A model generated the notes under the pieces. The model was not told the origin of the DNA and ran no database searches. It saw nothing but the letters and a program-made list of their open reading frames with translations. Of a stretch of DNA of 64,000 bases, positions 1-64,000 are shown one piece after another. Made by a program: the position numbers and the translations under genes. Source of the stretch: Pirellulales bacterium. GTDB lineage: Bacteria > Planctomycetota > Planctomycetia > Pirellulales > PALSA-1355. Position 1 is the first letter of the stretch, and the number at the start of each line of letters is the position of its first letter. The stretch is from positions 70,896 through 134,895 of the forward strand of contig JALHMI010000007.1 in the NCBI GenBank assembly GCA_022844125.1. The letters are read 5' to 3'.

Positions 1-2
1 TG

Positions 3-86
3 AAACTGCCCGTCGCGCAAACGGCGGAAGTCGCGCCACCGGTGACCATCGATATGCCGGTGGCCGCACCGCAGATGCCGGTCTAG
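3..86 (+). CDS. C-terminal end of an upstream gene (partial)
   Basis: The frame starting at base 3 is open from the window edge to a TAG at 84-86 and reads as a Pro/Val/Ala-rich tail ending in APQMPV. Only 27 residues are visible, so no family can be named. It converges with the minus-strand lipoprotein that ends at 116. Composition fits the low-complexity tail of a secreted or membrane protein, but that is inference. Confidence 0.4.
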   Translation, partial: KLPVAQTAEVAPPVTIDMPVAAPQMPV

Positions 87-115
87 CAGGTCGGCGGATC
101 GGCCGATCCGTCGGC

Positions 116-940
116 CTAAAACTCGCTGCCAGTCGGCGGCAATGGTTCGGGCATCGTCGGCAGTACTTCCGCCGGCATCGCTGGCAGATCCTCCGCGGGC
201 ATACCGACCTGATGAGGAATCGGCAGGACTGCTCCGCCCGTACGGGCCTGAATGCCGGCCAGGATCACCTGCTCCAGTTCAGTGTCCCGACCAATGCCGA
301 TCCACCCCCGAGTCGGTTCTTGACCGCCGACGGGGTTCGTGAGCCGCTGCAAGGCATCGTCGTTACGCAGGGTCTGCGAATTCGCCAGGCTGATCGAGCC
401 GCTTTCGGGTCGGGCGACGTCTTCCAGCTCCTTGTAAACCTGCACGTCGACCTGGAAGCCGCCTTCAACCGGAATCACGTACACCTTGGCTCTCCGCCGC
501 ATCGATTGCAGCGTGGCATGCCACCGCTGGTACGGCGTGACTGAGTCGTGGTTCCACGGTTCGAAGATCGTCGACGCGCCGCGCGGATAGGTTTCCAGGA
601 AGCCTTCGGTCAGGATATCGCCCACGAGCCGCACGCGTTCCTCGTGCTCGACGCGAAAGTAGTCGTCCACAACGTCGACCGTCTGATCCCACACCAGGTC
701 GGGATCCATGTTGCCGATGATCAGCGGGTTGCCCTGAGGCACGATCTCGGGATCGCCGCCAAACAACACGGGCGGGTTGTACGTCGCCGGCTGCCAGGCG
801 TTGCAGCCACAAACCGACGCGAGTACGGCGAAGATCGCAATCACCAGGAACCCCCGGCTGTGCCGATCGCCAGCGCGTACCCCGAGCGCGAATCTCCACA
901 GCGGCCCCGGGTTTGGCCTGTCGCGGTGCATCGAGTTCAT
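116..940 (-). CDS. Conserved lipoprotein, function unknown
   Basis: This is a 274-residue protein from the ATG at 940; an upstream in-frame start at 1069 would add 43 residues that look non-coding. A hydrophobic segment ends in a lipobox (VCGC) at about residues 30-46, so it should be a lipid-anchored envelope protein. The mature part carries a VDDYFRVEHEERV stretch and a Pro/Met-rich C-terminal tail. I recognise no catalytic motif. Proteins of this layout are common in planctomycete genomes without an assigned role. No good Shine-Dalgarno sequence precedes either start, so the exact start is uncertain. Confidence 0.72.
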   Translation of the reverse strand: MNSMHRDRPNPGPLWRFALGVRAGDRHSRGFLVIAIFAVLASVCGCNAWQPATYNPPVLFGGDPEIVPQGNPLIIGNMDPDLVWDQTVDVVDDYFRVEHEERVRLVGDILTEGFLETYPRGASTIFEPWNHDSVTPYQRWHATLQSMRRRAKVYVIPVEGGFQVDVQVYKELEDVARPESGSISLANSQTLRNDDALQRLTNPVGGQEPTRGWIGIGRDTELEQVILAGIQARTGGAVLPIPHQVGMPAEDLPAMPAEVLPTMPEPLPPTGSEF

Positions 941-1065
941 GCGGAAAGGATTTGGTCGCGAAGAAATGGGGCGGTAGTGTCCCGAAAAGCCATCTGCCCG
1001 GCAAGGTCGGTTATCGCCGCGAGACAGCCAATCAGGGCATCCCAGTTTGCCACGACAGCTTGCTA

Positions 1066-1110
1066 GCAAAATAAAGCGAGACCGCGTCCTCCCAGGGTGA
1101 GAACGCGGCC
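1066..1110 (-). terminator. Rho-independent terminator of the 1145-1837 gene
   Basis: An imperfect 14-bp stem (1080-1093 against 1097-1110, with G-U pairs) is followed on the minus strand by CTTTATTTT. It starts 35 bases past the stop of the minus-strand gene at 1145. This is the normal layout of an intrinsic terminator. Confidence 0.75.
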
Positions 1111-1144
1111 TCTATAGGTATTCGGCAGGGAGCCGTGCTAGCTG

Positions 1145-1837
1145 TTAGCCGTAGTGCGAGTCGATGCCCAGACGAATCTTGAGCTGTTCGAACTGCTGGC
1201 GGTACATCTCGCTCGAGGAATGCACGTGCTCAGCCTCGGTAATAAACCGCATCTGATCGTTGCACGGCACGTCGCGATCTTGCAAGATCTGCTCATATTC
1301 GTCCAGGTCTTCGCCATAGACAATCAGCAGCTTGTGTTCGTCGAACTGCACTTCCTGAGGAATGCCGGGGTTCAAGACGGCGATGCCCGTGCAGCCGTCG
1401 TTCACCAACAGGTCCTCAAAGTCGTACAGCGTGCTCTTGAGCACCGGCATGTCGATGTGTTCCCGGTAGAGGTCGACGTGTCCCTTGGCGTTGCGGTCGT
1501 GGCTGGTCTCCAGCACAACGTCCACGACACCGCCTAGCGGGTCGAGCAACTCCATGAACACCTCAAACAGCTGCTCGCGAGAGGCGGCGCTCATTAGCAC
1601 CGGCACGCTCGAACGGTTCTCCTCATCGCGGTAGACATCGTGGCGATAGCCTTGCGACGGTACGACCTGCAAGTCGTACGACGGACGCACGGCGCCAGTC
1701 AGTGCAAATTTGCCGTACCGCGAAACGCCCAGGTGAGCCTCGAGCTCATCGCTGCTGAGCCGGTCGAAGCTGCTGGTCGTGTGTGGCGCGACCTCGTCGC
1801 GGAACACGTTGCGGAAGAATTTCTTCAGGAACCCCAT
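1145..1837 (-). CDS. Conserved hypothetical protein (230 aa, soluble)
   Basis: A 230-residue acidic protein with a basic amphipathic start (MGFLKKFFRNVF) and no signal peptide or membrane span. It contains a segment on variable strand lengths resembling an alpha/beta fold (PVLMSAASREQLFEVFMELL, then a Gly-Gly-Val-Val-Asp-Val turn). I recognise no named domain. GAGG lies about 11 bases upstream of the ATG. It has its own terminator downstream, so it is likely transcribed alone. Similar single-copy proteins occur in other Planctomycetota, as far as I recall, without a known role. Confidence 0.7.
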   Translation of the reverse strand: MGFLKKFFRNVFRDEVAPHTTSSFDRLSSDELEAHLGVSRYGKFALTGAVRPSYDLQVVPSQGYRHDVYRDEENRSSVPVLMSAASREQLFEVFMELLDPLGGVVDVVLETSHDRNAKGHVDLYREHIDMPVLKSTLYDFEDLLVNDGCTGIAVLNPGIPQEVQFDEHKLLIVYGEDLDEYEQILQDRDVPCNDQMRFITEAEHVHSSSEMYRQQFEQLKIRLGIDSHYG

Positions 1838-2447
1838 ATCGGCGAAACCTCGGAAGCGTTTGCGAATCGATGTTTGGCTTGGTGTTTCCGCGTGGATCTC
1901 GCGTTTAACCGAAAACTCTTCAGGAAAACATAGGTTACGCCGACCCGTGTGCAGTCTTTGCCCAGCCAGCCGTCAGCAAGATTTTCGCGTCCGCATCCGG
2001 CGGACGGCAGAAACGTCACAATCGCGCATCCCTGCCGTGGCGGGCAGGAGTGGGGTCGAGAGGATTCCGGCCACTTTCCGCGGGAAAAGCCGGGTGTCCT
2101 CCGCCGCAGAGCCGGGACACCACAAATCTAACCCACGCCCTGGTGCCCGCCCCTGGTGCGGCACACGAGCGCAGTGTTTTCATCCCCTCCCTGGCGCACG
2201 ACCTGCCGAACATGCGAAGTTTGCCTGCGGCAAGGTCAGCCAGACTCCTCTTCTCCCCCCAGCACACCCACTTGCTCGTGCGGCACGCGGCAAGTTATTC
2301 CCAACCCTGGCGCCATCTCCTCGTCTGGCCAAGACCCCGTGGGTGGCATCGGCGGCACCGCCAGGCATAGAATCTGTTTGGTGGCATTGAGCGGCGATTG
2401 CCGCACCGCCTTCAATCTCTACGCACCTGCACCTAAGCCGGCCACTC
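1838..2447. other. 610-base intergenic gap
   Basis: This gap lies between two divergently transcribed genes (1145-1837 minus, 2448-3992 plus). Open frames here overlap in all directions and show no protein-like composition. I looked for the hallmarks of SRP RNA, RNase P RNA, tmRNA and tRNA and found none. It presumably holds both promoters. The length is unusual for this compact region, so an unrecognised small RNA is possible. Confidence 0.4.
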
Positions 2448-3992
2448 ATGTCGATAAAACGCGATTTCCTCTCAGGTGGACACTTTCTTGCGCTCCTGTG
2501 CGCCTGGTGCCTTGCGCTCAGCGGCTGCCAGCCTGTCGCCGAGTCCGACTCGACACACTTCTCGGCGACGGCTGTGGAGCAACAACACGCCGAGACGATC
2601 TGGGAAAGTTTCTACCTGCAAGGCGCAAAGATTGGCTACGGCCAGACGACGGTTCGCCCTGTGACGCGCGATGAGCAGAGCCTGATTCAAACCGAATCGC
2701 TGAATCATCTTTCTATCACCCGCTTCGGTCAGACGTCCAAACAAGATTTGCAGATGAGCTCTCTGGAAACCGCCGACGGCAAGCTGATCGAGTTTCAGAC
2801 CGTGGTCTCGTTCGGCCCCGTGCCAACCGTTGTGACCGGCAAGGTCGTAGGCGACAAGCTCCAGCTCACGACCGCCACGCAGGGACAAAAGCAGGCCAGC
2901 AGCATGCCCTGGTCCCCGGAAATCGGTGGGTTCCGCGCGGTTGAGAACTCTCTGGCCCGTCAGCCGCTCAAGGCCGGTGAGAAACGGTCGTTGCGGATGC
3001 TGATGCCGCTGGTAAACCAGGTGGCCGAGGTGGAACTCGCGGCAAAGGAGATCGAAGAAACCGAGATTCTCGGCGTCAAGACCCGCCTGCTCCGCGTGGA
3101 AAGCGTTTCGAAGCTGCCAGGGCAAGCCATGGCCGCAACACTCTGGTTGGATGCTGCCGGTGAAGTCCTCAAGTCCCACGTCATGGCCCTCGACCAGCTT
3201 TCCGTTCGGTCGACCGAAGCACTGGCCAAGGCACCCGGCGGCGACGCTGAAAAACTCGACCTCGGCGTGGATCTGTTCGTCAAAGTCGAGCCACCGCTGG
3301 CCAAGCCTCACCAAAGTAGCGAAGTGGTGTATCGCGTGGAGTTGGCCAATGCGGATCCGACAGAGGTCTTTGCCGACGGACTGACACAAAACGTGAAATC
3401 GCTCGGGCCGCACACAGCCGAGATCACGGTGACCCGCCGCAATCCAGTCGCGGAGCGCAATGGAATGGAAAACCACGAGGGGGCACCGGCCGAGTACTTG
3501 ACCGCAAACAGCATTCTGCAGCTCGAGGACGAGCGGCTTAAGCTGATGGCCGCCGAAGCCAAGCGAGATGCGACAGCGCCGGCGAAAGTCGCCATCAATC
3601 TGGAACAGTACGTACACGGCGCGATGAAGCAGCACGACTTCTCGCAAGGCTTCGCCACTGCCGCCGAAGTGGCCGAGTCGCGCGCCGGCGACTGCACTGA
3701 GCACGCCGTGCTGCTGGCCGCCCTGGCACGCATCAACGGCATCCCTTCGCGCGTCGCGATCGGGCTGGTCTATGTCGAGGCCGCCGCTGCGTTCGGTTAC
3801 CACATGTGGACCGAGGTATTCCTGGGCGGCCAGTGGATTCCGCTCGATGCCACGATTGGCCGCGGCGGTACGAGCGCCGCATACCTCAAGCTGAACGACT
3901 CCAGCCTCGAAGGGGCGAGCGCCTACAGCAGCTTCCTCTCGGTCGCCCGGGTATTGGGGCAACTGAAAGTCAGCGTCGTCTCGTCGAAGTAG
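2448..3992 (+). CDS. Transglutaminase-like lipoprotein
   Basis: A 514-residue protein with a type II signal peptide: hydrophobic residues 12-26 then lipobox LSGC with Cys27. Residues 40-350 form a large extracytoplasmic region without a known motif. The C-terminal part is a transglutaminase/protease-like core with the Cys-His-Asp triad: Cys416 in AGDCTEHA, His452 in FGYHMWTEV and Asp467 in IPLDATIG. Such domains act as cysteine peptidases or crosslinking enzymes; the substrate is unknown. It converges with the TolB-like gene 12 bases downstream. Comparable lipoproteins are widespread in planctomycetes. Confidence 0.86.
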   Translation: MSIKRDFLSGGHFLALLCAWCLALSGCQPVAESDSTHFSATAVEQQHAETIWESFYLQGAKIGYGQTTVRPVTRDEQSLIQTESLNHLSITRFGQTSKQDLQMSSLETADGKLIEFQTVVSFGPVPTVVTGKVVGDKLQLTTATQGQKQASSMPWSPEIGGFRAVENSLARQPLKAGEKRSLRMLMPLVNQVAEVELAAKEIEETEILGVKTRLLRVESVSKLPGQAMAATLWLDAAGEVLKSHVMALDQLSVRSTEALAKAPGGDAEKLDLGVDLFVKVEPPLAKPHQSSEVVYRVELANADPTEVFADGLTQNVKSLGPHTAEITVTRRNPVAERNGMENHEGAPAEYLTANSILQLEDERLKLMAAEAKRDATAPAKVAINLEQYVHGAMKQHDFSQGFATAAEVAESRAGDCTEHAVLLAALARINGIPSRVAIGLVYVEAAAAFGYHMWTEVFLGGQWIPLDATIGRGGTSAAYLKLNDSSLEGASAYSSFLSVARVLGQLKVSVVSSK

Positions 3993-4004
3993 CTATCAGG
4001 GAAC

Positions 4005-5054
4005 CTATTCCGGCAGATTCAGATCGGCGATGTAAAGCTGGCTCGAGTGGTCCGCCGAGCGATTGCTCGTCCACATCAGTTGCTTGCCGTCCGGCGAAAA
4101 CACCGGCAGCACGTCGGCCGCCGGATGATCCGTGATTCGCTCGACCGGCCCCGGCACGATCTTGCCGTCTTTCACGTCGTACTTCATCAGCCACAGATCG
4201 TAGTTTGGCCGGGCGTTCGGATCGGTGTGATCCGCCCCGGTCCAGATGATGTAAGGCTTCGTGGGATGCCAATAGGGTGCCCAATTGACGCCGATGTTGT
4301 CGGTCAGCGCGACGTCGTTCTTGCCGTCGATGCCAATCGCGTGAATCTGCAACATCTCGGGCCGCTTGCGGTCGGTGCGGTAGATCACCCACTTGCCGTC
4401 CGGCGAGATGAACGGCCCACCATCGTAGCCGGGCTCATTGGTCAGCTGACGCAAGCCCGTGCCGTCGGAGTTCATTACGTACAGATCGGGATCGCCGTCG
4501 CGGTCGCTGCAGAAAGCGATCAGCTTGCCGTCGGGCGAATACGCTCCCTCGGCGTCATAGCCCTTGGCGTCTGTCAGCCGCTTGAGATTCTTGCCGTCCA
4601 GATCGCCTTCGAAGATTTCGGTGTAGGGGTCGAAGTCCCACGAATAGCGGCGGCGGCGGCCGCTCGCGGCGTCTTCGGCCTGCTGCTTGCGTTCCTTCTC
4701 TTCGGTCTCCGAGAGGTTCGGATCGAGATGGCTCGAAGCGAACAGGATCTTCTTGCCATCCGGCGAGAAGTAACTGCACGTTGTGCGGCCGCGGCCGGTG
4801 CTGATCAGTTGTGGCTCACCGCCCTCGAGTGGCTGCTTGTAGATTTGGTAGAACGGATAGCCCTTGGGCACCGCCTGGTAGACGATCGTCTTGCCATCTG
4901 GCGAAAAGTAGCCCTCGCCGGCCTTGACCATCCCGGAGGTGAGTTGCTTGATATTGCTCAGATGTTTGGCTTCGACCGTTGACTCCTCAGCGAAGCTGTT
5001 CGAACTGAGAATTACCGCAGCCATAAGGGCCAACGGCGCGCACCGAGTCAGCAT
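4005..5054 (-). CDS. TolB-like WD40/PD40 beta-propeller protein, secreted
   Basis: A 349-residue protein with a Sec signal peptide (MLTRCAPLALMAAVILSSNS, cleavage near SFA-EE). It has at least five PD40 repeats of the form (F/Y/I)SPDGKxIxY, spread evenly, so it should fold as a six-bladed propeller like the C-terminal part of TolB. No peptidase domain follows the propeller, unlike prolyl-oligopeptidase relatives. The start at 5054 is fixed by AGGAG seven bases upstream; the in-frame codon at 5114 is 20 residues too early. The likely role is periplasmic protein binding; the partner is unknown. Confidence 0.85.
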   Translation of the reverse strand: MLTRCAPLALMAAVILSSNSFAEESTVEAKHLSNIKQLTSGMVKAGEGYFSPDGKTIVYQAVPKGYPFYQIYKQPLEGGEPQLISTGRGRTTCSYFSPDGKKILFASSHLDPNLSETEEKERKQQAEDAASGRRRRYSWDFDPYTEIFEGDLDGKNLKRLTDAKGYDAEGAYSPDGKLIAFCSDRDGDPDLYVMNSDGTGLRQLTNEPGYDGGPFISPDGKWVIYRTDRKRPEMLQIHAIGIDGKNDVALTDNIGVNWAPYWHPTKPYIIWTGADHTDPNARPNYDLWLMKYDVKDGKIVPGPVERITDHPAADVLPVFSPDGKQLMWTSNRSADHSSQLYIADLNLPE

Positions 5055-5181
5055 TTCATACTCCTGAAAATTTCTGGTTCGCGAAGTCACCGCGGATCGG
5101 CAAATGTCGGCCATGGCAAGTTAGCAGGCAGGCATGCCGGGAACTAACGTGCGACCCGGCGGCTCGCGCGTCCGCTATCCC

Positions 5182-5187
5182 ATTATA
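5182..5187 (-). promoter_or_regulatory. Candidate -10 box (TATAAT) for the TolB-like gene
   Basis: A perfect TATAAT is read on the minus strand, about 128 bases upstream of the start at 5054. No good -35 hexamer lies 16-18 bases further up. It is one of three perfect TATAAT boxes found upstream of minus-strand genes in this window. Confidence 0.4.
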
Positions 5188-5314
5188 TCCAGCCACTTGC
5201 CGAGCGGCAGGCTTCGCCAGCTTCAACCAGCAAGGCTATTGTCCGCGGGCTGCAAAGGATACGATTGCAGCGGAACTACAATCCGATTCCGACTCGATCG
5301 ACGCGACTCATCCC

Positions 5315-5866
5315 ATGAAGATCTACACCAAGACTGGCGACCAGGGCGACACCGGACTCTTCGGTGGGCCGCGCGTGGCAAAAAACGACGCCCGGATCGA
5401 GGCCTACGGCACCGTCGACGAGCTCAACAGCCTGCTCGGCGTTGCCCGCACGTTTGAACTGCCGGCGGAGATTGACCGGCTCGTCGAGCGTATCCAGAAC
5501 GAGCTCTTTTCGCTGGGCGCTCAACTCGCGACCCCAGACCCGACGGCCCATCAAACCGCGCTCGTCGGGCCCACTCAGATCGCGGCGCTCGAATCGGCCA
5601 TCGACCATTACGAAGCAGGACTCGAGCCGCTCAGGCAATTCATCCTTCCCGGTGGGACGACGGCCGCGGCGCACTTGCACCTGGCGCGCACGGTGTGCCG
5701 CAGGGCCGAGCGGCGGCTCGTGTCGCTCGTACAGACTTCACCGCAGCCCATCGCCGCCGATCTGGTGATCTATCTCAATCGGCTCAGCGATCTCTTGTTC
5801 GTGCTCGCCAGGGCCGCGAACCGTGCGGCCGGCACGCCGGACGTGCCGTGGCAGAAGCCCTCGTGA
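5315..5866 (+). CDS. pduO: Cob(I)alamin adenosyltransferase, PduO type
   Basis: A 183-residue protein beginning MKIYTKTGDQGDTGLFGG, the ATP-binding N-terminal signature of PduO-type corrinoid adenosyltransferases. The family transfers the 5'-deoxyadenosyl group of ATP to Co(I) cobalamin, making coenzyme B12. The conserved C-terminal R(R)AER and LNRLSDLLFVLAR motifs (active site and trimer interface) are present and the length is standard. It has no corrin-synthesis or B12-dependent mutase neighbours, so it probably salvages cofactor for enzymes encoded elsewhere. A short hairpin with a T-rich tail follows. Confidence 0.93.
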   Translation: MKIYTKTGDQGDTGLFGGPRVAKNDARIEAYGTVDELNSLLGVARTFELPAEIDRLVERIQNELFSLGAQLATPDPTAHQTALVGPTQIAALESAIDHYEAGLEPLRQFILPGGTTAAAHLHLARTVCRRAERRLVSLVQTSPQPIAADLVIYLNRLSDLLFVLARAANRAAGTPDVPWQKPS

Positions 5867-5918
5867 ACTGGCGTTGCTTCCGGACTGACACTTACCTGCT
5901 GCCTGGCAGGCTTTACGG

Positions 5919-5947
5919 ACCGGGACCAGCCCGGTAGTCTTTCTGCT
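5919..5947 (+). terminator. Probable terminator after pduO
   Basis: A 6-bp stem (ACCGGG/CCCGGT, 5919-5935) is followed by AGTCTTTCTGCTT. The stem is short, so this is a weaker call than others in the window. Confidence 0.45.
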
Positions 5948-6089
5948 TGTTGGTGCAGCAGCCGATCGCAATGTTTGGGCGTGACGCTCGTTTCCCACGC
6001 AGCGAATCAGGGGGCTTTTGTTGGTTTTAGGCGGACCGACTCAATGCCATAGGCGGACTTCTTTCTATTCATCTTGGGAGAGAAATGTG

Positions 6090-7511
6090 ATGAGTGGACC
6101 AAGAATGTTGGCGGCGGCGGTATGCGCTGGAATGCTATGTGTCGGCCTGCTGCCGGCATTTTCTCTTGCTCAGGACGCTCCGCCGCCGGCGAAACCGACC
6201 GAGGTGATTGTCCCCACGCCGGCCGAAGAGCCGGAGCTTTCGCGGGGCGACAACGCCTGGATGCTCATCTCGTCGGCGCTGGTGCTGATGATGACGGCGC
6301 CGGGCCTTGCCATGTTTTACGGCGGGTTGGTCCGCCGCAAGAACATCCTCAGCGTGCTGATGCAGTGCGTGTTCTTGATGGGCCTGATGACCGTCATCTG
6401 GGCGATTTACGGATACTCACTCTGCTTCGGCGGCACACGCCCCTGGATTGGCGACGGCACCTACCTGTTCATGCGAAACGTCGAGCCTTACTGGACCGAG
6501 GCCGGGCCCAAGATTCCGATGTACTCGACTGGGATCCCGCTGCTGACGCACATGCTCTTTCAGGGCATGTTCTTCATCATCACGCCAGCTCTCATTTGCG
6601 GCGCGTTTGCCGAGCGGATGAAATTCAGCTCGATGGTCGTGTTCTCGGTCCTCTGGGGCACGTTCGTCTATTGCCCGCTGGCCCACTGGGTCTGGGGCGG
6701 CGGCATCCTCGCTTACCGTGTACCGAACGCCGAGAACTGGGGCGGCGGCGCGCTCGACTTCGCCGGTGGCACAGTAGTGCATATTAGCTCTGGCGTCTCG
6801 GCGCTGATTTGCGCCCTCGTGATCGGTAAGCGTGCCGGCTATGGCACCGAACCCATGCCGCCGCATAACCTGACGTACACCGCCGCGGGCGCGGCCCTGC
6901 TGTGGGTGGGCTGGTTCGGCTTCAATGCCGGTAGCGCGCTGGCAGCCGACGGGATTGCCGCCAGCGCCTTTGCCGCGACTCACTTCTCGGCCGCCGCCGG
7001 CGCCGTTACCTGGCCCCTGCTCGAATGGATCCTCCGCGGCAAGCCGACTCTGCTGGGCGCCTGTTCGGGTGCGGTGGCGGGCCTCGTCTGCATCACGCCG
7101 GCCGCTGGCTACGTTACGGCGATGCCAGCCCTGGCGATGGGGGCAGCCGCCGGAGCGGTGTGCTACTTCGCCTGCACATCCCTCAAGATGGCCTTCAAAT
7201 ACGACGACTCGCTCGACGCCTTCGGCGTACACGGTGTGGGGGGAACTTTGGGCGCGATCCTGACAGGCGTATTTGCCACCCGAGCCGTCCAGAATCTCAA
7301 TGGCGGCGAGCCACTGGGGTTGATCGAGGGGGGGACCCTGATCAAGGGGCAACTCATCGCCACGGCCATCACCTGGGTCGTGGCCGCCCTGGCGAGCTTC
7401 GTGCTGCTCAAGCTGCTCGACGCGACAATGGGCCTCCGCGTCCCCACCCAGGAAGAATTGCAGGGATTGGACCTGACTCAGCATGGGGAAGAGGGCTACA
7501 TTTTCATGTAG
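6090..7511 (+). CDS. amtB: Ammonium transporter AmtB
   Basis: A 473-residue inner-membrane channel for NH4+/NH3 with a signal-peptide-like first segment (residues 1-26) and then 11 predicted membrane helices. The Amt signature FYGGLVRRKN and the two pore histidines are visible: one in GGTVVHISSG, one in FGVHGVGGTLG. The start at 6090 follows GGGAGA by about eight bases; the longer frame from 6018 lacks such a site. The gene is followed 130 bases later by the PII gene glnK and then glnD, a standard functional link because GlnK blocks AmtB when nitrogen is plentiful. The order amtB-glnK is the reverse of the enterobacterial one. Confidence 0.95.
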   Translation: MSGPRMLAAAVCAGMLCVGLLPAFSLAQDAPPPAKPTEVIVPTPAEEPELSRGDNAWMLISSALVLMMTAPGLAMFYGGLVRRKNILSVLMQCVFLMGLMTVIWAIYGYSLCFGGTRPWIGDGTYLFMRNVEPYWTEAGPKIPMYSTGIPLLTHMLFQGMFFIITPALICGAFAERMKFSSMVVFSVLWGTFVYCPLAHWVWGGGILAYRVPNAENWGGGALDFAGGTVVHISSGVSALICALVIGKRAGYGTEPMPPHNLTYTAAGAALLWVGWFGFNAGSALAADGIAASAFAATHFSAAAGAVTWPLLEWILRGKPTLLGACSGAVAGLVCITPAAGYVTAMPALAMGAAAGAVCYFACTSLKMAFKYDDSLDAFGVHGVGGTLGAILTGVFATRAVQNLNGGEPLGLIEGGTLIKGQLIATAITWVVAALASFVLLKLLDATMGLRVPTQEELQGLDLTQHGEEGYIFM

Positions 7512-7533
7512 CGGGCCTGGGTTCACGGTTTAA

Positions 7534-7980
<447 letters not shown>

Positions 7981-8083
7981 AACATAACGCTTGAACCGAT
8001 CGATCTTACCCGACGCTTTCGGGCTCAGCGCGACCTTGGCGGAGCGTGCCAGACCAGCCTTTGCGACTACCCAGCGACGACGC

Positions 8084-10720
8084 ATGAGCACACCTACGTT
8101 TCGGCCCTCCGTCTTGGCCGCGCGCGAGCGGTTGGCCGCCGGCCGCCAGCAAATCCGCCAGCAGCACGAAGCCGGTTCGCCCGGCATCCAGGTTTGCGCC
8201 CGCCTGGCCGAACTTCTCGACGAGGTCGTGCTCGAGCTCTACGAGAGCGCGATCGAGGATCATTGGCCTGAAAACTCGGAAGAGATTCGCTCGCAGGTCG
8301 CGCTGGTGGCCCACGGCGGATTTGGCCGGCGCGACGTGGCTCCGTATTCCGACGTCGATCTGATGATCCTGCACGCCCCCGGCACCGAGGAACTCGTCGC
8401 CCCGCTGGCCAGCCGTCTGCTCCGCGATCTGTCGGACGTGCGGCTTGAACTGGGGCAAAGCTTGTGCACGCCGCAGCAAGCCCTGCGCCTGGCGGCGCAG
8501 GACGCCACGGTCTGCACCACGCTGATGGAATCGCGACTGCTGGCCGGCGGCGAGAAGCTCTTCAAGTCGTTCTTCGACCGCTTCACGCGCGAGACACACA
8601 AGCGGGCCAAGGGCATTTACCAGGCCATCGAAGAAGCCCGGCGAACCGAAAGATCGCAATACGGGGAAACCGTCTATCTGCTGGAGCCCAACATCAAACG
8701 GTCGAGCGGTTGTCTGCGAGACTTGCAGTTTCTCCGCTGGCTGGGCTTCATCCTGCACGGCACGACAGATCCAGCGTCTTTGCAACTGTTGGGGGCGTAC
8801 AGCAAAGCCGACCAGGCTGTCCTGCGCGAGGCCAGCGAATTCCTGCTGCGACTGCGCAACGAACTGCACTTTCGCGCCGGTCAACCCAACGACGTGCTCG
8901 ACCGCCACGAGCAGGTTCGGCTGGCGGAACTCTATCGCTACCGGGGGACCGAGGCGATCCTTCCCGTCGAACGCTTCATGAGCGACTACTTCCGCCACAC
9001 CAGCCGCGTGCGCAGCATCGTCCGGGCGTCGGTTAATAACTGGCGTCCTGGCCAGACCGGAAAGCGCATCGCCGGACTGCTCTTCAGCCACCAGGTCGAA
9101 GGCGACTACCGGGTCACGTATAGCGAGATCATCGGCACGCGGCGCGGGACGGAAAAGCTTCGGAAAAACCTGAGCGAATTGCTCAAGCTGTGCGTGCTCG
9201 CAAACCTACAGGACAAACGCATCGCGCCCGAAACCTGGGAAACGGTGCGCTCAGCGGTGGCCAAGCTACCGGACGAACCGACGCCCGAAGTTGCGCAGCA
9301 ATTCCTGCTACTTCTTTCGCAGCCCGGCCGGCTCGGCAAGCTGCTCCGGCAACTGCATGAAGTGGGCGCGCTCGAGAAAATCATTCCCGCGTTCACGCAT
9401 GCCCGCTGCCTGCTGCAATTCAACGAGTATCACCGCTTTACGGTCGATGAACACAGCATTCTGGCCGTCGAACGGGCCACGGACTTTAACTACGACCAGG
9501 GGCTGCTTGGCCGGATATATCGTGGCATCAAGCAGAAACGTACGCTGCATCTGGCGCTGTTGATTCATGACCTCGGCAAGGGCTTCGTCGACGATCACAG
9601 CGAGGTGGGCCTCAAAATCGCCGAGGAGACCGCCGCCCGGTTGCGGTTGTCGCTGCGCGAGACCGAAACCCTGAAATTCCTGGTCCACAAACATCTGCTG
9701 ATGTCGCACCTGGCATTCTGGCGCGACAACTCCGATCCGCAGTTGATCATTCGTTTTGCCGTCGACGTCGGTTCGCCCGAGGTCCTCGACATGCTGTTCG
9801 TGCTCACGGCCGCGGATTTCGCCGCCGTCGGGCCAGGCGTCTGGGACAGTTGGAAGGCCGACGTGCTCTCATCGCTCTACAAACGTACGATGCGGCACCT
9901 GGCAAGTGATGCTCCGGCGACGGATGCGGCCGAACGGCTTGCACGCCGTCGTGACGACGTGCGCCGCCTGCTCAAGGGCGAACCGCAGCAGGGTTGGTAC
10001 TCTCGGCAGATCGACGCGATGCCCATGTCCTATGCCTTCAACGCCCCCGCGGAGCAAATCGCCGCCGAGCTGCGCGATCTGCACAGCCTGTCGGCCGACG
10101 ACGTGCATACGCAGGCACGTTACCTGCCCGAGAGTGGCACCTTGCAGTTCGTCGTCGGAACGAAGGAGTCGGTTGCGCCCGGTGTGTTCCACAAGATCAC
10201 CGGGGCGCTGGCCGCCCAGGGGCTGCAGATTCTTTCCGCTGAAATCAACACGCTCGCCGAGGGACTCGTCCTCGATCGCTTCATGGTTAGCGATCCCGAT
10301 TATGCCGAGGCGCCTCCACAGGAGCGCATCGATTTGGCCTGCGAGACGATCATTCGCGCCCTGAAGAACCCCTCGCACGCGGCACCCACCTTTCGCAAGG
10401 TCTGGCAAAGCGCTGCCGAGCGCGATCGTGCCGCACTAAACCCGCTGCCCACGCGAGTGCTCATCGACAACAACAGCTCCGACACTTACACGATCGTGGA
10501 CGTCTTTACGCACGACCGATTGGGACTGCTGTACACCATCACGCGAACTCTGTTCGAGCTCGAACTCTCCGTCTCGGTCGCGAAGATCGGTACGTATCTC
10601 GACCAGGTTGTTGATGTGTTTTATGTCACCGACCGTTCGGGCGCGAAAGTCACCGACGACGAACGCCTGGGAGAGATCACGCGACGGCTGCTATCGGCGA
10701 TCGACGGGAATGGCGGGTGA
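8084..10720 (+). CDS. glnD: [Protein-PII] uridylyltransferase / uridylyl-removing enzyme
   Basis: An 878-residue bifunctional enzyme that uridylylates PII when glutamine is low and removes UMP when it is high. In order: a nucleotidyltransferase domain with GGFGRRDVAPYSDVDL (residues 78-93, metal-binding Asp90 and Asp92), the linker helical domain, an HD hydrolase domain (LLIHDLGKGF), and two C-terminal ACT domains that bind glutamine. It follows glnK by 103 bases and PII retains its target Tyr51, so the pair is functional on paper. The start is taken at the ATG at 8084; a TTG at 7991 would add 31 residues. No strong ribosome binding site decides between them. Confidence 0.95.
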   Translation: MSTPTFRPSVLAARERLAAGRQQIRQQHEAGSPGIQVCARLAELLDEVVLELYESAIEDHWPENSEEIRSQVALVAHGGFGRRDVAPYSDVDLMILHAPGTEELVAPLASRLLRDLSDVRLELGQSLCTPQQALRLAAQDATVCTTLMESRLLAGGEKLFKSFFDRFTRETHKRAKGIYQAIEEARRTERSQYGETVYLLEPNIKRSSGCLRDLQFLRWLGFILHGTTDPASLQLLGAYSKADQAVLREASEFLLRLRNELHFRAGQPNDVLDRHEQVRLAELYRYRGTEAILPVERFMSDYFRHTSRVRSIVRASVNNWRPGQTGKRIAGLLFSHQVEGDYRVTYSEIIGTRRGTEKLRKNLSELLKLCVLANLQDKRIAPETWETVRSAVAKLPDEPTPEVAQQFLLLLSQPGRLGKLLRQLHEVGALEKIIPAFTHARCLLQFNEYHRFTVDEHSILAVERATDFNYDQGLLGRIYRGIKQKRTLHLALLIHDLGKGFVDDHSEVGLKIAEETAARLRLSLRETETLKFLVHKHLLMSHLAFWRDNSDPQLIIRFAVDVGSPEVLDMLFVLTAADFAAVGPGVWDSWKADVLSSLYKRTMRHLASDAPATDAAERLARRRDDVRRLLKGEPQQGWYSRQIDAMPMSYAFNAPAEQIAAELRDLHSLSADDVHTQARYLPESGTLQFVVGTKESVAPGVFHKITGALAAQGLQILSAEINTLAEGLVLDRFMVSDPDYAEAPPQERIDLACETIIRALKNPSHAAPTFRKVWQSAAERDRAALNPLPTRVLIDNNSSDTYTIVDVFTHDRLGLLYTITRTLFELELSVSVAKIGTYLDQVVDVFYVTDRSGAKVTDDERLGEITRRLLSAIDGNGG

Positions 10721-10742
10721 GCGTCCAGGGACCTCTCAGGTG

Positions 10743-12197
10743 TCACTTGACTGCCAGCATCGCCGCGCGCCATGTTTCCTCAAACTCTGCGAGCGGCATC
10801 CCCACCAGTGATTCGAACCGCTTCACCGGATCCATGTTCGCGGCGGCCGAGCTGATGTAGGTTTCGAACGCCGGATCGTCGAAGATTCCTCGCTCGAACG
10901 CCAGGTAGTAGGCGAGGCCCCAGGAATAGTAGTAGGCCCGCGAACTGCGTTCGGGTTCGCTCGGCGTGACGTCACCGTGCGCCGCAAGAAACGAACTGCT
11001 GGACATCGTCAACAACTCCTCCAACCGTAGCGGTTGAGAGCCGCGCAGGTCGCCTTGCAACTTCTCCAGGGCATCGAGATGGGGGGCGTCAATCCGCAGC
11101 GAGTTGAGTTCCAGGATGCCGGCCTCGAAGACTTGTGCCAGACCCTCGTTCAACCACCGCGGCACGTCGTACTGCCGACTTGGATATACGTCCGTCTCCA
11201 GGTAGGCATGGAACGCCTCGTGCGCCAGTCGCGTAAACATCCGCTGCGTTAATTCATTGAACTTGGCCTCGTTCGCACGATCGATCGTGGCGATCTGACT
11301 GGCGAGCGCCTTGCGCTGGTCGCTCCACTTCCGCTGCTCGGCCAGCACGATGCGCAGCCGCTCGGACGCGCCGACGCCCGCGTCTTCCAGCTCCTCGCCG
11401 AGCTTCTTGACGCGTGACGGAACTTCGGCAATCTGTGCTTCGAGTTCTTTGCGAATCTGCTCGTGCTGCCGGGCGACCCGGGCCAGCTCGGCGTCGAAGC
11501 GGTCCAGCTCTGTTCCGGCCAGGATCAGGTTCCGGTCCGCCAGGTACACGGCCGGATTGCCGATTACGAAGCCCAACTGTTTGAGAGCGGCCTGATACCC
11601 GGCGGTGCTGCCGAAGATGCGGATATGGACCCGCTCGCTCGCTTCGCGCCGTGGGGGCAGGAGCTGCCGATAGGAGGTGAAGATTTGCCCCAGCCGCACT
11701 GCCAGCCGCCGCGTCATCTGTTCGTTGGCAGTGCTTTCAAGCGTGAACGATTCCCCCGCATGGCTCCAAATGGCCTGCCCATTCTGTTGTATTGACGTCA
11801 GCTTCAGATCGTCGATCTCGCGGCCTTGGATCAACGTGCGGCGGCGAAACTGTTCCAGCCGCTCGCGGAGTTCGGCCCGGGCATCGGGGGGCAGACGCGC
11901 AAGATCCTGGATATCCTCGCGGGCCAGCGGCCGCAACATCAGGTACATAGGTCGACCCGGCAGCCGGCGGACCTCAAGAAATTCAACAGTCTCGGGCGAC
12001 TCGCCCTGCACGAGGCCATCGTACTTCGTCCCTTCGCGCAGAGTCACTCGCTCAAGCTTCAGATCGGCTGCAAGTGTGCGTGTGTCGCTCGCGGGAGCGG
12101 AGTTCGCCGCCGATGCATCCTGGGCATATCCATGGCCGCAGTTCCATCCGCTCGCGACCAGCAGGATCAGCAGTTGCGTGCATCGGGTCAGCGTCAT
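10743..12197 (-). CDS. DUF1570 secreted metalloprotease-like protein
   Basis: A 484-residue secreted protein with a Sec signal (MTLTRCTQLLILLVASGWNC, cleavage near GYA-QD). The DUF1570 core has a gluzincin-type zinc site: HEAFH at about residues 326-330 and a downstream NEGLAQVFE glutamate 20-odd residues later. Between the N-terminal beta region and the catalytic part is a Lys/Glu-rich coiled coil of roughly 80 residues (near 225-305). DUF1570 is largely a planctomycete family; the substrate is unknown. The start at 12197 sits directly before the signal peptide; an upstream in-frame codon at 12227 adds ten residues. A GC-rich hairpin and a TATAAT box lie upstream. Confidence 0.85.
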   Translation of the reverse strand: MTLTRCTQLLILLVASGWNCGHGYAQDASAANSAPASDTRTLAADLKLERVTLREGTKYDGLVQGESPETVEFLEVRRLPGRPMYLMLRPLAREDIQDLARLPPDARAELRERLEQFRRRTLIQGREIDDLKLTSIQQNGQAIWSHAGESFTLESTANEQMTRRLAVRLGQIFTSYRQLLPPRREASERVHIRIFGSTAGYQAALKQLGFVIGNPAVYLADRNLILAGTELDRFDAELARVARQHEQIRKELEAQIAEVPSRVKKLGEELEDAGVGASERLRIVLAEQRKWSDQRKALASQIATIDRANEAKFNELTQRMFTRLAHEAFHAYLETDVYPSRQYDVPRWLNEGLAQVFEAGILELNSLRIDAPHLDALEKLQGDLRGSQPLRLEELLTMSSSSFLAAHGDVTPSEPERSSRAYYYSWGLAYYLAFERGIFDDPAFETYISSAAANMDPVKRFESLVGMPLAEFEETWRAAMLAVK

Positions 12198-12231
12198 CGC
12201 CGGTTCGCTCCGGGTCGGTAAGAGCAAAGCA

Positions 12232-12261
12232 GCACCGCCGCGCGATTACGCGCGGCGGTGC
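12232..12261 (-). terminator. Perfect 13-bp hairpin after the DUF3500 gene
   Basis: Stem GCACCGCCGCGCG (12232-12244) pairs exactly with 12249-12261 across an ATTA loop. It begins 43 bases past the DUF3500 stop, and on the minus strand it runs into TGCTTTGCTCTT, a loose T tract. It should end the DUF3500 message. It also sits between a TATAAT box and the DUF1570 start, so it could form the 5' end of that leader. Confidence 0.6.
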
Positions 12262-12272
12262 GAGACTCTGCC

Positions 12273-12278
12273 ATTATA
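12273..12278 (-). promoter_or_regulatory. Candidate -10 box (TATAAT) for the DUF1570 gene
   Basis: A perfect TATAAT on the minus strand, 76 bases upstream of the start at 12197. No convincing -35 hexamer is present. Transcription from it would begin just before the hairpin at 12232-12261. Confidence 0.4.
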
Positions 12279-12303
12279 CACGCGGAACAAAGCTGGCTGG
12301 TCG

Positions 12304-13332
12304 CTAGGCGTTTAGCTTCACGCTCGGATCGTCGGCAACGTTCACCCACACGTGAACGTGGGGTGAGCCGCGGAAATACCAGACAAACGACGGTCCTTCG
12401 AGCCGCCAGCAGTCCCAGATCTTGTCGTTGCCAAGGTCCTGGTCGCTGTAGAACGCCAACGAGCATTTCTCCAGCCCGCCCTGCGATTCCAGGCACTTCA
12501 TGGCCTCCTGGCGATCGCTCGGCCGATAGGGCTCGACGAGCTTGGTCATTACCTCGGCCACCAGCATACGCTGATCGGACGTCATCTCACTCAGTGGAAT
12601 GCCAGGGAACATGCCATCCGCGCGGAAGCCGGAAGCCTGTTCGCGCGGGAGCTTGGCGACCAGCGCCTTCTCGCGCTGCTTGCCGTCCAGCATCTCGAAC
12701 ACCTTGTTCGCAGCGACGGCCTGCGGCCAGAACACGTTGCCCGGATGATTCGGCTCTTCGTTGAAGCCTTGAGCGGCGTGGCCGTAGAAAATCGGGCCGC
12801 CGAATGCCACGTGCTCGGCGCTGTTGCCGTCGGCGCGAATGGTCATGTGCCGGCCAGTCATCACGAACTCGAACTTCTCGCCCGGCTTGCCAAACAGGGC
12901 AATGCTCTGCTCGTTGCCATATCCGCCGGCGTCGTCCTCGAGCTGCTTATAGATGCGCTCGTGCCACTCCGGGTGAATGATCCCTTCGAAGATTTGGCGG
13001 ATCATCGCCTGCTGGTCTTTGCTGTAAAACTCACCGGTCACGTTCGGCTCGGTGATGTTCCAGTTGTTGGCCACCCGCGTCCGCAGCAGGCCGCGCTCCT
13101 TGTCCATGTGGTCCCAGTCAAAGCAGATCACCTTACGCTGCTCGGGCTTGAGCGACTCATACAGCGTCTGGCTGATCGACTCCGGCGAACCGGCCGACGA
13201 CGTGTCCGCGGCCTGCGCCCAGAGCGGCGTGGTACCGGCGACGAGCGCTGCTGCGCCGGCAGTCCGCAGGAATTCGCGGCGCGAGACGTCCGCGGGGGAA
13301 TCACAATCGCGGCAGATGCGGATGGGCGTCAT
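12304..13332 (-). CDS. DUF3500 family protein, Tat-exported
   Basis: A 342-residue protein with a twin-arginine signal (SRREFLRTAGAAAL, residues about 17-30; cleavage near WAQA-AD), so it is exported folded. The body matches my recollection of DUF3500: YESLKPEQRKVICFDWDH, GFNEEPNHPGNVFWPQA and FYSDQDLGNDKIWDCWRLEG. Many His/Asp/Trp residues suggest metal or cofactor binding, but the activity is unknown. AAGGAGG eight bases upstream fixes the ATG at 13332; a TTG at 13338 is too close to it. It appears to be transcribed alone and ends at a strong hairpin. Confidence 0.85.
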   Translation of the reverse strand: MTPIRICRDCDSPADVSRREFLRTAGAAALVAGTTPLWAQAADTSSAGSPESISQTLYESLKPEQRKVICFDWDHMDKERGLLRTRVANNWNITEPNVTGEFYSKDQQAMIRQIFEGIIHPEWHERIYKQLEDDAGGYGNEQSIALFGKPGEKFEFVMTGRHMTIRADGNSAEHVAFGGPIFYGHAAQGFNEEPNHPGNVFWPQAVAANKVFEMLDGKQREKALVAKLPREQASGFRADGMFPGIPLSEMTSDQRMLVAEVMTKLVEPYRPSDRQEAMKCLESQGGLEKCSLAFYSDQDLGNDKIWDCWRLEGPSFVWYFRGSPHVHVWVNVADDPSVKLNA

Positions 13333-13405
13333 GGTCAAAGCCTCCTTGGTATGTGCGTTTGGGAAGCGTGTCGGGTGGGGTGGGTTTGCATATTAAACCC
13401 GATGA

Positions 13406-14290
13406 TCAGGCGCGGTGCAAACTTTTGCGATTCTTGGCAGTCGCAGGCTGGTGGGATCTGCGTTGGCAGCGGGCACAGAAAAACGTTGCCCGCTGGGCCT
13501 GCACAATCCTGACAATTTCCACTTTGCCGCAACTCGGACAGACCTCGCCGGCACGGTCGTAGACGCGATGATGGTTCTGGTAACCGCCCTGCTCGTTCAG
13601 CGCGTTGCGGTAGGTTCCGTCCGACAGCGTGGAGCCCTCGTAGCGAATCGCGGTCTCGAGGACCTCGATCATGGCCGCATGCACGCGCTGCCATTCGGCC
13701 GGCCGCAGCAAGTCGCAGCGTTTCTGTGGATGAACGCCCGCCATGTGCAAGAGTTCGCTCGCGTACAGGTTGCCCACTCCGGCGAGTGCGCGTTGGTCTA
13801 GTAGTGCCACTTTGATCTCGCGCCGGCTCTTGCGCAGGCAATCTCGCATCTGCTCGGCCGAGAGGGACAAGGCGTCCGGCCCCAGCTTCGCCAAACCGTA
13901 TAACGTTTCGAACTCCGTGGGCGATACCAGGCGCACCAGCCCCAACCCGCGGCGATCCCAGAACAGCAGTTCGCGGTGTGCTCCGCCTGAAAGCGTGACT
14001 TGTAGGCGCAAATGCTCGCTGGTGGGCGGCGCAGCCAACAGCACCAGTCCGGTCATCCGGGGCTCAAAGATGATCGCGTCCCCCGAGTCGACGCGCACAA
14101 CGACACGCTTGCCCACGCGATCGACGGAAGTGATCGTGCGTCCCTTTACCCGCCGCCGCAGGACATCGATACGTGGTTGAATCAGGATCGGCCGCTTGGC
14201 ACAGGGGGGCCGGCGGACGTCCTTGATGGTGCTGCCCACAATCGGCAGCATGCCCCGCCGCATCGTTTCCACCTCGGGCAGCTCAGGCAC
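13406..14290 (-). CDS. mutM: Formamidopyrimidine-DNA glycosylase
   Basis: A 294-residue base-excision repair glycosylase/AP lyase that removes 8-oxoguanine and formamidopyrimidines. The N-terminus MPELPEVET carries the catalytic Pro2 and Glu3. The helix-two-turn-helix region (ALAGVGNLYASELL) and the C-terminal zinc finger (Cys251, Cys254, Cys272, Cys275) are intact. The start overlaps the comB stop by eight bases, so the two are co-transcribed and translation is probably coupled. Confidence 0.96.
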   Translation of the reverse strand: MPELPEVETMRRGMLPIVGSTIKDVRRPPCAKRPILIQPRIDVLRRRVKGRTITSVDRVGKRVVVRVDSGDAIIFEPRMTGLVLLAAPPTSEHLRLQVTLSGGAHRELLFWDRRGLGLVRLVSPTEFETLYGLAKLGPDALSLSAEQMRDCLRKSRREIKVALLDQRALAGVGNLYASELLHMAGVHPQKRCDLLRPAEWQRVHAAMIEVLETAIRYEGSTLSDGTYRNALNEQGGYQNHHRVYDRAGEVCPSCGKVEIVRIVQAQRATFFCARCQRRSHQPATAKNRKSLHRA

Positions 14291-15050
14291 GCTCTTCTCC
14301 TGATGTAATCAGGCCCCGTTTTGCGTCATACGCGGGCGTGATTGCCTGACGATCGATTCGCGCGGCGAGCTCGATGTCCGCCGCCATGCCGATCTCGATC
14401 AGATTTCGACCGCCACGGCTCTCACGCATCACTTCTGTCAATCGAGCTGCGAGGTCCACTGCCGATCGATCGGCCGCGACTTCCAACCAGGCATCCCTGG
14501 CAAGCAAAGCCTGATCGTTGAGCAAATCTTCTGGCAGATTAAGTCCGGCAACGATCGCTCCCGCCATCAGGACGTCTTCGCGCGTGATGATCCCATCGGT
14601 CCCTGCGCAGATGATGTTGATCGTTTGGGTGCTGGCCACCTTGCACAGATTTTCTGTCACGGCCGAAAGATTGATAAACGCCGCGACCAGAATCTCTCTG
14701 GCCGCGCGGCAGTGGACGAGCGCCTTGGTGCCGTTGGTCGTCGTCAGCACGACGGCGCGGCCGCTCACGCGTGTATTCGTATACTCGGCTGGTGAATTGC
14801 CCAGGTCAAACCCGGCAATCGGCCGCCCGCCGCGCTCCCCGCCCAGGACCGCCGCGTCCGGCCCGAACTCTGCATGTCGCGTTCGCGCGTCTTCAATCGT
14901 CAAGCAGGGCGCGACGCTTGCAGCTCCCGCGGCCAACGCTTCGATGATCGTCGTGGTGGCTCGCAGAACATCGATGACCACGCAGCAGCTTCCGGCGACC
15001 GCTTCGGCGCGGACCAGTTCCGGCAGGAAGTAAACGTGAATCGATGGCAT
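14283..15050 (-). CDS. comB: ComB-like 2-phosphosulfolactate phosphatase
   Basis: A 255-residue member of the ComB family, which hydrolyses 2-phospho-3-sulfolactate (a step of coenzyme M synthesis in archaea). Family signatures are clear: VVIDVLRATTTIIEAL near the N-terminus, GGERGGRPIAGFDLGNSP in the middle, and LTTTNGTKAL. The family is also present in many bacteria that do not make coenzyme M, so the real substrate here is open. It overlaps mutM by eight bases. I chose the ATG at 15050 because related proteins begin with a short IHVYFLPE strand; an ATG at 15089 is the alternative. Confidence 0.88.
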   Translation of the reverse strand: MPSIHVYFLPELVRAEAVAGSCCVVIDVLRATTTIIEALAAGAASVAPCLTIEDARTRHAEFGPDAAVLGGERGGRPIAGFDLGNSPAEYTNTRVSGRAVVLTTTNGTKALVHCRAAREILVAAFINLSAVTENLCKVASTQTINIICAGTDGIITREDVLMAGAIVAGLNLPEDLLNDQALLARDAWLEVAADRSAVDLAARLTEVMRESRGGRNLIEIGMAADIELAARIDRQAITPAYDAKRGLITSGEERA

Positions 15051-15184
15051 GGCGGACAGTCCGGTCCAGTTTGACGCAACAATGCTCATGATAGCGGACC
15101 GGCTTCCTCGGTCGCGAGGGGGCCGCCTGCCTCGTGTCGTATCTCGCGCTGATCCATTTCCATGTCGCCGTTACAATATGCCGC

Positions 15185-16573
15185 ATGGCATGCCAAGGCT
15201 TGGCCGATTATCTGGAAGTGCTCTCGTCAGGCGGCGATCTCGCGCGAGTCACCGTTCCCGTCGACGCCGATCTGGAACTTGCCGAAATCACCCGTCGCGT
15301 GGCAAACTCGGGCGGACCCGCCCTGCTCTTTGAAAAGGTCGGGTCCGGATCGTTTGCCGTGGCCACGAACCTGTTGGGCACGACCAGGCGGGCCTGCGCG
15401 GCTCTCGGCATCGCTGGGCTCGACGAATTGCCCGACCGCCTCGAAGCGGCCATCGCTGAGCATACGCCGCAAAACTGGTTCGATCGCTTGAAGCTTGCCG
15501 GCCCAGACTCCGGTCTCGAAAAGCTGCGACCGAAGCCCATCAAGCAAGCTCGCTGCCAGCAGGTCGTGCACTTGGGACGCGACGTCGAACTGGCCGCGTT
15601 CCCCTTCGTGCGTGCGGGGCAGCAGGAGACTGCACCGAGCGTCACGGCCGGACTGTGCGTCACCGAGTCGCTTCAGTCCCAGCAGCGTGGCGTCACACGT
15701 CTGCCGCTGGTCGTGCTCGACACCAATCGCCTCGTGGCACAGGATGACGGTAACTCGGCGTTTTCGAGGCACTTCCGCGAACATCAGGCGCGTGGCGAAC
15801 GGATGCCGGCTGCGATCGTCCTGGGAGGTGATCCCGCGCTCTTGCCGCTGTCCGATTTGGCGTTTCCGCCGTCGGTCGACCTGTGGCATCTCGCTGGCAT
15901 TTTGCGAGGGCGTCCTCTCGATGTCATCAAATGTCGCACGCATGAGCTTGTAGTCCCTGCGGACGCCGAACTGATCCTCGAAGGTTATCTTGATCCCGGC
16001 GCTGCCGATGAAATCGGGCCTGTGTTTCACATCGCCGCCATCACCCAGCGCACCAGGGCAATCCTGCCCGCGATTATTGACACCGGCACGCGTGGCGACC
16101 TGGCAAGTCTCGTGAAAGTTCGCGAGCGAGCATTGCTGCCGCAGCTCCGCGCGCTCAACCCGAACATTCGCGACTTTTGCCTGCCGGCAGTGGGCGGTCT
16201 GCATGCCTTCGCCGTGGTTTCGCTGGCCAGTGCGTCGGCCGGGCTCGTGCGCCAGGTTGCGGCGGCAGTCTGGGGAAGTGACGCCCTGAGGTTCACCCGC
16301 TTTCTCGCGATCGTCGACGCGGACGTTGACGTTCAGGACCCACCGCAGGTTCTGTCGGCCATTGGCGCCAACGTCGCGCCGGAGCGCGACGTGTTCATGT
16401 TCGATGGGCCGGCATACTCCGGCGACCTGGAGGTGGCCAGTGCCCAACTTTCCCGGCGAATCGGGATCGACGCCACCTCGAAGGGCGGCTTGCACGCGAC
16501 TTCCAGAGCGGCCGCCGGCGAGGAAACGCTCCGCCTCGTGACCGCCCGCTGGGCCGAGTACGGCCTCTTGTAA
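15185..16573 (+). CDS. mqnL: UbiD-family decarboxylase, probable MqnL
   Basis: A 462-residue UbiD-family enzyme. These use prenylated FMN, made by a UbiX partner, to decarboxylate aromatic or unsaturated acids. The start MACQGLADYLEVLSSGGDLARV is the normal UbiD N-terminus, which places the ATG at 15185. The neighbours are ubiE, a UbiX homologue, a UbiA homologue and mqnE. In futalosine-pathway bacteria the UbiD/UbiX/UbiA homologues of the late steps are named MqnL, MqnM and MqnP, so the likely substrate is the 1,4-dihydroxy-6-naphthoate-derived prenylated acid. The specific assignment rests on gene context, not on residues I can see. Confidence 0.85.
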   Translation: MACQGLADYLEVLSSGGDLARVTVPVDADLELAEITRRVANSGGPALLFEKVGSGSFAVATNLLGTTRRACAALGIAGLDELPDRLEAAIAEHTPQNWFDRLKLAGPDSGLEKLRPKPIKQARCQQVVHLGRDVELAAFPFVRAGQQETAPSVTAGLCVTESLQSQQRGVTRLPLVVLDTNRLVAQDDGNSAFSRHFREHQARGERMPAAIVLGGDPALLPLSDLAFPPSVDLWHLAGILRGRPLDVIKCRTHELVVPADAELILEGYLDPGAADEIGPVFHIAAITQRTRAILPAIIDTGTRGDLASLVKVRERALLPQLRALNPNIRDFCLPAVGGLHAFAVVSLASASAGLVRQVAAAVWGSDALRFTRFLAIVDADVDVQDPPQVLSAIGANVAPERDVFMFDGPAYSGDLEVASAQLSRRIGIDATSKGGLHATSRAAAGEETLRLVTARWAEYGLL

Positions 16574-16707
16574 CCCGGCGGCCAGAAACCGGTCCCGATT
16601 ACCGGTTTATAGCTGCCCTGGTTGTCGGTTATCATCCAGCAGGACGATATGGTGTTGGGCCCGCCGGAGACATCCTGCGGCCGATTCCCCGGGATACGAG
16701 CGGATTC

Positions 16708-17415
16708 ATGGCGGTCGACAAATCGGAAGTCCGCGTGCGGGGCATGTTTGCCGAGATCGCACCGCGCTACGACTTCATGAATCATTTCCTGTCACTGGGG
16801 ACCGACGTCTACTGGCGGTGGCGAACCGTTCGCAAAGTCCGGCCCCAGGGGCATGCGCCGATTCTCGATCTGTGCACGGGCACCGGCGATCTGGCTCTGG
16901 CCTTCCGGAAGGCTTCGACGAATGGAACCGCGGTTGTCGGTGCGGACTTCTGCCATCCCATGCTCGTTCTGGGGCACGACAAGGCCCGCCGGCGCGAAGT
17001 CAGCGGCGTGACGTTTGTCGAGGCCGACGCTCAGCGGTTGCCGTTTCCGGACGACATGTTCCAGATCGTGTCCGTAGCCTTCGGTTTGCGCAATGTCACC
17101 GACACCGACCAGGGCCTGCGCGAGATGCTGCGCGTCTGCCAGAGGGGCGGGCGGATCGCGGTGCTCGAGTTTTCGATGCCGACGCTTCAGCCGTTCCGCT
17201 TCGCCTACGGCTTTTACTTTCGCCACATCCTGCCGAAGATCGGGCAACTTCTGGCGCGCAACCAGCAGGAGGCCTACGACTACCTGCCGGCCAGCGTTGG
17301 CGAGTTCCCGCAGGGCGAAGCCTTGGCCGCGCGAATGCGAGCGGCCGGAGCCAGCCAGGTGAACTACTATCCGTTGACGCTCGGCGTGGCCACGCTCTAT
17401 GTAGGCGTCAAATGA
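16708..17415 (+). CDS. ubiE: Demethylmenaquinone methyltransferase
   Basis: A 235-residue class I SAM-dependent methyltransferase of the UbiE/MenG family, which makes menaquinone from demethylmenaquinone. Family motifs include MFAEIAPRYDFMNHFLSLG near the start, the SAM loop ILDLCTGTGDLAL, and the later DTDQGLREMLRVC, GRIAVLEFSMP and PKIGQLLARNQ segments. It lies second in the menaquinone cluster and its stop overlaps the UbiX-like start (ATGA), so translation is probably coupled. Without ubiquinone genes nearby, menaquinone is the expected substrate. Confidence 0.94.
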   Translation: MAVDKSEVRVRGMFAEIAPRYDFMNHFLSLGTDVYWRWRTVRKVRPQGHAPILDLCTGTGDLALAFRKASTNGTAVVGADFCHPMLVLGHDKARRREVSGVTFVEADAQRLPFPDDMFQIVSVAFGLRNVTDTDQGLREMLRVCQRGGRIAVLEFSMPTLQPFRFAYGFYFRHILPKIGQLLARNQQEAYDYLPASVGEFPQGEALAARMRAAGASQVNYYPLTLGVATLYVGVK

Positions 17416-18101
17416 GCAGCTCCTCGGCAACCGCGCGCAAGCAGATCGTCGTGGCCGTGACCGGCGCGAGCGGCTCGGTCTACGCACTGCGGTTGCTGCA
17501 AACGCTGCTGGCCGCCGAGGCCGACGTCCACCTCTCGATCAGTCCCTCGGCCCGACTCGTATTCAAGCAGGAGCTGGGGATCGACATCGACCTGGCTTCA
17601 TTTCAGCCGGAGCAGTTGCCGCTCAATCGCGACTTGCCTGCCTGGAAGAAGCTATCTCCTGCGATGACCGAAATTCTGTCGCGTCCGCCCGCCAACATCG
17701 TCCCAGCCGACGCACTCGTTTATCACCACCATGACAACCTGATGTCGTCGATCGCCAGCGGGTCGTTCCTGACAGCGGGCATGGTCATTTGCCCCTGCTC
17801 CGGCAGCACGCTGGGAGCGATCGTTCACGGCACGGGAGAAAACCTGATCCATCGGGCCGCCAGCGTGCATCTCAAGGAACGTCGCAAGCTGATTCTCGTT
17901 CCGCGCGAAACACCACTCTCGACGATCCAGCTCGAAAACATGCATCGCGCGGCCGAAGCCGGCGCCGTGATGCTGCCGGCGATGCCCGGCTTCTACCACG
18001 GAGTAAGTTCGATCGGTGACCTGGTCGATTTCGTCGTGGCCCGGATCCTTGATCAACTCGGCATCGAACACGCGCTCATGAAACGTTGGGGAACACTGTA
18101 G
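17412..18101 (+). CDS. mqnM: UbiX-family flavin prenyltransferase, probable MqnM
   Basis: A 229-residue UbiX family protein, which attaches dimethylallyl to FMN to make the prenyl-FMN used by UbiD enzymes. The N-terminal VVAVTGASGSVYALRLLQ flavin loop, the MVICPCSGSTLGAIVHGTGENLIHRAA-type core (seen as CPCSGSTLGAI) and the RKLILVPRETPLS motif are all present. The ATG at 17412 overlaps the ubiE stop by four bases. A longer open frame from 16818 is out-of-frame reading through ubiE and is not part of the protein. Its partner is the UbiD-like protein encoded at the head of the cluster. Confidence 0.93.
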   Translation: MSSSSATARKQIVVAVTGASGSVYALRLLQTLLAAEADVHLSISPSARLVFKQELGIDIDLASFQPEQLPLNRDLPAWKKLSPAMTEILSRPPANIVPADALVYHHHDNLMSSIASGSFLTAGMVICPCSGSTLGAIVHGTGENLIHRAASVHLKERRKLILVPRETPLSTIQLENMHRAAEAGAVMLPAMPGFYHGVSSIGDLVDFVVARILDQLGIEHALMKRWGTL

Positions 18102-18107
18102 AACGTC

Positions 18108-19010
18108 ATGTTTGCTCGCCTGCGGCACATTCTGGAGATGATCCGTTTCAGCCACACGCTGTTCGCGCTGCCGTTTGCGCTTTTGGCGGCGGTGATGGCC
18201 TGGAATGTGACCGACGAGCTCTCCGCGGCGCGCGTATCTCGCGAGCTGCTGGGCATCGTGCTCTGCATGGTCACGGCTCGGAGCGCGGCGATGGCTTTCA
18301 ATCGCATTGCCGACTGGCGGTTCGATGCCGACAATCCGCGCACCAAAATGCGGCACATTCCGGCTGGCACGCTCTCGGTCGCGAGCGTCGTGGCATTCGC
18401 AGTCGCATGCTCGATTGGATTCGTCTTGGCGACCTTGATCTTCCTCCCCAATCGGCTGCCTCTCTACCTTTCCGTTCCGGTCCTGGCCTTCTTGATGGCG
18501 TACAGCCTGTCAAAGCGTTTTACCTCGGCAGCCCACTTCTGGCTGGGCGCAGCGTTGATGCTGGCGCCGATCTCGGCCTGGATCGCGATTCGCGGTGACG
18601 CCGTGCTGGCGGATCCCGCCGATCTACTGCCCGCCGTCGTGCTGGGCGCGGCGGTCATGTTGTGGGTGGCCGGGTTCGACATCATCTACGCTTGCCAGGA
18701 CTACGCATACGATCGCGAAGTTGGCCTGCACAGCGTACCCACCCGGCTGGGCGTGGCGGGAGCCCTGAAGCTTGCCGCCGTTTGCCACCTGGGCATGGTC
18801 CTGCTGCTGGCGGCGCTGCCCTGGGTGTACCCGGAGCTGGGCTGGATTTATGGAGTGGGCATCGCCGCCGTGGCGGCTTTGCTGGCGTACGAGCACTGGC
18901 TTGTTCGGCCCGACGATTTAACCCGCGTCAATGTGGCGTTCTTTCAAGTGAATGCGGTTGTTAGTTTAGGACTGTTCGTGGTGGGCAGCCTGGACCTGTG
19001 GAGCCGCTAG
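18108..19010 (+). CDS. mqnP: UbiA-family prenyltransferase, probable MqnP
   Basis: A 300-residue integral membrane aromatic prenyltransferase with eight or nine predicted helices. The first Asp-rich motif is in NRIADWRFDADNPRT and the second in CQDYAYDREVGLHS; both bind the prenyl diphosphate through magnesium. It starts six bases after the UbiX-like gene. In a cluster with mqnE it most likely prenylates the naphthoquinone precursor of menaquinone; 4-hydroxybenzoate is the usual substrate of UbiA itself, and sequence alone cannot separate these. Confidence 0.9.
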   Translation: MFARLRHILEMIRFSHTLFALPFALLAAVMAWNVTDELSAARVSRELLGIVLCMVTARSAAMAFNRIADWRFDADNPRTKMRHIPAGTLSVASVVAFAVACSIGFVLATLIFLPNRLPLYLSVPVLAFLMAYSLSKRFTSAAHFWLGAALMLAPISAWIAIRGDAVLADPADLLPAVVLGAAVMLWVAGFDIIYACQDYAYDREVGLHSVPTRLGVAGALKLAAVCHLGMVLLLAALPWVYPELGWIYGVGIAAVAALLAYEHWLVRPDDLTRVNVAFFQVNAVVSLGLFVVGSLDLWSR

Positions 19011-19077
19011 CCGTCTGGCCCCCGCGACTGCTAAACTTCGGAAGCAATTCAACGTTCTTCTTGGGATCTTGAAAGCC

Positions 19078-20211
19078 ATGATTCGAGCCTCGGAACCGAC
19101 TCTCGAGACCATTCGCCAAAAAGTCGAAGCTGGCGAGCGTCTGTCCTTCGACGAAGGCCTTTATCTCTATCGCCCCGACGTGTCGCTGCCCGAAGTGGGC
19201 GAGCTGGCAAACCTGGTGCGCGAGCGGAAGAACGGCAATCGCACTTACTACAACATCAACACGCACCTGAACCCCACGAACGTTTGCGTTTATCGCTGTA
19301 TTTTCTGCGCGTTCCGCTCGGACCTCCGCGATCCCAAGGGCTACCTGATGAGCGACGAGCAGATTCTGGCTCGCGGTCAGGAAGCGGTTGATTGCGGCGC
19401 TACCGAGATGCACATCGTCGGCGGACTGCATCACCAAATGAAGTACGACTGGTACCGCAACCTGGTGGCGCTCCTGCACAAGGCCTATCCGCGTCTGCAC
19501 CTTAAGGCCTGGACCGGCGTGGAGCTCGATTGGTTCTGCCGGCAGACGGGATGGTCGATTCGCGAAGTGCTCGAAGATCTGATCGCAGCCGGCTTGGGAA
19601 GTCTTCCCGGCGGCGGCGCCGAAATCTTCCATCCCGAAGTGCGCGACAAGATCTGCGAGCACAAGGCCGACGCCGGCCGCTGGATCGACATTCACCGTAC
19701 GGCTCATCAGCTCGGCCTGCGCAGCAACGCCACGATGCTTTACGGGCACATTGAGAACGCCTTCCACCGGGTCGACCATTTGATTCGCTTGCGCGAGCTC
19801 CAGGACGAGACTGGCGGCTTCCAGACGTTTATTCCGCTGGCCTTTCATCCTGAGAACACCGGCTTGGCCCAGATCAAAAAGCCCTCGGGGCTGATGGACC
19901 TTCGCACGATGGCGGTCAGCCGGCTGATGCTCGACAACTTCGATCACATCAAGGCTTATTGGATCATGCTTGGTATTGGCACAGCGCAAACCGCCCTGGC
20001 GTATGGTGCGGATGATCTCGACGGCACGGTCCGCCACGAACTCATCTATCACGACGCGGGCGCCACGACTCCCGAGGCCTTGAGCGTTGAGGACATCCGC
20101 CGCCTGATCGAGGAAGCCGGCCGGGAACCCGTCGAACGCGACACGCTCTATCACCGCGTGGTCCGCGACGGCAGCCACTGGGAAACGGCCGAGGCGTTGG
20201 CCACGGGCTAA
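19078..20211 (+). CDS. mqnE: Aminofutalosine synthase
   Basis: A 377-residue radical SAM enzyme that joins SAM-derived adenosyl to 3-[(1-carboxyvinyl)oxy]benzoate to give aminofutalosine, the committed start of the futalosine menaquinone pathway. The [4Fe-4S] motif is Cys70-x3-Cys74-x2-Cys77 (CVYRCIFC), with NINTHLNPTN before it and GGLHHQMKYDWY and LGSLPGGGAEIF further on, all characteristic of MqnE/MqnC. MqnE is preferred over MqnC by the LKAWTGVELDWF and RSNATMLYGHIE stretches. The ATG at 19078 is chosen; a TTG at 19069 adds three residues. Confidence 0.92.
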   Translation: MIRASEPTLETIRQKVEAGERLSFDEGLYLYRPDVSLPEVGELANLVRERKNGNRTYYNINTHLNPTNVCVYRCIFCAFRSDLRDPKGYLMSDEQILARGQEAVDCGATEMHIVGGLHHQMKYDWYRNLVALLHKAYPRLHLKAWTGVELDWFCRQTGWSIREVLEDLIAAGLGSLPGGGAEIFHPEVRDKICEHKADAGRWIDIHRTAHQLGLRSNATMLYGHIENAFHRVDHLIRLRELQDETGGFQTFIPLAFHPENTGLAQIKKPSGLMDLRTMAVSRLMLDNFDHIKAYWIMLGIGTAQTALAYGADDLDGTVRHELIYHDAGATTPEALSVEDIRRLIEEAGREPVERDTLYHRVVRDGSHWETAEALATG

Positions 20212-20487
20212 CGTCGCGCGCCGGTCACTCGATATCCGAAGGAGATCGAAGCTGTTACGCCGAACTCGCCCTGTAAACGTGCCTGTAGGCGTCCGCGCAA
20301 CGCAAAGCCCGTTTCAAGTTACGTTCAGAAGGAAGCAGAAGCGTGCGGTGTGACGCAACTTGTGGCAGCATGGTTCGTTCGGCAGATTAATCTGTCAGAC
20401 TATTCAACAGAAAATCTCGATGGCGGTCTTGCGTTCGGTCGAATCGCAAATATTTCGCGCTGCCAGAGTGAACCCGAACTGCGCATG
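20212..20487. other. Non-coding stretch downstream of mqnE
   Basis: About 480 bases separate mqnE from the recG stop. The first 275 have no protein-like frame and no clear hairpin. The rest holds the minus-strand terminator at 20488-20530 and the presumed recG 3' tail. I recognise no RNA gene. Confidence 0.35.
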
Positions 20488-20530
20488 AAAAAGCCCGCCC
20501 GACCTACTGCCCCTGTTAGGTCGAACGGGC
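20488..20530 (-). terminator. Rho-independent terminator of the recG unit
   Basis: A 13-bp stem (20493-20505 with 20518-20530, two G-U pairs on the minus strand) runs into five Ts. It is 163 bases past the recG stop at 20693, so the recG message has a long 3' tail. On the plus strand two of the pairs become C-A mismatches, which argues for minus-strand use. Confidence 0.8.
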
Positions 20531-20692
20531 GAGGAAGCCGCTTTGCTGTATGAGGTTAGCGACTGCTTACTCAGACAATCGGCGAAAAAATCGCGGGCGA
20601 GAAATGAATGGGTGCAAATTGCTCGGAAATGGCTACATAGAGGGGGAGCCCCACTACTCCCACAGCGAACGGCGCCCAAACTCACGCAACTG

Positions 20693-22855
20693 CTACCCGA
20701 CATCCCCTAGTTCAAGCGTGTCGCCGTAGCGGATCAAGACCATCCGCCGAAGCTGTCTGAGCTCGGGCTGGGAAAGCTGGGGGTTCTGTTGGATCAAGGG
20801 TACCGCGTCCGCTCGTGCCTGCTCAACCACGGCCGCGTCGCGCAGCAAGTCGGCAACTCGCAGCGGCGGCAACCCGTGTTGCCTGGTTCCGAGCATGTCG
20901 CCCGGGCCGCGCAGCGAAAAGTCGATCTCGGCCAGCTTGAAGCCGTCCTCGTTGTCGACCAGGGCCTGCAAGCGATCTGCCGCCTCTTGCGTTGACGAGC
21001 CCGCGAACAACGTGCAGTAGCCGGGATAGCTGCCCCGGCTCACGCGCCCGCGCAGTTGATGGAGTTGTGCCAGTCCGAAACGTTCGGCGTTTTCGATGGT
21101 CATCAACGTGGCATTCGGCACATCGATCCCCACTTCGACGACTGATGTGGCGACCAGCACCTGAATGTCCCCGCGACGGAAGGCCTCCAGCGCGGCCTGC
21201 TTGTCGTGGCTCGACATCCGGCCATGGACCAGTCCGATGCGGAACGCCTCGAGCTCGCCATTAGCCAGTGCTTCGTAGGCGGCGTCCAAACTCATCGGAG
21301 GTGCTGCCGACCCGTCGTTCGCCTGTTCGGCAAAGTCGGGCTGTTCGAGCTCTTCTTCGGCTTCCTCGATCGGCGTGGCTGTCTTCCGCTCGGCCACCAG
21401 CGGCACGATCACGTAGCCCTGCCGCCCCTCGCGCAGCTTCTTGCGGAAGAACTCCCACCACTGCTCTCGCTGCTCTGGCGCTGGCGCGTAAGTGTGCACG
21501 GCCTGTCGTCCCGGTGGGCGATCGCCCAGCGTCGTCACGTCCAGATCGCCGAACAGCGTCAGTGCGATCGTTCGTGGGATGGGAGTCGCCGTCATCACCA
21601 GGTAGTGCGGCTGCGGACCGGCGTATTTCAGTCTCGCTCTTTGGCGAACCCCGAACTTATGCTGCTCATCGATAATCACCAGCGCCAGCTTGTGGAACTC
21701 GATCTCCGATGAGATCACGGCCTGCGTCCCCACCACGATCTGCGTTTCACCCGAGGCGATACCCGCGAGCGCCGCATGCCGTTCCTTGGCGGTCTGGCCA
21801 CCGGCCAGCCAGCCGATGCGAGTTTGGCTTCCGGCCAGCAGCCGCTCAAGCGTGGCGACGTGCTGCCGGGCGAGCACTTCGGTGGGCGCCATCAGCACCA
21901 CCTGCCCCCCGTGCGCCACAGTCACCAACATTGCATACACGGCCACGATCGTCTTGCCGCTGCCGACGTCCCCTTGCAGCAGTCGGTTCATGGGCAGGCT
22001 CTGGGCCATGTCGGCCGAAATCTCGCGGATCGACTGGTTCTGGCCAGGCGTCAGCTCGAAGGGGAGCAATCTTCGAATCCGGGCATCGATCTTCGCCGTC
22101 GCTTCCAGCGGATAGGCCGCCACGCCGCCGCGCACCTGGGCACGCTTCAGGGCCAACGCCAACTGCAGGACGAACAACTCCTGATAGATCAGCCTGTGCC
22201 GGGCCCGTTCCAGCTCCTCTTGGCTGGCGGGAAAGTGCATCCGCGGTAGCGCCTCGCGCAGCGGCAACAGCCCATGTTCGTGCAAGTAAGGCTCGGGAAA
22301 CACTTCGTCCAACTGGTCGAGGCAGGCCTCCAGAGCCGCTCGAACCAGGGTTCGCAGCCGGTGCTGGTTCAGCCCCTCGGTAAGCGGATAAACGGGCAAT
22401 AGTTCGCCGCGCGCCTCGTCTCCCTCGGCCTCAACGTGTTTCACCAGCGGATGCGACATTTCCCACCGCATTCCGCGCAGCTTGGGCTTTCCGGAAACGA
22501 GGACGGTTTGGCCCGCTCGGAACTTCTCGCGCAGAAACGGCTGGTTGAACCATACGGCTCGCACGTGATGGTTCCCCTGCCGGACCAGCACCGCGACGAT
22601 CGAGCCGCCGCTTCCGGTGCGCGAGGAGTCCACTTCTTCGACCGTGCCCAATACGCTCACGGCCTTGCCTTCTTCGAACTCGGCAATTGCCTGCAATTCG
22701 GTAAGGTCTTGATAGTCGCGCGGAAAGTGGAAGAGCAGGTCGCGAACCGTGCGAATGCCAAGCTTCTCGAGCAGTTCCGCGCGCGCAGTGCCGCACCCTT
22801 TCAGGTACTGCACAGGCGTCATGAGCTGCAGCGGTTGGTCGGCTTGCGGCGGCAT
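20693..22855 (-). CDS. recG: ATP-dependent DNA helicase RecG
   Basis: A 720-residue superfamily 2 helicase that regresses stalled replication forks and branch-migrates Holliday junctions. The N-terminal wedge/OB region (residues about 10-150, TPVQYLKGCG...LLFHFPRDY) precedes the helicase domains with Walker A LQGDVGSGKT, the DEQHKFGV box, TATPIPRT and the C-terminal QLRGRVSRG motif VI. Length is normal. It is the last gene of a minus-strand run beginning at rnhA; rnhA also removes RNA from DNA, so the pairing suits replication repair. Confidence 0.96.
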   Translation of the reverse strand: MPPQADQPLQLMTPVQYLKGCGTARAELLEKLGIRTVRDLLFHFPRDYQDLTELQAIAEFEEGKAVSVLGTVEEVDSSRTGSGGSIVAVLVRQGNHHVRAVWFNQPFLREKFRAGQTVLVSGKPKLRGMRWEMSHPLVKHVEAEGDEARGELLPVYPLTEGLNQHRLRTLVRAALEACLDQLDEVFPEPYLHEHGLLPLREALPRMHFPASQEELERARHRLIYQELFVLQLALALKRAQVRGGVAAYPLEATAKIDARIRRLLPFELTPGQNQSIREISADMAQSLPMNRLLQGDVGSGKTIVAVYAMLVTVAHGGQVVLMAPTEVLARQHVATLERLLAGSQTRIGWLAGGQTAKERHAALAGIASGETQIVVGTQAVISSEIEFHKLALVIIDEQHKFGVRQRARLKYAGPQPHYLVMTATPIPRTIALTLFGDLDVTTLGDRPPGRQAVHTYAPAPEQREQWWEFFRKKLREGRQGYVIVPLVAERKTATPIEEAEEELEQPDFAEQANDGSAAPPMSLDAAYEALANGELEAFRIGLVHGRMSSHDKQAALEAFRRGDIQVLVATSVVEVGIDVPNATLMTIENAERFGLAQLHQLRGRVSRGSYPGYCTLFAGSSTQEAADRLQALVDNEDGFKLAEIDFSLRGPGDMLGTRQHGLPPLRVADLLRDAAVVEQARADAVPLIQQNPQLSQPELRQLRRMVLIRYGDTLELGDVG

Positions 22856-22915
22856 GCCGATATTCTAGTGCGATGGGGGAACACTGAGAAAGTCGCTGGA
22901 CTTTCAAACTCGGGG

Positions 22916-23275
22916 CTAGTCGGCTAGTCCGTCGTCATCCGGCCCTAGTGGCAATTCCGGCAGCAAGATCCCAAGATTGGCATCCAGGAGTTTCCACTCC
23001 GCAATTATTGGCGCGAAACTCTCTGGCTCATCGGTCACTTGATGGAATTCCGCTGACATGTGGACCCGCTGCCAACCAGAAACATCCGCCAGAAAAACTT
23101 CGAGTCGCGCGTCTGCGAAGCGGTCCAGATTTTCAATCGCATCGGCATATTGCCAATGCAACTGGCGAAGTAACAGGTCGAGCGAGCTCGGAATCTCTGC
23201 CCACTCCAACGGCTCAACATAGATGCGTGCAATCGATTTCAGAAGCGTATCGATGATCTGCTGGGCGGATTTCAT
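22916..23275 (-). CDS. Small hypothetical protein (119 aa)
   Basis: A soluble acidic 119-residue protein without signal peptide or membrane span; it has a Trp-containing core (VEPLEWAEIP, WQRVHMSAEFHQV) and an Asp-rich C-terminus. I recognise no family. It lies between rnhA and recG on the same strand with short gaps (60-70 bases), so it may be in their operon. Composition and codon use look coding. Confidence 0.6.
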   Translation of the reverse strand: MKSAQQIIDTLLKSIARIYVEPLEWAEIPSSLDLLLRQLHWQYADAIENLDRFADARLEVFLADVSGWQRVHMSAEFHQVTDEPESFAPIIAEWKLLDANLGILLPELPLGPDDDGLAD

Positions 23276-23346
23276 GTCGCGAGTTCCGAGGAGCGGTTCA
23301 CTCCCACTTTATCGCAAATGAGTCGAATGGTGCACACATCCGATGC

Positions 23347-23823
23347 TTACTTCCGCCCTAAGAACTGCTGATACGCCGCCACGGCCAGCACATCGCAGCG
23401 ATCGTTCTCGGGATGGCCGCTATGCCCTGCCACGCGGATGTAGGTCAGCTTATGCTCGCGGATCAGCTCGTCGAGCCGCCGCCAGAGATCCTCGTTCTTG
23501 ACCTCTTTCCAGGACGTTCCCTCGCGACGCCGCCAGCCGTTGGCTTTCCACTTGGGCATCCATTCCGAAAGTCCCTTGCCGACGTACACGCTGTCGGTCA
23601 TCAGCTTCACCTGCGAGGGCTTCTTCAGCACTTCCAGCCCCCGGACCACGGCCGTCAACTCCATCCGATTGTTCGTCGTCTCGCGCTCGCCGCCCGAGGA
23701 TTCCATCTCCTTGCCGGTCGCCGGATGACGCAGGATGAAGGCCCAACCGCCCGGGCCGGGATTTCCGCTGCACCCGCCATCGGTGTACAACTCAACTTCA
23801 GGAAGTGAATTCGCAGGAGGCAT
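23347..23823 (-). CDS. rnhA: Ribonuclease HI
   Basis: A 158-residue RNase HI that cuts the RNA strand of RNA-DNA hybrids. All active-site residues are visible: Asp in YTDGGCSGNPG, Glu in NNRMELTAV, Asp in LMTDSVYV, and the His/Asp pair in GHSGHPENDRCDVLA. The basic protrusion WKANGWRRREG is the substrate-binding handle of the E. coli type. It lies upstream of the small protein gene and recG. Confidence 0.96.
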   Translation of the reverse strand: MPPANSLPEVELYTDGGCSGNPGPGGWAFILRHPATGKEMESSGGERETTNNRMELTAVVRGLEVLKKPSQVKLMTDSVYVGKGLSEWMPKWKANGWRRREGTSWKEVKNEDLWRRLDELIREHKLTYIRVAGHSGHPENDRCDVLAVAAYQQFLGRK

Positions 23824-23882
23824 GGACGCCTATCGTAGCGAAATGCGAGCGAGGCGAAAGGCGGGTTGTCGCGAGCCGTGTG

Positions 23883-25601
23883 CTACGACGTTTGCGCCGG
23901 CGCTTCCAGCCGGATCGGTTCGCGACGCGCCTTGTTCGAGTCTTCCACGCCCGGCGCCGGCAGCGCATCCGACCGCGGGACATCGCCGCGCGTCCAGGGG
24001 AGCCGCACGGTAAAGACGCTCCCCTTGCCGAGCTCACTCTCCAGTGAAATCTCGCCGCCCAGCAGCTTGCACAATTCTTTGACGATCGAGAGCCCCAGCC
24101 CCGTGCCGGAGTACTCGCGCGTCATGGCGTCGCCCCCCTTGAGCACCGACTTGCCCTGGCGGAATTTCTCGAAGATGGCGACCTGGTCTTCCTCGGCGAT
24201 GCCCACGCCCGTGTCCGCCACCATCATCACCAGGTACGCGCCCGTGCCCCGGCGAACGCTCACGACGATCCGCCCCCCCTCGGGCGTAAACTTGATCGCG
24301 TTCGAAAGCAGATTGTTCAGGATCTGCTGCACCTTGGCCTGGTCCTGGAACATCTCCGGCAGATTCGGCTCGACTTCCATTTCCAGGTCGATATTCTTCC
24401 GCTCGGTCAACGGCCGAGCCATGTCGCACTGGGCCGTGATCACCGGCTCGACGCGGAAATCCGACAGCCGGACCTCCATTCGGCCGCTTTCGATCTTTGC
24501 CAGATCGAGAATGTCGTTGATCATCTCGAGCAGCACTTTGCCCGAGGTCTGGATGTTCCGCACGTAGCGTTTCTGCTTCTCGTCGAGCGAGGCGATCGAT
24601 TCCAGCACATCGCTAAAACCGATGATGGCGTTCAGCGGGGTCCGCAGCTCATGGCTCATTGTGGCCAGAAAGTCGCTCTTCAGGCGGTTCATCTCATAGA
24701 GCCGCATGTTCGCCTGCGCGAGCTCATCCACCTTCACATTCAGGTTGTTATTGACGTCCTTCAGCTCCTCGGCATTCGAAGCAAGTTGCCTGAGCATTCG
24801 GTTGAACGCAGTGGCCAGTCGCTCAAACTCGTCGCCGGTGTGCAGGTCGGCGCGCAGCGAGATATCCCCCTGGCTGATCCGATCGCTGACGTCGCGCAGG
24901 TGACCCAGCGGCTTGACGATGATGTAACGCACGATCAGGTAGCTCGCCATCACGGCCAGGAATGCGGTGATGATGGCCGTCCCCAACAGAATCGCGTTGT
25001 TCCAGGTGAGCGCGGTCTGCGTCTGCTTGTCGGGCATTCGCAGCTTGAGAACCGAAACCAGGTCGCCGACGTTTTGCGAGGCGAGGTTTGCCACCCCGAT
25101 GTTCATGCTTTCGTGGCACGTAACGCACCGCTGATTCGTGAAGCGGATCGGCTTATAGAACAAGTACTCGGGATTTTCGCCCCCCACGCGCGCATCCGCA
25201 TACTCCGCATCAAGATCACTCTCGGGCCCCGAGTGAGAACCCAGGTTGAACTTGCGAATGACGGCCATGTCGCTTTCGCTGGGTGCGTTGGGACCCTCGT
25301 TGACCAATCGCAAGAACTGCCAGTCGTAATCCCGTCCCTTCAGGCCGTCCTTCAGATCCGCAATCAGCTCCTTCTCCTGCTCGTCCTGCGACCAGGACGC
25401 GGTGTGGTGAATCGCCAGGATCGAGACCACGAGGCTCTTGGCGCTTTCGGTGCTCGAGTCGTACACCAGCTTTTCGGTGCTGCGGCCGTACCACCAGAAG
25501 CTGCCCGCAATCAGGATCAAAAGCGATGCGCCGAACAGCAGCAGGAACTTTCGTTCCAGACTGGTCTCGCCGAGGACGCGCTTTAACGTGCGATAAGACA
25601 T
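23883..25601 (-). CDS. Membrane sensor histidine kinase with a c-type heme motif
   Basis: A 572-residue kinase. Membrane helix 1 is at residues 18-36, the periplasmic sensor is about 37-200, helix 2 is 202-226, HAMP is about 228-280, then a short coiled coil, the HisKA domain with phospho-accepting His317 in MSHELRTPLN, and an HATPase domain with N-box NNLLSNAIKF, VADTGVGIAE and GTGLGLSI. The sensor contains CVTCH (Cys159, Cys162, His163) after YKPIRFTNQR, a single covalent heme c site as in Tll0287/DUF3365-type sensors. It should sense redox state, NO, CO or O2. No response regulator is adjacent, so its partner is unknown. The C-terminal 30 residues are a disordered tail. Confidence 0.9.
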   Translation of the reverse strand: MSYRTLKRVLGETSLERKFLLLFGASLLILIAGSFWWYGRSTEKLVYDSSTESAKSLVVSILAIHHTASWSQDEQEKELIADLKDGLKGRDYDWQFLRLVNEGPNAPSESDMAVIRKFNLGSHSGPESDLDAEYADARVGGENPEYLFYKPIRFTNQRCVTCHESMNIGVANLASQNVGDLVSVLKLRMPDKQTQTALTWNNAILLGTAIITAFLAVMASYLIVRYIIVKPLGHLRDVSDRISQGDISLRADLHTGDEFERLATAFNRMLRQLASNAEELKDVNNNLNVKVDELAQANMRLYEMNRLKSDFLATMSHELRTPLNAIIGFSDVLESIASLDEKQKRYVRNIQTSGKVLLEMINDILDLAKIESGRMEVRLSDFRVEPVITAQCDMARPLTERKNIDLEMEVEPNLPEMFQDQAKVQQILNNLLSNAIKFTPEGGRIVVSVRRGTGAYLVMMVADTGVGIAEEDQVAIFEKFRQGKSVLKGGDAMTREYSGTGLGLSIVKELCKLLGGEISLESELGKGSVFTVRLPWTRGDVPRSDALPAPGVEDSNKARREPIRLEAPAQTS

Positions 25602-25708
25602 GCCGGCTGCACGTGTGGGAGCGGGATCAAAACACTTTCCCTGATTCCTCTAGTTTACGGCACCCGCGCGCGAAACTCCAAGAGGAATGTCCCCGAACCG
25701 CAGTCCGC

Positions 25709-26806
25709 TTACGTCTCGGACACCGCCGCGTGGGGCTCAGCTGTCCGCAATTGGCCGGCCGGCTCTTCGTGCTGCGTGACGATAAAGCCCAGATCTTCGA
25801 TCATCCGGTAATCTGCTTCCGGGGCCTGACCCCGGGTGGTGAGGTAGTCGCCCACGAACACCGAGTTCGCGGCATACAGCCCCAGCGGCTGGAGACTCCG
25901 CAGATGGATCTCGCGGCCGCCGGCAATTCGAATCTCGGAGTTCGGATTTGCAAAGCGAAACATCGCCAGCACCTTGAGGCAATATCGCGGATTGAGCTTC
26001 CCTTCGCCTGAGAGTGGCGTGCCCTGGATCGGATTGAGGAAGTTCACGGGAATGGATTCCACGCCCAGGTCGCGCAGGGCGAACGCCATCTGTACGACGT
26101 CCGTCTGCGTCTCACCCATGCCCACGATACCGCCGGAACAGAGTTCCATGCCTGCGCTGCGCACCGCCTTGAGCGTGTCCAGACGGTCCTGAAATGTATG
26201 CGTCGAGCAAATCTCGCTGTAGAAGTTGTCGCTCGTGTTCAGGTTGTGATTCACCTTGTCCACGCCGCAGGCCTTCAGCCGGTCGGCCTGTTCCGGAGTG
26301 AGCAGCCCCAGGCACGCGCAGATATTCAGGTCGTACTTCGCCTTGATCTGCGGCACGATCGTTGTGATCGCGTTCATCTCGCGCTCCGACGGTCCACGAG
26401 CCGAGATCACGATGCAGTAAGTACCGGCATTTCGTTCCGCAGCGACGCGGGCGCCGTCCAGCAACTTCTGGGCGTTGAGCAGGTTGTATTTGGGAATTTC
26501 GGCGTCGCTGACCTTCGACTGCGAACAGTAACCGCAATCCTCGGGGCATAGCCCGCTCTTGGCGTTCATCAGGAAGTAAAGCTGCACGGTGTTGCCGAAC
26601 GCGCGGCGGCGAAGCACGTAGGCGGCCGACATCAGGTCCAACAACTCGTCATCGGGCGAGGCGAGAATCTCAAGAGCTTCGGCCTCCGTGAGAGAGTGAC
26701 CACCCAGCACGCGATCTGCCAGTTGACGCCAGCGCGAAGCCGCATCTTGCGAACATGAACCGCTTTGCGCGTGATTGATCATGGATGCACCTAATGAGCC
26801 TGACAT
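25709..26806 (-). CDS. bioB: Biotin synthase
   Basis: A 365-residue radical SAM enzyme that inserts sulfur into dethiobiotin. The [4Fe-4S] motif is Cys87-x3-Cys91-x2-Cys94 (CPEDCGYC), followed by the family segments YCIVISARGPS, NHNLNTSDNFY and CSGGIVGMGET. The start at 26806 is set by AGGA seven bases upstream; a frame from 26854 would add 16 residues. It diverges from the PSP1-domain gene with a 60-base shared promoter region. No other biotin gene lies in the window. Confidence 0.95.
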   Translation of the reverse strand: MSGSLGASMINHAQSGSCSQDAASRWRQLADRVLGGHSLTEAEALEILASPDDELLDLMSAAYVLRRRAFGNTVQLYFLMNAKSGLCPEDCGYCSQSKVSDAEIPKYNLLNAQKLLDGARVAAERNAGTYCIVISARGPSEREMNAITTIVPQIKAKYDLNICACLGLLTPEQADRLKACGVDKVNHNLNTSDNFYSEICSTHTFQDRLDTLKAVRSAGMELCSGGIVGMGETQTDVVQMAFALRDLGVESIPVNFLNPIQGTPLSGEGKLNPRYCLKVLAMFRFANPNSEIRIAGGREIHLRSLQPLGLYAANSVFVGDYLTTRGQAPEADYRMIEDLGFIVTQHEEPAGQLRTAEPHAAVSET

Positions 26807-26866
26807 GGACATTTCCTGGTGACATAAGTATCGTGACAGAGGAGCCTTACGCAAGGGGGAGTCGCT

Positions 26867-27448
26867 TTGAGCAACCTGTCAGCCGCAATCGAACGACCCG
26901 CAATGAGCCGCCAGCACCTGGTGCGTGTGGGCGCCCTCGGAGCTGTCGGATCGTTCACTTCCGTGGATGCGGTACTCTATCCCCGGGCGTCACGGGTCGT
27001 GGTTCGCACGGGCCGCGGTCTGGAGGTCGGCGAGGTGCTTGCTGGTCCGGATACCGAAACGCACCTCGATTCCGACGGCTCCATACTCCGAGGTATCACG
27101 GTCGAAGACCACCTGCTCCTGGCCCGGCTCGAGCGCAATCGGGCCGAGGCCTACGAGGCCTGTGCCAGCCGCCTGGCGGAACTCAATCTGTCCGTCGCCT
27201 TGATGGATGTCGAACAACTGTTCGACGCGCGGACGCTCGTGTTCTATTTCTTGGGCGAGATGACGCCGGAAGTTGCAGCCGTCACGGCCGAACTGGCCGA
27301 ACTCTACGAGTCTCGCGTTCAAATCCAAAAATTCGTCGACGCTGTGAATGAAGGCTGCGGACCCGGCTGTGGAACCGACGCGGCGGCAGGCTGCAAGACC
27401 TGCGTCGCCGGTTGTGCGATTTCAGCGGCGTGCAGCCACAAGCACTGA
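26867..27448 (+). CDS. PSP1-domain protein with cysteine-rich C-terminus
   Basis: A 193-residue protein whose centre resembles the PSP1 C-terminal domain (RicT/YaaT-like): DVEQLFDARTLVFYFLGEM corresponds to the usual strand-turn with FDGRKL(I/V)FYF. The last 33 residues hold six cysteines (GCGPGC, GCKTC, AGCAISAAC) and end in HKH, a likely metal or Fe-S ligand set; RicT of Bacillus belongs to an Fe-S complex. The start is a TTG at 26867 with GGGGGAG five to seven bases upstream, stronger than the ATG at 26903. It diverges from bioB, another Fe-S protein. The role here is not known. Confidence 0.75.
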   Translation: MSNLSAAIERPAMSRQHLVRVGALGAVGSFTSVDAVLYPRASRVVVRTGRGLEVGEVLAGPDTETHLDSDGSILRGITVEDHLLLARLERNRAEAYEACASRLAELNLSVALMDVEQLFDARTLVFYFLGEMTPEVAAVTAELAELYESRVQIQKFVDAVNEGCGPGCGTDAAAGCKTCVAGCAISAACSHKH

Positions 27449-27452
27449 GCAG

Positions 27453-27734
27453 CTACCGTGCGTCGAGATGCACCATCGTGGCACTCCGGTCGCGGTTCGT
27501 GACGATCACGACTCGACGGCCGTCCGGCAGCGCGTAGCCCGACTGCAGATTGAACTGGTCCGAGATCCCCCGCTCGTTGACCGCATGAATCGCCGGGGAT
27601 ATTTCGCCCCAGTCGCCGCTTTGGTGACGCTGCATGAGCGCATCGAGCGTGGTGCCATTCTCGGCGATCGCCGTCGCCGCCGTCGGCGTGACGAAGAGTT
27701 CGCCGACCTCAAACTTGATGGTCCGCAAGTGCAT
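27453..27734 (-). CDS. Small conserved protein of the HxxGDWGE type
   Basis: A 93-residue soluble protein with the conserved core QRHQSGDWGEISPA followed by GRRVVIVTNRDRSATMV. Small proteins with this core are found across many bacteria; databases often label them plasmid-related or type I restriction subunit M, without evidence. I see no catalytic motif. It converges with the PSP1 gene four bases away and has no partner restriction or mobility genes nearby. Confidence 0.7.
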   Translation of the reverse strand: MHLRTIKFEVGELFVTPTAATAIAENGTTLDALMQRHQSGDWGEISPAIHAVNERGISDQFNLQSGYALPDGRRVVIVTNRDRSATMVHLDAR

Positions 27735-27948
27735 CGAGATGTCCGTTCCTTACGCCAGCGGGGGACTCGCTTGCCCACGAGCCCCGGCGAATCTCATCAG
27801 GACGGTCGTTCTACCGGGGCTAGCCTCTTTCATGTCCCCGGTACCCCAAAAAACGCTCCGCCATTGTCACCGGGAAGACCGGTTTTTGCAAATCTGCCCC
27901 CGGGCGGGAGTTTTCCCGCAGCGGCGGGTGTGGTAATACCAGCATTCC

Positions 27949-29307
27949 ATGAACCTGCCAGCTACCATCGCCGACGCAGCTTCCGCCATGCGCCGGGGCC
28001 TGATTACCCCCCTGCAACTGGTGCAAGCGTGTCTCGGGCAGATCGATCGCTACGAATCCACCGTCCAGGCCTGGGTCAGCGTCGACCGCGAGGGTGCGCT
28101 GCAAGCTGCCGAAACGGCGACACAGGAACTCGCCGCAGGTCGCCCACTGTCGCACTTGCACGGGATTCCGCTCGGCATCAAGGACATCGTTGACGTCGCG
28201 GGCTGGCCAACCAGGTCCGGCGCGAGTATCACCAGCGACACACCGGCCCAGCGGCACGCCAGCGTTGTCGAGCGGCTCAATGCCGCCGGCGCGATCATCC
28301 TCGGTAAGACCGTGACTACCGAGTTTGCCTGCTTCGATCCGCCGCCGACCCAAAACCCGTGGAACCCCCGGCACACGCCGGGGGGCTCATCCAGCGGCTC
28401 CGCCGCGGCGCTCGCCACGGGCATGTGTCTCGGCGCGATCGGCTCGCAAACGGGCGGCTCGATCAATCGCCCGGCCAGCTATTGCGGCGTCGCGGGACTC
28501 AAACCCACGTTCGGGCGCGTGAGTCGCGCGGGTGTGATGCCAGTCAGCTTCCACCTCGATCACGTGGGGCCGATGGCGCGCACGGTCACCGACTGCGGCC
28601 TGCTGCTCGCCGCCATCGCGGGACACGACCCTGCCGATCCGGCCAGCAGCGTTCGACCTGGCATTGAACTGCCGGATGAGCAAGCGAGCTGGACGCCCGA
28701 TCATCCGCCGCGTCTGGGCATCGTGCGTAACTACTTTTTCGACTCGGCCGATGCGGAACTTGCCGAGCTGGTCGAGAGCGCCGTGGCGCTGCTTATCGAG
28801 CAGGGCGCACGGATCATCGATTCGCCGCTGCCCGATCACTTCGCCGACGTACACACGATGCACCGCCGAATCATGGCGGCCGAGACGTTCGACGTTCATC
28901 GCCGACAATTCGCCGCGCCGCGCGACGGATACGGGCCCAAGATGCAGGAATTTCTGACCGAAGGTGCGGCCGTCACGCTGCCACAATACCAGGAAGCCCT
29001 GCGGCACCGCGTGGCGTTTCGTAACGCGATGCAGCGGCTGCTTGCGGATGTCGACGCGATCGTACTGCCGGCCACCCCTGCTCCGCCGCCCGAAACCACC
29101 ACCACCGGCGATGCCCGGTTCAATTCCCCCTGGAGCCACGCGGGCGTTCCCAGTATGTCGTTCCCCTGCGGCGTGACGCGTGATGGCCTGCCGGTTGCCA
29201 TGCAATTGGTCGGTGAAGCCTGGAGTGAAGAATGGCTGTTGCCGGCAGCCGAATGGTGCGAAAAGCGGCTGGCGTTCAAAGCCCAGCCGCCACTACTCGC
29301 CCAGTAA
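27949..29307 (+). CDS. Amidase, amidase-signature family
   Basis: A 452-residue amidase-signature hydrolase, the family that includes GatA. The Ser-cisSer-Lys triad is visible: Lys in GIKDIVDVAG, the Gly/Ser-rich loop GGSSSGSAAALATG with the cis-Ser, and the nucleophilic Ser in SQTGGSINRPA. GatA itself is unlikely because no gatB or gatC is nearby and the substrate loop differs. It most likely hydrolyses a small amide such as an indole-acetamide, urea-derived or aryl amide; the substrate cannot be told from sequence. It converges with the TPR gene three bases downstream. Confidence 0.9.
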   Translation: MNLPATIADAASAMRRGLITPLQLVQACLGQIDRYESTVQAWVSVDREGALQAAETATQELAAGRPLSHLHGIPLGIKDIVDVAGWPTRSGASITSDTPAQRHASVVERLNAAGAIILGKTVTTEFACFDPPPTQNPWNPRHTPGGSSSGSAAALATGMCLGAIGSQTGGSINRPASYCGVAGLKPTFGRVSRAGVMPVSFHLDHVGPMARTVTDCGLLLAAIAGHDPADPASSVRPGIELPDEQASWTPDHPPRLGIVRNYFFDSADAELAELVESAVALLIEQGARIIDSPLPDHFADVHTMHRRIMAAETFDVHRRQFAAPRDGYGPKMQEFLTEGAAVTLPQYQEALRHRVAFRNAMQRLLADVDAIVLPATPAPPPETTTTGDARFNSPWSHAGVPSMSFPCGVTRDGLPVAMQLVGEAWSEEWLLPAAEWCEKRLAFKAQPPLLAQ

Positions 29308-29310
29308 CTG

Positions 29311-29631
29311 CTACTCGCCGAAGGAACCGAGCGACGCCAGGAACTCGCTCATCTCGCCGGCCGCGTGCGAGTTGCCGCTGGCCCGCGCATGTTCGATCCC
29401 GTCGCGTAATGCGGTTCGTGCTTCGGCGACGCGCGAGAGCCGCGCAAGCTGCTGTGCGGCCATGAAAAATGCCGGAACGTAAGGCGCTTCGTCGCGCATC
29501 AGGCCGCTGAACTGCTCAAGACTGCGCTCATGATCCCCTTCCTTGTCCAGTTCCATCGCCAGACTATAGCGCAGGAACTGATCGGCCGGATCGGCGGCGA
29601 GCAAAGCTTCGATTTTTTCGCGGCGCGACAT
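29311..29631 (-). CDS. Small TPR protein in the leu operon
   Basis: A 106-residue cytoplasmic protein of about two tetratricopeptide repeats (PADQFLRYSLAMELDKEGDHERSLEQF, then VPAFFMAAQQLARLSRVAEA). The start is two bases past the leuD stop, so it is translated with leuD. TPR repeats mediate protein contacts; the partner is unknown. Similar small TPR proteins next to unrelated genes are common in this group. Confidence 0.75.
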   Translation of the reverse strand: MSRREKIEALLAADPADQFLRYSLAMELDKEGDHERSLEQFSGLMRDEAPYVPAFFMAAQQLARLSRVAEARTALRDGIEHARASGNSHAAGEMSEFLASLGSFGE

Positions 29632-29633
29632 TG

Positions 29634-30233
29634 TTAGGCACTCGCCCCGATGTGATGCGCCGCTTCATAAGCCGAGATCTTGTCCTCGTTCGCCAGCGTC
29701 AGGCCGATGTCATCCAGGCCGTTCATCAGGCAGTGGCGACGGAACGGTTCAACCTCGAACGGAATCTTCAGCCCCTGGCTGTCGCTGAGGGTGCAGGTGT
29801 CCAGATCGACCGTTAGCCGGTAATCGCCCGACGCTGCTCGCTTGAACAGGTCGTCCACCGTTGCCTCATCGAGCCGAATCGGCAGCATCCCGTTCTTGAA
29901 GCAGTTGTTGTAGAAGATGTCGGCGAAGCTCGGCGCGATCAGCACTAGAAAGCCGTAGTCATTCAGTGCCCAGGGAGCGTGCTCGCGACTCGAGCCGCAG
30001 CCAAAGTTCCGCCGCGCGAGCAGAATGCTCGCTCCCTTCAGGTTCGGAGCATTGAGCTCGAACTCGGGATTCGGCGACCCGTCGTCCATGAACCGCCAGT
30101 CGAAGAACAGAAACTGGCCGAAGCCCGTCCGCTCGATGCGTTTCAGGAACTGCTTGGGAATGATCTGGTCCGTATCGACGTTGGCCCGATCCATGGGGGC
30201 CACGAGGCCGGTGTGTTTGACGAATGGTTCCAT
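29634..30233 (-). CDS. leuD: 3-isopropylmalate dehydratase small subunit
   Basis: A 199-residue small subunit of isopropylmalate isomerase, swapping the hydroxyl of 2-isopropylmalate to 3-isopropylmalate in leucine synthesis. The N-terminus ([20 protein letters not shown]), the swivel-loop motif [15 protein letters not shown] and the [10 protein letters not shown] segment are the LeuD signatures. It follows leuC by 60 bases and is followed directly by the TPR gene. Confidence 0.96.
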
Positions 30234-30293
30234 GTTGAGTCGCTTGGTGTTGGGAAGCGTGCAATGCCTAGCAGCGGGCGGTGCGTGCGTCGG

Positions 30294-31709
<1,416 letters not shown>

Positions 31710-31771
31710 CGAGAAAACTACGCTCCAAATTCAAGGCGGCGGCGCTACGGGAGAAACCTTCAGAATACCCT

Positions 31772-31777
31772 ATTATA
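31772..31777 (-). promoter_or_regulatory. Candidate -10 box (TATAAT) for leuC
   Basis: A perfect TATAAT on the minus strand about 63 bases before the leuC start, giving a leader of roughly 55 bases. The -35 region is GC-rich and unconvincing. Confidence 0.45.
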
Positions 31778-31898
31778 CGCCGCACCTGCTAGGGCCGGAG
31801 GGGCTCTCAGACGTGTGGCCGACTGTGTGAAAAACCGGCGGCGGCCGCCCGGGACAGGCGGACTACCAGACAAGCGGACGACTCGGCGAGTTCGCCCT

Positions 31899-33530
31899 TT
31901 AGATCGCGCTGGCGGCCAAGGCTTCGGCTTCGTGGTGGGACTCGCCGTTAGCCTTCCACCAGTTGGCGGCGTCCTGGCTGGACCAGCCACCATACTGCCC
32001 GCACTCACCCAGCGCCTCGCGCAAGGCCGCGGCCGAGCCGTAACGCTCGGCCGGATTCTTCGCCAAACAGCGCAAGATCACCTGCTCAATGTCCAACGGC
32101 AGATCGGCCCGCAGCCGCGACGGTGGAACCACCGCGTCGTGCGCGTGCGAGAGGATGATCTTGATCGCCCGGTCGCCTTCGAACGGGGGACGTCCCGTCA
32201 GCATGAAATACGCCACGGCACCCAACGAATAGATATCCGAGCGTTCATCGGGCTCGCTATCGCCCAGGGCTTGTTCAGGCGCCATGTACAACGGCGAACC
32301 GGTGATCGACCCTTCCTGCGTCAGGTGGACCGGCTGATTGTCCGTCGAGATCGGCTTCGCCAGTCCAAAGTCCAGCAGCTTGGCCACGTCGTAATAGCCG
32401 CCGCGCTGGGCTGAATAAAGATTGCCTGGCTTCAGGTCGCGGTGAATCAGCCCCCGGCCGTGTGCTTCGGAAAGTGCATCGCAGGTTTGCATCAAGAGGT
32501 GGATCGCGCGCGACGGCGGCAGCGGGCCATGCTTTTCCACCAGGTCCGCCAGACTCATCCCCGGCAGGTACTCCATCACGTAGTAAAACGTGCCGTCTTC
32601 GGTGCGCCCGTAGTCGAAGACTTCGATCGTGTTCCAGTGCGAGAGCTTGGCCGTGGCGCGCACCTCGCGCTCGAAACGCGCGAGCGCCTGCTTGTCCGCA
32701 GCTTTGCCGGGCCGGATCAACTTGATCGCCACGGGGCGCTTCATGAGCTGATGCTCCGCAAGGTACACGTCCCCCATGCCGCCCGAGCCAATCAGGCTGA
32801 CCAGCCGATACTGTCCCAATTGCTTGGCTTCGAAAGCTTCCTCGCGCAATGAGTTGATCACGTGCGTGCCATAGGTCGCGGCCAGGAACGAAACGCCCAT
32901 GATGACGAACGTTTCGAACAGGAACATCCGGTGCTCCATCAGAATCCGGGCGTACGTCGGGTCGGTCCACCACAAATAGGCGGAGAGCGACAACGGCAGC
33001 GCGCACATGATGCCGATGAACACCGCGGCCCGGCGCCAGGTGTTCGGAATGAACATCGCATAGATGAAGATCGTGCCGACCCAGGCGGCCAGATCGTTGA
33101 ACATCAACCCCTGTTGGGCCAGATAACGCGACGTCCAGAACTGCTGGTAGGCAAAGTAGGCGACCGGCAGGGCGAACACCGCCAGTTCATAGATCCGCAG
33201 AATCGTCAGCGACAGAGCACATTTCCGGCACAGCGACACAAAGGCATATGCCAGTGTGCCCGTGACCAGGAAGTGAAACACGAAGTCGCCCCGGGGGCTG
33301 ATTCCGCTATTGATCAACCGCCAGATGAGAAAAGATCCAAAGGCCAGTCCCATCAGCCCAGCCGCCGCCCGCAGGCGATTGCGCAGCAGCGAAGCCGTCT
33401 CGGTTGTGATCTGGGGACTGCTTCCCTCGACGAATTCGACGGCGTGCGGCACGGGAGTGGGCGAAATGGATAAATCGCCGACGCGGGCGTCGAGGGTTAT
33501 GTCCGTCGATGATGGGGAAACGGTCGGCAC
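31899..33530 (-). CDS. Membrane Ser/Thr protein kinase, kinase domain C-terminal
   Basis: A 543-residue kinase whose order is reversed from the usual bacterial type: an N-terminal region with about six membrane helices (residues about 55-235), then the cytoplasmic kinase domain. Kinase motifs are complete: GSGGMGDVYLA glycine loop, VAIKLI lysine, HRDLKPGN catalytic loop, DFGLA, and SPLYMAPEQ with SDIYSLG. The start is a GTG at 33530 with GGGAGG five bases upstream; an upstream ATG at 33635 is in frame but lacks that site. The last 20 residues are a Trp/Ser tail. No extracellular PASTA or WD repeats are present, so the membrane bundle is the likely sensor. Confidence 0.9.
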   Translation of the reverse strand: MPTVSPSSTDITLDARVGDLSISPTPVPHAVEFVEGSSPQITTETASLLRNRLRAAAGLMGLAFGSFLIWRLINSGISPRGDFVFHFLVTGTLAYAFVSLCRKCALSLTILRIYELAVFALPVAYFAYQQFWTSRYLAQQGLMFNDLAAWVGTIFIYAMFIPNTWRRAAVFIGIMCALPLSLSAYLWWTDPTYARILMEHRMFLFETFVIMGVSFLAATYGTHVINSLREEAFEAKQLGQYRLVSLIGSGGMGDVYLAEHQLMKRPVAIKLIRPGKAADKQALARFEREVRATAKLSHWNTIEVFDYGRTEDGTFYYVMEYLPGMSLADLVEKHGPLPPSRAIHLLMQTCDALSEAHGRGLIHRDLKPGNLYSAQRGGYYDVAKLLDFGLAKPISTDNQPVHLTQEGSITGSPLYMAPEQALGDSEPDERSDIYSLGAVAYFMLTGRPPFEGDRAIKIILSHAHDAVVPPSRLRADLPLDIEQVILRCLAKNPAERYGSAAALREALGECGQYGGWSSQDAANWWKANGESHHEAEALAASAI

Positions 33531-33826
33531 TATCGCCTCCCGCTGCGGTTCTGGCGGGGAAAACTCTGGACTATACGTAGCATCATCATATCTGGTTCGT
33601 GCCGCCCGGGCGAGGTCAGTGGGGCGGCTTAGCACGGCCGTTAGCGGGGTCGGAACCCTTCCGCGACCAGCATTGAATTTACAGGTACTTCGCCCGCATT
33701 GAAAAAATCTTGCGCTCAGCGCTAAAAATCAGCTCCCCAAATGAGACCACCCAAACCAGACACGTCGCCCCCGCCTCTGGTTCTCACCCCGCGGAGAATT
33801 TCGCATGGCTGGCGAACGCTGGGCGG

Positions 33827-34375
33827 TCAGGCAGCTCGGCGTCGATTGCTACCTGCGAGCTGGCGAATTTGCTCGGCTGCAACCGGCTGCAAGGTCAACT
33901 GCCCGCTCGAATCCAAGACTTGCCGCAACACCAGCGAGCCCGCGTGCATCATTCGCGGGAAATAGAACCACGCCGCCGCCAGGGCCGCGTCGTCGCTGGC
34001 TGCCGAAATCAGGATCAGGTCCGTTTCCGGGAGCGCGTTTGCCGAGCGAGCCAAGGCTCCGGCCGGGTCTCCTGGAATCAGTTGTGGCGTGACGCCCGCG
34101 GCTTTGAGTTGCTTGTGGACTTCCTTCAGCGACAGCTTGGGGAGCGATTTCTCGCGAGCCTCGAACAGGTCGACTGCGGAATAGCGCAGCGTCTCCCCCA
34201 CGGTCAATCGCTGGGCGAAGTCCAGCATCCGCAGCGTCCGCTGCGTCGAGACGAGGCCAATTTCCAGAATCTTCCGAGGCTGGTGCTTCTTGATCGCTTT
34301 GTAGAGCGACCGATCGCAAACCGGCTTGGAAAAATAGGAAAGATAGAGGTATCTTGCAGTGGTGGCGAGACGCAA
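33827..34375 (-). CDS. Putative methyltransferase-fold protein, conserved hypothetical
   Basis: A 182-residue soluble protein. KILEIGLVSTQRTLRML resembles the first strand and loop of class I SAM-dependent methyltransferases, but the Gly-rich loop is reduced and LILISAASDDAALAAAWFYF sits where the acceptor site would be, so it may bind SAM poorly or not at all. The C-terminus is basic. The gene points away from the next methyltransferase gene, with a 209-base gap between them. I give no more specific role. Confidence 0.65.
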   Translation of the reverse strand: MRLATTARYLYLSYFSKPVCDRSLYKAIKKHQPRKILEIGLVSTQRTLRMLDFAQRLTVGETLRYSAVDLFEAREKSLPKLSLKEVHKQLKAAGVTPQLIPGDPAGALARSANALPETDLILISAASDDAALAAAWFYFPRMMHAGSLVLRQVLDSSGQLTLQPVAAEQIRQLAGSNRRRAA

Positions 34376-34584
34376 CGTTCACCCTCCCTGGTGATCTTTG
34401 CGCTGTGATGGTGGGACTAACTGCCAATAGTTTTCGGTTGACCCATAGGCTGAAATAGAGCCGAAAGCCCTCCTGCCGTGCTAGTCGTGCGTCGGCCGAA
34501 ATCGCCGCCGGCATGGGCCGCAAGGGTTGCCTAACTTATGCGCCGCAGCGGTCAGTCCGTGGCAAGGCCGCGAGGGAAGTATCG

Positions 34585-35427
34585 ATGTCCAATCATGCGT
34601 CCGAAGTCATCCGCGGTGAGCGGTTCGAGTTTGGCGCAAACTGGCGCCGCTTTCTCGATTCGCTCACGCCCGAGCGCGTAGCCAAGGCCGAACGCTCCCT
34701 AAGCGAGATGCTCGGCTGGGAAGATCTTCGCGGCAAACGCTTTCTGGACGTCGGTTCCGGCAGCGGGCTGTTCAGCCTGGCGGCCTATCGGCTCGGTGCC
34801 CGGGTGCACTCGTTCGATTTTGATCCGCAGTCGGTCGCTTGCACCAGTTCGCTGCGTGGAAAGTTCTCGGCGAACGACGATCGTTGGCAAGTCGAAGTCG
34901 GCTCAGCCCTGGACGCTACTTTCCTGGGGAGGCTAGGATCGTTCGACGTCGTCTATGCCTGGGGCGTGCTGCATCACACAGGAGATATGTGGCGGGCACT
35001 TGCGAACATGGTTTCGCTGGTCGCTCCTGGCGGGCGACTGTTCCTGGCCATCTATAACCATCAACCGCTGTGGACGCCGCCGATCACGTTGCTTAAGCGA
35101 ATTTACGTCGCCTCGCCACGCCCCGTGAAGTTCGTGCTCGCCGCCGGTTCGATGGCGTTCCATGCAACTGGCGGCTTTGTGAAGGACCTTCTCCGCTTCA
35201 AGAATCCACTTTCTCGCTATCGCAACTATGATCGGCTGCGCGGCATGAGCTGGTGGCACGACCAGCTTGACTGGGTCGGCGGCTATCCGTTCGAAACGGC
35301 AACGCCGGAAGAGATCACCAGCTTTTACGAGCAGCGAGGGTTCCGCGTCGAGCGACTGGCGCTCTGCCGCCCAGGAAGCTCCGGGTGCAACCAGTTCGTT
35401 TTTCTCAAAGAGCCGGCCGATGGATGA
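34585..35427 (+). CDS. Class I SAM-dependent methyltransferase
   Basis: A 280-residue methyltransferase with motif I FLDVGSGSGLFSLAA, an acidic second strand (VHSFDFDPQSV), motif IV DVVYAWGVLHHTGD and PGGRLFLAIYN. The C-terminal 90 residues add a Trp/Tyr-rich extension (SWWHDQLDWVGGYPFE) like that of small-molecule or glycan methyltransferases. The start follows GAGGGAAG by about five bases. Its stop overlaps the MurJ-like gene start by eight bases, so both are probably translated together. A role in modifying an exported lipid-linked glycan is an inference from that overlap. Confidence 0.88.
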   Translation: MSNHASEVIRGERFEFGANWRRFLDSLTPERVAKAERSLSEMLGWEDLRGKRFLDVGSGSGLFSLAAYRLGARVHSFDFDPQSVACTSSLRGKFSANDDRWQVEVGSALDATFLGRLGSFDVVYAWGVLHHTGDMWRALANMVSLVAPGGRLFLAIYNHQPLWTPPITLLKRIYVASPRPVKFVLAAGSMAFHATGGFVKDLLRFKNPLSRYRNYDRLRGMSWWHDQLDWVGGYPFETATPEEITSFYEQRGFRVERLALCRPGSSGCNQFVFLKEPADG

Positions 35428-36769
35428 TACGGATATCGCCGGAGGCGTTCCGTTCGCTGCGACGAACCATCGCCGCGTCGTGTCGTCGATCGCACTCTTG
35501 GGCGTCGCGACCTTGGGGGCCAAGTCGATCTCGCTCGTACGTGATCTGTTCGTGGCCAACTCGCTCGGCGTGGGCGATGATCTCGACGCCTACCTGGTCG
35601 CCATGGTGCTTCCGTCCTACGCGGTTGTCGTGCTGGCTCATGCTTTCGGCTCAGGCTTCGTGCCGACTTATGTTCGCGTCTGGCAGCACAGCGGTCTGGC
35701 GGCGGCCCAGCGACTGGCCGGTGGCATACTGACTCTGGCGATCCTGATTCTGACGGCCGTGACGCTGATTGTTGCCGCAGCCTCGCCGCGGCTCTTGCCC
35801 GTGATCGGTCTCGGCTTTCCTGCCTCGAAGATCGAATTGGCCTGGGATCTGTCGTACCTGGTTGTCGGCATGATTGTCGCTGCAGGCGTTTCGGCCGTGG
35901 TTGCGGCAATTCTCAATGCGCACGAACGGTTCATCCCGGTGGCACTCGCGCCTGCCGTGATCCCGCTGGGAACGCTTGCCGTGTTTCTCCTCTGGGCCGA
36001 GCGCGCTGGCGTGTATGCACTCGCGGCCGGGACGCTCGTGGGCTTTGTCCTGGAAGGCCTGCTGCTGGTGGCTGCCGCGTGGTGGCTGCGCTTGCTGCCT
36101 TGGCCGCATTTCCACTGGCGCGAACGGGAGATTTCCGCCGTGGGCCGGCAATACTTGCCCGTGATGCTCGGGGGCGTTTTGATGAGCAGCTCACTCGTGA
36201 TCGATCAGGCGATGGCTGCCAGCCTCGGCAGCGGAGATGTCTCGGTCCTCCATTACGGCGGCAAACTAATCTCCGTCGTACTTGCCGTGGTTGCGATCAG
36301 CCTGAGCACCGTGCTCTTTCCCCGGTTTGCACACCTGATCGCCGCGGGACGAGCTCGCGAACTCATGCGGACGTTCACCCTCTATGCAGGCGGAATTGTG
36401 CTACTCTCGCTTCCCGGCATCGCCATCCTGGCCCTCTTCAGCGAACCGCTCGTGCGGCTGTTGTTCGAGCGCGGCGCCTTTACGCCCGAGGCGACCCTGG
36501 CCGTCAGTCGCGTGCAAATGTGGTTGCTGCTGCAAATACCGTTCTACGTCGTCGTGATGCTGGGCGCTCGGGTTTTGAGCGCCCTTGATGCCAACGCCAC
36601 GTTGCTGAGGATCTCAGCCCTGAACGTCGCGGTCAATGTAGTGGGTAACTACCTGCTGATGCGGCAGTTTGGCGTGAGCGGCATTGCGATGGCCACATCC
36701 GTGATGTACCTGGTCGCCACGATTGCGACGCTCCTGGCGATTCGAGCTCGCATCGCCGATCGAACCTGA
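35420..36769 (+). CDS. murJ: MurJ/MviN-family lipid flippase
   Basis: A 449-residue membrane protein with about 13-14 helices of the MOP superfamily. Family segments include ATLGAKSISLVRDLFVANSLGVGDDLDAYLVA at the start and LFSEPLVRLLFERGAFTPEAT in the second half, both typical of MviN/MurJ, which flips lipid II. The ATG at 35420 lies inside the methyltransferase stop; the earlier frame from 35267 is a shadow of that gene. Because planctomycetes have thin peptidoglycan and many MurJ-like paralogues, this copy may instead flip another lipid-linked glycan. Confidence 0.87.
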   Translation: MDDTDIAGGVPFAATNHRRVVSSIALLGVATLGAKSISLVRDLFVANSLGVGDDLDAYLVAMVLPSYAVVVLAHAFGSGFVPTYVRVWQHSGLAAAQRLAGGILTLAILILTAVTLIVAAASPRLLPVIGLGFPASKIELAWDLSYLVVGMIVAAGVSAVVAAILNAHERFIPVALAPAVIPLGTLAVFLLWAERAGVYALAAGTLVGFVLEGLLLVAAAWWLRLLPWPHFHWREREISAVGRQYLPVMLGGVLMSSSLVIDQAMAASLGSGDVSVLHYGGKLISVVLAVVAISLSTVLFPRFAHLIAAGRARELMRTFTLYAGGIVLLSLPGIAILALFSEPLVRLLFERGAFTPEATLAVSRVQMWLLLQIPFYVVVMLGARVLSALDANATLLRISALNVAVNVVGNYLLMRQFGVSGIAMATSVMYLVATIATLLAIRARIADRT

Positions 36770-36794
36770 CGCAGTTGGCCCATCCAAACAGTTG

Positions 36795-37019
36795 TCAGGC
36801 AGCTCGCCGGGGATGGCCGATCGGCGCGGCATTCGTGTTCCAACTCGCCACCGGCGCGACGCTTCTGCTGGCGGTCGTGTGCCACCAGAGAACATGAAAT
36901 CGCGCCAGACAATGCCGGCACTCGCAAGTCGAAAGCAACAGGCATGCGGCCAGGCGATCGAACCAGCACCGAACGCTCGCGCGAGTCGTGTCCTGAGACC
37001 AGCACTCCGGGCATTTCAT
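36795..37019 (-). CDS. Small zinc-ribbon protein
   Basis: A 74-residue protein with two CxxC pairs, Cys3/Cys6 (MKCPECWS) and Cys34/Cys37 (CECRHC), separated by a Trp-Phe-Asp-Arg-Leu turn, which is a zinc-ribbon layout seen in short bacterial proteins. AAGGAG lies eight bases upstream of the ATG at 37019. An overlapping longer frame (36649-37119) has no such fit and looks random. Function unknown; it lies between the flippase and KAS III genes on the opposite strand. Confidence 0.6.
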   Translation of the reverse strand: MKCPECWSQDTTRASVRCWFDRLAACLLLSTCECRHCLARFHVLWWHTTASRSVAPVASWNTNAAPIGHPRRAA

Positions 37020-37352
37020 ACATCAGACTCCTTCCGAATGGGCCGCGGCCAGCGCAGCGTGATGGGGCGGTACGGTAGCGATACGTGACGACGACTGTCA
37101 AGTGCGCGAGAATTGCCAATTCGGTGGCCCGCGTTTGCAGCGCTCGCGCTAGCGGTTGCTAGCTGGCCCTGGTGAGCCGCGCAAACCTTGCGGCCGAAAC
37201 GTGTTTCGGGGTATCATCGCCTTCGGCGGTTCAGCCTTTGCATGCCAGTCGCGGCCTCGAAACTGCGGAAGTGCCTGCTCGCGGCCTCGCCTACCAAGGT
37301 TGCGCTCCGGCTTGCGCAACGCCTCCTCTCTTGGAACCCAAGGCTCCACGCA

Positions 37353-38402
37353 GTGAATTACGCGGCGATCGGTCCCATCGCGATCCACTTGCCCGAACGG
37401 GTGGAGACGAACGACGACCTGGCAAAGCTCTTTCCGCGCTGGGACCTGGAGACGATCTATAGCAAGACCGGCATCCGCGCCCGACATATCGCCGCGCCGA
37501 ACGAGACGGCCAGCGACCTGGGCGTAGCCGCTGCGGAGAAGCTCTTTGCCGAACACAACATCGATCGCTCGACGATCGACTTTCTGCTGTTCTGCACCCA
37601 GACCCCCGACTATCCGCTGCCGACGACGGCCTGCCTGATGCAGAATCGGTTGGGGCTACCCACCTCGATCGGCGCGATTGATTTCAACCTTGGTTGTTCC
37701 GGCTTCGTGTACGGACTCTCGCTGGCCGACGGACTGATCCGCTCCGGCGCGGCCAAGCGGATCCTGCTCATCACGGCCGAAACCTATTCCAAGTACATTC
37801 ACGATGAGGATCGCTCGCTCCGCACGATCTTCGGCGACGGCGCTGCGGCCACCCTCATCGAAGCCTCCAGCCAGCAATCGCTGTCCGCCTTTTCGTTTGG
37901 CACCGATGGATCGGCCGCCGACGCGCTGATGGTCAACACCGGCGGGGCTCGTCCGCCGGAAGACGCCCTGAGGCCACGCACCAAGTGGCGCTGGGCCAGC
38001 CGGATGTACATGGACGGGCCGGGACTGATCCATATCACGCTCGAGTCTCTGCCCCAGACCATGGGCCGCGTGCTTGCAGTGGGTGGCGTGACCGATGCGG
38101 ACATCGACCTGTACCTCGTGCATCAGGCCACGCACAAGTTGCTCAGCGAAATCCGCAGGCACATGTCGCTCGACGAAGCGCGAATGCCGACCGTGCTTCA
38201 GGAAGTCGGTAATACCGTCTCGTCCACGATTCCGATCATCATCAGCGAATTGCGGGCCGATGGCCGCCTGCGTCCCGGAAAGAACTGCCTGCTCGCCGGC
38301 TTTGGCGTGGGCTTTTCCTGGGCCGGTTGCCTGTGGACCGAAACCTGGGAGAACCGGGCCGTCGGCACGGCGGAAGCGGATGCGGCCAGACGCATCGCAT
38401 AG
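37353..38402 (+). CDS. Beta-ketoacyl-ACP synthase III family protein
   Basis: A 349-residue thiolase-fold condensing enzyme of the KAS III (FabH-like) family. The Cys-His-Asn triad is present: Cys115 in FNLGCSGFVYGL, His257 in LVHQATHKLL and Asn287 in EVGNTVSSTIPI, with the 30-residue His-Asn spacing of E. coli FabH. The start is a GTG at 37353, chosen because VNYAAIGPIAIHLPE is the family N-terminus; the upstream frame to 37188 looks non-coding. No other fatty-acid synthesis genes lie nearby, so it may serve a specialised lipid or secondary product rather than general fatty-acid initiation. Confidence 0.88.
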   Translation: MNYAAIGPIAIHLPERVETNDDLAKLFPRWDLETIYSKTGIRARHIAAPNETASDLGVAAAEKLFAEHNIDRSTIDFLLFCTQTPDYPLPTTACLMQNRLGLPTSIGAIDFNLGCSGFVYGLSLADGLIRSGAAKRILLITAETYSKYIHDEDRSLRTIFGDGAAATLIEASSQQSLSAFSFGTDGSAADALMVNTGGARPPEDALRPRTKWRWASRMYMDGPGLIHITLESLPQTMGRVLAVGGVTDADIDLYLVHQATHKLLSEIRRHMSLDEARMPTVLQEVGNTVSSTIPIIISELRADGRLRPGKNCLLAGFGVGFSWAGCLWTETWENRAVGTAEADAARRIA

Positions 38403-38421
38403 TCGCCCGGCGTGATACCGC

Positions 38422-39405
38422 TCAGAAGGAGACCTTCCGAGTCTTCGCCGGCGCTCCGGCAGGTTTCGCTCCCGGCAGGAAGTCCGCCACCAGCGCTTCG
38501 TCACCTCCGCCGAGCCGGGCTGCATTTTGAAAGCAGAGTTCCGCCCGGTCGAATTGTCCGTCGAAGAACAATTCGACTCCCAGCGTCATCAACAGACCGG
38601 AGTCGAATGGATTTTCCTCGACGGCCAGGGCCAGCTTCTCGATGTGCTGCGTCTTGGCGGCCTCGGCGCCGTCGTACAACGTACTCAATCGAATGGCCGT
38701 GCCTTGCCAGTTAGATCGCAGTGCGAGGCCGCGGCGCAGCGCTTTCGAAGCATTTTCAAACTGCCCCATCGCGACGTAGGCGAAGCTTTGTCGCAAGTGC
38801 GCTTCGGCCATGTCGCTGGCGGCTTCGGTTGCCGACTTGTATCGCCCCAGCGCCGCCAGGTACTTTTGCTGTGCAAACAGCTTGTCGCCGTAGCTCACGT
38901 ATCGCCCGGCACGCGACTTCTGTTCCGGGCTGCTGATGCGTCCGGGCGGAGCGGGATCAGCCGGGGCTGGTGCGGGCAGTTCGGTCGCGGGCGCCAGCCA
39001 ATCGATCGCCTGATCCGCAGGAACCTCGGGCGCAGGGTCCAAATAGGGCAACGTGTAGGTATACCCAAATTCGTGGAAGGGCGGGAAATATCCCATCCCA
39101 TAGAAAGACGGAAATTCGAACTTCGCCGACGACTCACCCCGACGACGCAGCGGGTTGCCATCATGACGCATCTCGGCGCGCCACATCCACCTTCGCACGG
39201 GCTCTGGCTTGGGCTTAGCTTGCTGGATTGGCGGCCCTTGGATTGGCGGGACGCTTGCAGGGGCGTTGTTAGGCCCAACGGCAGGCGCGGGCAACCAGCG
39301 GCCGCCACCCGCAATGGGCGTGCCAGCGCGTCCACCCCTGGCCTGCGCGAAGGCCGCCTCGGCCGAAATCAGCAGCATCAGGCAATAGATAATAGAACGT
39401 CTCAT
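38422..39405 (-). CDS. Secreted TPR-like protein
   Basis: A 327-residue protein with a Sec signal (MRRSIIYCLMLLISAEAAFAQ). Residues about 22-180 are Pro/Ala/Arg-rich and low in complexity, followed by two or three TPR-like helix pairs (YLAALGRYKSATEAASDMAEAHLRQ, FENASKALRRGLALRSNW). A Glu-Pro rich linker sits between. GGAGG five bases upstream fixes the start at 39405. Function unknown; an envelope scaffolding role is likely from the domain type. Confidence 0.78.
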   Translation of the reverse strand: MRRSIIYCLMLLISAEAAFAQARGGRAGTPIAGGGRWLPAPAVGPNNAPASVPPIQGPPIQQAKPKPEPVRRWMWRAEMRHDGNPLRRRGESSAKFEFPSFYGMGYFPPFHEFGYTYTLPYLDPAPEVPADQAIDWLAPATELPAPAPADPAPPGRISSPEQKSRAGRYVSYGDKLFAQQKYLAALGRYKSATEAASDMAEAHLRQSFAYVAMGQFENASKALRRGLALRSNWQGTAIRLSTLYDGAEAAKTQHIEKLALAVEENPFDSGLLMTLGVELFFDGQFDRAELCFQNAARLGGGDEALVADFLPGAKPAGAPAKTRKVSF

Positions 39406-39501
39406 GGCCCCCTCCATTCGCGGCCTAAGGACGTGTCGCTACGGGCAATTATCGGCAGTTCGTCGGGGCCGTACAAGAGCGGCCGGCGTTTCTCGCTGGA
39501 T

Positions 39502-40773
39502 TTACTTCGAGCCGATGGCGTACAGCGCGTCGAACGTGCGGAGGTAAATCCGTCCGTTCGAAATCGCCGGCGAAGACGAGGTCGACTCTGTCATGTCATT
39601 GCTCGCCAAAATCTCGAACTCCTTGCCCGGCTTCACCACGGTCACGGTGCCGTCGCGAGCCGTGAGATAGATCTTGCCGTCGCCATAGACCGGAGAGGCC
39701 CGATGCCGGTCTGCGTGCGTCCGCTTGGTGTAATACTCTTCGCCCGTTTTGGCGTCGAGGCACAGGAGCGTGCCGTCCTCGCGGCACAGGTATACCAGGC
39801 CGTCGACGAGCAGCGGCGACGGGACGTCCGGCGTGTTGTGGTCGCGGGTCCACAGGTGCCCTTCGGTTTTATCAGTGATGTCCCCTTTAGAGTGCGGGTC
39901 GAGCGCCAACACGGGGCCGTTCTTGGCGCTGGGGACGATCACCATGCCTTCGACCGCCAGCGGCGAAGCCACGAAACGGAGCGTGGGATTGTAGTTGCTC
40001 TTGAGGTTCAAACCCCCGCAGCGCCAGACTTCCTCGCCACCGTCAAGCTGGTGGGCCACAACGTAGTCGCAGCCGTGCGTCAGCAGCAGCTCGGTCTTGG
40101 CGTCGCGATAGATCACCGGCGAGGCGTACGAATGTTCGCACTCGGCCGTGGCGTCGCTCGTGCGGGTCTGCTTCCAGATCTCGTCGCCCGTGGCCTTGTC
40201 GAGCGCGATCACGAGCGCACCGCCCGTATGCAGAAGTTGCAGATACAACCGGTCTCCATCGAGGACCGGTGTCGAGGTCATGCCGAACGCGATATCGAAC
40301 TTGCCGTAGCGATCCTGCAGGTTAAATTTCCAGACTCGTTTGCCATCGACCGTGTAACAGCCGATGTCGCCCGTGCTCATCATCGCCCACACGTGTTTGC
40401 CGTCGGTCGCGGGGCTGGGCGAAGCCGAGTTCCCCTCATCGCCACGTACCGTCTCGTTGTGATCCGCCAGCGTTTGCTTCCACAGCGGCTTACCGTCGGT
40501 GCTCACGGCCATCAGCACCAGGCTGTTGCCTGCGGCCGAAGTGAGAAAGACTTTGTCCTCCCACACGACCGGCGTGGCGCCCGCGGGGCCGGGCAGTTCG
40601 AACCGCCAGAGCACGTTCTCGGTCTTGCTCCAAGTGAGCGGAAGGTTCTTTTCGTGGCTGATGCCATCCAGCTTCGCGCCACGCCACTGCGGCCAGTTTT
40701 CGCCGCAGGCGATCGTGGTGACCAAGAGTGCGCAACTGAAGACGACGATCCGAAGTGTGCAAGCAGATTTCAT
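39502..40773 (-). CDS. Secreted PQQ-like beta-propeller protein
   Basis: A 423-residue secreted protein with a Sec signal (KSACTLRIVVFSCALLVTTIACG). It has repeated PQQ-enzyme-like blades with the W/GKxYLTARDGTV, LDAKTGEE and LDKATGDEIWK pattern, so an eight-bladed propeller of the BamB/quinoprotein type is expected. No quinoprotein dehydrogenase catalytic or heme residues are evident, so it is probably a binding scaffold. The start at 40773 precedes the signal directly; an upstream frame to 40914 is a shadow. Confidence 0.87.
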   Translation of the reverse strand: MKSACTLRIVVFSCALLVTTIACGENWPQWRGAKLDGISHEKNLPLTWSKTENVLWRFELPGPAGATPVVWEDKVFLTSAAGNSLVLMAVSTDGKPLWKQTLADHNETVRGDEGNSASPSPATDGKHVWAMMSTGDIGCYTVDGKRVWKFNLQDRYGKFDIAFGMTSTPVLDGDRLYLQLLHTGGALVIALDKATGDEIWKQTRTSDATAECEHSYASPVIYRDAKTELLLTHGCDYVVAHQLDGGEEVWRCGGLNLKSNYNPTLRFVASPLAVEGMVIVPSAKNGPVLALDPHSKGDITDKTEGHLWTRDHNTPDVPSPLLVDGLVYLCREDGTLLCLDAKTGEEYYTKRTHADRHRASPVYGDGKIYLTARDGTVTVVKPGKEFEILASNDMTESTSSSPAISNGRIYLRTFDALYAIGSK

Positions 40774-40910
40774 AGCGGGAGTCTGACAGGCGGGGACGAT
40801 GCGGTGGGACGAAGAACGGCGTCGATCGACTCGGCCGAGCGACGCGTTCGAATTCAGTGTCCCTGATGGCATCTCGCCAGTCAACGAGTTGCACTCGGCT
40901 TGCCTGCCGG

Positions 40911-41114
40911 TCAAGCCGCCTTGCGTTTCGAGGGCTTGCTCATCCCAGCCGCGCTCTGCGGGAAGGCGACCGTGGCCTTAGCCGAGGGCGCGGCCAGGCA
41001 GGTGGCCAGCACCTCTTCGCAGCGCCGCTCAAGCTCCGCCAACTGCTGGAGGACTTCGTCCTGCAAGGCGTCGATCTCAGTCAATCGGGAAGCGGCTTCG
41101 CTCGAGGAGGTCAT
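40911..41114 (-). CDS. Small coiled-coil protein (67 aa)
   Basis: A 67-residue protein from the ATG at 41114. Residues 5-45 form a predicted coiled coil (LTEIDALQDEVLQQLAELERRCEEVL), and the C-terminus is basic (SKPSKRKAA). A longer in-frame reading from 41387 has a Pro/Arg-rich random look and is not used. No ribosome binding site is evident. It could be a DNA- or RNA-associated helper, but I have no family match. Confidence 0.5.
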   Translation of the reverse strand: MTSSSEAASRLTEIDALQDEVLQQLAELERRCEEVLATCLAAPSAKATVAFPQSAAGMSKPSKRKAA

Positions 41115-41469
41115 CGCGGGTATTGGGCCTTCTGGCGTGGGGGGATGGCGGCGGGGGGGAGCCGACGGGCAGGACATTTCGGTGGCGCGTTGGCCGCACC
41201 ACCCACTACCCATCGGTCGGCCGGCGGCGGCGGATTCAGTCTCGAAGTCACCGGTGCGCGGTTGCGCCCGCGTTATCTCCGCTTCAGGTAGAGTATTCCG
41301 TTTGGGCAGAATAGCCTGCCGGGGCACCCGGCCTTTGCAGGTCTCAGGCTCGCCGAGCGACAAATGCCCCTGAACGCGGCTGGACAAAACACCCCCGCGG
41401 CAGGTAGATTCTTAATGGGTTTTCGTTTCACTTATCTACCAGCTTTGACGGTTTGATGAAGGAGGACGC

Positions 41470-41664
41470 GTGGTCAAGTTGAATGTCAGGGACCGGGAAT
41501 CAATCCAAGAAGCGGTCCGGCGGTTCCGCAAACTGGTCGAGCGGAGCGGCATCAAGAAGGAAATGCGTCGGCGCGAATATTACGAAAAGCCGAGCGAGAC
41601 TCGGCGACGAGCTCGTTTGCGAGCCGCACGTCGGGGACGTGCCAGCATGCTGGAAGGCATGTAA
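41470..41664 (+). CDS. rpsU: Ribosomal protein bS21
   Basis: A 64-residue basic protein of the 30S subunit. The pattern [29 protein letters not shown], then [16 protein letters not shown] is diagnostic of bS21. The start is a GTG at 41470, directly after an ideal GGAGG (41460-41465), which shows why the normal ATG is not required. It sits alone with intergenic DNA on both sides, and does not neighbour dnaG or rpoD as in E. coli. Confidence 0.95.
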
Positions 41665-41820
41665 GAGTCGCAAAGTACTCGATGGCGGCGCGCCTGAAGG
41701 AATTCGGTCGCCCACTCTCTTGGGCGATTCCTGCGCACCAAAGTACTTCGCCCGCAGCCCAGCGTCCGCCCCTGCGCGCACCAATCTTTGCCGCCAGACG
41801 ACTGCTGCTCTCGCCATGCG

Positions 41821-41864
41821 TAACTAAACAAGGACCGGCCCGAAATAGCTCGGAACCGGTCCTT
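41821..41864 (-). terminator. Terminator of the outer-membrane barrel gene
   Basis: AAGGACCGG (41830-41838) pairs exactly with CCGGTCCTT (41856-41864), with further partial pairing in the loop. On the minus strand it leads into GTTTAGTT. It lies 36 bases past the stop of the 41900 gene. Confidence 0.72.
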
Positions 41865-41899
41865 GGGAAGTCACGCGATTGGCACGCGGGCTGCGGTGC

Positions 41900-43228
41900 T
41901 TAAAACAGCATTTCGCCTCGGACGAACAGGCCGTCGAAGCCCAGGATGTTTGAGGTATCCAGCGCACCGAACTCGGTGCCTTGCATGGGCTCGCTCTGTC
42001 CCAGATCCCACCAGCACTGCCAGAAGTAGCCGACCGTGACCATGGTGAACGGCGCGGCTTGCCATGACAGACCGACTTCGATGTCCGTTGCCGGAATCGT
42101 TCGCGAGTACTTGTCATACTGGTTCGTGATCTGGTTGGCGATTGTGCCGTCGCTCGGCACGAGCAGGTTACGCGACATCGAGTATTCGCCAATCAAAATC
42201 GCCTGAGCGGCTTTGCCATACACCGACCAGTAACCGTTCTGGCCGAAGTACCGCCGCGATGCCAAGCCAATCCGCGGGCCAGCCCCGGTGAAGTGGGCGT
42301 TGATGTTGCCAAACGACAACTCGTCGCCGTTGGCTTCGGTTACCACGTTGTTGTTGTAGCGATTGATGTTGGCCGCCCGGGCGCCCACGAAGAATCGCAG
42401 ATCCCACCGCGGGCAGAAGCATGGATCGCACGGATCGCAAGGGCCCCCCATCGAGATGATCTTCGTGAAGTCAGCGTCGAAAATGTTGGCCGTAATTCCG
42501 GTTTCGGCATTCAAAAACTCGCCCGTGCCGGGATTGTTTTTCAGATTGCCGGCGATGGCCGGGTTATTGTTGTTGATGTCCGCCGGGCCCTCGACGACGC
42601 TGGCGTTGTTGACCATCCGCCAATAGGCGACTTGAAAGTCGCCGCCGCAATCGAGCAGTCGCACGCCGGCGAACACGCGGAAGCCGCTCGAGTAGTCGAA
42701 CGGATACTCGATTACGGTGTCGCTGATCGTGGTCGTCGTCGGAAAGGTCGAGGTGTCGGTCGTCTCCTGACGGCGCACCGCGGCGATCGCCTGGCTGTAG
42801 CGCGGCCGGAAGAGCAAATAGTCGACGCCGCCGTACCATAAGCGTCCGTGAGGTCCGCGGCCTGGCCCGCAACTCCCGCCGCAGCATTCGCCGCAAGAGT
42901 CACACTCGCCGCCGGACTCGTCCCAAGTCTCCATGCCTTCGGTAAACCCAGGCCCCATGACGTCGAGTTGCCCGTCCTCGGGAATCGGATCGGGGACAGG
43001 CTCCGGCGCAGGCTCGGCCGCCGGGGCCGGTTCCGCGTCGGCATAGTAACTGGCCTGGCTGGAACTGGCCTGGTTCGAGGCGGGCCCCGTGGCGGGTCGG
43101 CTCATGCGCGCTGCATGCGACACCGCTTGGCCAGGATATCGAACTGCTGGTGGTTCGGCGGCCCTGGCCGAACTCCAGGCGGCGCACATCAGCGCAACGC
43201 CAGCAATCGCGTGTATCGCAATCTTCAT
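41900..43228 (-). CDS. Outer-membrane beta-barrel protein, Lpg1974/BBP7-like
   Basis: A 442-residue secreted protein with a Sec signal (MKIAIHAIAGVALMCAAWSSARA). A Pro/Ala/Glu-rich linker (about residues 45-90) and two cysteine-rich spots (CDSCGECCGG and CDPCDPCFC) precede alternating beta strands that end in a final Phe (GEMLF), the usual outer-membrane C-terminal signal. The pattern matches Lpg1974-family pore proteins, which are greatly expanded in planctomycetes and often carry such Cys clusters. It should sit in the outer membrane; permeant is unknown. It has its own downstream terminator. Confidence 0.85.
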   Translation of the reverse strand: MKIAIHAIAGVALMCAAWSSARAAEPPAVRYPGQAVSHAARMSRPATGPASNQASSSQASYYADAEPAPAAEPAPEPVPDPIPEDGQLDVMGPGFTEGMETWDESGGECDSCGECCGGSCGPGRGPHGRLWYGGVDYLLFRPRYSQAIAAVRRQETTDTSTFPTTTTISDTVIEYPFDYSSGFRVFAGVRLLDCGGDFQVAYWRMVNNASVVEGPADINNNNPAIAGNLKNNPGTGEFLNAETGITANIFDADFTKIISMGGPCDPCDPCFCPRWDLRFFVGARAANINRYNNNVVTEANGDELSFGNINAHFTGAGPRIGLASRRYFGQNGYWSVYGKAAQAILIGEYSMSRNLLVPSDGTIANQITNQYDKYSRTIPATDIEVGLSWQAAPFTMVTVGYFWQCWWDLGQSEPMQGTEFGALDTSNILGFDGLFVRGEMLF

Positions 43229-43546
43229 GACTCCCCCCTGATTAGCTCAACGCTGTGAGCGAAATTCCACTGCCCTGTGGATCCCTTGCGGGAAACCGGC
43301 TGGTTGTTTCAGGTGCGCTGTTCCGCCCAATGCGGGCGCACAAGTCAGCCGGTCTTGCCTACGTATCGGCACCCTTACAACAGGCATTGCAGGAATTTCC
43401 GGTAGAACCCGAAAAACCGTCAGGGTTTATCAGGGCGGCCAGAGGGGTGGCCATAGAGAGGATGCCGCTGGGACGGGCCTCGTACGAGGCTTGAATCGCG
43501 AACAACGCGGTCCTGCCGCAGTCACGAAGCCACCCCGGTCGAGCAC
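43229..43546. other. Intergenic DNA upstream of the barrel gene
   Basis: About 318 bases between the start of the barrel gene and the hairpin after the PEP-CTERM gene. No protein-like frame; a 79-codon plus-strand frame here has random composition. It presumably holds the barrel gene promoter. Confidence 0.3.
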
Positions 43547-43573
43547 TTCCCCGCCTAAAGGCCTGGCGGGGAA
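43547..43573 (-). terminator. Hairpin directly after the PEP-CTERM stop
   Basis: TTCCCCGCC (43547-43555) pairs exactly with GGCGGGGAA (43565-43573) and abuts the stop codon at 43574. No T tract follows on the minus strand, so it may act as a 3' stabilising stem or a Rho-assisted terminator rather than a classical one. Confidence 0.5.
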
Positions 43574-44374
43574 CTAACGCCGCCGCCGCATTCGCCAGCC
43601 CACGAGCCCCAGCATTCCGAGTCCCAAGAGCACCATGCTGCCCGGCTCTGGCACGGGCGGACCTGGATTCGGTTCAATCGTGCCTTCCGCCTCAAAGTTG
43701 AACGGGATCACGTGATCAAAACATGGTCCGCTGGGAAAGGACATGTTCGTGGCAGTCGAGAGACCGTTCATGCTGAAGTTCGGCAGTTGATCCACCAGTT
43801 GCTCGCTCGATTCTCCGCTGGTGAAGTCGACCGAGACGATCGAGTTGTTCGTCGGATCAGTACCGTTCAGGCCAAACAGGATCGTGCGATAGTCCTGCAC
43901 GAACGGCGCCCCGGGATTGTCATCGCTCAGTCCCATCCGAACCCGCACGAAATCGCCGGCCTCGAAGTTCGTGAACTTGATCGTCAGGACGTCGCTCTTG
44001 ATGCCGCCCATCACGGCGTCCACGGTTTCGAACGTATACGAGACGCCCGGCGAAGACTCGATGAGTTGGCCCCAGTCGAAGTTCTTGGCCGTGTCGCCAA
44101 TCGTCATGCTGAACTGCGTCAGCAAGGCCGATTCGGATGTATTGCGCAGTTCGAAATACGGCGTCGTCCGCTGCATCATCAGCGAATGCTGCGACTGCTT
44201 CGACACGTTTTCCATCAGCGTCTGGTTTGTCGGGTCCTTGAGAACGTCAAGGTTCTCGCAGAAAGTGAGCGAATACGAAATCGTCTCGGCCATGGCCGTT
44301 GAAGACGCAGCTAATGCCAATAGCAAGGTGGCTGTCAGGGTGGTCGATCGGCGGATGTTACTGCGCTGGTTCAT
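43574..44374 (-). CDS. PEP-CTERM sorting-domain protein
   Basis: A 266-residue secreted protein with a Sec signal (NIRRSTTLTATLLLALAASSTAMA) and a C-terminal PEP-CTERM anchor: VPEPGSMVLLGLGMLGLVG then Arg-rich WRMRRRR. Exosortase should cut it at the PEP motif and tie it to the envelope or exopolysaccharide. The middle is a beta-rich, Ser/Thr/Asn-rich region without a known domain. No exosortase or prepilin-like transferase is in the window, so that machinery must lie elsewhere. The ATG at 44374 is used; an upstream frame to 44425 adds an Arg-rich stretch that looks non-coding. Confidence 0.85.
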   Translation of the reverse strand: MNQRSNIRRSTTLTATLLLALAASSTAMAETISYSLTFCENLDVLKDPTNQTLMENVSKQSQHSLMMQRTTPYFELRNTSESALLTQFSMTIGDTAKNFDWGQLIESSPGVSYTFETVDAVMGGIKSDVLTIKFTNFEAGDFVRVRMGLSDDNPGAPFVQDYRTILFGLNGTDPTNNSIVSVDFTSGESSEQLVDQLPNFSMNGLSTATNMSFPSGPCFDHVIPFNFEAEGTIEPNPGPPVPEPGSMVLLGLGMLGLVGWRMRRRR

Positions 44375-44425
44375 GAATCGCCTGTTTCGAACCTGCACGC
44401 GTTGACGGGGCTCGACGGGACGCAC

Positions 44426-45004
44426 GCGAAGACTGAAATCTCGCTGGGCGCGCGGGTGAACTCACCCGAGGGTGAAGCACCGCGCGCCGCAGCGAGACAA
44501 GCGAGGTCCAGTGACAGACAGCGGCGGTCGAATGGCGAACTCTCGCCCCCTAAGATCGGGGAACCTTCCACGCTGACGCTTCGCGCAAGGTTGCGAAGTT
44601 CTCAGTGCAAGAAGCCTGGGATTGGCGGTCGGGCGACTTCAGCCGGGAACGCGCGGAGTGATTACGCGATCGAACTCGGAAGACCCGTGAAGGGGCCATC
44701 CGCCAAAGCGAGGAGAGGCGGAGGCTTACCGGCAAGTAACGCGGGTCTTAGCGGCTGACATTCCGACAGACAAACCGTGCGAAATCCTTCGACGGTGCTG
44801 TCTCGAGCCTCATGAGCGCCTGCGTAGTTCTCAAAATTATCCCGGTTACGAAAGACCTGCCGAAATCGCGGTTTCTTCAGGTCACGTAATCTAGGGTAAT
44901 TGCCGAGCTTGCGGCGTCAAGCTTTGTCCGCGAATTTCGTTGGAAATACCCGCCCGCCCCGCACAGTCGCCGGCTTTCCGGAGAATTTTCGCTATTCGTG
45001 GGTC
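44426..45004. other. Structured non-coding gap, candidate RNA
   Basis: About 580 bases with no convincing gene. It contains several nested inverted repeats: a roughly 17-bp stem with one bulge between 44439-44455 and 44480-44497 enclosing GGGTGA-AC-TCACCC, and an AAGACCCG(T/C)G stem spanning about 44680-44755. A frame at 44402-44758 exists but has random composition. A short match (GAACTCGGAAGACC) is like group II intron domain I, recalled from memory and not checked. Possibilities are a riboswitch-like leader, a small RNA or an eroded intron or element. Confidence 0.4.
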
Positions 45005-45430
45005 TCACGGGTGGACCCGGTCGGCTCCCGGCGCGCCGCCGACACAGTGACCGGCCTCCGCCGCTGAGGTCACCGCGTCAATCCGCCGGACCAACTCCCG
45101 GGGGCTGAACGGCTTGGCGACGATGTCAATGATCCCCCACCGCTCCATCAGCTCTTGCTGCTCAAGTTCATAGCCTTTGGCAGTGAGCATCAGGATGGGC
45201 AAGTCGCGGGTCCGCTCGTCCTGGCGAATGCGCTGGCTAAGTTCAAAGCCATCGCACCTCGGCATCTGCACGTCGGTTACCAGGATGTCCGGCAGATCGT
45301 CCAGGATCATCTGCCAGGCTTGCTCACCATCGCGTGCGATGCGGACGTCGTACCCCGCGCGCGAGACCTTCAGCTCGGCTGCTTTGAGAATGTGAATCTC
45401 GTCATCGCAGAGCAGGACTTTCTTCGTCAT
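45005..45430 (-). CDS. Response regulator, receiver domain only
   Basis: A 141-residue CheY-like receiver. The acidic pocket (LLCDDE), the phosphorylation site Asp in LVTDVQMPRCDG, the Thr in ILMLTAKG and the Lys in VAKPFSPRELVRRI are all present. No output domain follows; a disordered tail ends the protein. The start overlaps the kinase stop by four bases (ATGA), so it is the partner of that kinase. It probably works by binding another protein or a diguanylate-type partner rather than DNA. Confidence 0.92.
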   Translation of the reverse strand: MTKKVLLCDDEIHILKAAELKVSRAGYDVRIARDGEQAWQMILDDLPDILVTDVQMPRCDGFELSQRIRQDERTRDLPILMLTAKGYELEQQELMERWGIIDIVAKPFSPRELVRRIDAVTSAAEAGHCVGGAPGADRVHP

Positions 45431-46944
45431 GGTTGGTCCTCCGTCGGTAAAGTGCTCGCAGCCGGAGAGGCCGCTTCAGGCAAATCCAGCGTAATGCGAA
45501 CTCGCGTGCCGACCCCCGGCGAACTGTCGAGTTCGACCTGGCCGCCGTGCACGTCTTCGACGATGTGCTTCACCAACGGCAGTCCCAGCCCGCTGCCTTC
45601 GGCCATGTCTTTGGACTCCAGCACACGGTAGAACTTGTCGAACACGCGAACCTGTTGATCTTCGGACAGGCCGATGCCAGTATCCGCGACTTCGAGTACC
45701 GCCTTACGACCCTCGCGAAATGTGCCAACCCTGACGCGTCCGCCGGGCGGGGTGTACTTGATGGCGTTGGACACTACGTGAGCAATTGCCTGGAGCATCA
45801 ATTGGCGGTCCGCGCAGATCACGAGTGCCCGATCCGCGTGTATTACCTCCAGCGTGATCTGCTTGGCGTCGGCCAAGGAACGCGCACCCTCGGCGGCTGC
45901 ATCGACGAGCTGCGACAGTGCCTGGTTTGACTGATGTTCACCCGCCAGGTCGGCTTCGATCCGGGCCAGATCGACCAGGTTGTTCACCAGTTCGCTCAGC
46001 AGCCGGGACTGTCCCGCGATTACCCTGAGAAATTGCTGCTGGACGCCGGGCGTTTCTGCCTCACCGTCGGCCAGCAGCTCGGTATAGGCCGAAATGGTCG
46101 CCAGCGGTGTCTTCATCTCATGACTGACGGCCGTCACGAACTCGGCGTTCCGCTTTTGCAGCCGCCGCTGGGAGCTGATGTCATACAACAGCGCCACCGC
46201 GCCTTGCGAAGTACCATCCGGATCCGATTCACCTGGCTGGGTGGGAATGTTCCGCGTCGTGACCCGATACCACCGCGGCGAGCCGTCAGGTGCCTCGACC
46301 TCGATCTCGTGTGCCTGTTCGGTGAAGGCTCGCTTGCGCCGCGTGTCGTGCAGAAGTTCCACCAGTTCCTCGCAGCGCACCAGCGATGCGAGGGCCTGCT
46401 TTTCGCCCGCCGACGGCTCGATCGACAGCAGCCGGTTCGCGCTCGAATTCGAAAGCACGAGCTGGTCGCGCTTGTCGGTCACGAGTACCGGTTCGGCCAG
46501 GGCTGAAAGCACCGAATGCACCTGCCGCGACTGGCTCTCGTAGCTCTTCGCCAGCCGTTCGTAGGCCGCACGCTCTTTTTCCAGCTCCTCAGTCTGCCGC
46601 GACATCGACCGCATTTTTTCCTGCAGCCGCGCGACCGATCGCTCGAGGTCGTCGCCCACTTGCGTGTCGTCGCGAAAGCTGACATTCGTCTGGGCCAGCC
46701 GGTGCGTGTCGCTACGGCCCAGAATCTCCAGGTCGTCCGCCGCTTTCTGGCGCGATGACCACTCGCGTCCCAACAGAAAGGCGAACGAGCCGCACACGAG
46801 GACCAGAGTCGTGGCCAGCAGCCACCACCGCGCCTGCGCCGAACCGATGTCGAGCCACTCAGCCGCGACCCAATCGATGCCCAGGGCGAGCGCTATCGCG
46901 AGCGCCACGGAAATCAGTGCTAAAGACCACTTCGGGGAGTTCAT
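45427..46944 (-). CDS. PAS-containing sensor histidine kinase
   Basis: A 505-residue kinase with two N-terminal membrane helices (about residues 8-23 and 40-58), a coiled coil (100-142), a PAS-like domain with AEPVLVTDKRDQLVLSN (about 143-260), HisKA with His275 in AVSHEMKTPLA, and an HATPase domain (HVVSNAIKYTPPGG, VADTGIGL, GSGLGLPL). The periplasmic loop between the two helices is very short, so sensing is likely through the membrane or the PAS domain. It is co-translated with the adjacent receiver. The ATG at 46944 is used; a GTG at 46977 is an alternative. Confidence 0.9.
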   Translation of the reverse strand: MNSPKWSLALISVALAIALALGIDWVAAEWLDIGSAQARWWLLATTLVLVCGSFAFLLGREWSSRQKAADDLEILGRSDTHRLAQTNVSFRDDTQVGDDLERSVARLQEKMRSMSRQTEELEKERAAYERLAKSYESQSRQVHSVLSALAEPVLVTDKRDQLVLSNSSANRLLSIEPSAGEKQALASLVRCEELVELLHDTRRKRAFTEQAHEIEVEAPDGSPRWYRVTTRNIPTQPGESDPDGTSQGAVALLYDISSQRRLQKRNAEFVTAVSHEMKTPLATISAYTELLADGEAETPGVQQQFLRVIAGQSRLLSELVNNLVDLARIEADLAGEHQSNQALSQLVDAAAEGARSLADAKQITLEVIHADRALVICADRQLMLQAIAHVVSNAIKYTPPGGRVRVGTFREGRKAVLEVADTGIGLSEDQQVRVFDKFYRVLESKDMAEGSGLGLPLVKHIVEDVHGGQVELDSSPGVGTRVRITLDLPEAASPAASTLPTEDQP

Positions 46945-47323
46945 TCCATGGGTTCGCAGGCATGCGTTACGGGGCACAACGGAGGGCCGACGCGGCTGAC
47001 AGAGCCCGCGCGTTAGTCCGAGAAAACGTAGGTCGCGCTTCTCTCGGTTCCAAACCAGCGAGCCGAGACTCGTAGCGATTGTGTCGGTTAGGCGGCCAGA
47101 AACTGCCGCTCCGAACGAAAGAAGGCACGGCAGGGTCCCCTCGAGCTCCGTGCGTCCCCGCCGTGCCTCACTCTCCCGGTGGCATCCCTCCCCAAAAGAC
47201 GCCAGGGCATTGGAACCCTAGGTCGAAGCGCTTCGAGGGTCAAATGGCGCCCGCGCGCCCGCGTGTCGCGGGTTTGGGTGAAGCGGTTATTCCTCGCGAG
47301 AAAACGCGTCGCGCGCCAAGTAA
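46945..47323. other. Intergenic gap upstream of the kinase and downstream of nadC
   Basis: About 380 bases without a gene. It holds an 8-bp perfect inverted repeat (GGCACGGC at 47124-47131 and GCCGTGCC at 47160-47167) and a 14-bp palindrome TCGAAGCGCTTCGA at 47223-47236. The palindrome could be a regulator site. I cannot assign either with confidence. Confidence 0.35.
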
Positions 47324-48250
47324 CTACAGCCAATCGAGTCCCACATCGAGCGAGCTGACCGAATGCGTCAGGCCACCCACGCTGATCCGCTCGACGCCCG
47401 TCCGCGCGATGTCGCCGACCGTGCTCAAGTTCACCCCGCCCGAGGCTTCCAGTTGCACACTCGGCGCCATGCTGCCGCGAAGTTCGACCGCATGCCGCAG
47501 TTCGTCGAGCGACATGTTGTCGAGCAGCACGATGTCCGGCTGTTCCGGCAGCACTTCGTGCAATTGCTGGAACGTGTCGACTTCCACCTCGATGATCAGT
47601 GGAATGCCGCGCCCGCCGGCCTTCATCGAATCCACAAAGTCGCGCGCCCGGCGAACGGCCTCCGCCGCGGTCAAGTGACCCGTGCCTTGGGCCTGGGCCG
47701 CCAGCGCCAGGTGATTGTCCTTAATCAGAATCGCATCGAACAGGCCCGTCCGGTGATTCCGGGCGCCGCCGCAGCGGACGGCATACTTCTCGAGTCTCCG
47801 CCAGCCAGGCGTCGTCTTCCGCGTGTCGTAGATCGCGGTCCCTGTCCCCGCCACAGCATCGACATAGGCTTTAGCCAGGGTGGCAATGCCCGAAAGCCGG
47901 CCAATCAGGTTCAGCAGGATTCGCTCAGCCGTGAGCAGACTTCTGGCCGGACCGCTGAGCGTGGCCAGCCTCTGGCCGGCGACGATCGCATCGCCATCGC
48001 GGACAGCCGGTTCGAGCCGGATGGTCACGTCCATTTCAGAGATCGCCAGCTCCGCGGCGCGCAGTCCGCAAGCCACGCCGGCCCTGCGGGTCACGATCGC
48101 GGCCTTGGCCGTCGAGCCCGTCGGCACCAGGGCCAGCGTCGTCCAGTCGAACAACCGGTCGAGATCCTCGCGAATCGCCAGCCGGACGATCTGTCGGCAA
48201 TCGTCCTCGACGACGGCATCCCAGGTAAGTTGCTGAAAATCTTTCGTCAC
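47324..48250 (-). CDS. nadC: Nicotinate-nucleotide pyrophosphorylase (quinolinate PRTase)
   Basis: A 308-residue type II phosphoribosyltransferase that turns quinolinate and PRPP into nicotinate mononucleotide in NAD synthesis. Diagnostic segments are LLNLIGRLSGIATLAKAY, DTRKTTPGWRRLEKYAVRCGG, RNHRTGLFDAILIKDNH and LEASGGVNLSTVGDIARTGVERISVGGLTHS. Length is standard. No nadA or nadB is in the window. Confidence 0.95.
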   Translation of the reverse strand: MTKDFQQLTWDAVVEDDCRQIVRLAIREDLDRLFDWTTLALVPTGSTAKAAIVTRRAGVACGLRAAELAISEMDVTIRLEPAVRDGDAIVAGQRLATLSGPARSLLTAERILLNLIGRLSGIATLAKAYVDAVAGTGTAIYDTRKTTPGWRRLEKYAVRCGGARNHRTGLFDAILIKDNHLALAAQAQGTGHLTAAEAVRRARDFVDSMKAGGRGIPLIIEVEVDTFQQLHEVLPEQPDIVLLDNMSLDELRHAVELRGSMAPSVQLEASGGVNLSTVGDIARTGVERISVGGLTHSVSSLDVGLDWL

Positions 48251-48381
48251 GATGTTTTGGTTCGGGGGCTCTGTTTCGAAGCGCCTGGTCTACGAGCCGA
48301 TCGCCGGAGGACTTCCCTGGCCTCGACAAACGTAGGACAATGGATCGTGATCCGGTGTTCGCTGCCATCATACTTCGTGCC

Positions 48382-48801
48382 ATGAGCCCTTCCCATCCCC
48401 AGCGCCAGCAACCCTCCTCGCCGCGCGAGCGCGGGTTGCTATTGCGCCGGCTCGACCAGGTTGCCGTCGCGCTGCTGGTGCTGGCGGCGCTCGGAGGCGT
48501 CGGTGCTTACTGGACCGCGCAAGGCGGCTTTCAAGGCCGACAGATCGAGATCGATCGTGCCACTCCGCAATCCGTCGCCTTCGAAGTTGATCTGAACACG
48601 GCCGAGTGGCCCGAGCTGTCGGTCCTGCCGAATATTGGCGAAACGCTCGCCCGGCGAATTGTCCAATCGCGCGAAGCCGAGGGGCCGTTTAGCGACGTGG
48701 AAGATCTGCAGCGCGTGCGCGGCATCGGTCCCCGCACGCTTGAGCAGTTGCGTCCCTACTTGCGGCCGATCCCGCCAGGTGGAAACGTCGCCGGCCGGTA
48801 G
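48382..48801 (+). CDS. Helix-hairpin-helix protein, ComEA-like
   Basis: A 139-residue membrane-anchored protein: one hydrophobic helix ([20 protein letters not shown], about residues 26-45) and a C-terminal helix-hairpin-helix pair ([27 protein letters not shown] and [21 protein letters not shown]). The HhH motif binds DNA non-specifically, as in the competence protein ComEA. No ComEC or pilus genes are adjacent, so natural uptake is only a possibility. It precedes uvrB by 83 bases. Confidence 0.82.
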
Positions 48802-48884
48802 CCAAGCTGCGGCGGCTCGCGTATCCTTTCTCATTGCGCGCCACGTATTTGTGCCTGCCCCTTGGTCCCCCGCGATCGCCCGCC

Positions 48885-50942
48885 GTGCCTTTTGAACTTG
48901 TCAGCCCGTTCAAGCCTGCCGGCGACCAGCCGCAGGCCATTGCCACGCTCGTCGACGGCCTGAACGCCGGTCGCAAGAGCCAGGTCCTGATGGGGGTCAC
49001 CGGCTCGGGCAAGACGTTCACGATGGCGAACGTGATCCAGCAGCTTCAGCGGCCTGCGCTCGTGCTCTCGCACAACAAAACGCTGGCCGCCCAGCTCTAC
49101 TCCGAGTTCAAGGAATTCTTTCCGCACAACGCGGTGCACTACTTCGTCAGCTACTACGACTACTATCAGCCGGAAGCTTACATCCCGCAGCGCGACATCT
49201 ACATCGAGAAAGACGCCTCGATTAACCAGGAGATCGACCGCCTGCGGCTGGCCTCGACCAGCGCCCTGGTCAGCCGCCGCGACGTGATCATCGTGGCCAG
49301 CGTCTCGTGCATTTACGGCTTGGGTTCGCCCGAGGACTACAAGGCAATGATGGTCGGGCTGCGGCGCGGGCAGTCCGTCGACCGCGATGCCGCCCTGATG
49401 AAGCTGATCGACGTACAGTACGAGCGGAACGACATCGAGTTTGCCCGGGCGAAGTTCCGCGTTCGCGGCGACTGCGTGGAAATCTGGCCCTCTTACGAAG
49501 AGTTCGCGTACCGTGTTGAGTTTTGGGGCGACGAGGTCGAGCAGATCTCGATCATCAATCCGCTCACCGGCGAGGTCGTCCGGCACGAGGAGGAAATCTT
49601 CATCTATCCGGCCAAGCACTTTGTGCTGCCGGAAGAGCGGATCGCCGCGGCCATCGATGCGATCAAGCAGGAATTGGAGGAGCGGCTCGAGATCCTCAAA
49701 AATGCCGGCAAGTTACTGGAAGCCCAGCGGCTGAACGCGCGCACCCGGTTCGACATCGAGATGATGCTCGAAGTCGGCTACTGCCCGGGGATCGAAAACT
49801 ACAGCCGGCCGCTCTCGGGCCGTCCGCCGGGCTCGACGCCGCAAACCCTCTACAACTTCTTTCCCGACGACTATCTGCTGTTCGTCGACGAATCACACGC
49901 GACCGTGCCCCAAGTGCGCGCGATGTACGCCGGCGATCAAAGCCGTAAGACCACGCTCGTCGAGCACGGGTTCCGGCTGCCGAGTGCGCTCGACAATCGG
50001 CCGCTGAAGTTCGACGAGTGGGAGCAGAAAATCAACAAAGTGATCTACGTCTCGGCCACCCCCGCCGACTACGAACTCGGGCAGACGGGCGGCGAATTCG
50101 TCGAACAGGTGATTCGCCCCACGGGCCTCTTGGATCCGGTGATCGAGGTGCAGCCCGCCCGGAATCAGGTGCCACATCTGCTCACCGAGATTCGCGAACG
50201 GGCGGCTGTCGGAGAACGCGTGCTGGTCACGACCCTCACCAAGCGGCTGGCCGAAGATCTCTCGGCCTACCTCGTCGAGCAAGGTGTTAAGTGCAAATGG
50301 CTTCATAGCGAACTCGACGCCTTCGAACGCGTCGATCTGTTGCGCGACTTGCGCGAGGGGCGTTTCGAAGCCTTGGTGGGCGTGAACCTGCTGCGCGAAG
50401 GGCTCGATCTGCCGGAAGTTTCGCTGGTTGCGATCCTCGACGCCGACAAGGAAGGCTTCCTCCGCAGCGAAACCTCACTGATGCAAACGATCGGCCGGGC
50501 CGCGCGCAACGTGAACGCCAAGGTCATCCTGTACGGCGACCGCGTGACCGACTCCATGCAGCGGGCAATCGAGGAAACCGAGCGCCGCCGAGCGATTCAG
50601 CAGGAATACAATCGTCAGCACGGCATTACGCCGGAGACGATTCGTAAGAGCATTCGGGCAGGAATCGAGTCATCGGCCAGCGCCCACGCCGCCGCCAACG
50701 CCGCAGTCGGGCGATCGAGCGAGGAACAGTACGTCACCGAAGAGTATCTCAACGAACTCGAAGCGGAGATGATGGCCGCGGCCGATGCTTTGGAATTCGA
50801 ACGCGCGGCGGGCATTCGCGACCGGATTGAACGGATGCGCGAGTCGATCGGCAAGACCGTGGCCGAGGCCGACGTGCGAGTCGGCGGCAAAGGTGGCCGC
50901 AAGCGCGGCAAGGGCGGTCGATTGCCGCGACCCAAACGCTAG
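48885..50942 (+). CDS. uvrB: Excinuclease ABC subunit B
   Basis: A 685-residue nucleotide-excision repair helicase that loads damaged DNA from UvrA to UvrC. Walker A is [10 protein letters not shown], the beta-hairpin segment [15 protein letters not shown] is present, and the C-terminal UVR domain ([26 protein letters not shown]) contacts UvrC. The start is a GTG at 48885 because [18 protein letters not shown] is the family N-terminus; the frame to 48834 is too long. The protein ends in a basic Gly/Arg/Lys tail. A bidirectional terminator follows. Confidence 0.97.
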
Positions 50943-51006
50943 AGCGTCTTCGCGAAAAGGCGATCGTTGCCCGCGGAAAAACCGAAACGAGCCGCAGAAA
51001 AACCGA

Positions 51007-51042
51007 AAGGGGAGAGACACCGCGTTGGGCGTCTCTCCCCTT
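51007..51042. terminator. Bidirectional terminator, uvrB and the small lipoprotein
   Basis: A perfect 12-bp stem AAGGGGAGAGAC (51007-51018) with its reverse complement (51031-51042). Both sides have T-rich flanks: CGTGTTTACT on the plus strand and TTTCGGTTTTT on the minus strand. It sits between the convergent uvrB and the 51092 lipoprotein gene. Confidence 0.85.
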
Positions 51043-51091
51043 CGTGTTTACTATCGTGCGACGAACTTAGTCGCCGTCATGCTCGCTCAAA

Positions 51092-51235
51092 CTACTGAGC
51101 GGGGGTCTCGGCGGGGGCTTCAGCCGGGGCTTCGGCGGGCGTCTCGGCCGGAACCGGAGCGGCTTCCTTCTTGGCTTCGCAGCCGACCACAGCGAACAAA
51201 CCCAACAGCAAAGCCAGCGCAGCAAACTTGTTCAT
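51092..51235 (-). CDS. Small Ala/Pro/Glu-rich lipoprotein (47 aa)
   Basis: A 47-residue lipoprotein: MNKFAALALLLGLFAVVGCEAKKEA has a lipobox (VVGC) with Cys19, and the mature part is only about 28 residues of repeated AEAPAE/ETPAE units. GAAGG lies upstream of the ATG at 51235. It resembles short low-complexity lipoproteins that mark the planctomycete envelope. A longer in-frame reading from 51319 is not used. The repeat unit makes copy-number variation likely. Confidence 0.7.
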   Translation of the reverse strand: MNKFAALALLLGLFAVVGCEAKKEAAPVPAETPAEAPAEAPAETPAQ

Positions 51236-51418
51236 CACGCACCTTCGATACTTGTTGATTCTCATTTCGTTCCCGGCAGGGACGCCCTGCCTTGGGGTCT
51301 CTATAAGGGAACGATACACGCGCCTTCAGCTTTATTCCCTTGGCGGCGAAAAATCTTCAGATAGGCGGTGGTGTATTGGCAAACGGCGAAGGATGCGCGG
51401 TCTGCGTCAGCTCGGCTC

Positions 51419-51856
51419 CTAGCGGCGCGGCTGATCCGTTCGGCTTCCCGAGCGACGATTCTCTCGCGGAGCACCGAAGAACTCATCCAACACGTCGGGA
51501 ATATCCAACGCCTGGTCTTTGGCGTCTTCGGCCATCTGCGCGGCATACTCGGCCATTTCCTTCGACTGCTGATCGACTTTCGTCGACAGACTCGCCTTCG
51601 CCCGTCGCGCCTCCTCCTCCAGCCGGCTCTGAACGTCGCTTCGGGTGTTCTGTGCCGCCCCGCGCAACTCCTCGGCAAAGTCGTCGAGTCCGTTGTTCAC
51701 GCTCTGCGACTGGCGGCGGATGGCACGCGCCGCGTCCTGGGCGGCCTGCTGCAGCGGGTCATCCGGCCGTTTGACCTGAGGCGCCGGCTGCGACTCACCG
51801 CAACCCAAGCTGAGCCCGAACAGGATGAGCGACAGGGGGATGAGACGACTTCGCAT
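51419..51856 (-). CDS. Helical lipoprotein (145 aa)
   Basis: A 145-residue lipoprotein with a signal (MRSRLIPLSLILFGLSLGC; lipobox SLGC). The mature part is Gln/Ala/Glu-rich and mostly helical, with a coiled coil at about residues 50-115 (RSDVQSRLEEEARRAKASLSTKVDQQ). The C-terminus is basic. Function unknown; apolipoprotein- or periplasmic-scaffold-like. It may share an operon with the 51092 lipoprotein, 183 bases downstream on the same strand. Confidence 0.72.
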   Translation of the reverse strand: MRSRLIPLSLILFGLSLGCGESQPAPQVKRPDDPLQQAAQDAARAIRRQSQSVNNGLDDFAEELRGAAQNTRSDVQSRLEEEARRAKASLSTKVDQQSKEMAEYAAQMAEDAKDQALDIPDVLDEFFGAPRENRRSGSRTDQPRR

Positions 51857-52284
51857 GGGATCCTTCCCTCGCCGAATGAGAGTATTTCGCTACGTCCGGA
51901 ACCAATTTAGCGCGCGAGTTTAGCCACGCGCGGCGAAATATCAAACACGGATTCACCGGGACCTCGCCCGGGGCGCGGCACGCCCCGGTGTGCGGCCACT
52001 CCCCGCCAAGATCGCCGTCATCCGGGCGAAAACTTCTGAGTTGGCAAACCCTGCCGGTCGCGCCGCCTTAGGCAACGCCCCCATGGCGGCATGCCGGTTG
52101 CTGCACTTGCCGATAGCCCGCGGAGGATCGCTCCCCGGGAGTGCTAGCAGTCAGCCGTCCCGAAGGCGTTATACTATCGGCACTTGGCTAGCCTGATCAG
52201 CCGCGTTCCCAGGGGAAGTGAATTTCGCCCGGCGCGGGAATAAACCCTTACCGCGAGGGCTCTTCAATAGAGGACGAGCGAGCT
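51857..52284. other. Divergent gap before the sigma factor
   Basis: About 430 bases between a minus-strand lipoprotein and the plus-strand ECF sigma gene. A TATACT-like -10 box lies at 52170-52175, about 110 bases before the sigma start; no good -35 is visible. An 8-bp perfect stem (51968-51988) is near the middle, facing neither gene as a terminator. No small gene is evident. Confidence 0.4.
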
Positions 52285-52914
52285 ATGCCCGATCGCGCTG
52301 CGCCAGCGGCATCGGTCCCGCCAGCGAGTATGGAAGCTGGGGGTGCGGACACCGGGGGGAGTTCAGCCTCGGTGATACCGACCACGGGGATCACCCTGGT
52401 CCAACTTGTCGCGGAGTATCACGCGCGGCTGTACCGCTACGCCTATCGGCTGAGCGGTTCGGCGGCTGATGCTGAGGATCTCGTACAGCAGGTCTTCCTG
52501 ATCGCTCACCAGAAACTGGACCAGCTGCGCGACGCGGCCGGCGCGAGCGGCTGGCTGCACACGGTCCTGCGGAACTGCTATTTGAAGGGGTGTCGAAAGA
52601 GCCTAGGTTTGCCGGTGTCGGAGCTGGACGTCAGCACGCTGCCGGCCGAGCCGCCCGCCGAACCGATCGATGGCGAAGAAATTCAGGCAGCGGTCGGTTC
52701 GCTCGATCCAGACTTTAAAGTCGTCGTACTGATGTTTTACTTCGAAGAGAAATCGTATCGCGAAATCGCCGAGGAGCTGGGAATTCCGCTGGGAACCGTG
52801 ATGAGCCGCCTCTCGCGTGCGAAGGCCCACCTTCGCGAGCGCTTGGCAGCCCAGGAGTCGGGCGACCAGAAACCGCCAAACATCCGCCTCCACTCGGCTA
52901 CAAACCTCGCCTAG
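52285..52914 (+). CDS. ECF RNA polymerase sigma factor
   Basis: A 209-residue sigma-70-family factor of the ECF type. Region 2 (YHARLYRYAYRLSGSAADAEDLVQQVFL) and region 4 (LMFYFEEKSYREIAEELGIPLGTVMSRLSRAKAHLRERL) are clear; the linker between them is short. A 40-residue Ala/Pro/Ser-rich N-terminal extension precedes region 2. It is followed 39 bases later by a membrane protein likely to be its anti-sigma factor. Targets are unknown; the adjacent secreted-protein gene is a candidate. Confidence 0.92.
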   Translation: MPDRAAPAASVPPASMEAGGADTGGSSASVIPTTGITLVQLVAEYHARLYRYAYRLSGSAADAEDLVQQVFLIAHQKLDQLRDAAGASGWLHTVLRNCYLKGCRKSLGLPVSELDVSTLPAEPPAEPIDGEEIQAAVGSLDPDFKVVVLMFYFEEKSYREIAEELGIPLGTVMSRLSRAKAHLRERLAAQESGDQKPPNIRLHSATNLA

Positions 52915-52953
52915 GACATCCCTTGACTTTGAACATCACCGGGGCAGCGTCTG

Positions 52954-53847
52954 ATGGAGAATAACAGCGATCACCGCCGCTTGCGCGAAGCGCTCGAGGT
53001 CAGCCGATCGGGCGACCTCGCAGCCTCGCCCGATGTTGCGCGGGCGATCGCGGACGATCCGCAGGCTCGCCTGGCGTTTGATCGCATTCAGCGTTGGGAC
53101 GTGGCGATCGGCGCCGCCATGGATCGCGTGGAGCTTCCCGCCGGCCTCGAACAACGGATTCTTGCCCGCCTGTCAGGCAGTCCTATTCTCTCCAGTAGCG
53201 TGGCCGCGGCAGTCGAAGCCGCCGATTCGCCTTCGAGCGGTTCGGCCGGCACTGTTTCACTCGCTCCGGAGCCGGCCGCGGGCAGCGGCCGCCCGCTCAC
53301 CTACTGGTCGGGCGTGGGGCTGGCCGCCGTGACGGCCGCGGCCTTGGTTGTTGCCGCCGGCTATTGGTTGCAATTGGACTCTGAAGTTCCCATCGATCAA
53401 CTTGCCCAGCAGTGGCAGGAAAAACTCACCACGGATTGGCAACCCGTGGACAGCGCCCCGGCGGAATTCCCTTTTCCCGAGGCCATGCGCGTCGCGGCGA
53501 CCGGATGGCAGTGGATCGGGAAGCGAACATCCACGCCGGTCGTGGCCTATCACCTGACCGACGGTAACACAACCGCCCTGCTCTATGCCGTCCGAATGAC
53601 GCGCGAGGGGCTGGCACCCTCACCGCCGAAGGTCCCGAACCACGATACCGGTGGAGAAGCGATCGCGTACTGGCGGGCGCCACAAAAGACGGGCCTTACC
53701 TACGTGCTCGTCGTGAAGGACTCGAAGTTCTATCCCGCGTTCGTCAGCCGTGCTAGCACGTCGTTAGCCATTCTCCTGCCGCTGCGGTTTAACACCCTGC
53801 CCATCCGCGGGACCAATCCGATAGTCCTCGCCCGCAAGATCGCTTAA
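52954..53847 (+). CDS. Membrane protein, candidate anti-sigma factor
   Basis: A 297-residue single-span membrane protein. The N-terminal 105 residues are cytoplasmic and helical, one membrane helix is at about 117-137 (GLAAVTAAALVVAAGYWL), and the C-terminal 160 residues are periplasmic and beta-rich. Position directly after an ECF sigma gene and this topology fit an anti-sigma factor. The zinc-type anti-sigma motif HxxxCxxC is absent, so if it is one it belongs to a different class. I cannot identify the family from sequence. Confidence 0.75.
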   Translation: MENNSDHRRLREALEVSRSGDLAASPDVARAIADDPQARLAFDRIQRWDVAIGAAMDRVELPAGLEQRILARLSGSPILSSSVAAAVEAADSPSSGSAGTVSLAPEPAAGSGRPLTYWSGVGLAAVTAAALVVAAGYWLQLDSEVPIDQLAQQWQEKLTTDWQPVDSAPAEFPFPEAMRVAATGWQWIGKRTSTPVVAYHLTDGNTTALLYAVRMTREGLAPSPPKVPNHDTGGEAIAYWRAPQKTGLTYVLVVKDSKFYPAFVSRASTSLAILLPLRFNTLPIRGTNPIVLARKIA

Positions 53848-53980
53848 TCCTGCAAGGCGCGAGCGGTCGAAAGCCATAGGTAGCGGCGCTCTTCACAGGT
53901 TGCCGCCCGCCGATCACTTCCCGCCTACTGCGCCGGTCCATGCGCGACCTCGACCGGCGGCTCGCCAAGGAGACTCGCCG

Positions 53981-54373
53981 ATGCGACGTTCACTCTGCTT
54001 GCTGGTCCCGACTCTGTTCACCCTGGCGTCCACCTGTTTGGCGCAAGAGATCATGGTCGACACCAGGCGCGACGACATCTCCGCCACCGTCGTTACCGAA
54101 CCGGCCGTGAGCACCCGGTTGACTCCGGAGCTGTGGCTCTACGAGCAGGAGCGCACCCGGCTGGACGATCCGGCCCAGGCCGTACGCCGCAAGGCAGAGA
54201 TTCGCGGCATGCAACGAGCTGAGCGATTGGCTTCGCTCAAGTGGTACGGAATGAGCAATTCAAGGCCCGTGTTCACCAATGTCACGCCCGTTCTGGGCGG
54301 CTTCGGTTCGCCGACGTGGACTTCCAACAGCTACGATCCCAATCGTTGGCGTCCGAACAACATGGTTCGCTAA
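53981..54373 (+). CDS. Small secreted hypothetical protein (130 aa)
   Basis: A 130-residue secreted protein with a Sec signal (MRRSLCLLVPTLFTLASTCLAQE, cleavage near LAQ-EI). The mature part has an Asp/Arg/Glu-rich helix (DPAQAVRRKAEIRGMQRAERLASLKW) and an Asn/Pro/Trp-rich C-terminus ending RWRPNNMVR. AAGGAG is eight bases upstream of the ATG at 53981. It follows the sigma and anti-sigma genes on the same strand, so it may be their target. No family is recognised. Confidence 0.72.
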   Translation: MRRSLCLLVPTLFTLASTCLAQEIMVDTRRDDISATVVTEPAVSTRLTPELWLYEQERTRLDDPAQAVRRKAEIRGMQRAERLASLKWYGMSNSRPVFTNVTPVLGGFGSPTWTSNSYDPNRWRPNNMVR

Positions 54374-54491
54374 GAACAGTTGCGTCGCACTAGCCGCTTG
54401 CGAGGTTACTGCCGCGGCAACTACCATGAGCCTCTTGACCAATGAACGCGGTTCGGTAGTTCCTGCGGCCGCATAACCTTGCGATTCTCTC

Positions 54492-55658
54492 ATGACTGAC
54501 GGCGAAACCGTGTTCCTCGGGCGGCATTTCCGCACGGCCGAGCCTATCGAACTCCGCTGCCGCTCGGACGTCATTGCCGAAGTTCGCCCAGCTCCGGCCG
54601 CCGCGCAGTTGCGAGGCTGGCTTTCGCCCGGCTTCGTTGACATTCAGAGCAACGGCTACAACGGCCAGGAGTTCAGCTCGCCGGTGCTCACGGTCGAGAA
54701 AGTTGCCGCGATCGTCGACTTCCAGTCCTCGTTCGGCGTCACTCGGTTCCTGCCAACGGTTACCACGGCCAGCAGCGAAACGATCATTCACAGTGTGCGC
54801 ACGATCGCTGAAGCGTGTCGACAATCTGCCGGTATCGCCAACATCGCGGTGGGTATTCACGTCGAAGGGCCATACATTTCTCGCGAGGATGGTGCTCGCG
54901 GAGCGCATCCACTCGCGCACTGCCGCCCGCCTTGCTGGGACGAGTTCCAGCGGTTTCAGGAAGCCGCCGAGGGGCGGATTCGTCTCCTCACCCTCTCGCC
55001 CGAGTATGCCGAAGCGCCTGATTTTATCCGCCGCGCAACCGATTCGGGAGTAGTCATCGCCTTGGGGCACATGACGGCCAATTCCGCACAGATCAAAGCG
55101 GCGGTCGACGCCGGCGCTCGCCTCAGCACGCACCTGGGCAACGGCGCCCATCGCATGCTCCGCCGGCATCCCAACTATCTTTGGGATCAAATGGCCGAAG
55201 ACCGGCTCCACGCGAGCCTCATCGTCGATGGTCATCATCTTCCGCCCGAGGTCGTGAAGACGATCGTCCGGGCCAAATCGCCCGAGCGTTGTCTGCTCGT
55301 GAGCGACTTCTCCGGCCTCGCGGGCTTGCCGCCCGGCCGCTACGACACCGAGCTGTGCGAACTCGAAATCCTGGCCGATGGCCGCCTGGTAATCGCCGGA
55401 CAGGATCAACTATTAGCCGGAGCGTCTCAACCAATCGGAGTGGGCATAGCTAAGGTCATGGACTTTGCCGCCGTGTCGTTGAGCACGGCCGTCGATATGG
55501 CCACCCGCCATCCGGCCGAATTGCTGGGCTTGCCGATCGTCGAATTGGCCGCCGGACAGCCGGGCGAGGTCGTGCACTTCGACCTTGTCGAGACCGATCA
55601 CGGCCGCCGCCTGGACGTTCTGGCGACTGCCTGTGCCGGCAGCGTCATCACGTTTTAG
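54492..55658 (+). CDS. nagA: N-acetylglucosamine-6-phosphate deacetylase
   Basis: A 388-residue amidohydrolase that removes the acetyl group from GlcNAc-6-phosphate in amino-sugar recycling. The metal/catalytic residues are visible: Glu in GIHVEGPYIS, His in LGHMTAN, His in STHLGNGAH, His in IVDGHHLPPEV and the catalytic Asp in LVSDFSGLAG. Length matches NagA. The typical NagA LGPPHEGN-type loop is less clear, so a related sugar deacetylase is possible. No nagB or PTS genes are adjacent. Confidence 0.85.
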   Translation: MTDGETVFLGRHFRTAEPIELRCRSDVIAEVRPAPAAAQLRGWLSPGFVDIQSNGYNGQEFSSPVLTVEKVAAIVDFQSSFGVTRFLPTVTTASSETIIHSVRTIAEACRQSAGIANIAVGIHVEGPYISREDGARGAHPLAHCRPPCWDEFQRFQEAAEGRIRLLTLSPEYAEAPDFIRRATDSGVVIALGHMTANSAQIKAAVDAGARLSTHLGNGAHRMLRRHPNYLWDQMAEDRLHASLIVDGHHLPPEVVKTIVRAKSPERCLLVSDFSGLAGLPPGRYDTELCELEILADGRLVIAGQDQLLAGASQPIGVGIAKVMDFAAVSLSTAVDMATRHPAELLGLPIVELAAGQPGEVVHFDLVETDHGRRLDVLATACAGSVITF

Positions 55659-55741
55659 GCCAATTCCCCGCGGCAATTCTGCTTACCACGCCGATTTGCG
55701 GTCGTTCCTAATGCTACCCAAGTCGCCGCGAAACCAGTATT

Positions 55742-55790
55742 TTGACTTATCAAAAAATATGCTTGCAATACCAAAATAAATGGTTACATT
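55742..55790 (+). promoter_or_regulatory. AT-rich promoter region of the DUF1559 gene
   Basis: This is the most AT-rich stretch I noticed. TTGCAA (55763-55768) and TACATT (55785-55790) form a sigma-70-type pair with a 16-base spacer, 45 bases before the GTG start. A second -35-like TTGACT sits at 55742-55747. Both are reasonable but untested. Confidence 0.5.
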
Positions 55791-55834
55791 GATTCGTATT
55801 GAGTCATTCGCATCGCCCAAAATGGAGCACGACG

Positions 55835-56830
55835 GTGATTTCGTCCCCGAGTCGCACGGTTAAGCGCGAATCCCTTCCACCAAAAGGAGGCTTCACGCTC
55901 GTTGAGCTGTTGGTTGCCATCGCGATCATCGGCATGCTCGTGGCCCTGCTGCTGCCGGCCGTTCAGGCCGCTCGCGAGGCGGCCCGTCGCACCCAGTGCA
56001 CCAACAACCTCAAGCAGCTCGGCATCGCGATGCAGCTCTTTCACGATGCCCGCAAGCACTTCCCCTCCGCCTACGAATCCGTCGGAGGTTCCGAGATGGG
56101 CGACCCCGATCCACAAACTCGCGACCGCGGACCGGGCTGGGCCTGGGGGATGCAGTTGCTCCCTTACGCCGAGGAGCAACCGCTCTACGAGCAGTTCAAT
56201 TTGGAGCTTTCCTGCTGGCATCCCGACAATGCCGAGCCGGCGCAGACCCAGTTGGCGATGTTCCTTTGTCCCTCGGCCACCAACTCCGAAGAACCGTTCA
56301 ATGTGAAGAACGAGGCGGCTGAGACGCTCGCTCGGTTTGGCCGTTCCTGCTATGTCGCCAGCGTCGGCCAGGAAGAACCCTGGGGCCAAACGCTCGATGA
56401 CTATCAAGGCGTCGTCGACGGTCCGCTCTATCGCAACTCGCGCACCAGCGCCAAGAACATCACCGACGGCCTCTCCTATACTGTCTTCCTCGGCGAGCAT
56501 CATCCCGTGCTCAGCAGCAAGACCTGGGTTGGTGTCGTGCCGGGCGCCATGGTTTGCCCCACCGTTGAATTCGCTCACTCGGCATGCGACTTTGCGGCGA
56601 CGCTGGTCCAGGTTCACAGCGGTCCGGCGTCGAGCGAGATGCCACCTTCGATCCATCCTCCCAACAGCCCGCTGTGCCACGTCTGCCAGATGTATGCCGA
56701 GCATCCCGGCGGCTGCAACGTCCTGATGGGCGACGGTAGCGTGCGGTTTATCGACGAAATGATCCCGCAGCGCGTGTGGGCGGCACTCTCCAGCGCCGCG
56801 ATGGAGGAGGTTATCGATGGCGATTTCTAG
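55835..56830 (+). CDS. DUF1559 protein with prepilin-like N-terminus
   Basis: A 331-residue DUF1559 protein, the most expanded planctomycete protein family. The N-terminus has a type IV prepilin methylation motif and hydrophobic helix (GGFTLVELLVAIAIIGMLVALLLPAVQ), and the C-terminus ends with NVLMGDGSVRFIDEMI, a standard DUF1559 segment. The start is a GTG at 55835 with GGAG seven bases upstream; a TTG at 55799 is the longer alternative. The stop overlaps a small lipoprotein gene by 14 bases. The family may form pilin-like surface structures; the role is unproven. Confidence 0.9.
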   Translation: MISSPSRTVKRESLPPKGGFTLVELLVAIAIIGMLVALLLPAVQAAREAARRTQCTNNLKQLGIAMQLFHDARKHFPSAYESVGGSEMGDPDPQTRDRGPGWAWGMQLLPYAEEQPLYEQFNLELSCWHPDNAEPAQTQLAMFLCPSATNSEEPFNVKNEAAETLARFGRSCYVASVGQEEPWGQTLDDYQGVVDGPLYRNSRTSAKNITDGLSYTVFLGEHHPVLSSKTWVGVVPGAMVCPTVEFAHSACDFAATLVQVHSGPASSEMPPSIHPPNSPLCHVCQMYAEHPGGCNVLMGDGSVRFIDEMIPQRVWAALSSAAMEEVIDGDF

Positions 56831-57173
56831 GTTCGCACAGGTCTTGGCACTCCTTGGTGCAATCACGTTGCTGCTCGTCAGCGGCTGCGGCTATCCCGGT
56901 GTGCAACCGGTGAACATGGAGCTGATCACTTCGCTTCGCACGGCGTGCTCAGCCAAAGACCCTACATGGCTGGACGCGAACGTCGAGAAAATTGACGCCA
57001 GGAAAGCCGCCGGCGAGATGAGCGATGAGGAACACGCTACGTTCATGGCCATCGTCGAGCAGGCCCGAGGGGGCAATTGGGAATCGGCCGAGCTCGCCTG
57101 TCTGAGATTCCAACAAGCTCAGGGGCCAACGCCCGAGCAGATGGAAAAGATGCGCGCCTTTCACGACGAATGA
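56817..57173 (+). CDS. Small lipoprotein linked to DUF1559
   Basis: A 118-residue lipoprotein with signal MAISRFAQVLALLGAITLLLVSGC (lipobox VSGC, Cys24), then a helical Glu/Ala-rich domain. It starts inside the DUF1559 gene, with a 14-base overlap, so translation is coupled. DUF1559 genes in this group are often followed by such lipoproteins, suggesting a physical pair. No catalytic motif is visible. Confidence 0.82.
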   Translation: MAISRFAQVLALLGAITLLLVSGCGYPGVQPVNMELITSLRTACSAKDPTWLDANVEKIDARKAAGEMSDEEHATFMAIVEQARGGNWESAELACLRFQQAQGPTPEQMEKMRAFHDE

Positions 57174-57212
57174 ACCAACGTTGTCGAGGTCTGCCTGACC
57201 TCAAGAAAAGCA

Positions 57213-57250
57213 CAGGGCCGGAAGTCTCCCAGCGGAAACTTCCGGCCCTG
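57213..57250. terminator. Strong terminator between the lipoprotein and Gly-rich genes
   Basis: A perfect 13-bp stem CAGGGCCGGAAGT (57213-57225) with its reverse complement (57238-57250). The minus side is followed by TGCTTTTCTT, so it serves the 57279 gene, and the position suits the plus-strand lipoprotein too. Confidence 0.85.
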
Positions 57251-57278
57251 CAGCATTTCCATTCCGCGACCACAGCCG

Positions 57279-58457
57279 TTACTGAAGCGAAGGTGCATCC
57301 GCCGGAGCCGGCGGCGTGACATCGCCCGTTTGCTGCGTCTGCCCAGGCTGCTGAGCATCCTCTGGCTGTTTCAGCCGCACCAGCAAATACTGCTGCGTCC
57401 GATCGTTACCGAAGTGCACCAGCACCGGGCACTGCTCCTGCGTCAGGTTGTAAATCCCGGCCTCGTACACCGTGTCCTTGTTGTCGCCCACGGTCCACGC
57501 CGCCCGCTGGGTCTGCTTGTCGACCGAACCCTTAACCTGCTGTGTGTTGCCCGAGAGCAGATCACTGAAGTTGCCGGCAATTGTGCCGTCCTTGTTGGTG
57601 GCCAGCTGAAACATCGCGGTCGGGTCCGACTGCGCTCCTTGCACCAGCCCGAATACGCCCAGCGACTTCCATTCTCCCTGGTCCGGATCGGTCGAGCCTG
57701 CGTTGTTGGCGATCGTTTGAGCCTGGTTGTAAAAGTCGTCTGCGCTGGCGGTGGGCTGATCGCCGTAGTACACCTCGTCGCCGTCGTAGGTCACGTTCGT
57801 GCCGTAGTCATAATAAATCGGCTGCACGTCACTTCCCCAACCATAGAAGCCACCCAGAGCGGGCCAGGCCATCCAACCCCAGGCAGCCCCCCAACCCCAG
57901 CCGCGTCCCCACCACGCGCCCGGATGATCGTGCCACCAGTTGTGATTGAAGGCGCCGTGATTCCAATTGTTCCAACGATTGCGCACGTTTTCGCCGCGAT
58001 CGGCCATATCGCCGCGCGACCAGGCGTGCGTATCGTGTCCTGCGGCCATATAACCCCGCGCGCCGACGCGACCGAAGCCTGCATCGGTGGGCAGGTTCAT
58101 GTGCTGGCCGAAGCCGCGATCGCCGGCATAGCCGCGACCGATCCCGTTCATTGCGCCCCGGTCAAAGTCCGGTGCCGTGCGGGTGCCGTTCAGATCGCGG
58201 CTGGGATTGAAGCTGCCGGCTCGGCCGAAATCGCCTCCGCGATAGCCACCGAAGTCGCCGCCGTGGAATCCGGCCCCACCAAAGCCGCCGGCCCCACCAA
58301 AGCCCCCGCCGAATCCGCCGCGGCCACCTCCTCCGAAGCCACCTCCGCCAAACCCGCCGCGGCCCCCGCCACCGCCGCCGCCACGGGCATCACAAAGCGT
58401 GTTCGATCCGAGCACAAGGGCAATCGCAACAGCGACTGAAACGATTCTGAGAAACAT
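57279..58457 (-). CDS. Secreted Gly-rich protein
   Basis: A 392-residue protein with a Sec signal (MFLRIVSVAVAIALVLGSNT, cleavage near CDA-RG). Residues 25-85 are almost all Gly with Arg/Phe (RGG- and GFGGG-type runs), then a Gly/Asp/Arg/His region and a Trp/Gly-rich patch (WGRGWGWGAAWGWMAW). The C-terminal 150 residues are an ordinary folded domain (TDPDQGEWKSLGVFGLVQGAQ, QRAAWTVGDNKDTVYEAG). AAGGAG precedes the ATG at 58457. It is likely an envelope or surface protein; the Gly region may bind RNA, metals or other glycine-rich partners, which is speculative. Confidence 0.82.
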   Translation of the reverse strand: MFLRIVSVAVAIALVLGSNTLCDARGGGGGGGRGGFGGGGFGGGGRGGFGGGFGGAGGFGGAGFHGGDFGGYRGGDFGRAGSFNPSRDLNGTRTAPDFDRGAMNGIGRGYAGDRGFGQHMNLPTDAGFGRVGARGYMAAGHDTHAWSRGDMADRGENVRNRWNNWNHGAFNHNWWHDHPGAWWGRGWGWGAAWGWMAWPALGGFYGWGSDVQPIYYDYGTNVTYDGDEVYYGDQPTASADDFYNQAQTIANNAGSTDPDQGEWKSLGVFGLVQGAQSDPTAMFQLATNKDGTIAGNFSDLLSGNTQQVKGSVDKQTQRAAWTVGDNKDTVYEAGIYNLTQEQCPVLVHFGNDRTQQYLLVRLKQPEDAQQPGQTQQTGDVTPPAPADAPSLQ

Positions 58458-58527
58458 AACAGGACTCCTTGAAAGCACCCGAAGTGCGATTTGTCTGTGT
58501 TGAGTTAAGCGTCAGCCAATCGTTCGG

Positions 58528-59463
58528 CTACTTGCCGTTGCGCACCACGCGCACCAGGGCCGTGTCCGGCAAAAGTTGATCGTTCAGGCTTCGTTCCGTG
58601 CTCTGCCAGGTGAAGCTGTCGGGCCCGCCTTTGGAGAGAAAGTTCGTCGCCAGGCCCGACCCGCCGTCCGGCAGCACGCTTGATGCCTGGATCCGCCAGC
58701 CATTGCCGTAGGCTTCCCAGATCTCGTGACCGAAGCCACCGGCCGAGTCGAACGTCCACGAGCAAACCTGTCCGATCATGGGGTCGAAGCCGATGATTTG
58801 CGTTCCCGAAGCGAGCTCTTTGTCCCCTTCGAGAACCTGGAACCTGCGGCTCAGAAAAGTTTCCCCGGGCATCCACTTGCACTCGAGCTTGTAAGTCTTG
58901 CCTGCACCGAGGTCGGCATGCCAGTCGCCGACCAGATACGCCAATGGTTCGAGCCGCGACTGTGCGTCCGTGGGCGACGCGGCCGACTCGTTCAGATTGG
59001 CCAGTTTCCAGGCGCCGTCACGTTTCACGTGCACGGCCGTGTACTTCACCGGCGCCGGCGACGGGGCCGACTTCGACGAAACCTGCGCCGATCCCGTTTC
59101 AATCGCGACGTCCGGGCTGAGGAATTTGATCGAATCGATCTTCACGCTTACCTTCGCGCCGGCCAGATGGTGGAAGATGTCCGCAAACTCTTTTTCGATC
59201 GCTTCGCGCCCCTTGATCGTCCGGCCACTGGGGTCGACAAGTTCGCCGTCACTCAGATACGCGTCGGCCAGGGCCTTGGCGTTCCCGGCGGCAAAATCCT
59301 TCTCATATGCTTCAGCCGATGCTCGGATGGCGGCTTCGTCTGCCGTCAGCGTGGCAGTCGCCGTCTGCTGAGTTGCCGTCTGCTGGGCCGGCGTTGCGGC
59401 GGCCAGCAACACGACCGCACTTGCCGCGGCCAGCAGGCTGCGAATGGGTTTGGTAATAAACAT
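58528..59463 (-). CDS. Secreted SgcJ/EcaC-type (NTF2-like) protein
   Basis: A 311-residue protein with a Sec signal (LLAAASAVVLLAAATPAQQ). Residues about 42-160 form an NTF2-like fold (DEAAIRASAEAYEKDFAAGNAKALADAYLSDGELVDPSGRTIKGREAI), the SgcJ/EcaC type. The C-terminal half is a beta-rich domain (VGDWHADLGAGKTYKLECKWMPGETF) that could be lipocalin-like. No catalytic residues can be assigned. It sits between the Gly-rich and HdeD genes, all in the same direction. Confidence 0.82.
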   Translation of the reverse strand: MFITKPIRSLLAAASAVVLLAAATPAQQTATQQTATATLTADEAAIRASAEAYEKDFAAGNAKALADAYLSDGELVDPSGRTIKGREAIEKEFADIFHHLAGAKVSVKIDSIKFLSPDVAIETGSAQVSSKSAPSPAPVKYTAVHVKRDGAWKLANLNESAASPTDAQSRLEPLAYLVGDWHADLGAGKTYKLECKWMPGETFLSRRFQVLEGDKELASGTQIIGFDPMIGQVCSWTFDSAGGFGHEIWEAYGNGWRIQASSVLPDGGSGLATNFLSKGGPDSFTWQSTERSLNDQLLPDTALVRVVRNGK

Positions 59464-59511
59464 CAGATTTGTTCCTCGAGTTGAGTGTTTTCAACGACTG
59501 GCGATCGAGCG

Positions 59512-60111
59512 CTACTTCGCCGCCGGAGCGGTGTTCTGATGCAGGCTGCGCAGGGCCATGGCCATCATCACCCACATCCAGCCATTGAACAGCATCTCGA
59601 GCCCGATCAGTAGGCCCACGACCCACAGCGCGCCTTCCGGCAGGCTGCGATAGATCACGATGCCCGCCAGAAACGTGATCACGCCGTTGAGCAGCGCCCA
59701 GCCCCACTGCGGAAACTGCAACATGAGTGCCGCCACCGTGCGGAAGATGCCCATCACGATAAACATCACAGAGATGAACAGCGTCAGGAACAACGCCGAC
59801 TCGAACGGATTGTCGACGAGCACGAAACCGCAGATCACGTACAACAATCCTACCAGCAGTTCGAGCAAGAGTCCGCTCCAGCGGCCCGCCCAGAACGATT
59901 CGATGATCATGGCCACGCCACCCACCATCAAGAGCACGCCGAGAATGACGGGCACGGCCAGCGAAGTCCCCACCAGCACGGCCGGAAAGATGATTGCGCA
60001 CGTGCCGCAAATTACCAGCAGCGCGCCGAGCAGGAAGAACCACCACCAATGGGCGCTCATGTGTTCCAATTCATGACGCAGGTTCGCGAGCGGAGGATTA
60101 ATGTTGTTCAT
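59512..60111 (-). CDS. hdeD: HdeD-family membrane protein
   Basis: A 199-residue inner-membrane protein of the DUF308/HdeD type with six predicted helices (WWWFFLLGALLVICGTCAIIFP, VILGVLLMVGGVAMIIESFWAG, and the matching second half). The family is linked to acid and general stress resistance, but the activity is not known. AAAGGT precedes the start. It is the first gene of a minus-strand cluster with the NTF2-like and Gly-rich secreted proteins. Confidence 0.88.
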   Translation of the reverse strand: MNNINPPLANLRHELEHMSAHWWWFFLLGALLVICGTCAIIFPAVLVGTSLAVPVILGVLLMVGGVAMIIESFWAGRWSGLLLELLVGLLYVICGFVLVDNPFESALFLTLFISVMFIVMGIFRTVAALMLQFPQWGWALLNGVITFLAGIVIYRSLPEGALWVVGLLIGLEMLFNGWMWVMMAMALRSLHQNTAPAAK

Positions 60112-60434
60112 GACGGCTAACCTTTGACTAACGAATGGTTGTGATTATCGAACGAAGGAATCGCTGGGCGAAACCATGGTGTAGGCAAGAAGAACCTGCG
60201 GGCGGCGCCGCGATGCGGCGGGCCGCGCGCCGTGAGCCTGTTGACCCAGGGGCCATAAGCTCTCTTCCGACTCAGTTTTCTGAGCAAGTCTAGGTCGTGA
60301 AAGAAGTGGCGCAACGTGTGTGTGAGCAATTGGTTAGCAGTTGTCAATGCTGTCGATTGCGCAAGCGCCCGCCGAGCATTCTATCGCGCGATGCAAGGCT
60401 TTGCCCTGCAAAATCGTTGCGATCCGCCCGTGGA
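60112..60434. other. Intergenic gap upstream of hdeD
   Basis: About 320 bases between hdeD and the end of the second Ser/Thr kinase. It presumably holds the hdeD promoter and kinase 3' end. A short CTCAG-TTTT-CTGAG hairpin lies near 60270. No protein-like frame or RNA gene is apparent. Confidence 0.35.
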
Positions 60435-62714
60435 CTACCGGCGCGAATCCCCCAGCAAAGATTCCACCGAATCGCCGCTGAGCAGCGCGTCACCGCTGGG
60501 GCTGATCGCCGTGGCCAGAGCGCCTAGATCGGCCCGAATCGCCAGATCGAACCAGTAGCCGATCACGCAGCCCAGAAAGCCCGTTGCCGCAATGGCGCCG
60601 AGAACGTCGCGTGCAACTTCATTGAGTAGCAGAGCGGCGAGCGCAAGAAACGGCACCGCCACGGTCAGACCAAGCACTCCTCGGCCAAGCCGCGCCAGAT
60701 GGGCCAGTTCCGGCAGGACGCGTGCGTCGGGCCCACGCGCTTGTAGCAGCCAGGGAAAGCACACGCGCACCGACAAATACGTGACTACGTAATAGCTCTG
60801 CGTCGCGGCGATCAGCCCGCAGAGCATGTTCGAGACGACGAAGTGTACGTAGGCCGCGGCCGAGATCGGCGCCTCGGTGGCGCCGAACCTGAGCCACGTG
60901 GGAAATACAAAGCCCGAGACGGTCCACAGCGCGGCGCTGACACCGGCCGTCGCCGCCCCCAGCCGCAGGCAGCGGCGCATCACCTCGTACGACGGCGGCT
61001 CTGCTAGCTGCTCGCCGCGCGCCAGTTTCTGCAGCGTGCGAAACATCTGCCAGCGCGTCCGCACGATGTATCCCAACCCGATCGTGTAGGCGATCGAGTT
61101 GACCGCCATGATTTGCTCGCCGAAGAAGATATGCCGCGCCTGTTCGCCCAGGTCGTCCACGATCTGGCTGAAGTTGTAAACAACGTTCAGTGCGCTCAAG
61201 ATGATGTTCGGCAGCAGTCCGATCAGGATCGTCGTCGAAACCGGATGCCGCCGGGCGAACGCGCGCACCCTGCCCCGCGCGTGCAATAGCGAACGCGCGC
61301 GTGGCTGCAGGCACAGCTCCAGCTCGCGCGCGACCTCCGCCGCACTCGCATAGCGCTTGTCCGGATCGGGCTCCAGACATTTGAGCAGCACTTCGACGAC
61401 TTCCGGCGGGCAATCGCGCGGAGCACGAGCCCGGTCGGTGGCCGACATGCCCTCGCGGCGCAAAGCGGTCATGGCCGCCAGCGCCAGCGACCAATCGGCC
61501 GGCATCGCCACATCGGTGAATGGCCGCACGCCGGTCAACATCTCCCACAGCACCAATGCCAGTGAGTAGACATCCGCGCGACCATCGATCTCGTCCGGCT
61601 GGCGACTGTGGGCCGGATTGTAGGCTTCAAGCTGCTCGGGCGACATGTAGGCCAGCGTCCCGCCAAAGTAGGCCGCCGGGGTTACGCCGTCGAGCTTCGA
61701 GCAACTGATGTTGAAATCGGCCAGCCGAGGCTGGCAATCGGCGCCAATCAACACATTCGCCGGTTTGATGTCGCGGTGCAGAATATCGACTGAGTGCGCA
61801 TGCGCGAGCGCTCCGGCCAGGCGAGCACCCATCCAACAAACCACCTCGGGCCACTTCGCGCCCGCCAGTTTGTAACGCGTCAACGAATCGGCCGGCGGCT
61901 GCTCGCCGTTTCTCGCCAGCGCGTCATCGACCGCGGCCAGCAGCAGCTTGCCGGTCGGAATCGCGGCCGGGTGGTTCCGCACGTGGTCCAGCACGCCGTG
62001 CAGCGTTCCCCCCGGCACGTATTGCATGTACAACAGCCGCAGATTCTGCGCGGGAATCTGCCGCTGATCAAACACCCGCACGATGTTCGGGTGCTCGAGC
62101 TGCGCCAGCGTCTGCGGCTCGAAGCTGCGATCGCGCGAGATCTTGAGCGCCACCACGCGGTGCATAGACGTCTGCCGAGCGCGAAACACCGAGGCGAACG
62201 CTCCGCGCCCCAGCGGCGCGAGGAGCTCAAAGTCTTCGATGGTCTGACCCGGCTCGAAGCACAACATCTTCCGCACGTCGACCAACATCGTCGAATGCGT
62301 CGGTGCGTCGCCGCCCAACAGACGCCGCAATTCATCGGCCCGAGTCGGAAACCGATCGCAGTACTCACCCAGCGTGACGTCCTGCCCCTGCTGTCGGCGG
62401 ACGTGAAACTCCTCGTACACCAGGTCGCAGGGAATCGCGCCATCGGCAGCCAGCTCCGGAAACTCCGCCAGATATTCTTCCAGCAATTTCGGAAATCGCA
62501 GCGCCTGCCAACGATGCTCCAGATCAACCTTGATGACTTCGATGAGTGTCAAGCGACGCAGATTAGGCGGACCAGCGGGCACAAACTCGGCAAGTTGCGG
62601 AGGCTCGCTCGCCGTTTGCCACGAGCCGACCAGGCGATCGATCGCCTCGCTCAGGCGATCCCAGATCTGGGAAGCGTCGTGAGGCGTCAGAGTGTCTGCC
62701 GTGTGCGACGTCAT
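60435..62714 (-). CDS. Ser/Thr protein kinase with DFN motif and C-terminal membrane domain
   Basis: A 759-residue kinase. The N-terminal 165 residues are helical and lack a known motif. The kinase domain follows: LGRGAFASVF glycine loop, VVALKIS lysine, HRDIKPANVL catalytic loop, then ADFNIS where DFG is expected, and GTLAYMSPEQ. The C-terminal 260 residues hold about six membrane helices (ILIGLLPNIILSALNVVYNF onward). DFN at the magnesium-binding position also occurs, as far as I recall, in a planctomycete kinase group, so it may be active. The start is the ATG at 62714; a TTG at 62762 is possible. Confidence 0.85.
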   Translation of the reverse strand: MTSHTADTLTPHDASQIWDRLSEAIDRLVGSWQTASEPPQLAEFVPAGPPNLRRLTLIEVIKVDLEHRWQALRFPKLLEEYLAEFPELAADGAIPCDLVYEEFHVRRQQGQDVTLGEYCDRFPTRADELRRLLGGDAPTHSTMLVDVRKMLCFEPGQTIEDFELLAPLGRGAFASVFRARQTSMHRVVALKISRDRSFEPQTLAQLEHPNIVRVFDQRQIPAQNLRLLYMQYVPGGTLHGVLDHVRNHPAAIPTGKLLLAAVDDALARNGEQPPADSLTRYKLAGAKWPEVVCWMGARLAGALAHAHSVDILHRDIKPANVLIGADCQPRLADFNISCSKLDGVTPAAYFGGTLAYMSPEQLEAYNPAHSRQPDEIDGRADVYSLALVLWEMLTGVRPFTDVAMPADWSLALAAMTALRREGMSATDRARAPRDCPPEVVEVLLKCLEPDPDKRYASAAEVARELELCLQPRARSLLHARGRVRAFARRHPVSTTILIGLLPNIILSALNVVYNFSQIVDDLGEQARHIFFGEQIMAVNSIAYTIGLGYIVRTRWQMFRTLQKLARGEQLAEPPSYEVMRRCLRLGAATAGVSAALWTVSGFVFPTWLRFGATEAPISAAAYVHFVVSNMLCGLIAATQSYYVVTYLSVRVCFPWLLQARGPDARVLPELAHLARLGRGVLGLTVAVPFLALAALLLNEVARDVLGAIAATGFLGCVIGYWFDLAIRADLGALATAISPSGDALLSGDSVESLLGDSRR

Positions 62715-62815
62715 GCCGAGCGGTGTCTCATGCTCAAAGGGCGTGTGGTGTCTCTTGTCCAAACGCCCAAGTATATCAGCCTCTGACGCAGCCGCGAGCA
62801 GGCCTACCTGCTCGA

Positions 62816-62881
62816 TTCATAACCCGGCGCGTGAGCGAGGCTCTTTCTTCAGGATTCCTCGCTCACGCGTCGGGTTGTGAA
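62816..62881. repeat. Long palindrome, probable REP-like element
   Basis: A 25-bp stem: 62816-62840 pairs with 62857-62881 across a 16-base loop (CTCTTTCTTCAGGATT). On the plus-strand RNA the only two non-Watson-Crick positions are G-U pairs. The core CGCGTGAGCGAGG is, from memory, akin to palindromes scattered between genes in Pirellulales genomes. There is no T tract, so it is more likely a dispersed extragenic palindrome than a terminator. Only one copy is in this window. Confidence 0.7.
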
Positions 62882-63000
62882 AGTTCCCGCCGCTATTTTG
62901 CCATGAGCGCAAAACGCAAACCCGCGGCGCCTTTTCGAGCTTTGGGGGCTCGTCGGACGCCGCGGTTCGCGGGGCCAGATGATGATCGACTCGGTTGGGT

Positions 63001-64000
63001 CTACTTCACGGCCACCTCCAGTTGTGTGCGGTCCACGATGGCAATGTTGTTCACCTTATCGACCTCACCGATCAGGTTATCGCAGTCCGCCGCCACGAGC
63101 AGGTGCGTGAAGGCCGTCGTCTTGCCGTCGGCCGCGAGTTGCATCGCGGAGTGGGGCAGCCGCACAGTCACTTCGTTCGATTGACCGCTCGCCAGACCGG
63201 CCACGTCGACCAGGGCCATCGGAGACTTTGCGTCGGCCGTTCCATTCACCGAGGCCACGATCGCCACGCGGAACGCTCCGGCTGCGGCCAGTCCCTGGTT
63301 GCGGAACTTCACCCGATAGGCCGGGCCAACCAGCATCGTCGCGGGCTCCACGTACTGGATGTCTTCCAGCACCAGGTCGACTCCGTTGGTGCCCGTCGCG
63401 GCAGGAACCGTCGCCGATACCGGCGTCACTTCGCTGACCACGATCGGAGGAGCTTCGTTGACGATCACCGTCGGGGTCGGGCAGTAACCCGAGTTGTAGT
63501 TGTTCCAGTATCCTCCGGTGTAGATCGGCCAGAAGATCGGCCACGGGCACTTGTTGTGGCAGTGGTTGCCGCCGTTCCCATTGCCATTGCCGTTGCCGTT
63601 GCCGTTGCCTTGGCCGTTGCCTTGGCCCGGATCGAGAACCGGAGGCTGTCCGCCGGGGAACGGATCGAACGGAGGCTGGACGATTGGGGGCTTACCACCG
63701 GGAAACGGGTTCAGCACGCCGCCCATCAGCGGACCTTGGTCGATCACATTCCCTGGGAACTTCTTGATCTTGCCGGGCAGTGTGACCCGGTTGCCCGAGT
63801 TCGTCGTCGGCATTGTCTTGATCAGCGGCTTGTTCCAAACCTGGTTGTGCAGGTTCGAGTTCAGCGGCTTGAATTTCGTGATCTTCGGCGTGCTCAGCAC
63901 GTTAGGGTTGATTTGCGAACTGCCGATCTTCTTAAACTTGCCGTTCGAGCTTCCCAGGTTCATGCTGCGAAACTGGCTTCCGCCGCTCGACTTCATCGAC
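63001..64000 (-). CDS. Gly-Asn-repeat protein with CARDB-like C-terminus (5' partial)
   Basis: The frame is open to the window edge, so the true start lies beyond 64000; an internal ATG at 63996 is not preceded by a ribosome site. The visible part has a low-complexity N-terminus, Pro/Gly-rich runs, and a GN-dipeptide repeat (GNGNGNGNGNG, about residues 125-140) encoded by TTGCCG/TTGCCA hexamer units at about 63570-63630. The last 130 residues (YVEPATMLVGPAYRVKFRNQGLAAAGAFRVAIV, ADGKTTAFTHLLVAADCDNLIGEVDKVNN) look like a CARDB adhesion/cell-surface domain. It is probably a secreted surface protein. Confidence 0.75.
   Translation of the reverse strand, partial: SMKSSGGSQFRSMNLGSSNGKFKKIGSSQINPNVLSTPKITKFKPLNSNLHNQVWNKPLIKTMPTTNSGNRVTLPGKIKKFPGNVIDQGPLMGGVLNPFPGGKPPIVQPPFDPFPGGQPPVLDPGQGNGQGNGNGNGNGNGNGGNHCHNKCPWPIFWPIYTGGYWNNYNSGYCPTPTVIVNEAPPIVVSEVTPVSATVPAATGTNGVDLVLEDIQYVEPATMLVGPAYRVKFRNQGLAAAGAFRVAIVASVNGTADAKSPMALVDVAGLASGQSNEVTVRLPHSAMQLAADGKTTAFTHLLVAADCDNLIGEVDKVNNIAIVDRTQLEVAVK

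Follow-up and report, generated by a model that had tools for sequence, protein, structure and literature searches.

Heme-c Cache domains have already been described as a family, sCache_heme (PF11845, DUF3365/Tll0287-like), by Deshpande et al. in a 2026 preprint (PMC12889525). In this family, the heme attachment motif lies on a short helix with strands 3 and 4 on either side. A stand-alone member is Cys/His-ligated, and a TM-HAMP member is thought to hold water as the sixth ligand of the iron. The TM-HAMP sCache_heme protein of P. azotoformans releases NO slowly (koff 6.25e-4 per s), a behavior that was generalised to signalling fusions (PMC12889525). The proposed NO sensors, the signalling group (Cluster 2) of the family, are characterised by tight NO binding and the lack of a stable O2 complex. 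The extracellular domain of WalK (4ywz), which has neither heme motif nor heme, serves as the plain sCache comparison in the same preprint.

Periplasmic heme c sensors with helices on the distal side of the heme are also found in the Geobacter chemoreceptors GSU0582 and GSU0935 (3b47 and 3b42), whose output is chemotaxis and whose distal ligand is Met or water. In GSU0935, Met60 is a redox-dependent distal ligand and the heme lies beside the N-terminal helices (PMC8396549).

Here, we compare these systems with a sensor histidine kinase encoded in the window, that is, the whole stretch of 64,000 nucleotides that was analysed. In common with sCache_heme (PMC12889525), the kinase has a short CXXCH-bearing helix flanked by two late strands, a predicted Cache fold and a TM-HAMP signalling fusion. 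By contrast, the candidate ligand is a conserved His on helix 1 rather than an axial Cys or water, CX3CH is frequent, the gene is single-copy across its class, and heme has been lost within one kinase lineage. The main text of PMC12889525 mentions neither planctomycetes nor CXXXCH. Our literature search found no paper combining planctomycetes, c-type heme and histidine kinase, and the class-wide single copy, the link between His66 and heme, the CX3CH forms and the repeated heme loss were not found in print. The main text of a study of essential genes in Planctopirus limnophila (PMC10632474) had no match to the terms used.

Results

A minus-strand histidine kinase with a heme c motif between two membrane helices

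The kinase is an open reading frame of 572 amino acids read on the minus strand from 25601 to 23883; the plus strand there is not the gene (Table 1). Pfam and hydropathy give the order TM1, periplasmic domain with C159-V-T-C162-H163, TM2, HAMP, HisKA and HATPase. An earlier note on this DNA had placed a CxxCH motif at Cys159, Cys162 and His163 between two membrane helices; the residues are exact, and the helices lie at about 17-39 and 200-230. The only other cysteines of the kinase are 392 and 511, and when its sequence was shuffled 20,000 times, CxxCH arose by chance in 6 cases. The Pfam domains HisKA and HATPase_c, with the phospho-His H317 read off the sequence, make the protein a two-component histidine kinase of the HisKA type, and the fusion of the sensor to TM-HAMP and a signalling output is a trait that it shares with the signalling group (Cluster 2) of sCache_heme.

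Table 1. Features of the kinase and its downstream neighbors, in window coordinates.
Feature	Position	Strand	Basis
Sensor histidine kinase, periplasmic heme-c Cache (PF11845 / sCache_heme), 572 aa	23883..25601	-	ORF, Pfam, model, fold
TM1, residues ~17-39	25485..25553	-	Hydropathy; model helix 14-70 runs on into periplasm
His66 codon, candidate distal heme ligand	25404..25406	-	Invariant in 59/59 of alignment A1
CVTCH, residues 159-163, heme c attachment motif, short helix 157-165	25113..25127	-	Model, sequence
TM2, residues ~200-230	24912..25004	-	Hydropathy
HAMP, residues 226-273	24783..24926	-	Pfam
HisKA, residues 308-373, phospho-acceptor H317 (read off sequence)	24483..24680	-	Pfam
HATPase_c, residues 420-536	23994..24344	-	Pfam
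Next gene downstream, 59 bp from the kinase, ribonuclease HI-like	23347..23823	-	ORF; presumed name
RecG-like helicase gene, further downstream	20693..22855	-	ORF; presumed name

The sensor belongs, by sequence and predicted fold, to the sCache_heme family

The kinase scores at the threshold of PF11845 (24.0, 25.1 and 25.2 bits in separate runs; cut-off 24.1), and 51 of its 59 relatives in alignment A1 match this family at E <= 0.01. When compared with the PDB, the profile of the 59 sequences found Tll0287 (5b82) at E 5.3e-4. The sensor alone (173 aa, window 25000-25520) gave no phmmer match in the PDB at E <= 1, 5b82 being reached by the 59-sequence profile only.

We modeled 300 residues with AF2 from the 59 sequences (mean pLDDT 84.3). 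The model consists of helices 14-70 and 74-88, strands 93-97, 135-139 and 145-153, the motif-bearing helix 157-165 and strand 181-190, followed by TM2. The CVTCH helix is thus predicted to sit between strands 145-153 and 181-190. Foldseek, run with the same model, gave its highest rank to a computed model of WalK and had meganucleases in the noise. A second look was taken with VIA-align. Among the matches listed, 5b82 was the top experimental structure (Z 8.0, 125 aligned residues, rmsd 4.5). WalK 4ywz scored Z 7.6, WalK and chemoreceptor sensor domains together Z 6-7.6, and 3b42 Z 5.0, all values below 8, which can reflect a common arrangement. GSU0582 (3b47) was not seen among the 50 VIA-align matches listed, an absence that is not informative.

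The comparison with Tll0287 structures that the earlier note had proposed finds likeness in both profile and fold. Because of the profile match to 5b82, the fold match and a motif placed as in the preprint, we assign the sensor to a known family: judged from its sequence and model, it is a heme-c Cache domain (PF11845 / sCache_heme). The earlier reading, in which a standard kinase receives its input from a domain with covalent heme, is supported by PF11845, the 5b82 profile match, the fold, the invariance of C-C-H and the presence of PF01578 in the genome, and the periplasmic sensor is predicted very probably to carry a permanently attached heme. Tll0287 differs in being a stand-alone protein with Cys/His ligation, its Cys lying further on, at chain index 68 by alignment. 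WalK shares the Cache fold and the kinase architecture but not the heme.

The same genome encodes a second, stand-alone PF11845 protein (L001:1435-1992; C12:193779-194123) of 185 amino acids with a signal-peptide-like start and the motif CLKCH; it adjoins ParA-like and ABC-permease-like genes.

The kinase is a near-universal single-copy gene of its class

We assembled two samples of relatives. A scan of one genome per species with six peptide patterns yielded 80 loci, nearly all titled Planctomycetota. One of the six patterns held the motif, and all 80 loci also carry a pattern from downstream of HAMP or from the kinase part, so the sample does not hinge on the heme motif. C159, C162 and H163 occur in all 80 rows that cover the site (the window and 79 loci); in nine rows, three residues separate the cysteines (CX3CH). 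The second sample consisted of 98 genomes of the window's class, of which 97 contain one kinase match at E <= 1e-80. This threshold separates the kinase from others, since the next best kinase in its own genome matches at 5e-54. The genome without it (G057, listed as 98% complete) has weaker kinases only. The kinase is thus a near-universal single-copy gene in its own class.

Taking together the 80 scan loci and 96 class loci, sets that may overlap in species, C-C-H is present in 173 of 176 own-class relatives, that is, in all 173 whose sensor is covered. Of the remaining three, L063 runs off the end of its contig, and L186 and L187 are without the whole sensor. The spacing is CX2CH in 133 loci, CX3CH in 37, CX4CH in one and a double CX2CH in two, the other three having none. 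The cytochrome c assembly protein PF01578 is encoded in all 98 class genomes, including the kinase's own. Records titled goat, buffalo, deer and other gut bins retain the motif in the scan sample, and it is therefore unlikely that the motif requires aerobic life.

Six records titled Nealsonbacteria, Kuenenia or Alphaproteobacteria contain kinases 50-55% identical to that of the window; these are probably mislabelled or mixed bins.

The heme motif, and once the whole sensor, has been lost

In a second planctomycete class, which may be Phycisphaerae, 58 of 61 genomes have a kinase match at E <= 1e-60, one each except for G333, which has two. With one kinase counted for each of the 58 genomes, the heme motif is present in 37 and missing from 21. 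Conservation of CxxCH in orthologues, on which the earlier note had staked its reading, thus holds for the sensor-bearing orthologues of the kinase's own class and fails in 21 of 58 second-class relatives. Within the own class, the sister genomes G066 and G046 (L186 and L187) have kept TM1, TM2 and the kinase and deleted the sensor. Because the kinase persists there despite this deletion, it does something without heme in these genomes.

A histidine on the first helix tracks the heme motif

H66 is invariant in all 59 sequences of A1. We examined this position in an alignment of 232 rows, comprising 209 heme-bearing and 21 heme-less sensors, with L186 and L187 outside the table of His windows. 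Left out beforehand were L030, L045 and L063, cut by contig ends, and L261, the second match in G333; L202-L209 were left out of alignment and tree as other kinases. His lies exactly at 66 in 182 of 209 heme-bearing sensors and in none of the 21 heme-less ones. Within residues 65-69, a window set after the strict-position counts had been seen, the numbers are 204/209 and 0/21 (Fisher p 2e-25, kinship not corrected for). Six other five-residue windows displayed no such link, save for 45-49, where it ran in the opposite direction (p 0.008). Between residues 40 and 205 of the 209 heme-bearing rows, His, Met, Cys or Lys is conserved above 60% at 66, 159, 162 and 163 only; Tyr146 and Tyr148 likewise exceed 60%.

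The exceptions are few. L109 and L218 have Cys in place of His at 66, the ligand type of Tll0287. L181 and L183 have a His one or two places before the 65-69 window, and L164 keeps the heme motif with no His at 65-69 or nearby; all three have a Cys some five residues further on.

On a tree of the kinase part (90 of the 232 rows, L201 left out), the heme state changes five times, one change (L186) being the deletion of the whole sensor. In four independent pairs on supported branches, His follows heme in 3.4 on average and never goes the opposite way; the number of independent changes is too small for this test to reach significance (sign test p 0.125-0.5). Judging from the alignments, we conclude that His66 works together with the heme, and the simplest reading of these sequences makes it a candidate distal iron ligand.

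We considered equating His66 with the axial Cys of Tll0287, whose ligands we take to be 'Cys46/His145', and dropped this idea: in the 5b82 chain, index 46 is Ile, and the Cys is at index 68. By ungapped extension, H66 falls near index 46, and Cys 68 is on what looks like the next helix (VIA-align end points 46..197 of the model to 26..186 of 5b82). The sensor has no axial Cys like that of Tll0287, and the conserved His66 is the candidate for the sixth position.

Neighboring genes vary between lineages

Directly downstream of the kinase is a gene that we take to be ribonuclease HI-like, and further on one that is presumably RecG-like (Table 1). An RNase HI-like gene follows the kinase in 34 of 69 scan loci with sufficient sequence, a PriA-like gene precedes it in 26 of 63, and among class loci with sufficient sequence, 39 of 73 have the kinase immediately preceded, on its own strand, by a gene for a MutM-like protein (8-oxoguanine glycosylase). 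The window has its MutM-like gene at 13406-14290. A 119-amino acid open reading frame without a Pfam match (22916-23275, minus strand) separates the RNase HI-like and RecG-like genes. In agreement with the earlier note, which saw no cytochrome gene nearby, the window contains no other CxxCH open reading frame of at least 100 amino acids, except for one that overlaps the recG-like gene in a different frame.

On the plus strand, 15134-20211 holds UbiD, UbiE, a gene that we take to be UbiX-like, UbiA and CofH/MqnC-like in a row, directed towards the side of the kinase cluster where recG lies. This row is a menaquinone-type biosynthesis set.

As a clue to the pathway, the neighbors were discarded: PriA, RNase HI, RecG, MutM, ParA and NusA-like genes differ between lineages, and the menaquinone-type set is on the other strand. 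Because the neighbors vary in this way, we do not claim a functional operon.

A tentative partner regulator

The kinase's own genome has 48 receiver-family matches, 47 of them above the cut-off. The nearest is about 19.5 kb away (window 45080-45418) beside a kinase of its own, which upholds the earlier statement that no response regulator is nearby. In other genomes, a receiver gene was found near the kinase in 2 of the 96 class loci, in 6 of the 58 loci from the second class and in none of the 80 from the scan; three Gimesia-like scan loci have, at a distance of about 5 kb, a partial gene of the NtrC type that this search missed. In two genomes of one own-class genus (G003 and G026), a regulator is directly downstream of the kinase on the same strand, and in one second-class family (f94, seven genomes sampled) six loci have a regulator divergent from it.

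Regulators from four of these eight loci (L173, L230, L232 and L235) were compared with the kinase's own genome, and for each the best match there is the same NtrC-type regulator, C16:32974-34335, with identities of 52% and 45-47% and a lead of 58 to 142 bits over the next. In the class sample, 96 of 98 genomes contain a single match to this regulator at E <= 1e-125. Within the kinase's own genome, the gene before it encodes a sensorless kinase of 246 amino acids (the two adjoin at L292:1501-4008), and the same pairing with a sensorless kinase recurs in 22 of the 30 loci inspected among those 96. The sigma-54 loop of the regulator has the sequence GAFTDA in place of GAFTGA. Neighborhood in two separate lineages makes this regulator a tentative candidate partner of the heme kinase; its usual place beside a sensorless kinase and its GAFTDA loop count against the pairing.

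Discussion

Proposed mechanism

Taken as a whole, the account that we find probable is that of an sCache_heme-type sensor kinase with H66 as distal ligand, relaying its signal to a regulator encoded elsewhere. As motif and family suggest, C159 and C162 would bind heme c on the periplasmic side, and H163 would be its proximal ligand. The long first helix bears H66 close to its end; at rest, this residue is probably the distal ligand, and the heme would then probably be bis-His and six-coordinate. A periplasmic redox change, or NO displacing H66, would release or tighten the first helix, which is continuous with TM1, and this movement would pass through TM2/HAMP to the kinase. The kinase would then phosphorylate its regulator, for which the class-wide single-copy NtrC-type protein is the best candidate, if a doubtful one.

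What the heme senses

A His ligand fits neither the NO-sensor member (water) nor Geobacter (Met) exactly, and either redox or NO may be the signal. For the signal and the partner, which the earlier note had left unnamed, candidates are now proposed. The link from electron-transfer state to gene regulation that the earlier note ascribed to such kinases may apply here; among signalling relatives, the closest one with measurements was read as a sensor of nitric oxide (PMC12889525).

A periplasmic redox sensor like GSU0582/GSU0935, in which the oxidation state shifts distal ligation and spin state and hence helix position, is a serious possibility, somewhat short of an even one. Met60 of GSU0935 (PMC8396549) would have its analogue in the His that is conserved on the first helix. 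A menaquinone-type gene set (UbiD, UbiE, UbiA, CofH/MqnC-like) lies less than 10 kb from the kinase, but on the opposite strand, and an MqnE-like gene is near the kinase in 7 of 80 scan loci and in 0 of 96 class loci, the latter with flanks of about 4 kb. Moreover, in bis-His hemes the ligand is often unchanged on reduction.

That the kinase is instead a dedicated NO sensor, switched by tight NO binding at a labile sixth ligand, seems to us rather unlikely. The architecture is that of the P. azotoformans TM-HAMP protein with its slow NO release (PMC12889525), and the window kinase has no Tll0287-like axial Cys; however, conservation of His66 points to ligation by the protein itself at the place where water was proposed for the P. 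azotoformans protein.

Still less probable, in our judgement, is a housekeeping kinase with a structural heme, in which a small ligand or a second protein is what the Cache domain detects. The retention of the kinase without the heme motif (21 of 58 second-class loci) or without the whole sensor (2 of 96 own-class loci) speaks for this reading, as do its MutM-, PriA- and RNase HI-like housekeeping neighbors, but the invariance of C-C-H in own-class sensors, with H66 tracking it, is not obviously needed for a structural heme. Finally, although CxxCH may occur outside cytochromes, a metal or disulfide site with no heme at all is very improbable given the family and fold match to a crystallised heme c protein, PF01578 in every sampled class genome, and CX3CH and CX4CH variants that preserve the C-C-H order.

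Implications

At its widest, our reading would describe a core, vertically inherited planctomycete heme-c pathway, in which a bis-His Cache kinase signals to an equally universal regulator of the NtrC type, and a second kinase, without a sensor, uses this regulator too; heme and His ligand would have been dropped together in several lineages, and the whole sensor in one genus. We put this forward as a speculation more likely wrong than right. A single-copy sensor kinase across nearly a whole class is unusual. The repeated joint loss of heme and His66 within one kinase lineage constitutes a natural mutant series for the gain and loss of a Cache cofactor. The kinase also bears on the recent claim that signalling sCache_heme members sense NO and leave the sixth position open (PMC12889525). 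Because a near-universal kinase has its predicted heme input outside the cytoplasm, a central process of planctomycetes may be under the control of redox state or NO in the periplasm, the rumen and gut lineages included.

Follow-up and report, generated by a model that had tools for sequence, protein, structure and literature searches.

The palindrome at positions 62816-62881 of the window, the 64,000-nucleotide stretch of Pirellulales DNA analyzed here, is very probably a REPIN-like non-autonomous element, mobilized in trans by an enzyme of the class 3 TnpA(Y1)/RAYT type. Elements of this kind are known, though little studied.

Structure and genomic context of the palindrome

The palindrome has two arms of 25 nt each (62816-62840 and 62857-62881; 92% complementarity) separated by a 16-nt loop, and its 25-bp stem contains 23 Watson-Crick pairs and two G-T pairs. 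With its two T/G pairs counted, the + strand is paired along the full 25 positions, giving a folding energy of -50.6 kcal/mol (z = -10.3). None of 200 shuffled sequences was as stable, and the palindrome folded together with its flanks reaches -51.9 kcal/mol (z = -8.7). The long palindrome noticed in the original prediction is thus real and far above chance, and it is indeed the strongest of the near-perfect hairpins of the window. A search for a terminator-like T tract at 62816-62881 found none, in agreement with what had been noted before, and no Rfam match came near a gathering score.

Both neighboring genes are as first described, and both lie on the - strand: a Ser/Thr protein kinase (PF00069, 60435-62762, with a start codon that may be the ATG near 62714) and a Gly-Asn-repeat protein with a CARDB domain (63001-63996). 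The - strand is therefore the coding strand on either side, and in this strand both G-U pairs become A.C mismatches and the fold weakens to -41.1 kcal/mol. The stem had been called perfect as RNA, which is true of the antisense (+) strand; the coding strand carries two A.C mismatches. Since both neighbors are on the - strand, the transcript most plausibly crossing the palindrome has the mismatched version. The G-U pairs had also been read as a sign of selection on RNA structure, and this argument fails because, of the two strands, it is the one antisense to both neighbors that has them; the arm-to-arm differences across copies, moreover, include many types other than transitions. RNA-level selection as deduced from these pairs was accordingly rejected. 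A separate stable hairpin at 62895-62990 on the - strand (-42.1 kcal/mol, z = -2.7) lies outside the element and directly 3' of the CARDB gene. It is possibly the terminator or 3' end of that gene, and is a better candidate for this role than the palindrome.

A dispersed repeat family with sharp boundaries

In its own genome (G000; 6.44 Mb in 27 contigs), the 18-nt arm core has 105 matches at no more than one mismatch, versus one match for the reversed control, and a permissive cut-off gave 111 matches to the element with both strands counted. The arm is thus far from unique, and with related copies in other planctomycetes the dispersed repeat suspected from the sequence is confirmed. An arm alignment drawn from 60 stretches of this genome yielded 71 class-A arms with the consensus TCAYAACCCGAMGCGTNAGCGAGG, a 24-nt unit at whose outer edge the information rises from 0.23 to 1.79 bits and at whose inner edge it drops from 1.71 to 0.38. 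Class-B arms (n = 29) read TAGCCCGA..., often TGGTAG..., and then GAGGG. Individual class-A units fold weakly, with nearest-neighbor energies of -5.6 as RNA and -3.3 as DNA.

The palindrome consists of two class-A units, inverted around 16 nt. Unit 1, TCATAACCCGGCGCGTGAGCGAGG, occupies 62817-62840 on the + strand with its 5' end outward, and is delimited by the class-A consensus and the jump in information at the edge. The spacer (62841-62856, not assigned to a strand) was placed from the arm alignment. Unit 2, TCACAACCCGACGCGTGAGCGAGG, occupies 62857-62880 on the - strand, and together with its outer base is identical at 24 of 25 positions to the inverted repeat of a transposase gene on contig C3 (see below). 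The whole doublet, which like the spacer has no strand of its own, was assigned to 62816-62881 from the fold and the inverted arms; conservation starts sharply one base inside each end, and the T/A pair at the very ends may belong to the host.

Arms often occur singly as well as in doublets. The fetched stretches of the genome contain 48 inverted pairs with up to three mismatches per arm, and the commonest spacer lengths in the genome are 16-17 and 28. The original prediction had pointed to copies and target sites as the thing to check: there are about 100 copies, and none of 30 well-matched pairs shares 4-7 nt direct-repeat flanks, the mark of a target-site duplication, at any tested offset. 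A simple codon-based gene caller placed two of the 79 copies inside called genes and the other 77 outside them or at the edges of stretches, although the coding fraction of the sequence is 0.79. Between classified genes, 39 copies are in co-directional, 16 in convergent and 19 in divergent gaps, near the expectation from intergenic length.

The arms were also observed in larger arrangements. About three tandem copies of a unit of roughly 182 bp containing these arms are present at G000:C15:173418-173831 (L071). A repeat starting TTTGAAGTTGCGCCAGCRTGCTAGCAG directly adjoins an arm truncated at one fixed place (CCTCGCTNACGC..|TTTG) in all seven of its copies (L384-L390, at G000:C2:288879, C6:104, C8:105, C14:244670, C16:113, C19:120913 and C27:26193), six of which are at contig ends. 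IS110/IS1111-type elements target REP units elsewhere, and the TTTGAAGTTGCGCCAGCRTGCTAGCAG repeat looks like an insertion sequence targeting these REP units.

HuH/Y1 transposase genes between copies of the repeat

The PF01797 profile identified ten Y1_Tnp genes in the genome. One of these HuH/Y1 genes, a 160-aa open frame at G000:C3:340217-340696, is enclosed by a perfect inverted repeat of TTCACAACCCGACGCGTAAGCGAGG (25/25), spanning 618 bp end to end; TTCACAACCCGACGCGTAAGCGAGG differs at a single position (24/25 identical) from the right arm of the palindrome read on the - strand. Another, at C4:95173-95727, has class-B arms on both sides (28/31), and its protein is 39% identical to that of the C3 gene. 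No genes other than HuH/Y1 genes were found between these arms in the genome, and in the stretches inspected around the remaining eight Y1_Tnp genes these arms were not seen as flanking pairs. The original prediction had suggested looking for a RAYT; a RAYT-type gene is present, flanked by the arm of the palindrome, and the idea of a non-autonomous mobile element is supported. The Y1_Tnp genes at L060, L065, L066 and L068 have flanking inverted repeats of their own (for example GTTAATAGCCGGGGGTGGAAACCCCCGG and ACGCGGCCACCTGTGGCAC), which suggests that there are several REP or TIR families in this genome.

Judged by their sequences, the proteins match the signatures of class 3 TnpA(Y1). In an alignment of 20 proteins, N92, H93, H95, Y158 and Q163 are invariant and W137 is nearly so. 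The candidate class 3 proteins keep NH(V/I/L)H, W and Y----Q in 20 homologs over a 155-position profile, and all 20 homologs match Y1_Tnp. A sequence search of solved structures returned only weak IS200-type matches (2f4f, E = 0.025).

Distribution across Planctomycetota

The exact inverted-pair pattern occurs in at least 120 stretches of the named genome collection, and the 80 matches listed all bear titles of Planctomycetota or planctomycete taxa, among them Neorhodopirellula pilleata, Stieleria tagensis and Gemmataceae MAGs. Among these matches the repeat is planctomycete, as first proposed, which does not prove that it is absent elsewhere. The proposed range of Pirellulales was too narrow, given the related copies in Gemmataceae and other planctomycete MAGs and in further families of the phylum. 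Within the stretches fetched from the 80 named contigs, no transposase was found at E<=1e-4.

Ten or more arm copies were counted in 11 of 392 genomes of the phylum (G000, G015, G017, G085, G102 with 880, G308, G338, G342, G374, G395 and G405). The transposase type (E<=1e-10) is found in all 11, versus 52 of the 392 overall (Fisher P = 8e-11), where the cut-off of ten was picked after the counts were seen and the 11 genomes are not independent, since they include two congeneric pairs. Neither of the two transposase genes inspected in G015 is flanked by the canonical arm.

Two congeners differ in the presence of a doublet 3' of a gene that they share. In G017 the doublet sits after the gene's own terminator; in G374 the homologous gene keeps its terminator, no doublet is present within the fetched flank, and the far flank is not syntenic. 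For the G338 copies in G405, and the reverse, no clean empty site was obtained, as the intergenic DNA is too diverged or rearranged. A different repeat family is represented in G338 at L339:2829-2910, with about 25 matches in its congener G405. A doublet of G395 usually has one allele in both arms (GCGCAAGC with GCTTGCGC, GCGTCAGC with GCTGACGC); its spacer is constant in length (often 15 nt) and variable in sequence.

Arms and transposases diverge together

Most of the homologous genes in other genomes are also surrounded by inverted arms, which differ in sequence (for example TAGCCCCCTGCGTAAGCAGGGGGCA, CGAGCCGCGTGCGTGAGCACGCGG, CAAGCCCATCGCGTAAGCGATGG and GAGCCCGGAGCGTAAGCGACGGG). Of 34 arms, 32 can be drawn with a GNNA tetraloop on a stem of two or more pairs, a count that is partly built in because the parse looks for GNNA loops; under unconstrained folding, the loop forms in 30 of 34. 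The second pair of this hairpin is G-C, C-G or A-T, the outer pairs differ among arms, and in most arms the part in between is either an internal loop of GA/GA type or a stem with Watson-Crick pairs throughout. Across 20 pairs, distances between arms and distances between proteins are correlated (Mantel r = 0.56, P = 1e-4); shared ancestry alone can give such a correlation, so that it shows co-inheritance without proving specificity. At the putative foot, class-A arms carry CCGA, which several homologous arms, TAGCCCCCTGCGTAAGCAGGGGGCA among them, lack. The arm alignment favors nnAG, or AAC further out, over the published class 3 CnGA: class-A arms have YAAC before CCGA, and TAG, partly GTAG, is found in class B only.

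Alternative explanations and proposed mechanism

A very stable intergenic hairpin could also be a bidirectional terminator, a 3'-end stabilizer or an RNA-processing site kept by RNA selection. REPs elsewhere can play such a role (PMC3733652), and copies in co-directional gaps are indeed closer to the upstream 3' end (median 72 versus 153 nt). However, a terminator or 3'-stabilizer family should be depleted between divergent genes, and the 26% observed there among copies between classified genes, which is the share predicted by intergenic length, speaks against this. The earlier suggestion of an RNA-processing site is undercut in the same way, as copies in convergent, co-directional and divergent gaps roughly track intergenic length. 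The lack of a T tract, the A.C mismatches in place of G-U pairs on the coding strand, the terminator that the neighboring gene has in relatives with and without the doublet, and a distribution that tracks the transposase and not the genes all make this explanation very unlikely. A terminator role was rejected on the absent T tract and the lack of enrichment between convergent genes.

Inverted ends and many dispersed copies might also mark a MITE derived from a conventional DDE insertion sequence, with terminal inverted repeats that coincide with these arms, but we regard this as highly improbable: only HuH/Y1 genes were found between the arms in this genome, the target-site duplication expected of a DDE enzyme is seen in 0 of 30 pairs, and the arms form hairpins by themselves and are often found alone. 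A chromosomal or uptake binding site unrelated to the transposase, such as a DNA uptake sequence or a nucleoid-protein site, would fit the many near-identical copies and the frequent inverted pairs. It is nonetheless extremely unlikely for a family that is patchy in the phylum, co-occurs with and flanks the transposase gene, and changes its arm sequence along with the transposase.

For a REPIN-like doublet served by a class 3 enzyme, we envisage that each 24-nt unit, when single-stranded, would form a small hairpin with outer C/G pairs, a GA/GA-type internal loop and a GNNA tetraloop, adjoining a short 5' foot; the whole doublet could also fold into one long hairpin. The class 3 HuH endonuclease, encoded elsewhere in the genome between inverted units, most likely recognizes the unit and would cut single-stranded DNA next to the foot. 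The doublet would then be moved or copied in trans into intergenic DNA, without target-site duplication. That the enzyme binds and cuts the unit, where the foot lies and that the doublet transposes in trans are inferred from the IS200/IS605 and REP systems. Any effect of the element on the neighboring genes is probably incidental.

We see an even chance that the class 3 transposases of Planctomycetota read single-stranded DNA hairpins that all follow one rule, with a GNNA tetraloop, an AG-type foot and either a tandem G.A internal loop or an equivalent full stem, that protein and repeat co-diverge in each lineage, and that these enzymes constitute a separate REP-RAYT lineage. If so, that lineage has its own recognition logic. 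Class 3 was earlier proposed as a possible IS200/IS605-to-REP intermediate on the basis of few proteins and manually inspected structures. The present genome offers a concrete pair, the C3 transposase and its 25-mer end, together with solo units and doublets that number about 100; the survey adds about 30 transposase-arm pairs with correlated divergence (tested on 20), so that the recognition rule is directly testable.

Comparison with known systems

CGTC-tagged REPs (PMC3733652) are similarly short, dispersed palindromes and mostly head-to-head dimers, but they carry the CGTC tag and have no linked transposase, whereas here only arms that have C at the M position contain CGTC, and there is a linked transposase. 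TIRYT elements (PMC3733652) resemble the present system in having an HuH gene between inverted repeats and solo repeat copies elsewhere. PMC6006769 places most TIRYTs in subclass 2.1; the proteins here, in contrast, bear class 3 signatures.

The passage of PMC6006769 on class 3 TnpA(Y1) describes systems in Planctomycetes, Acidobacteria and Proteobacteria whose HuH proteins have NHVH, W[TA], Y----Q and a 155-aa profile, and whose genes have atypical hairpins on both sides, in some cases at high copy number (about 600 in Solibacter usitatus), with the 5' tetranucleotide CnGA as the foot. As in that description, the proteins here have an NHVH-type motif, W, Y----Q, the N-terminal conserved region and the 155-position profile, and the C3 and C4 genes and most homologs are flanked by hairpin-forming repeats. 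Where the published foot is CnGA, the most regular features of the approximately 30 flanking arms here are a GNNA hairpin with a GA/GA-type loop or full stem and a putative foot that ends in AG, or in AAC in the class-A arms of this genome. The inverted doublet and the co-divergence of protein and arm are seen here and do not figure in that passage.

REPINs, the REP doublets associated with RAYTs (PMC3116915), share with this element two short palindromic units inverted around a short spacer, an intergenic location, many copies and a tyrosine HuH transposase, and here too the RAYT-type gene at C3:340217-340696 is flanked by the unit found in doublets (25/25 inverted repeat). They differ in the unit, which here has 24 nt and a weak internal hairpin, and in the transposase, which here is of class 3, not class 2. 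The GTAG foot belongs to the class 2 superfamily and is not found in the class-A arms, class B often having TAG and sometimes GTAG; we therefore call the element REPIN-like, and not a class 2 REPIN.
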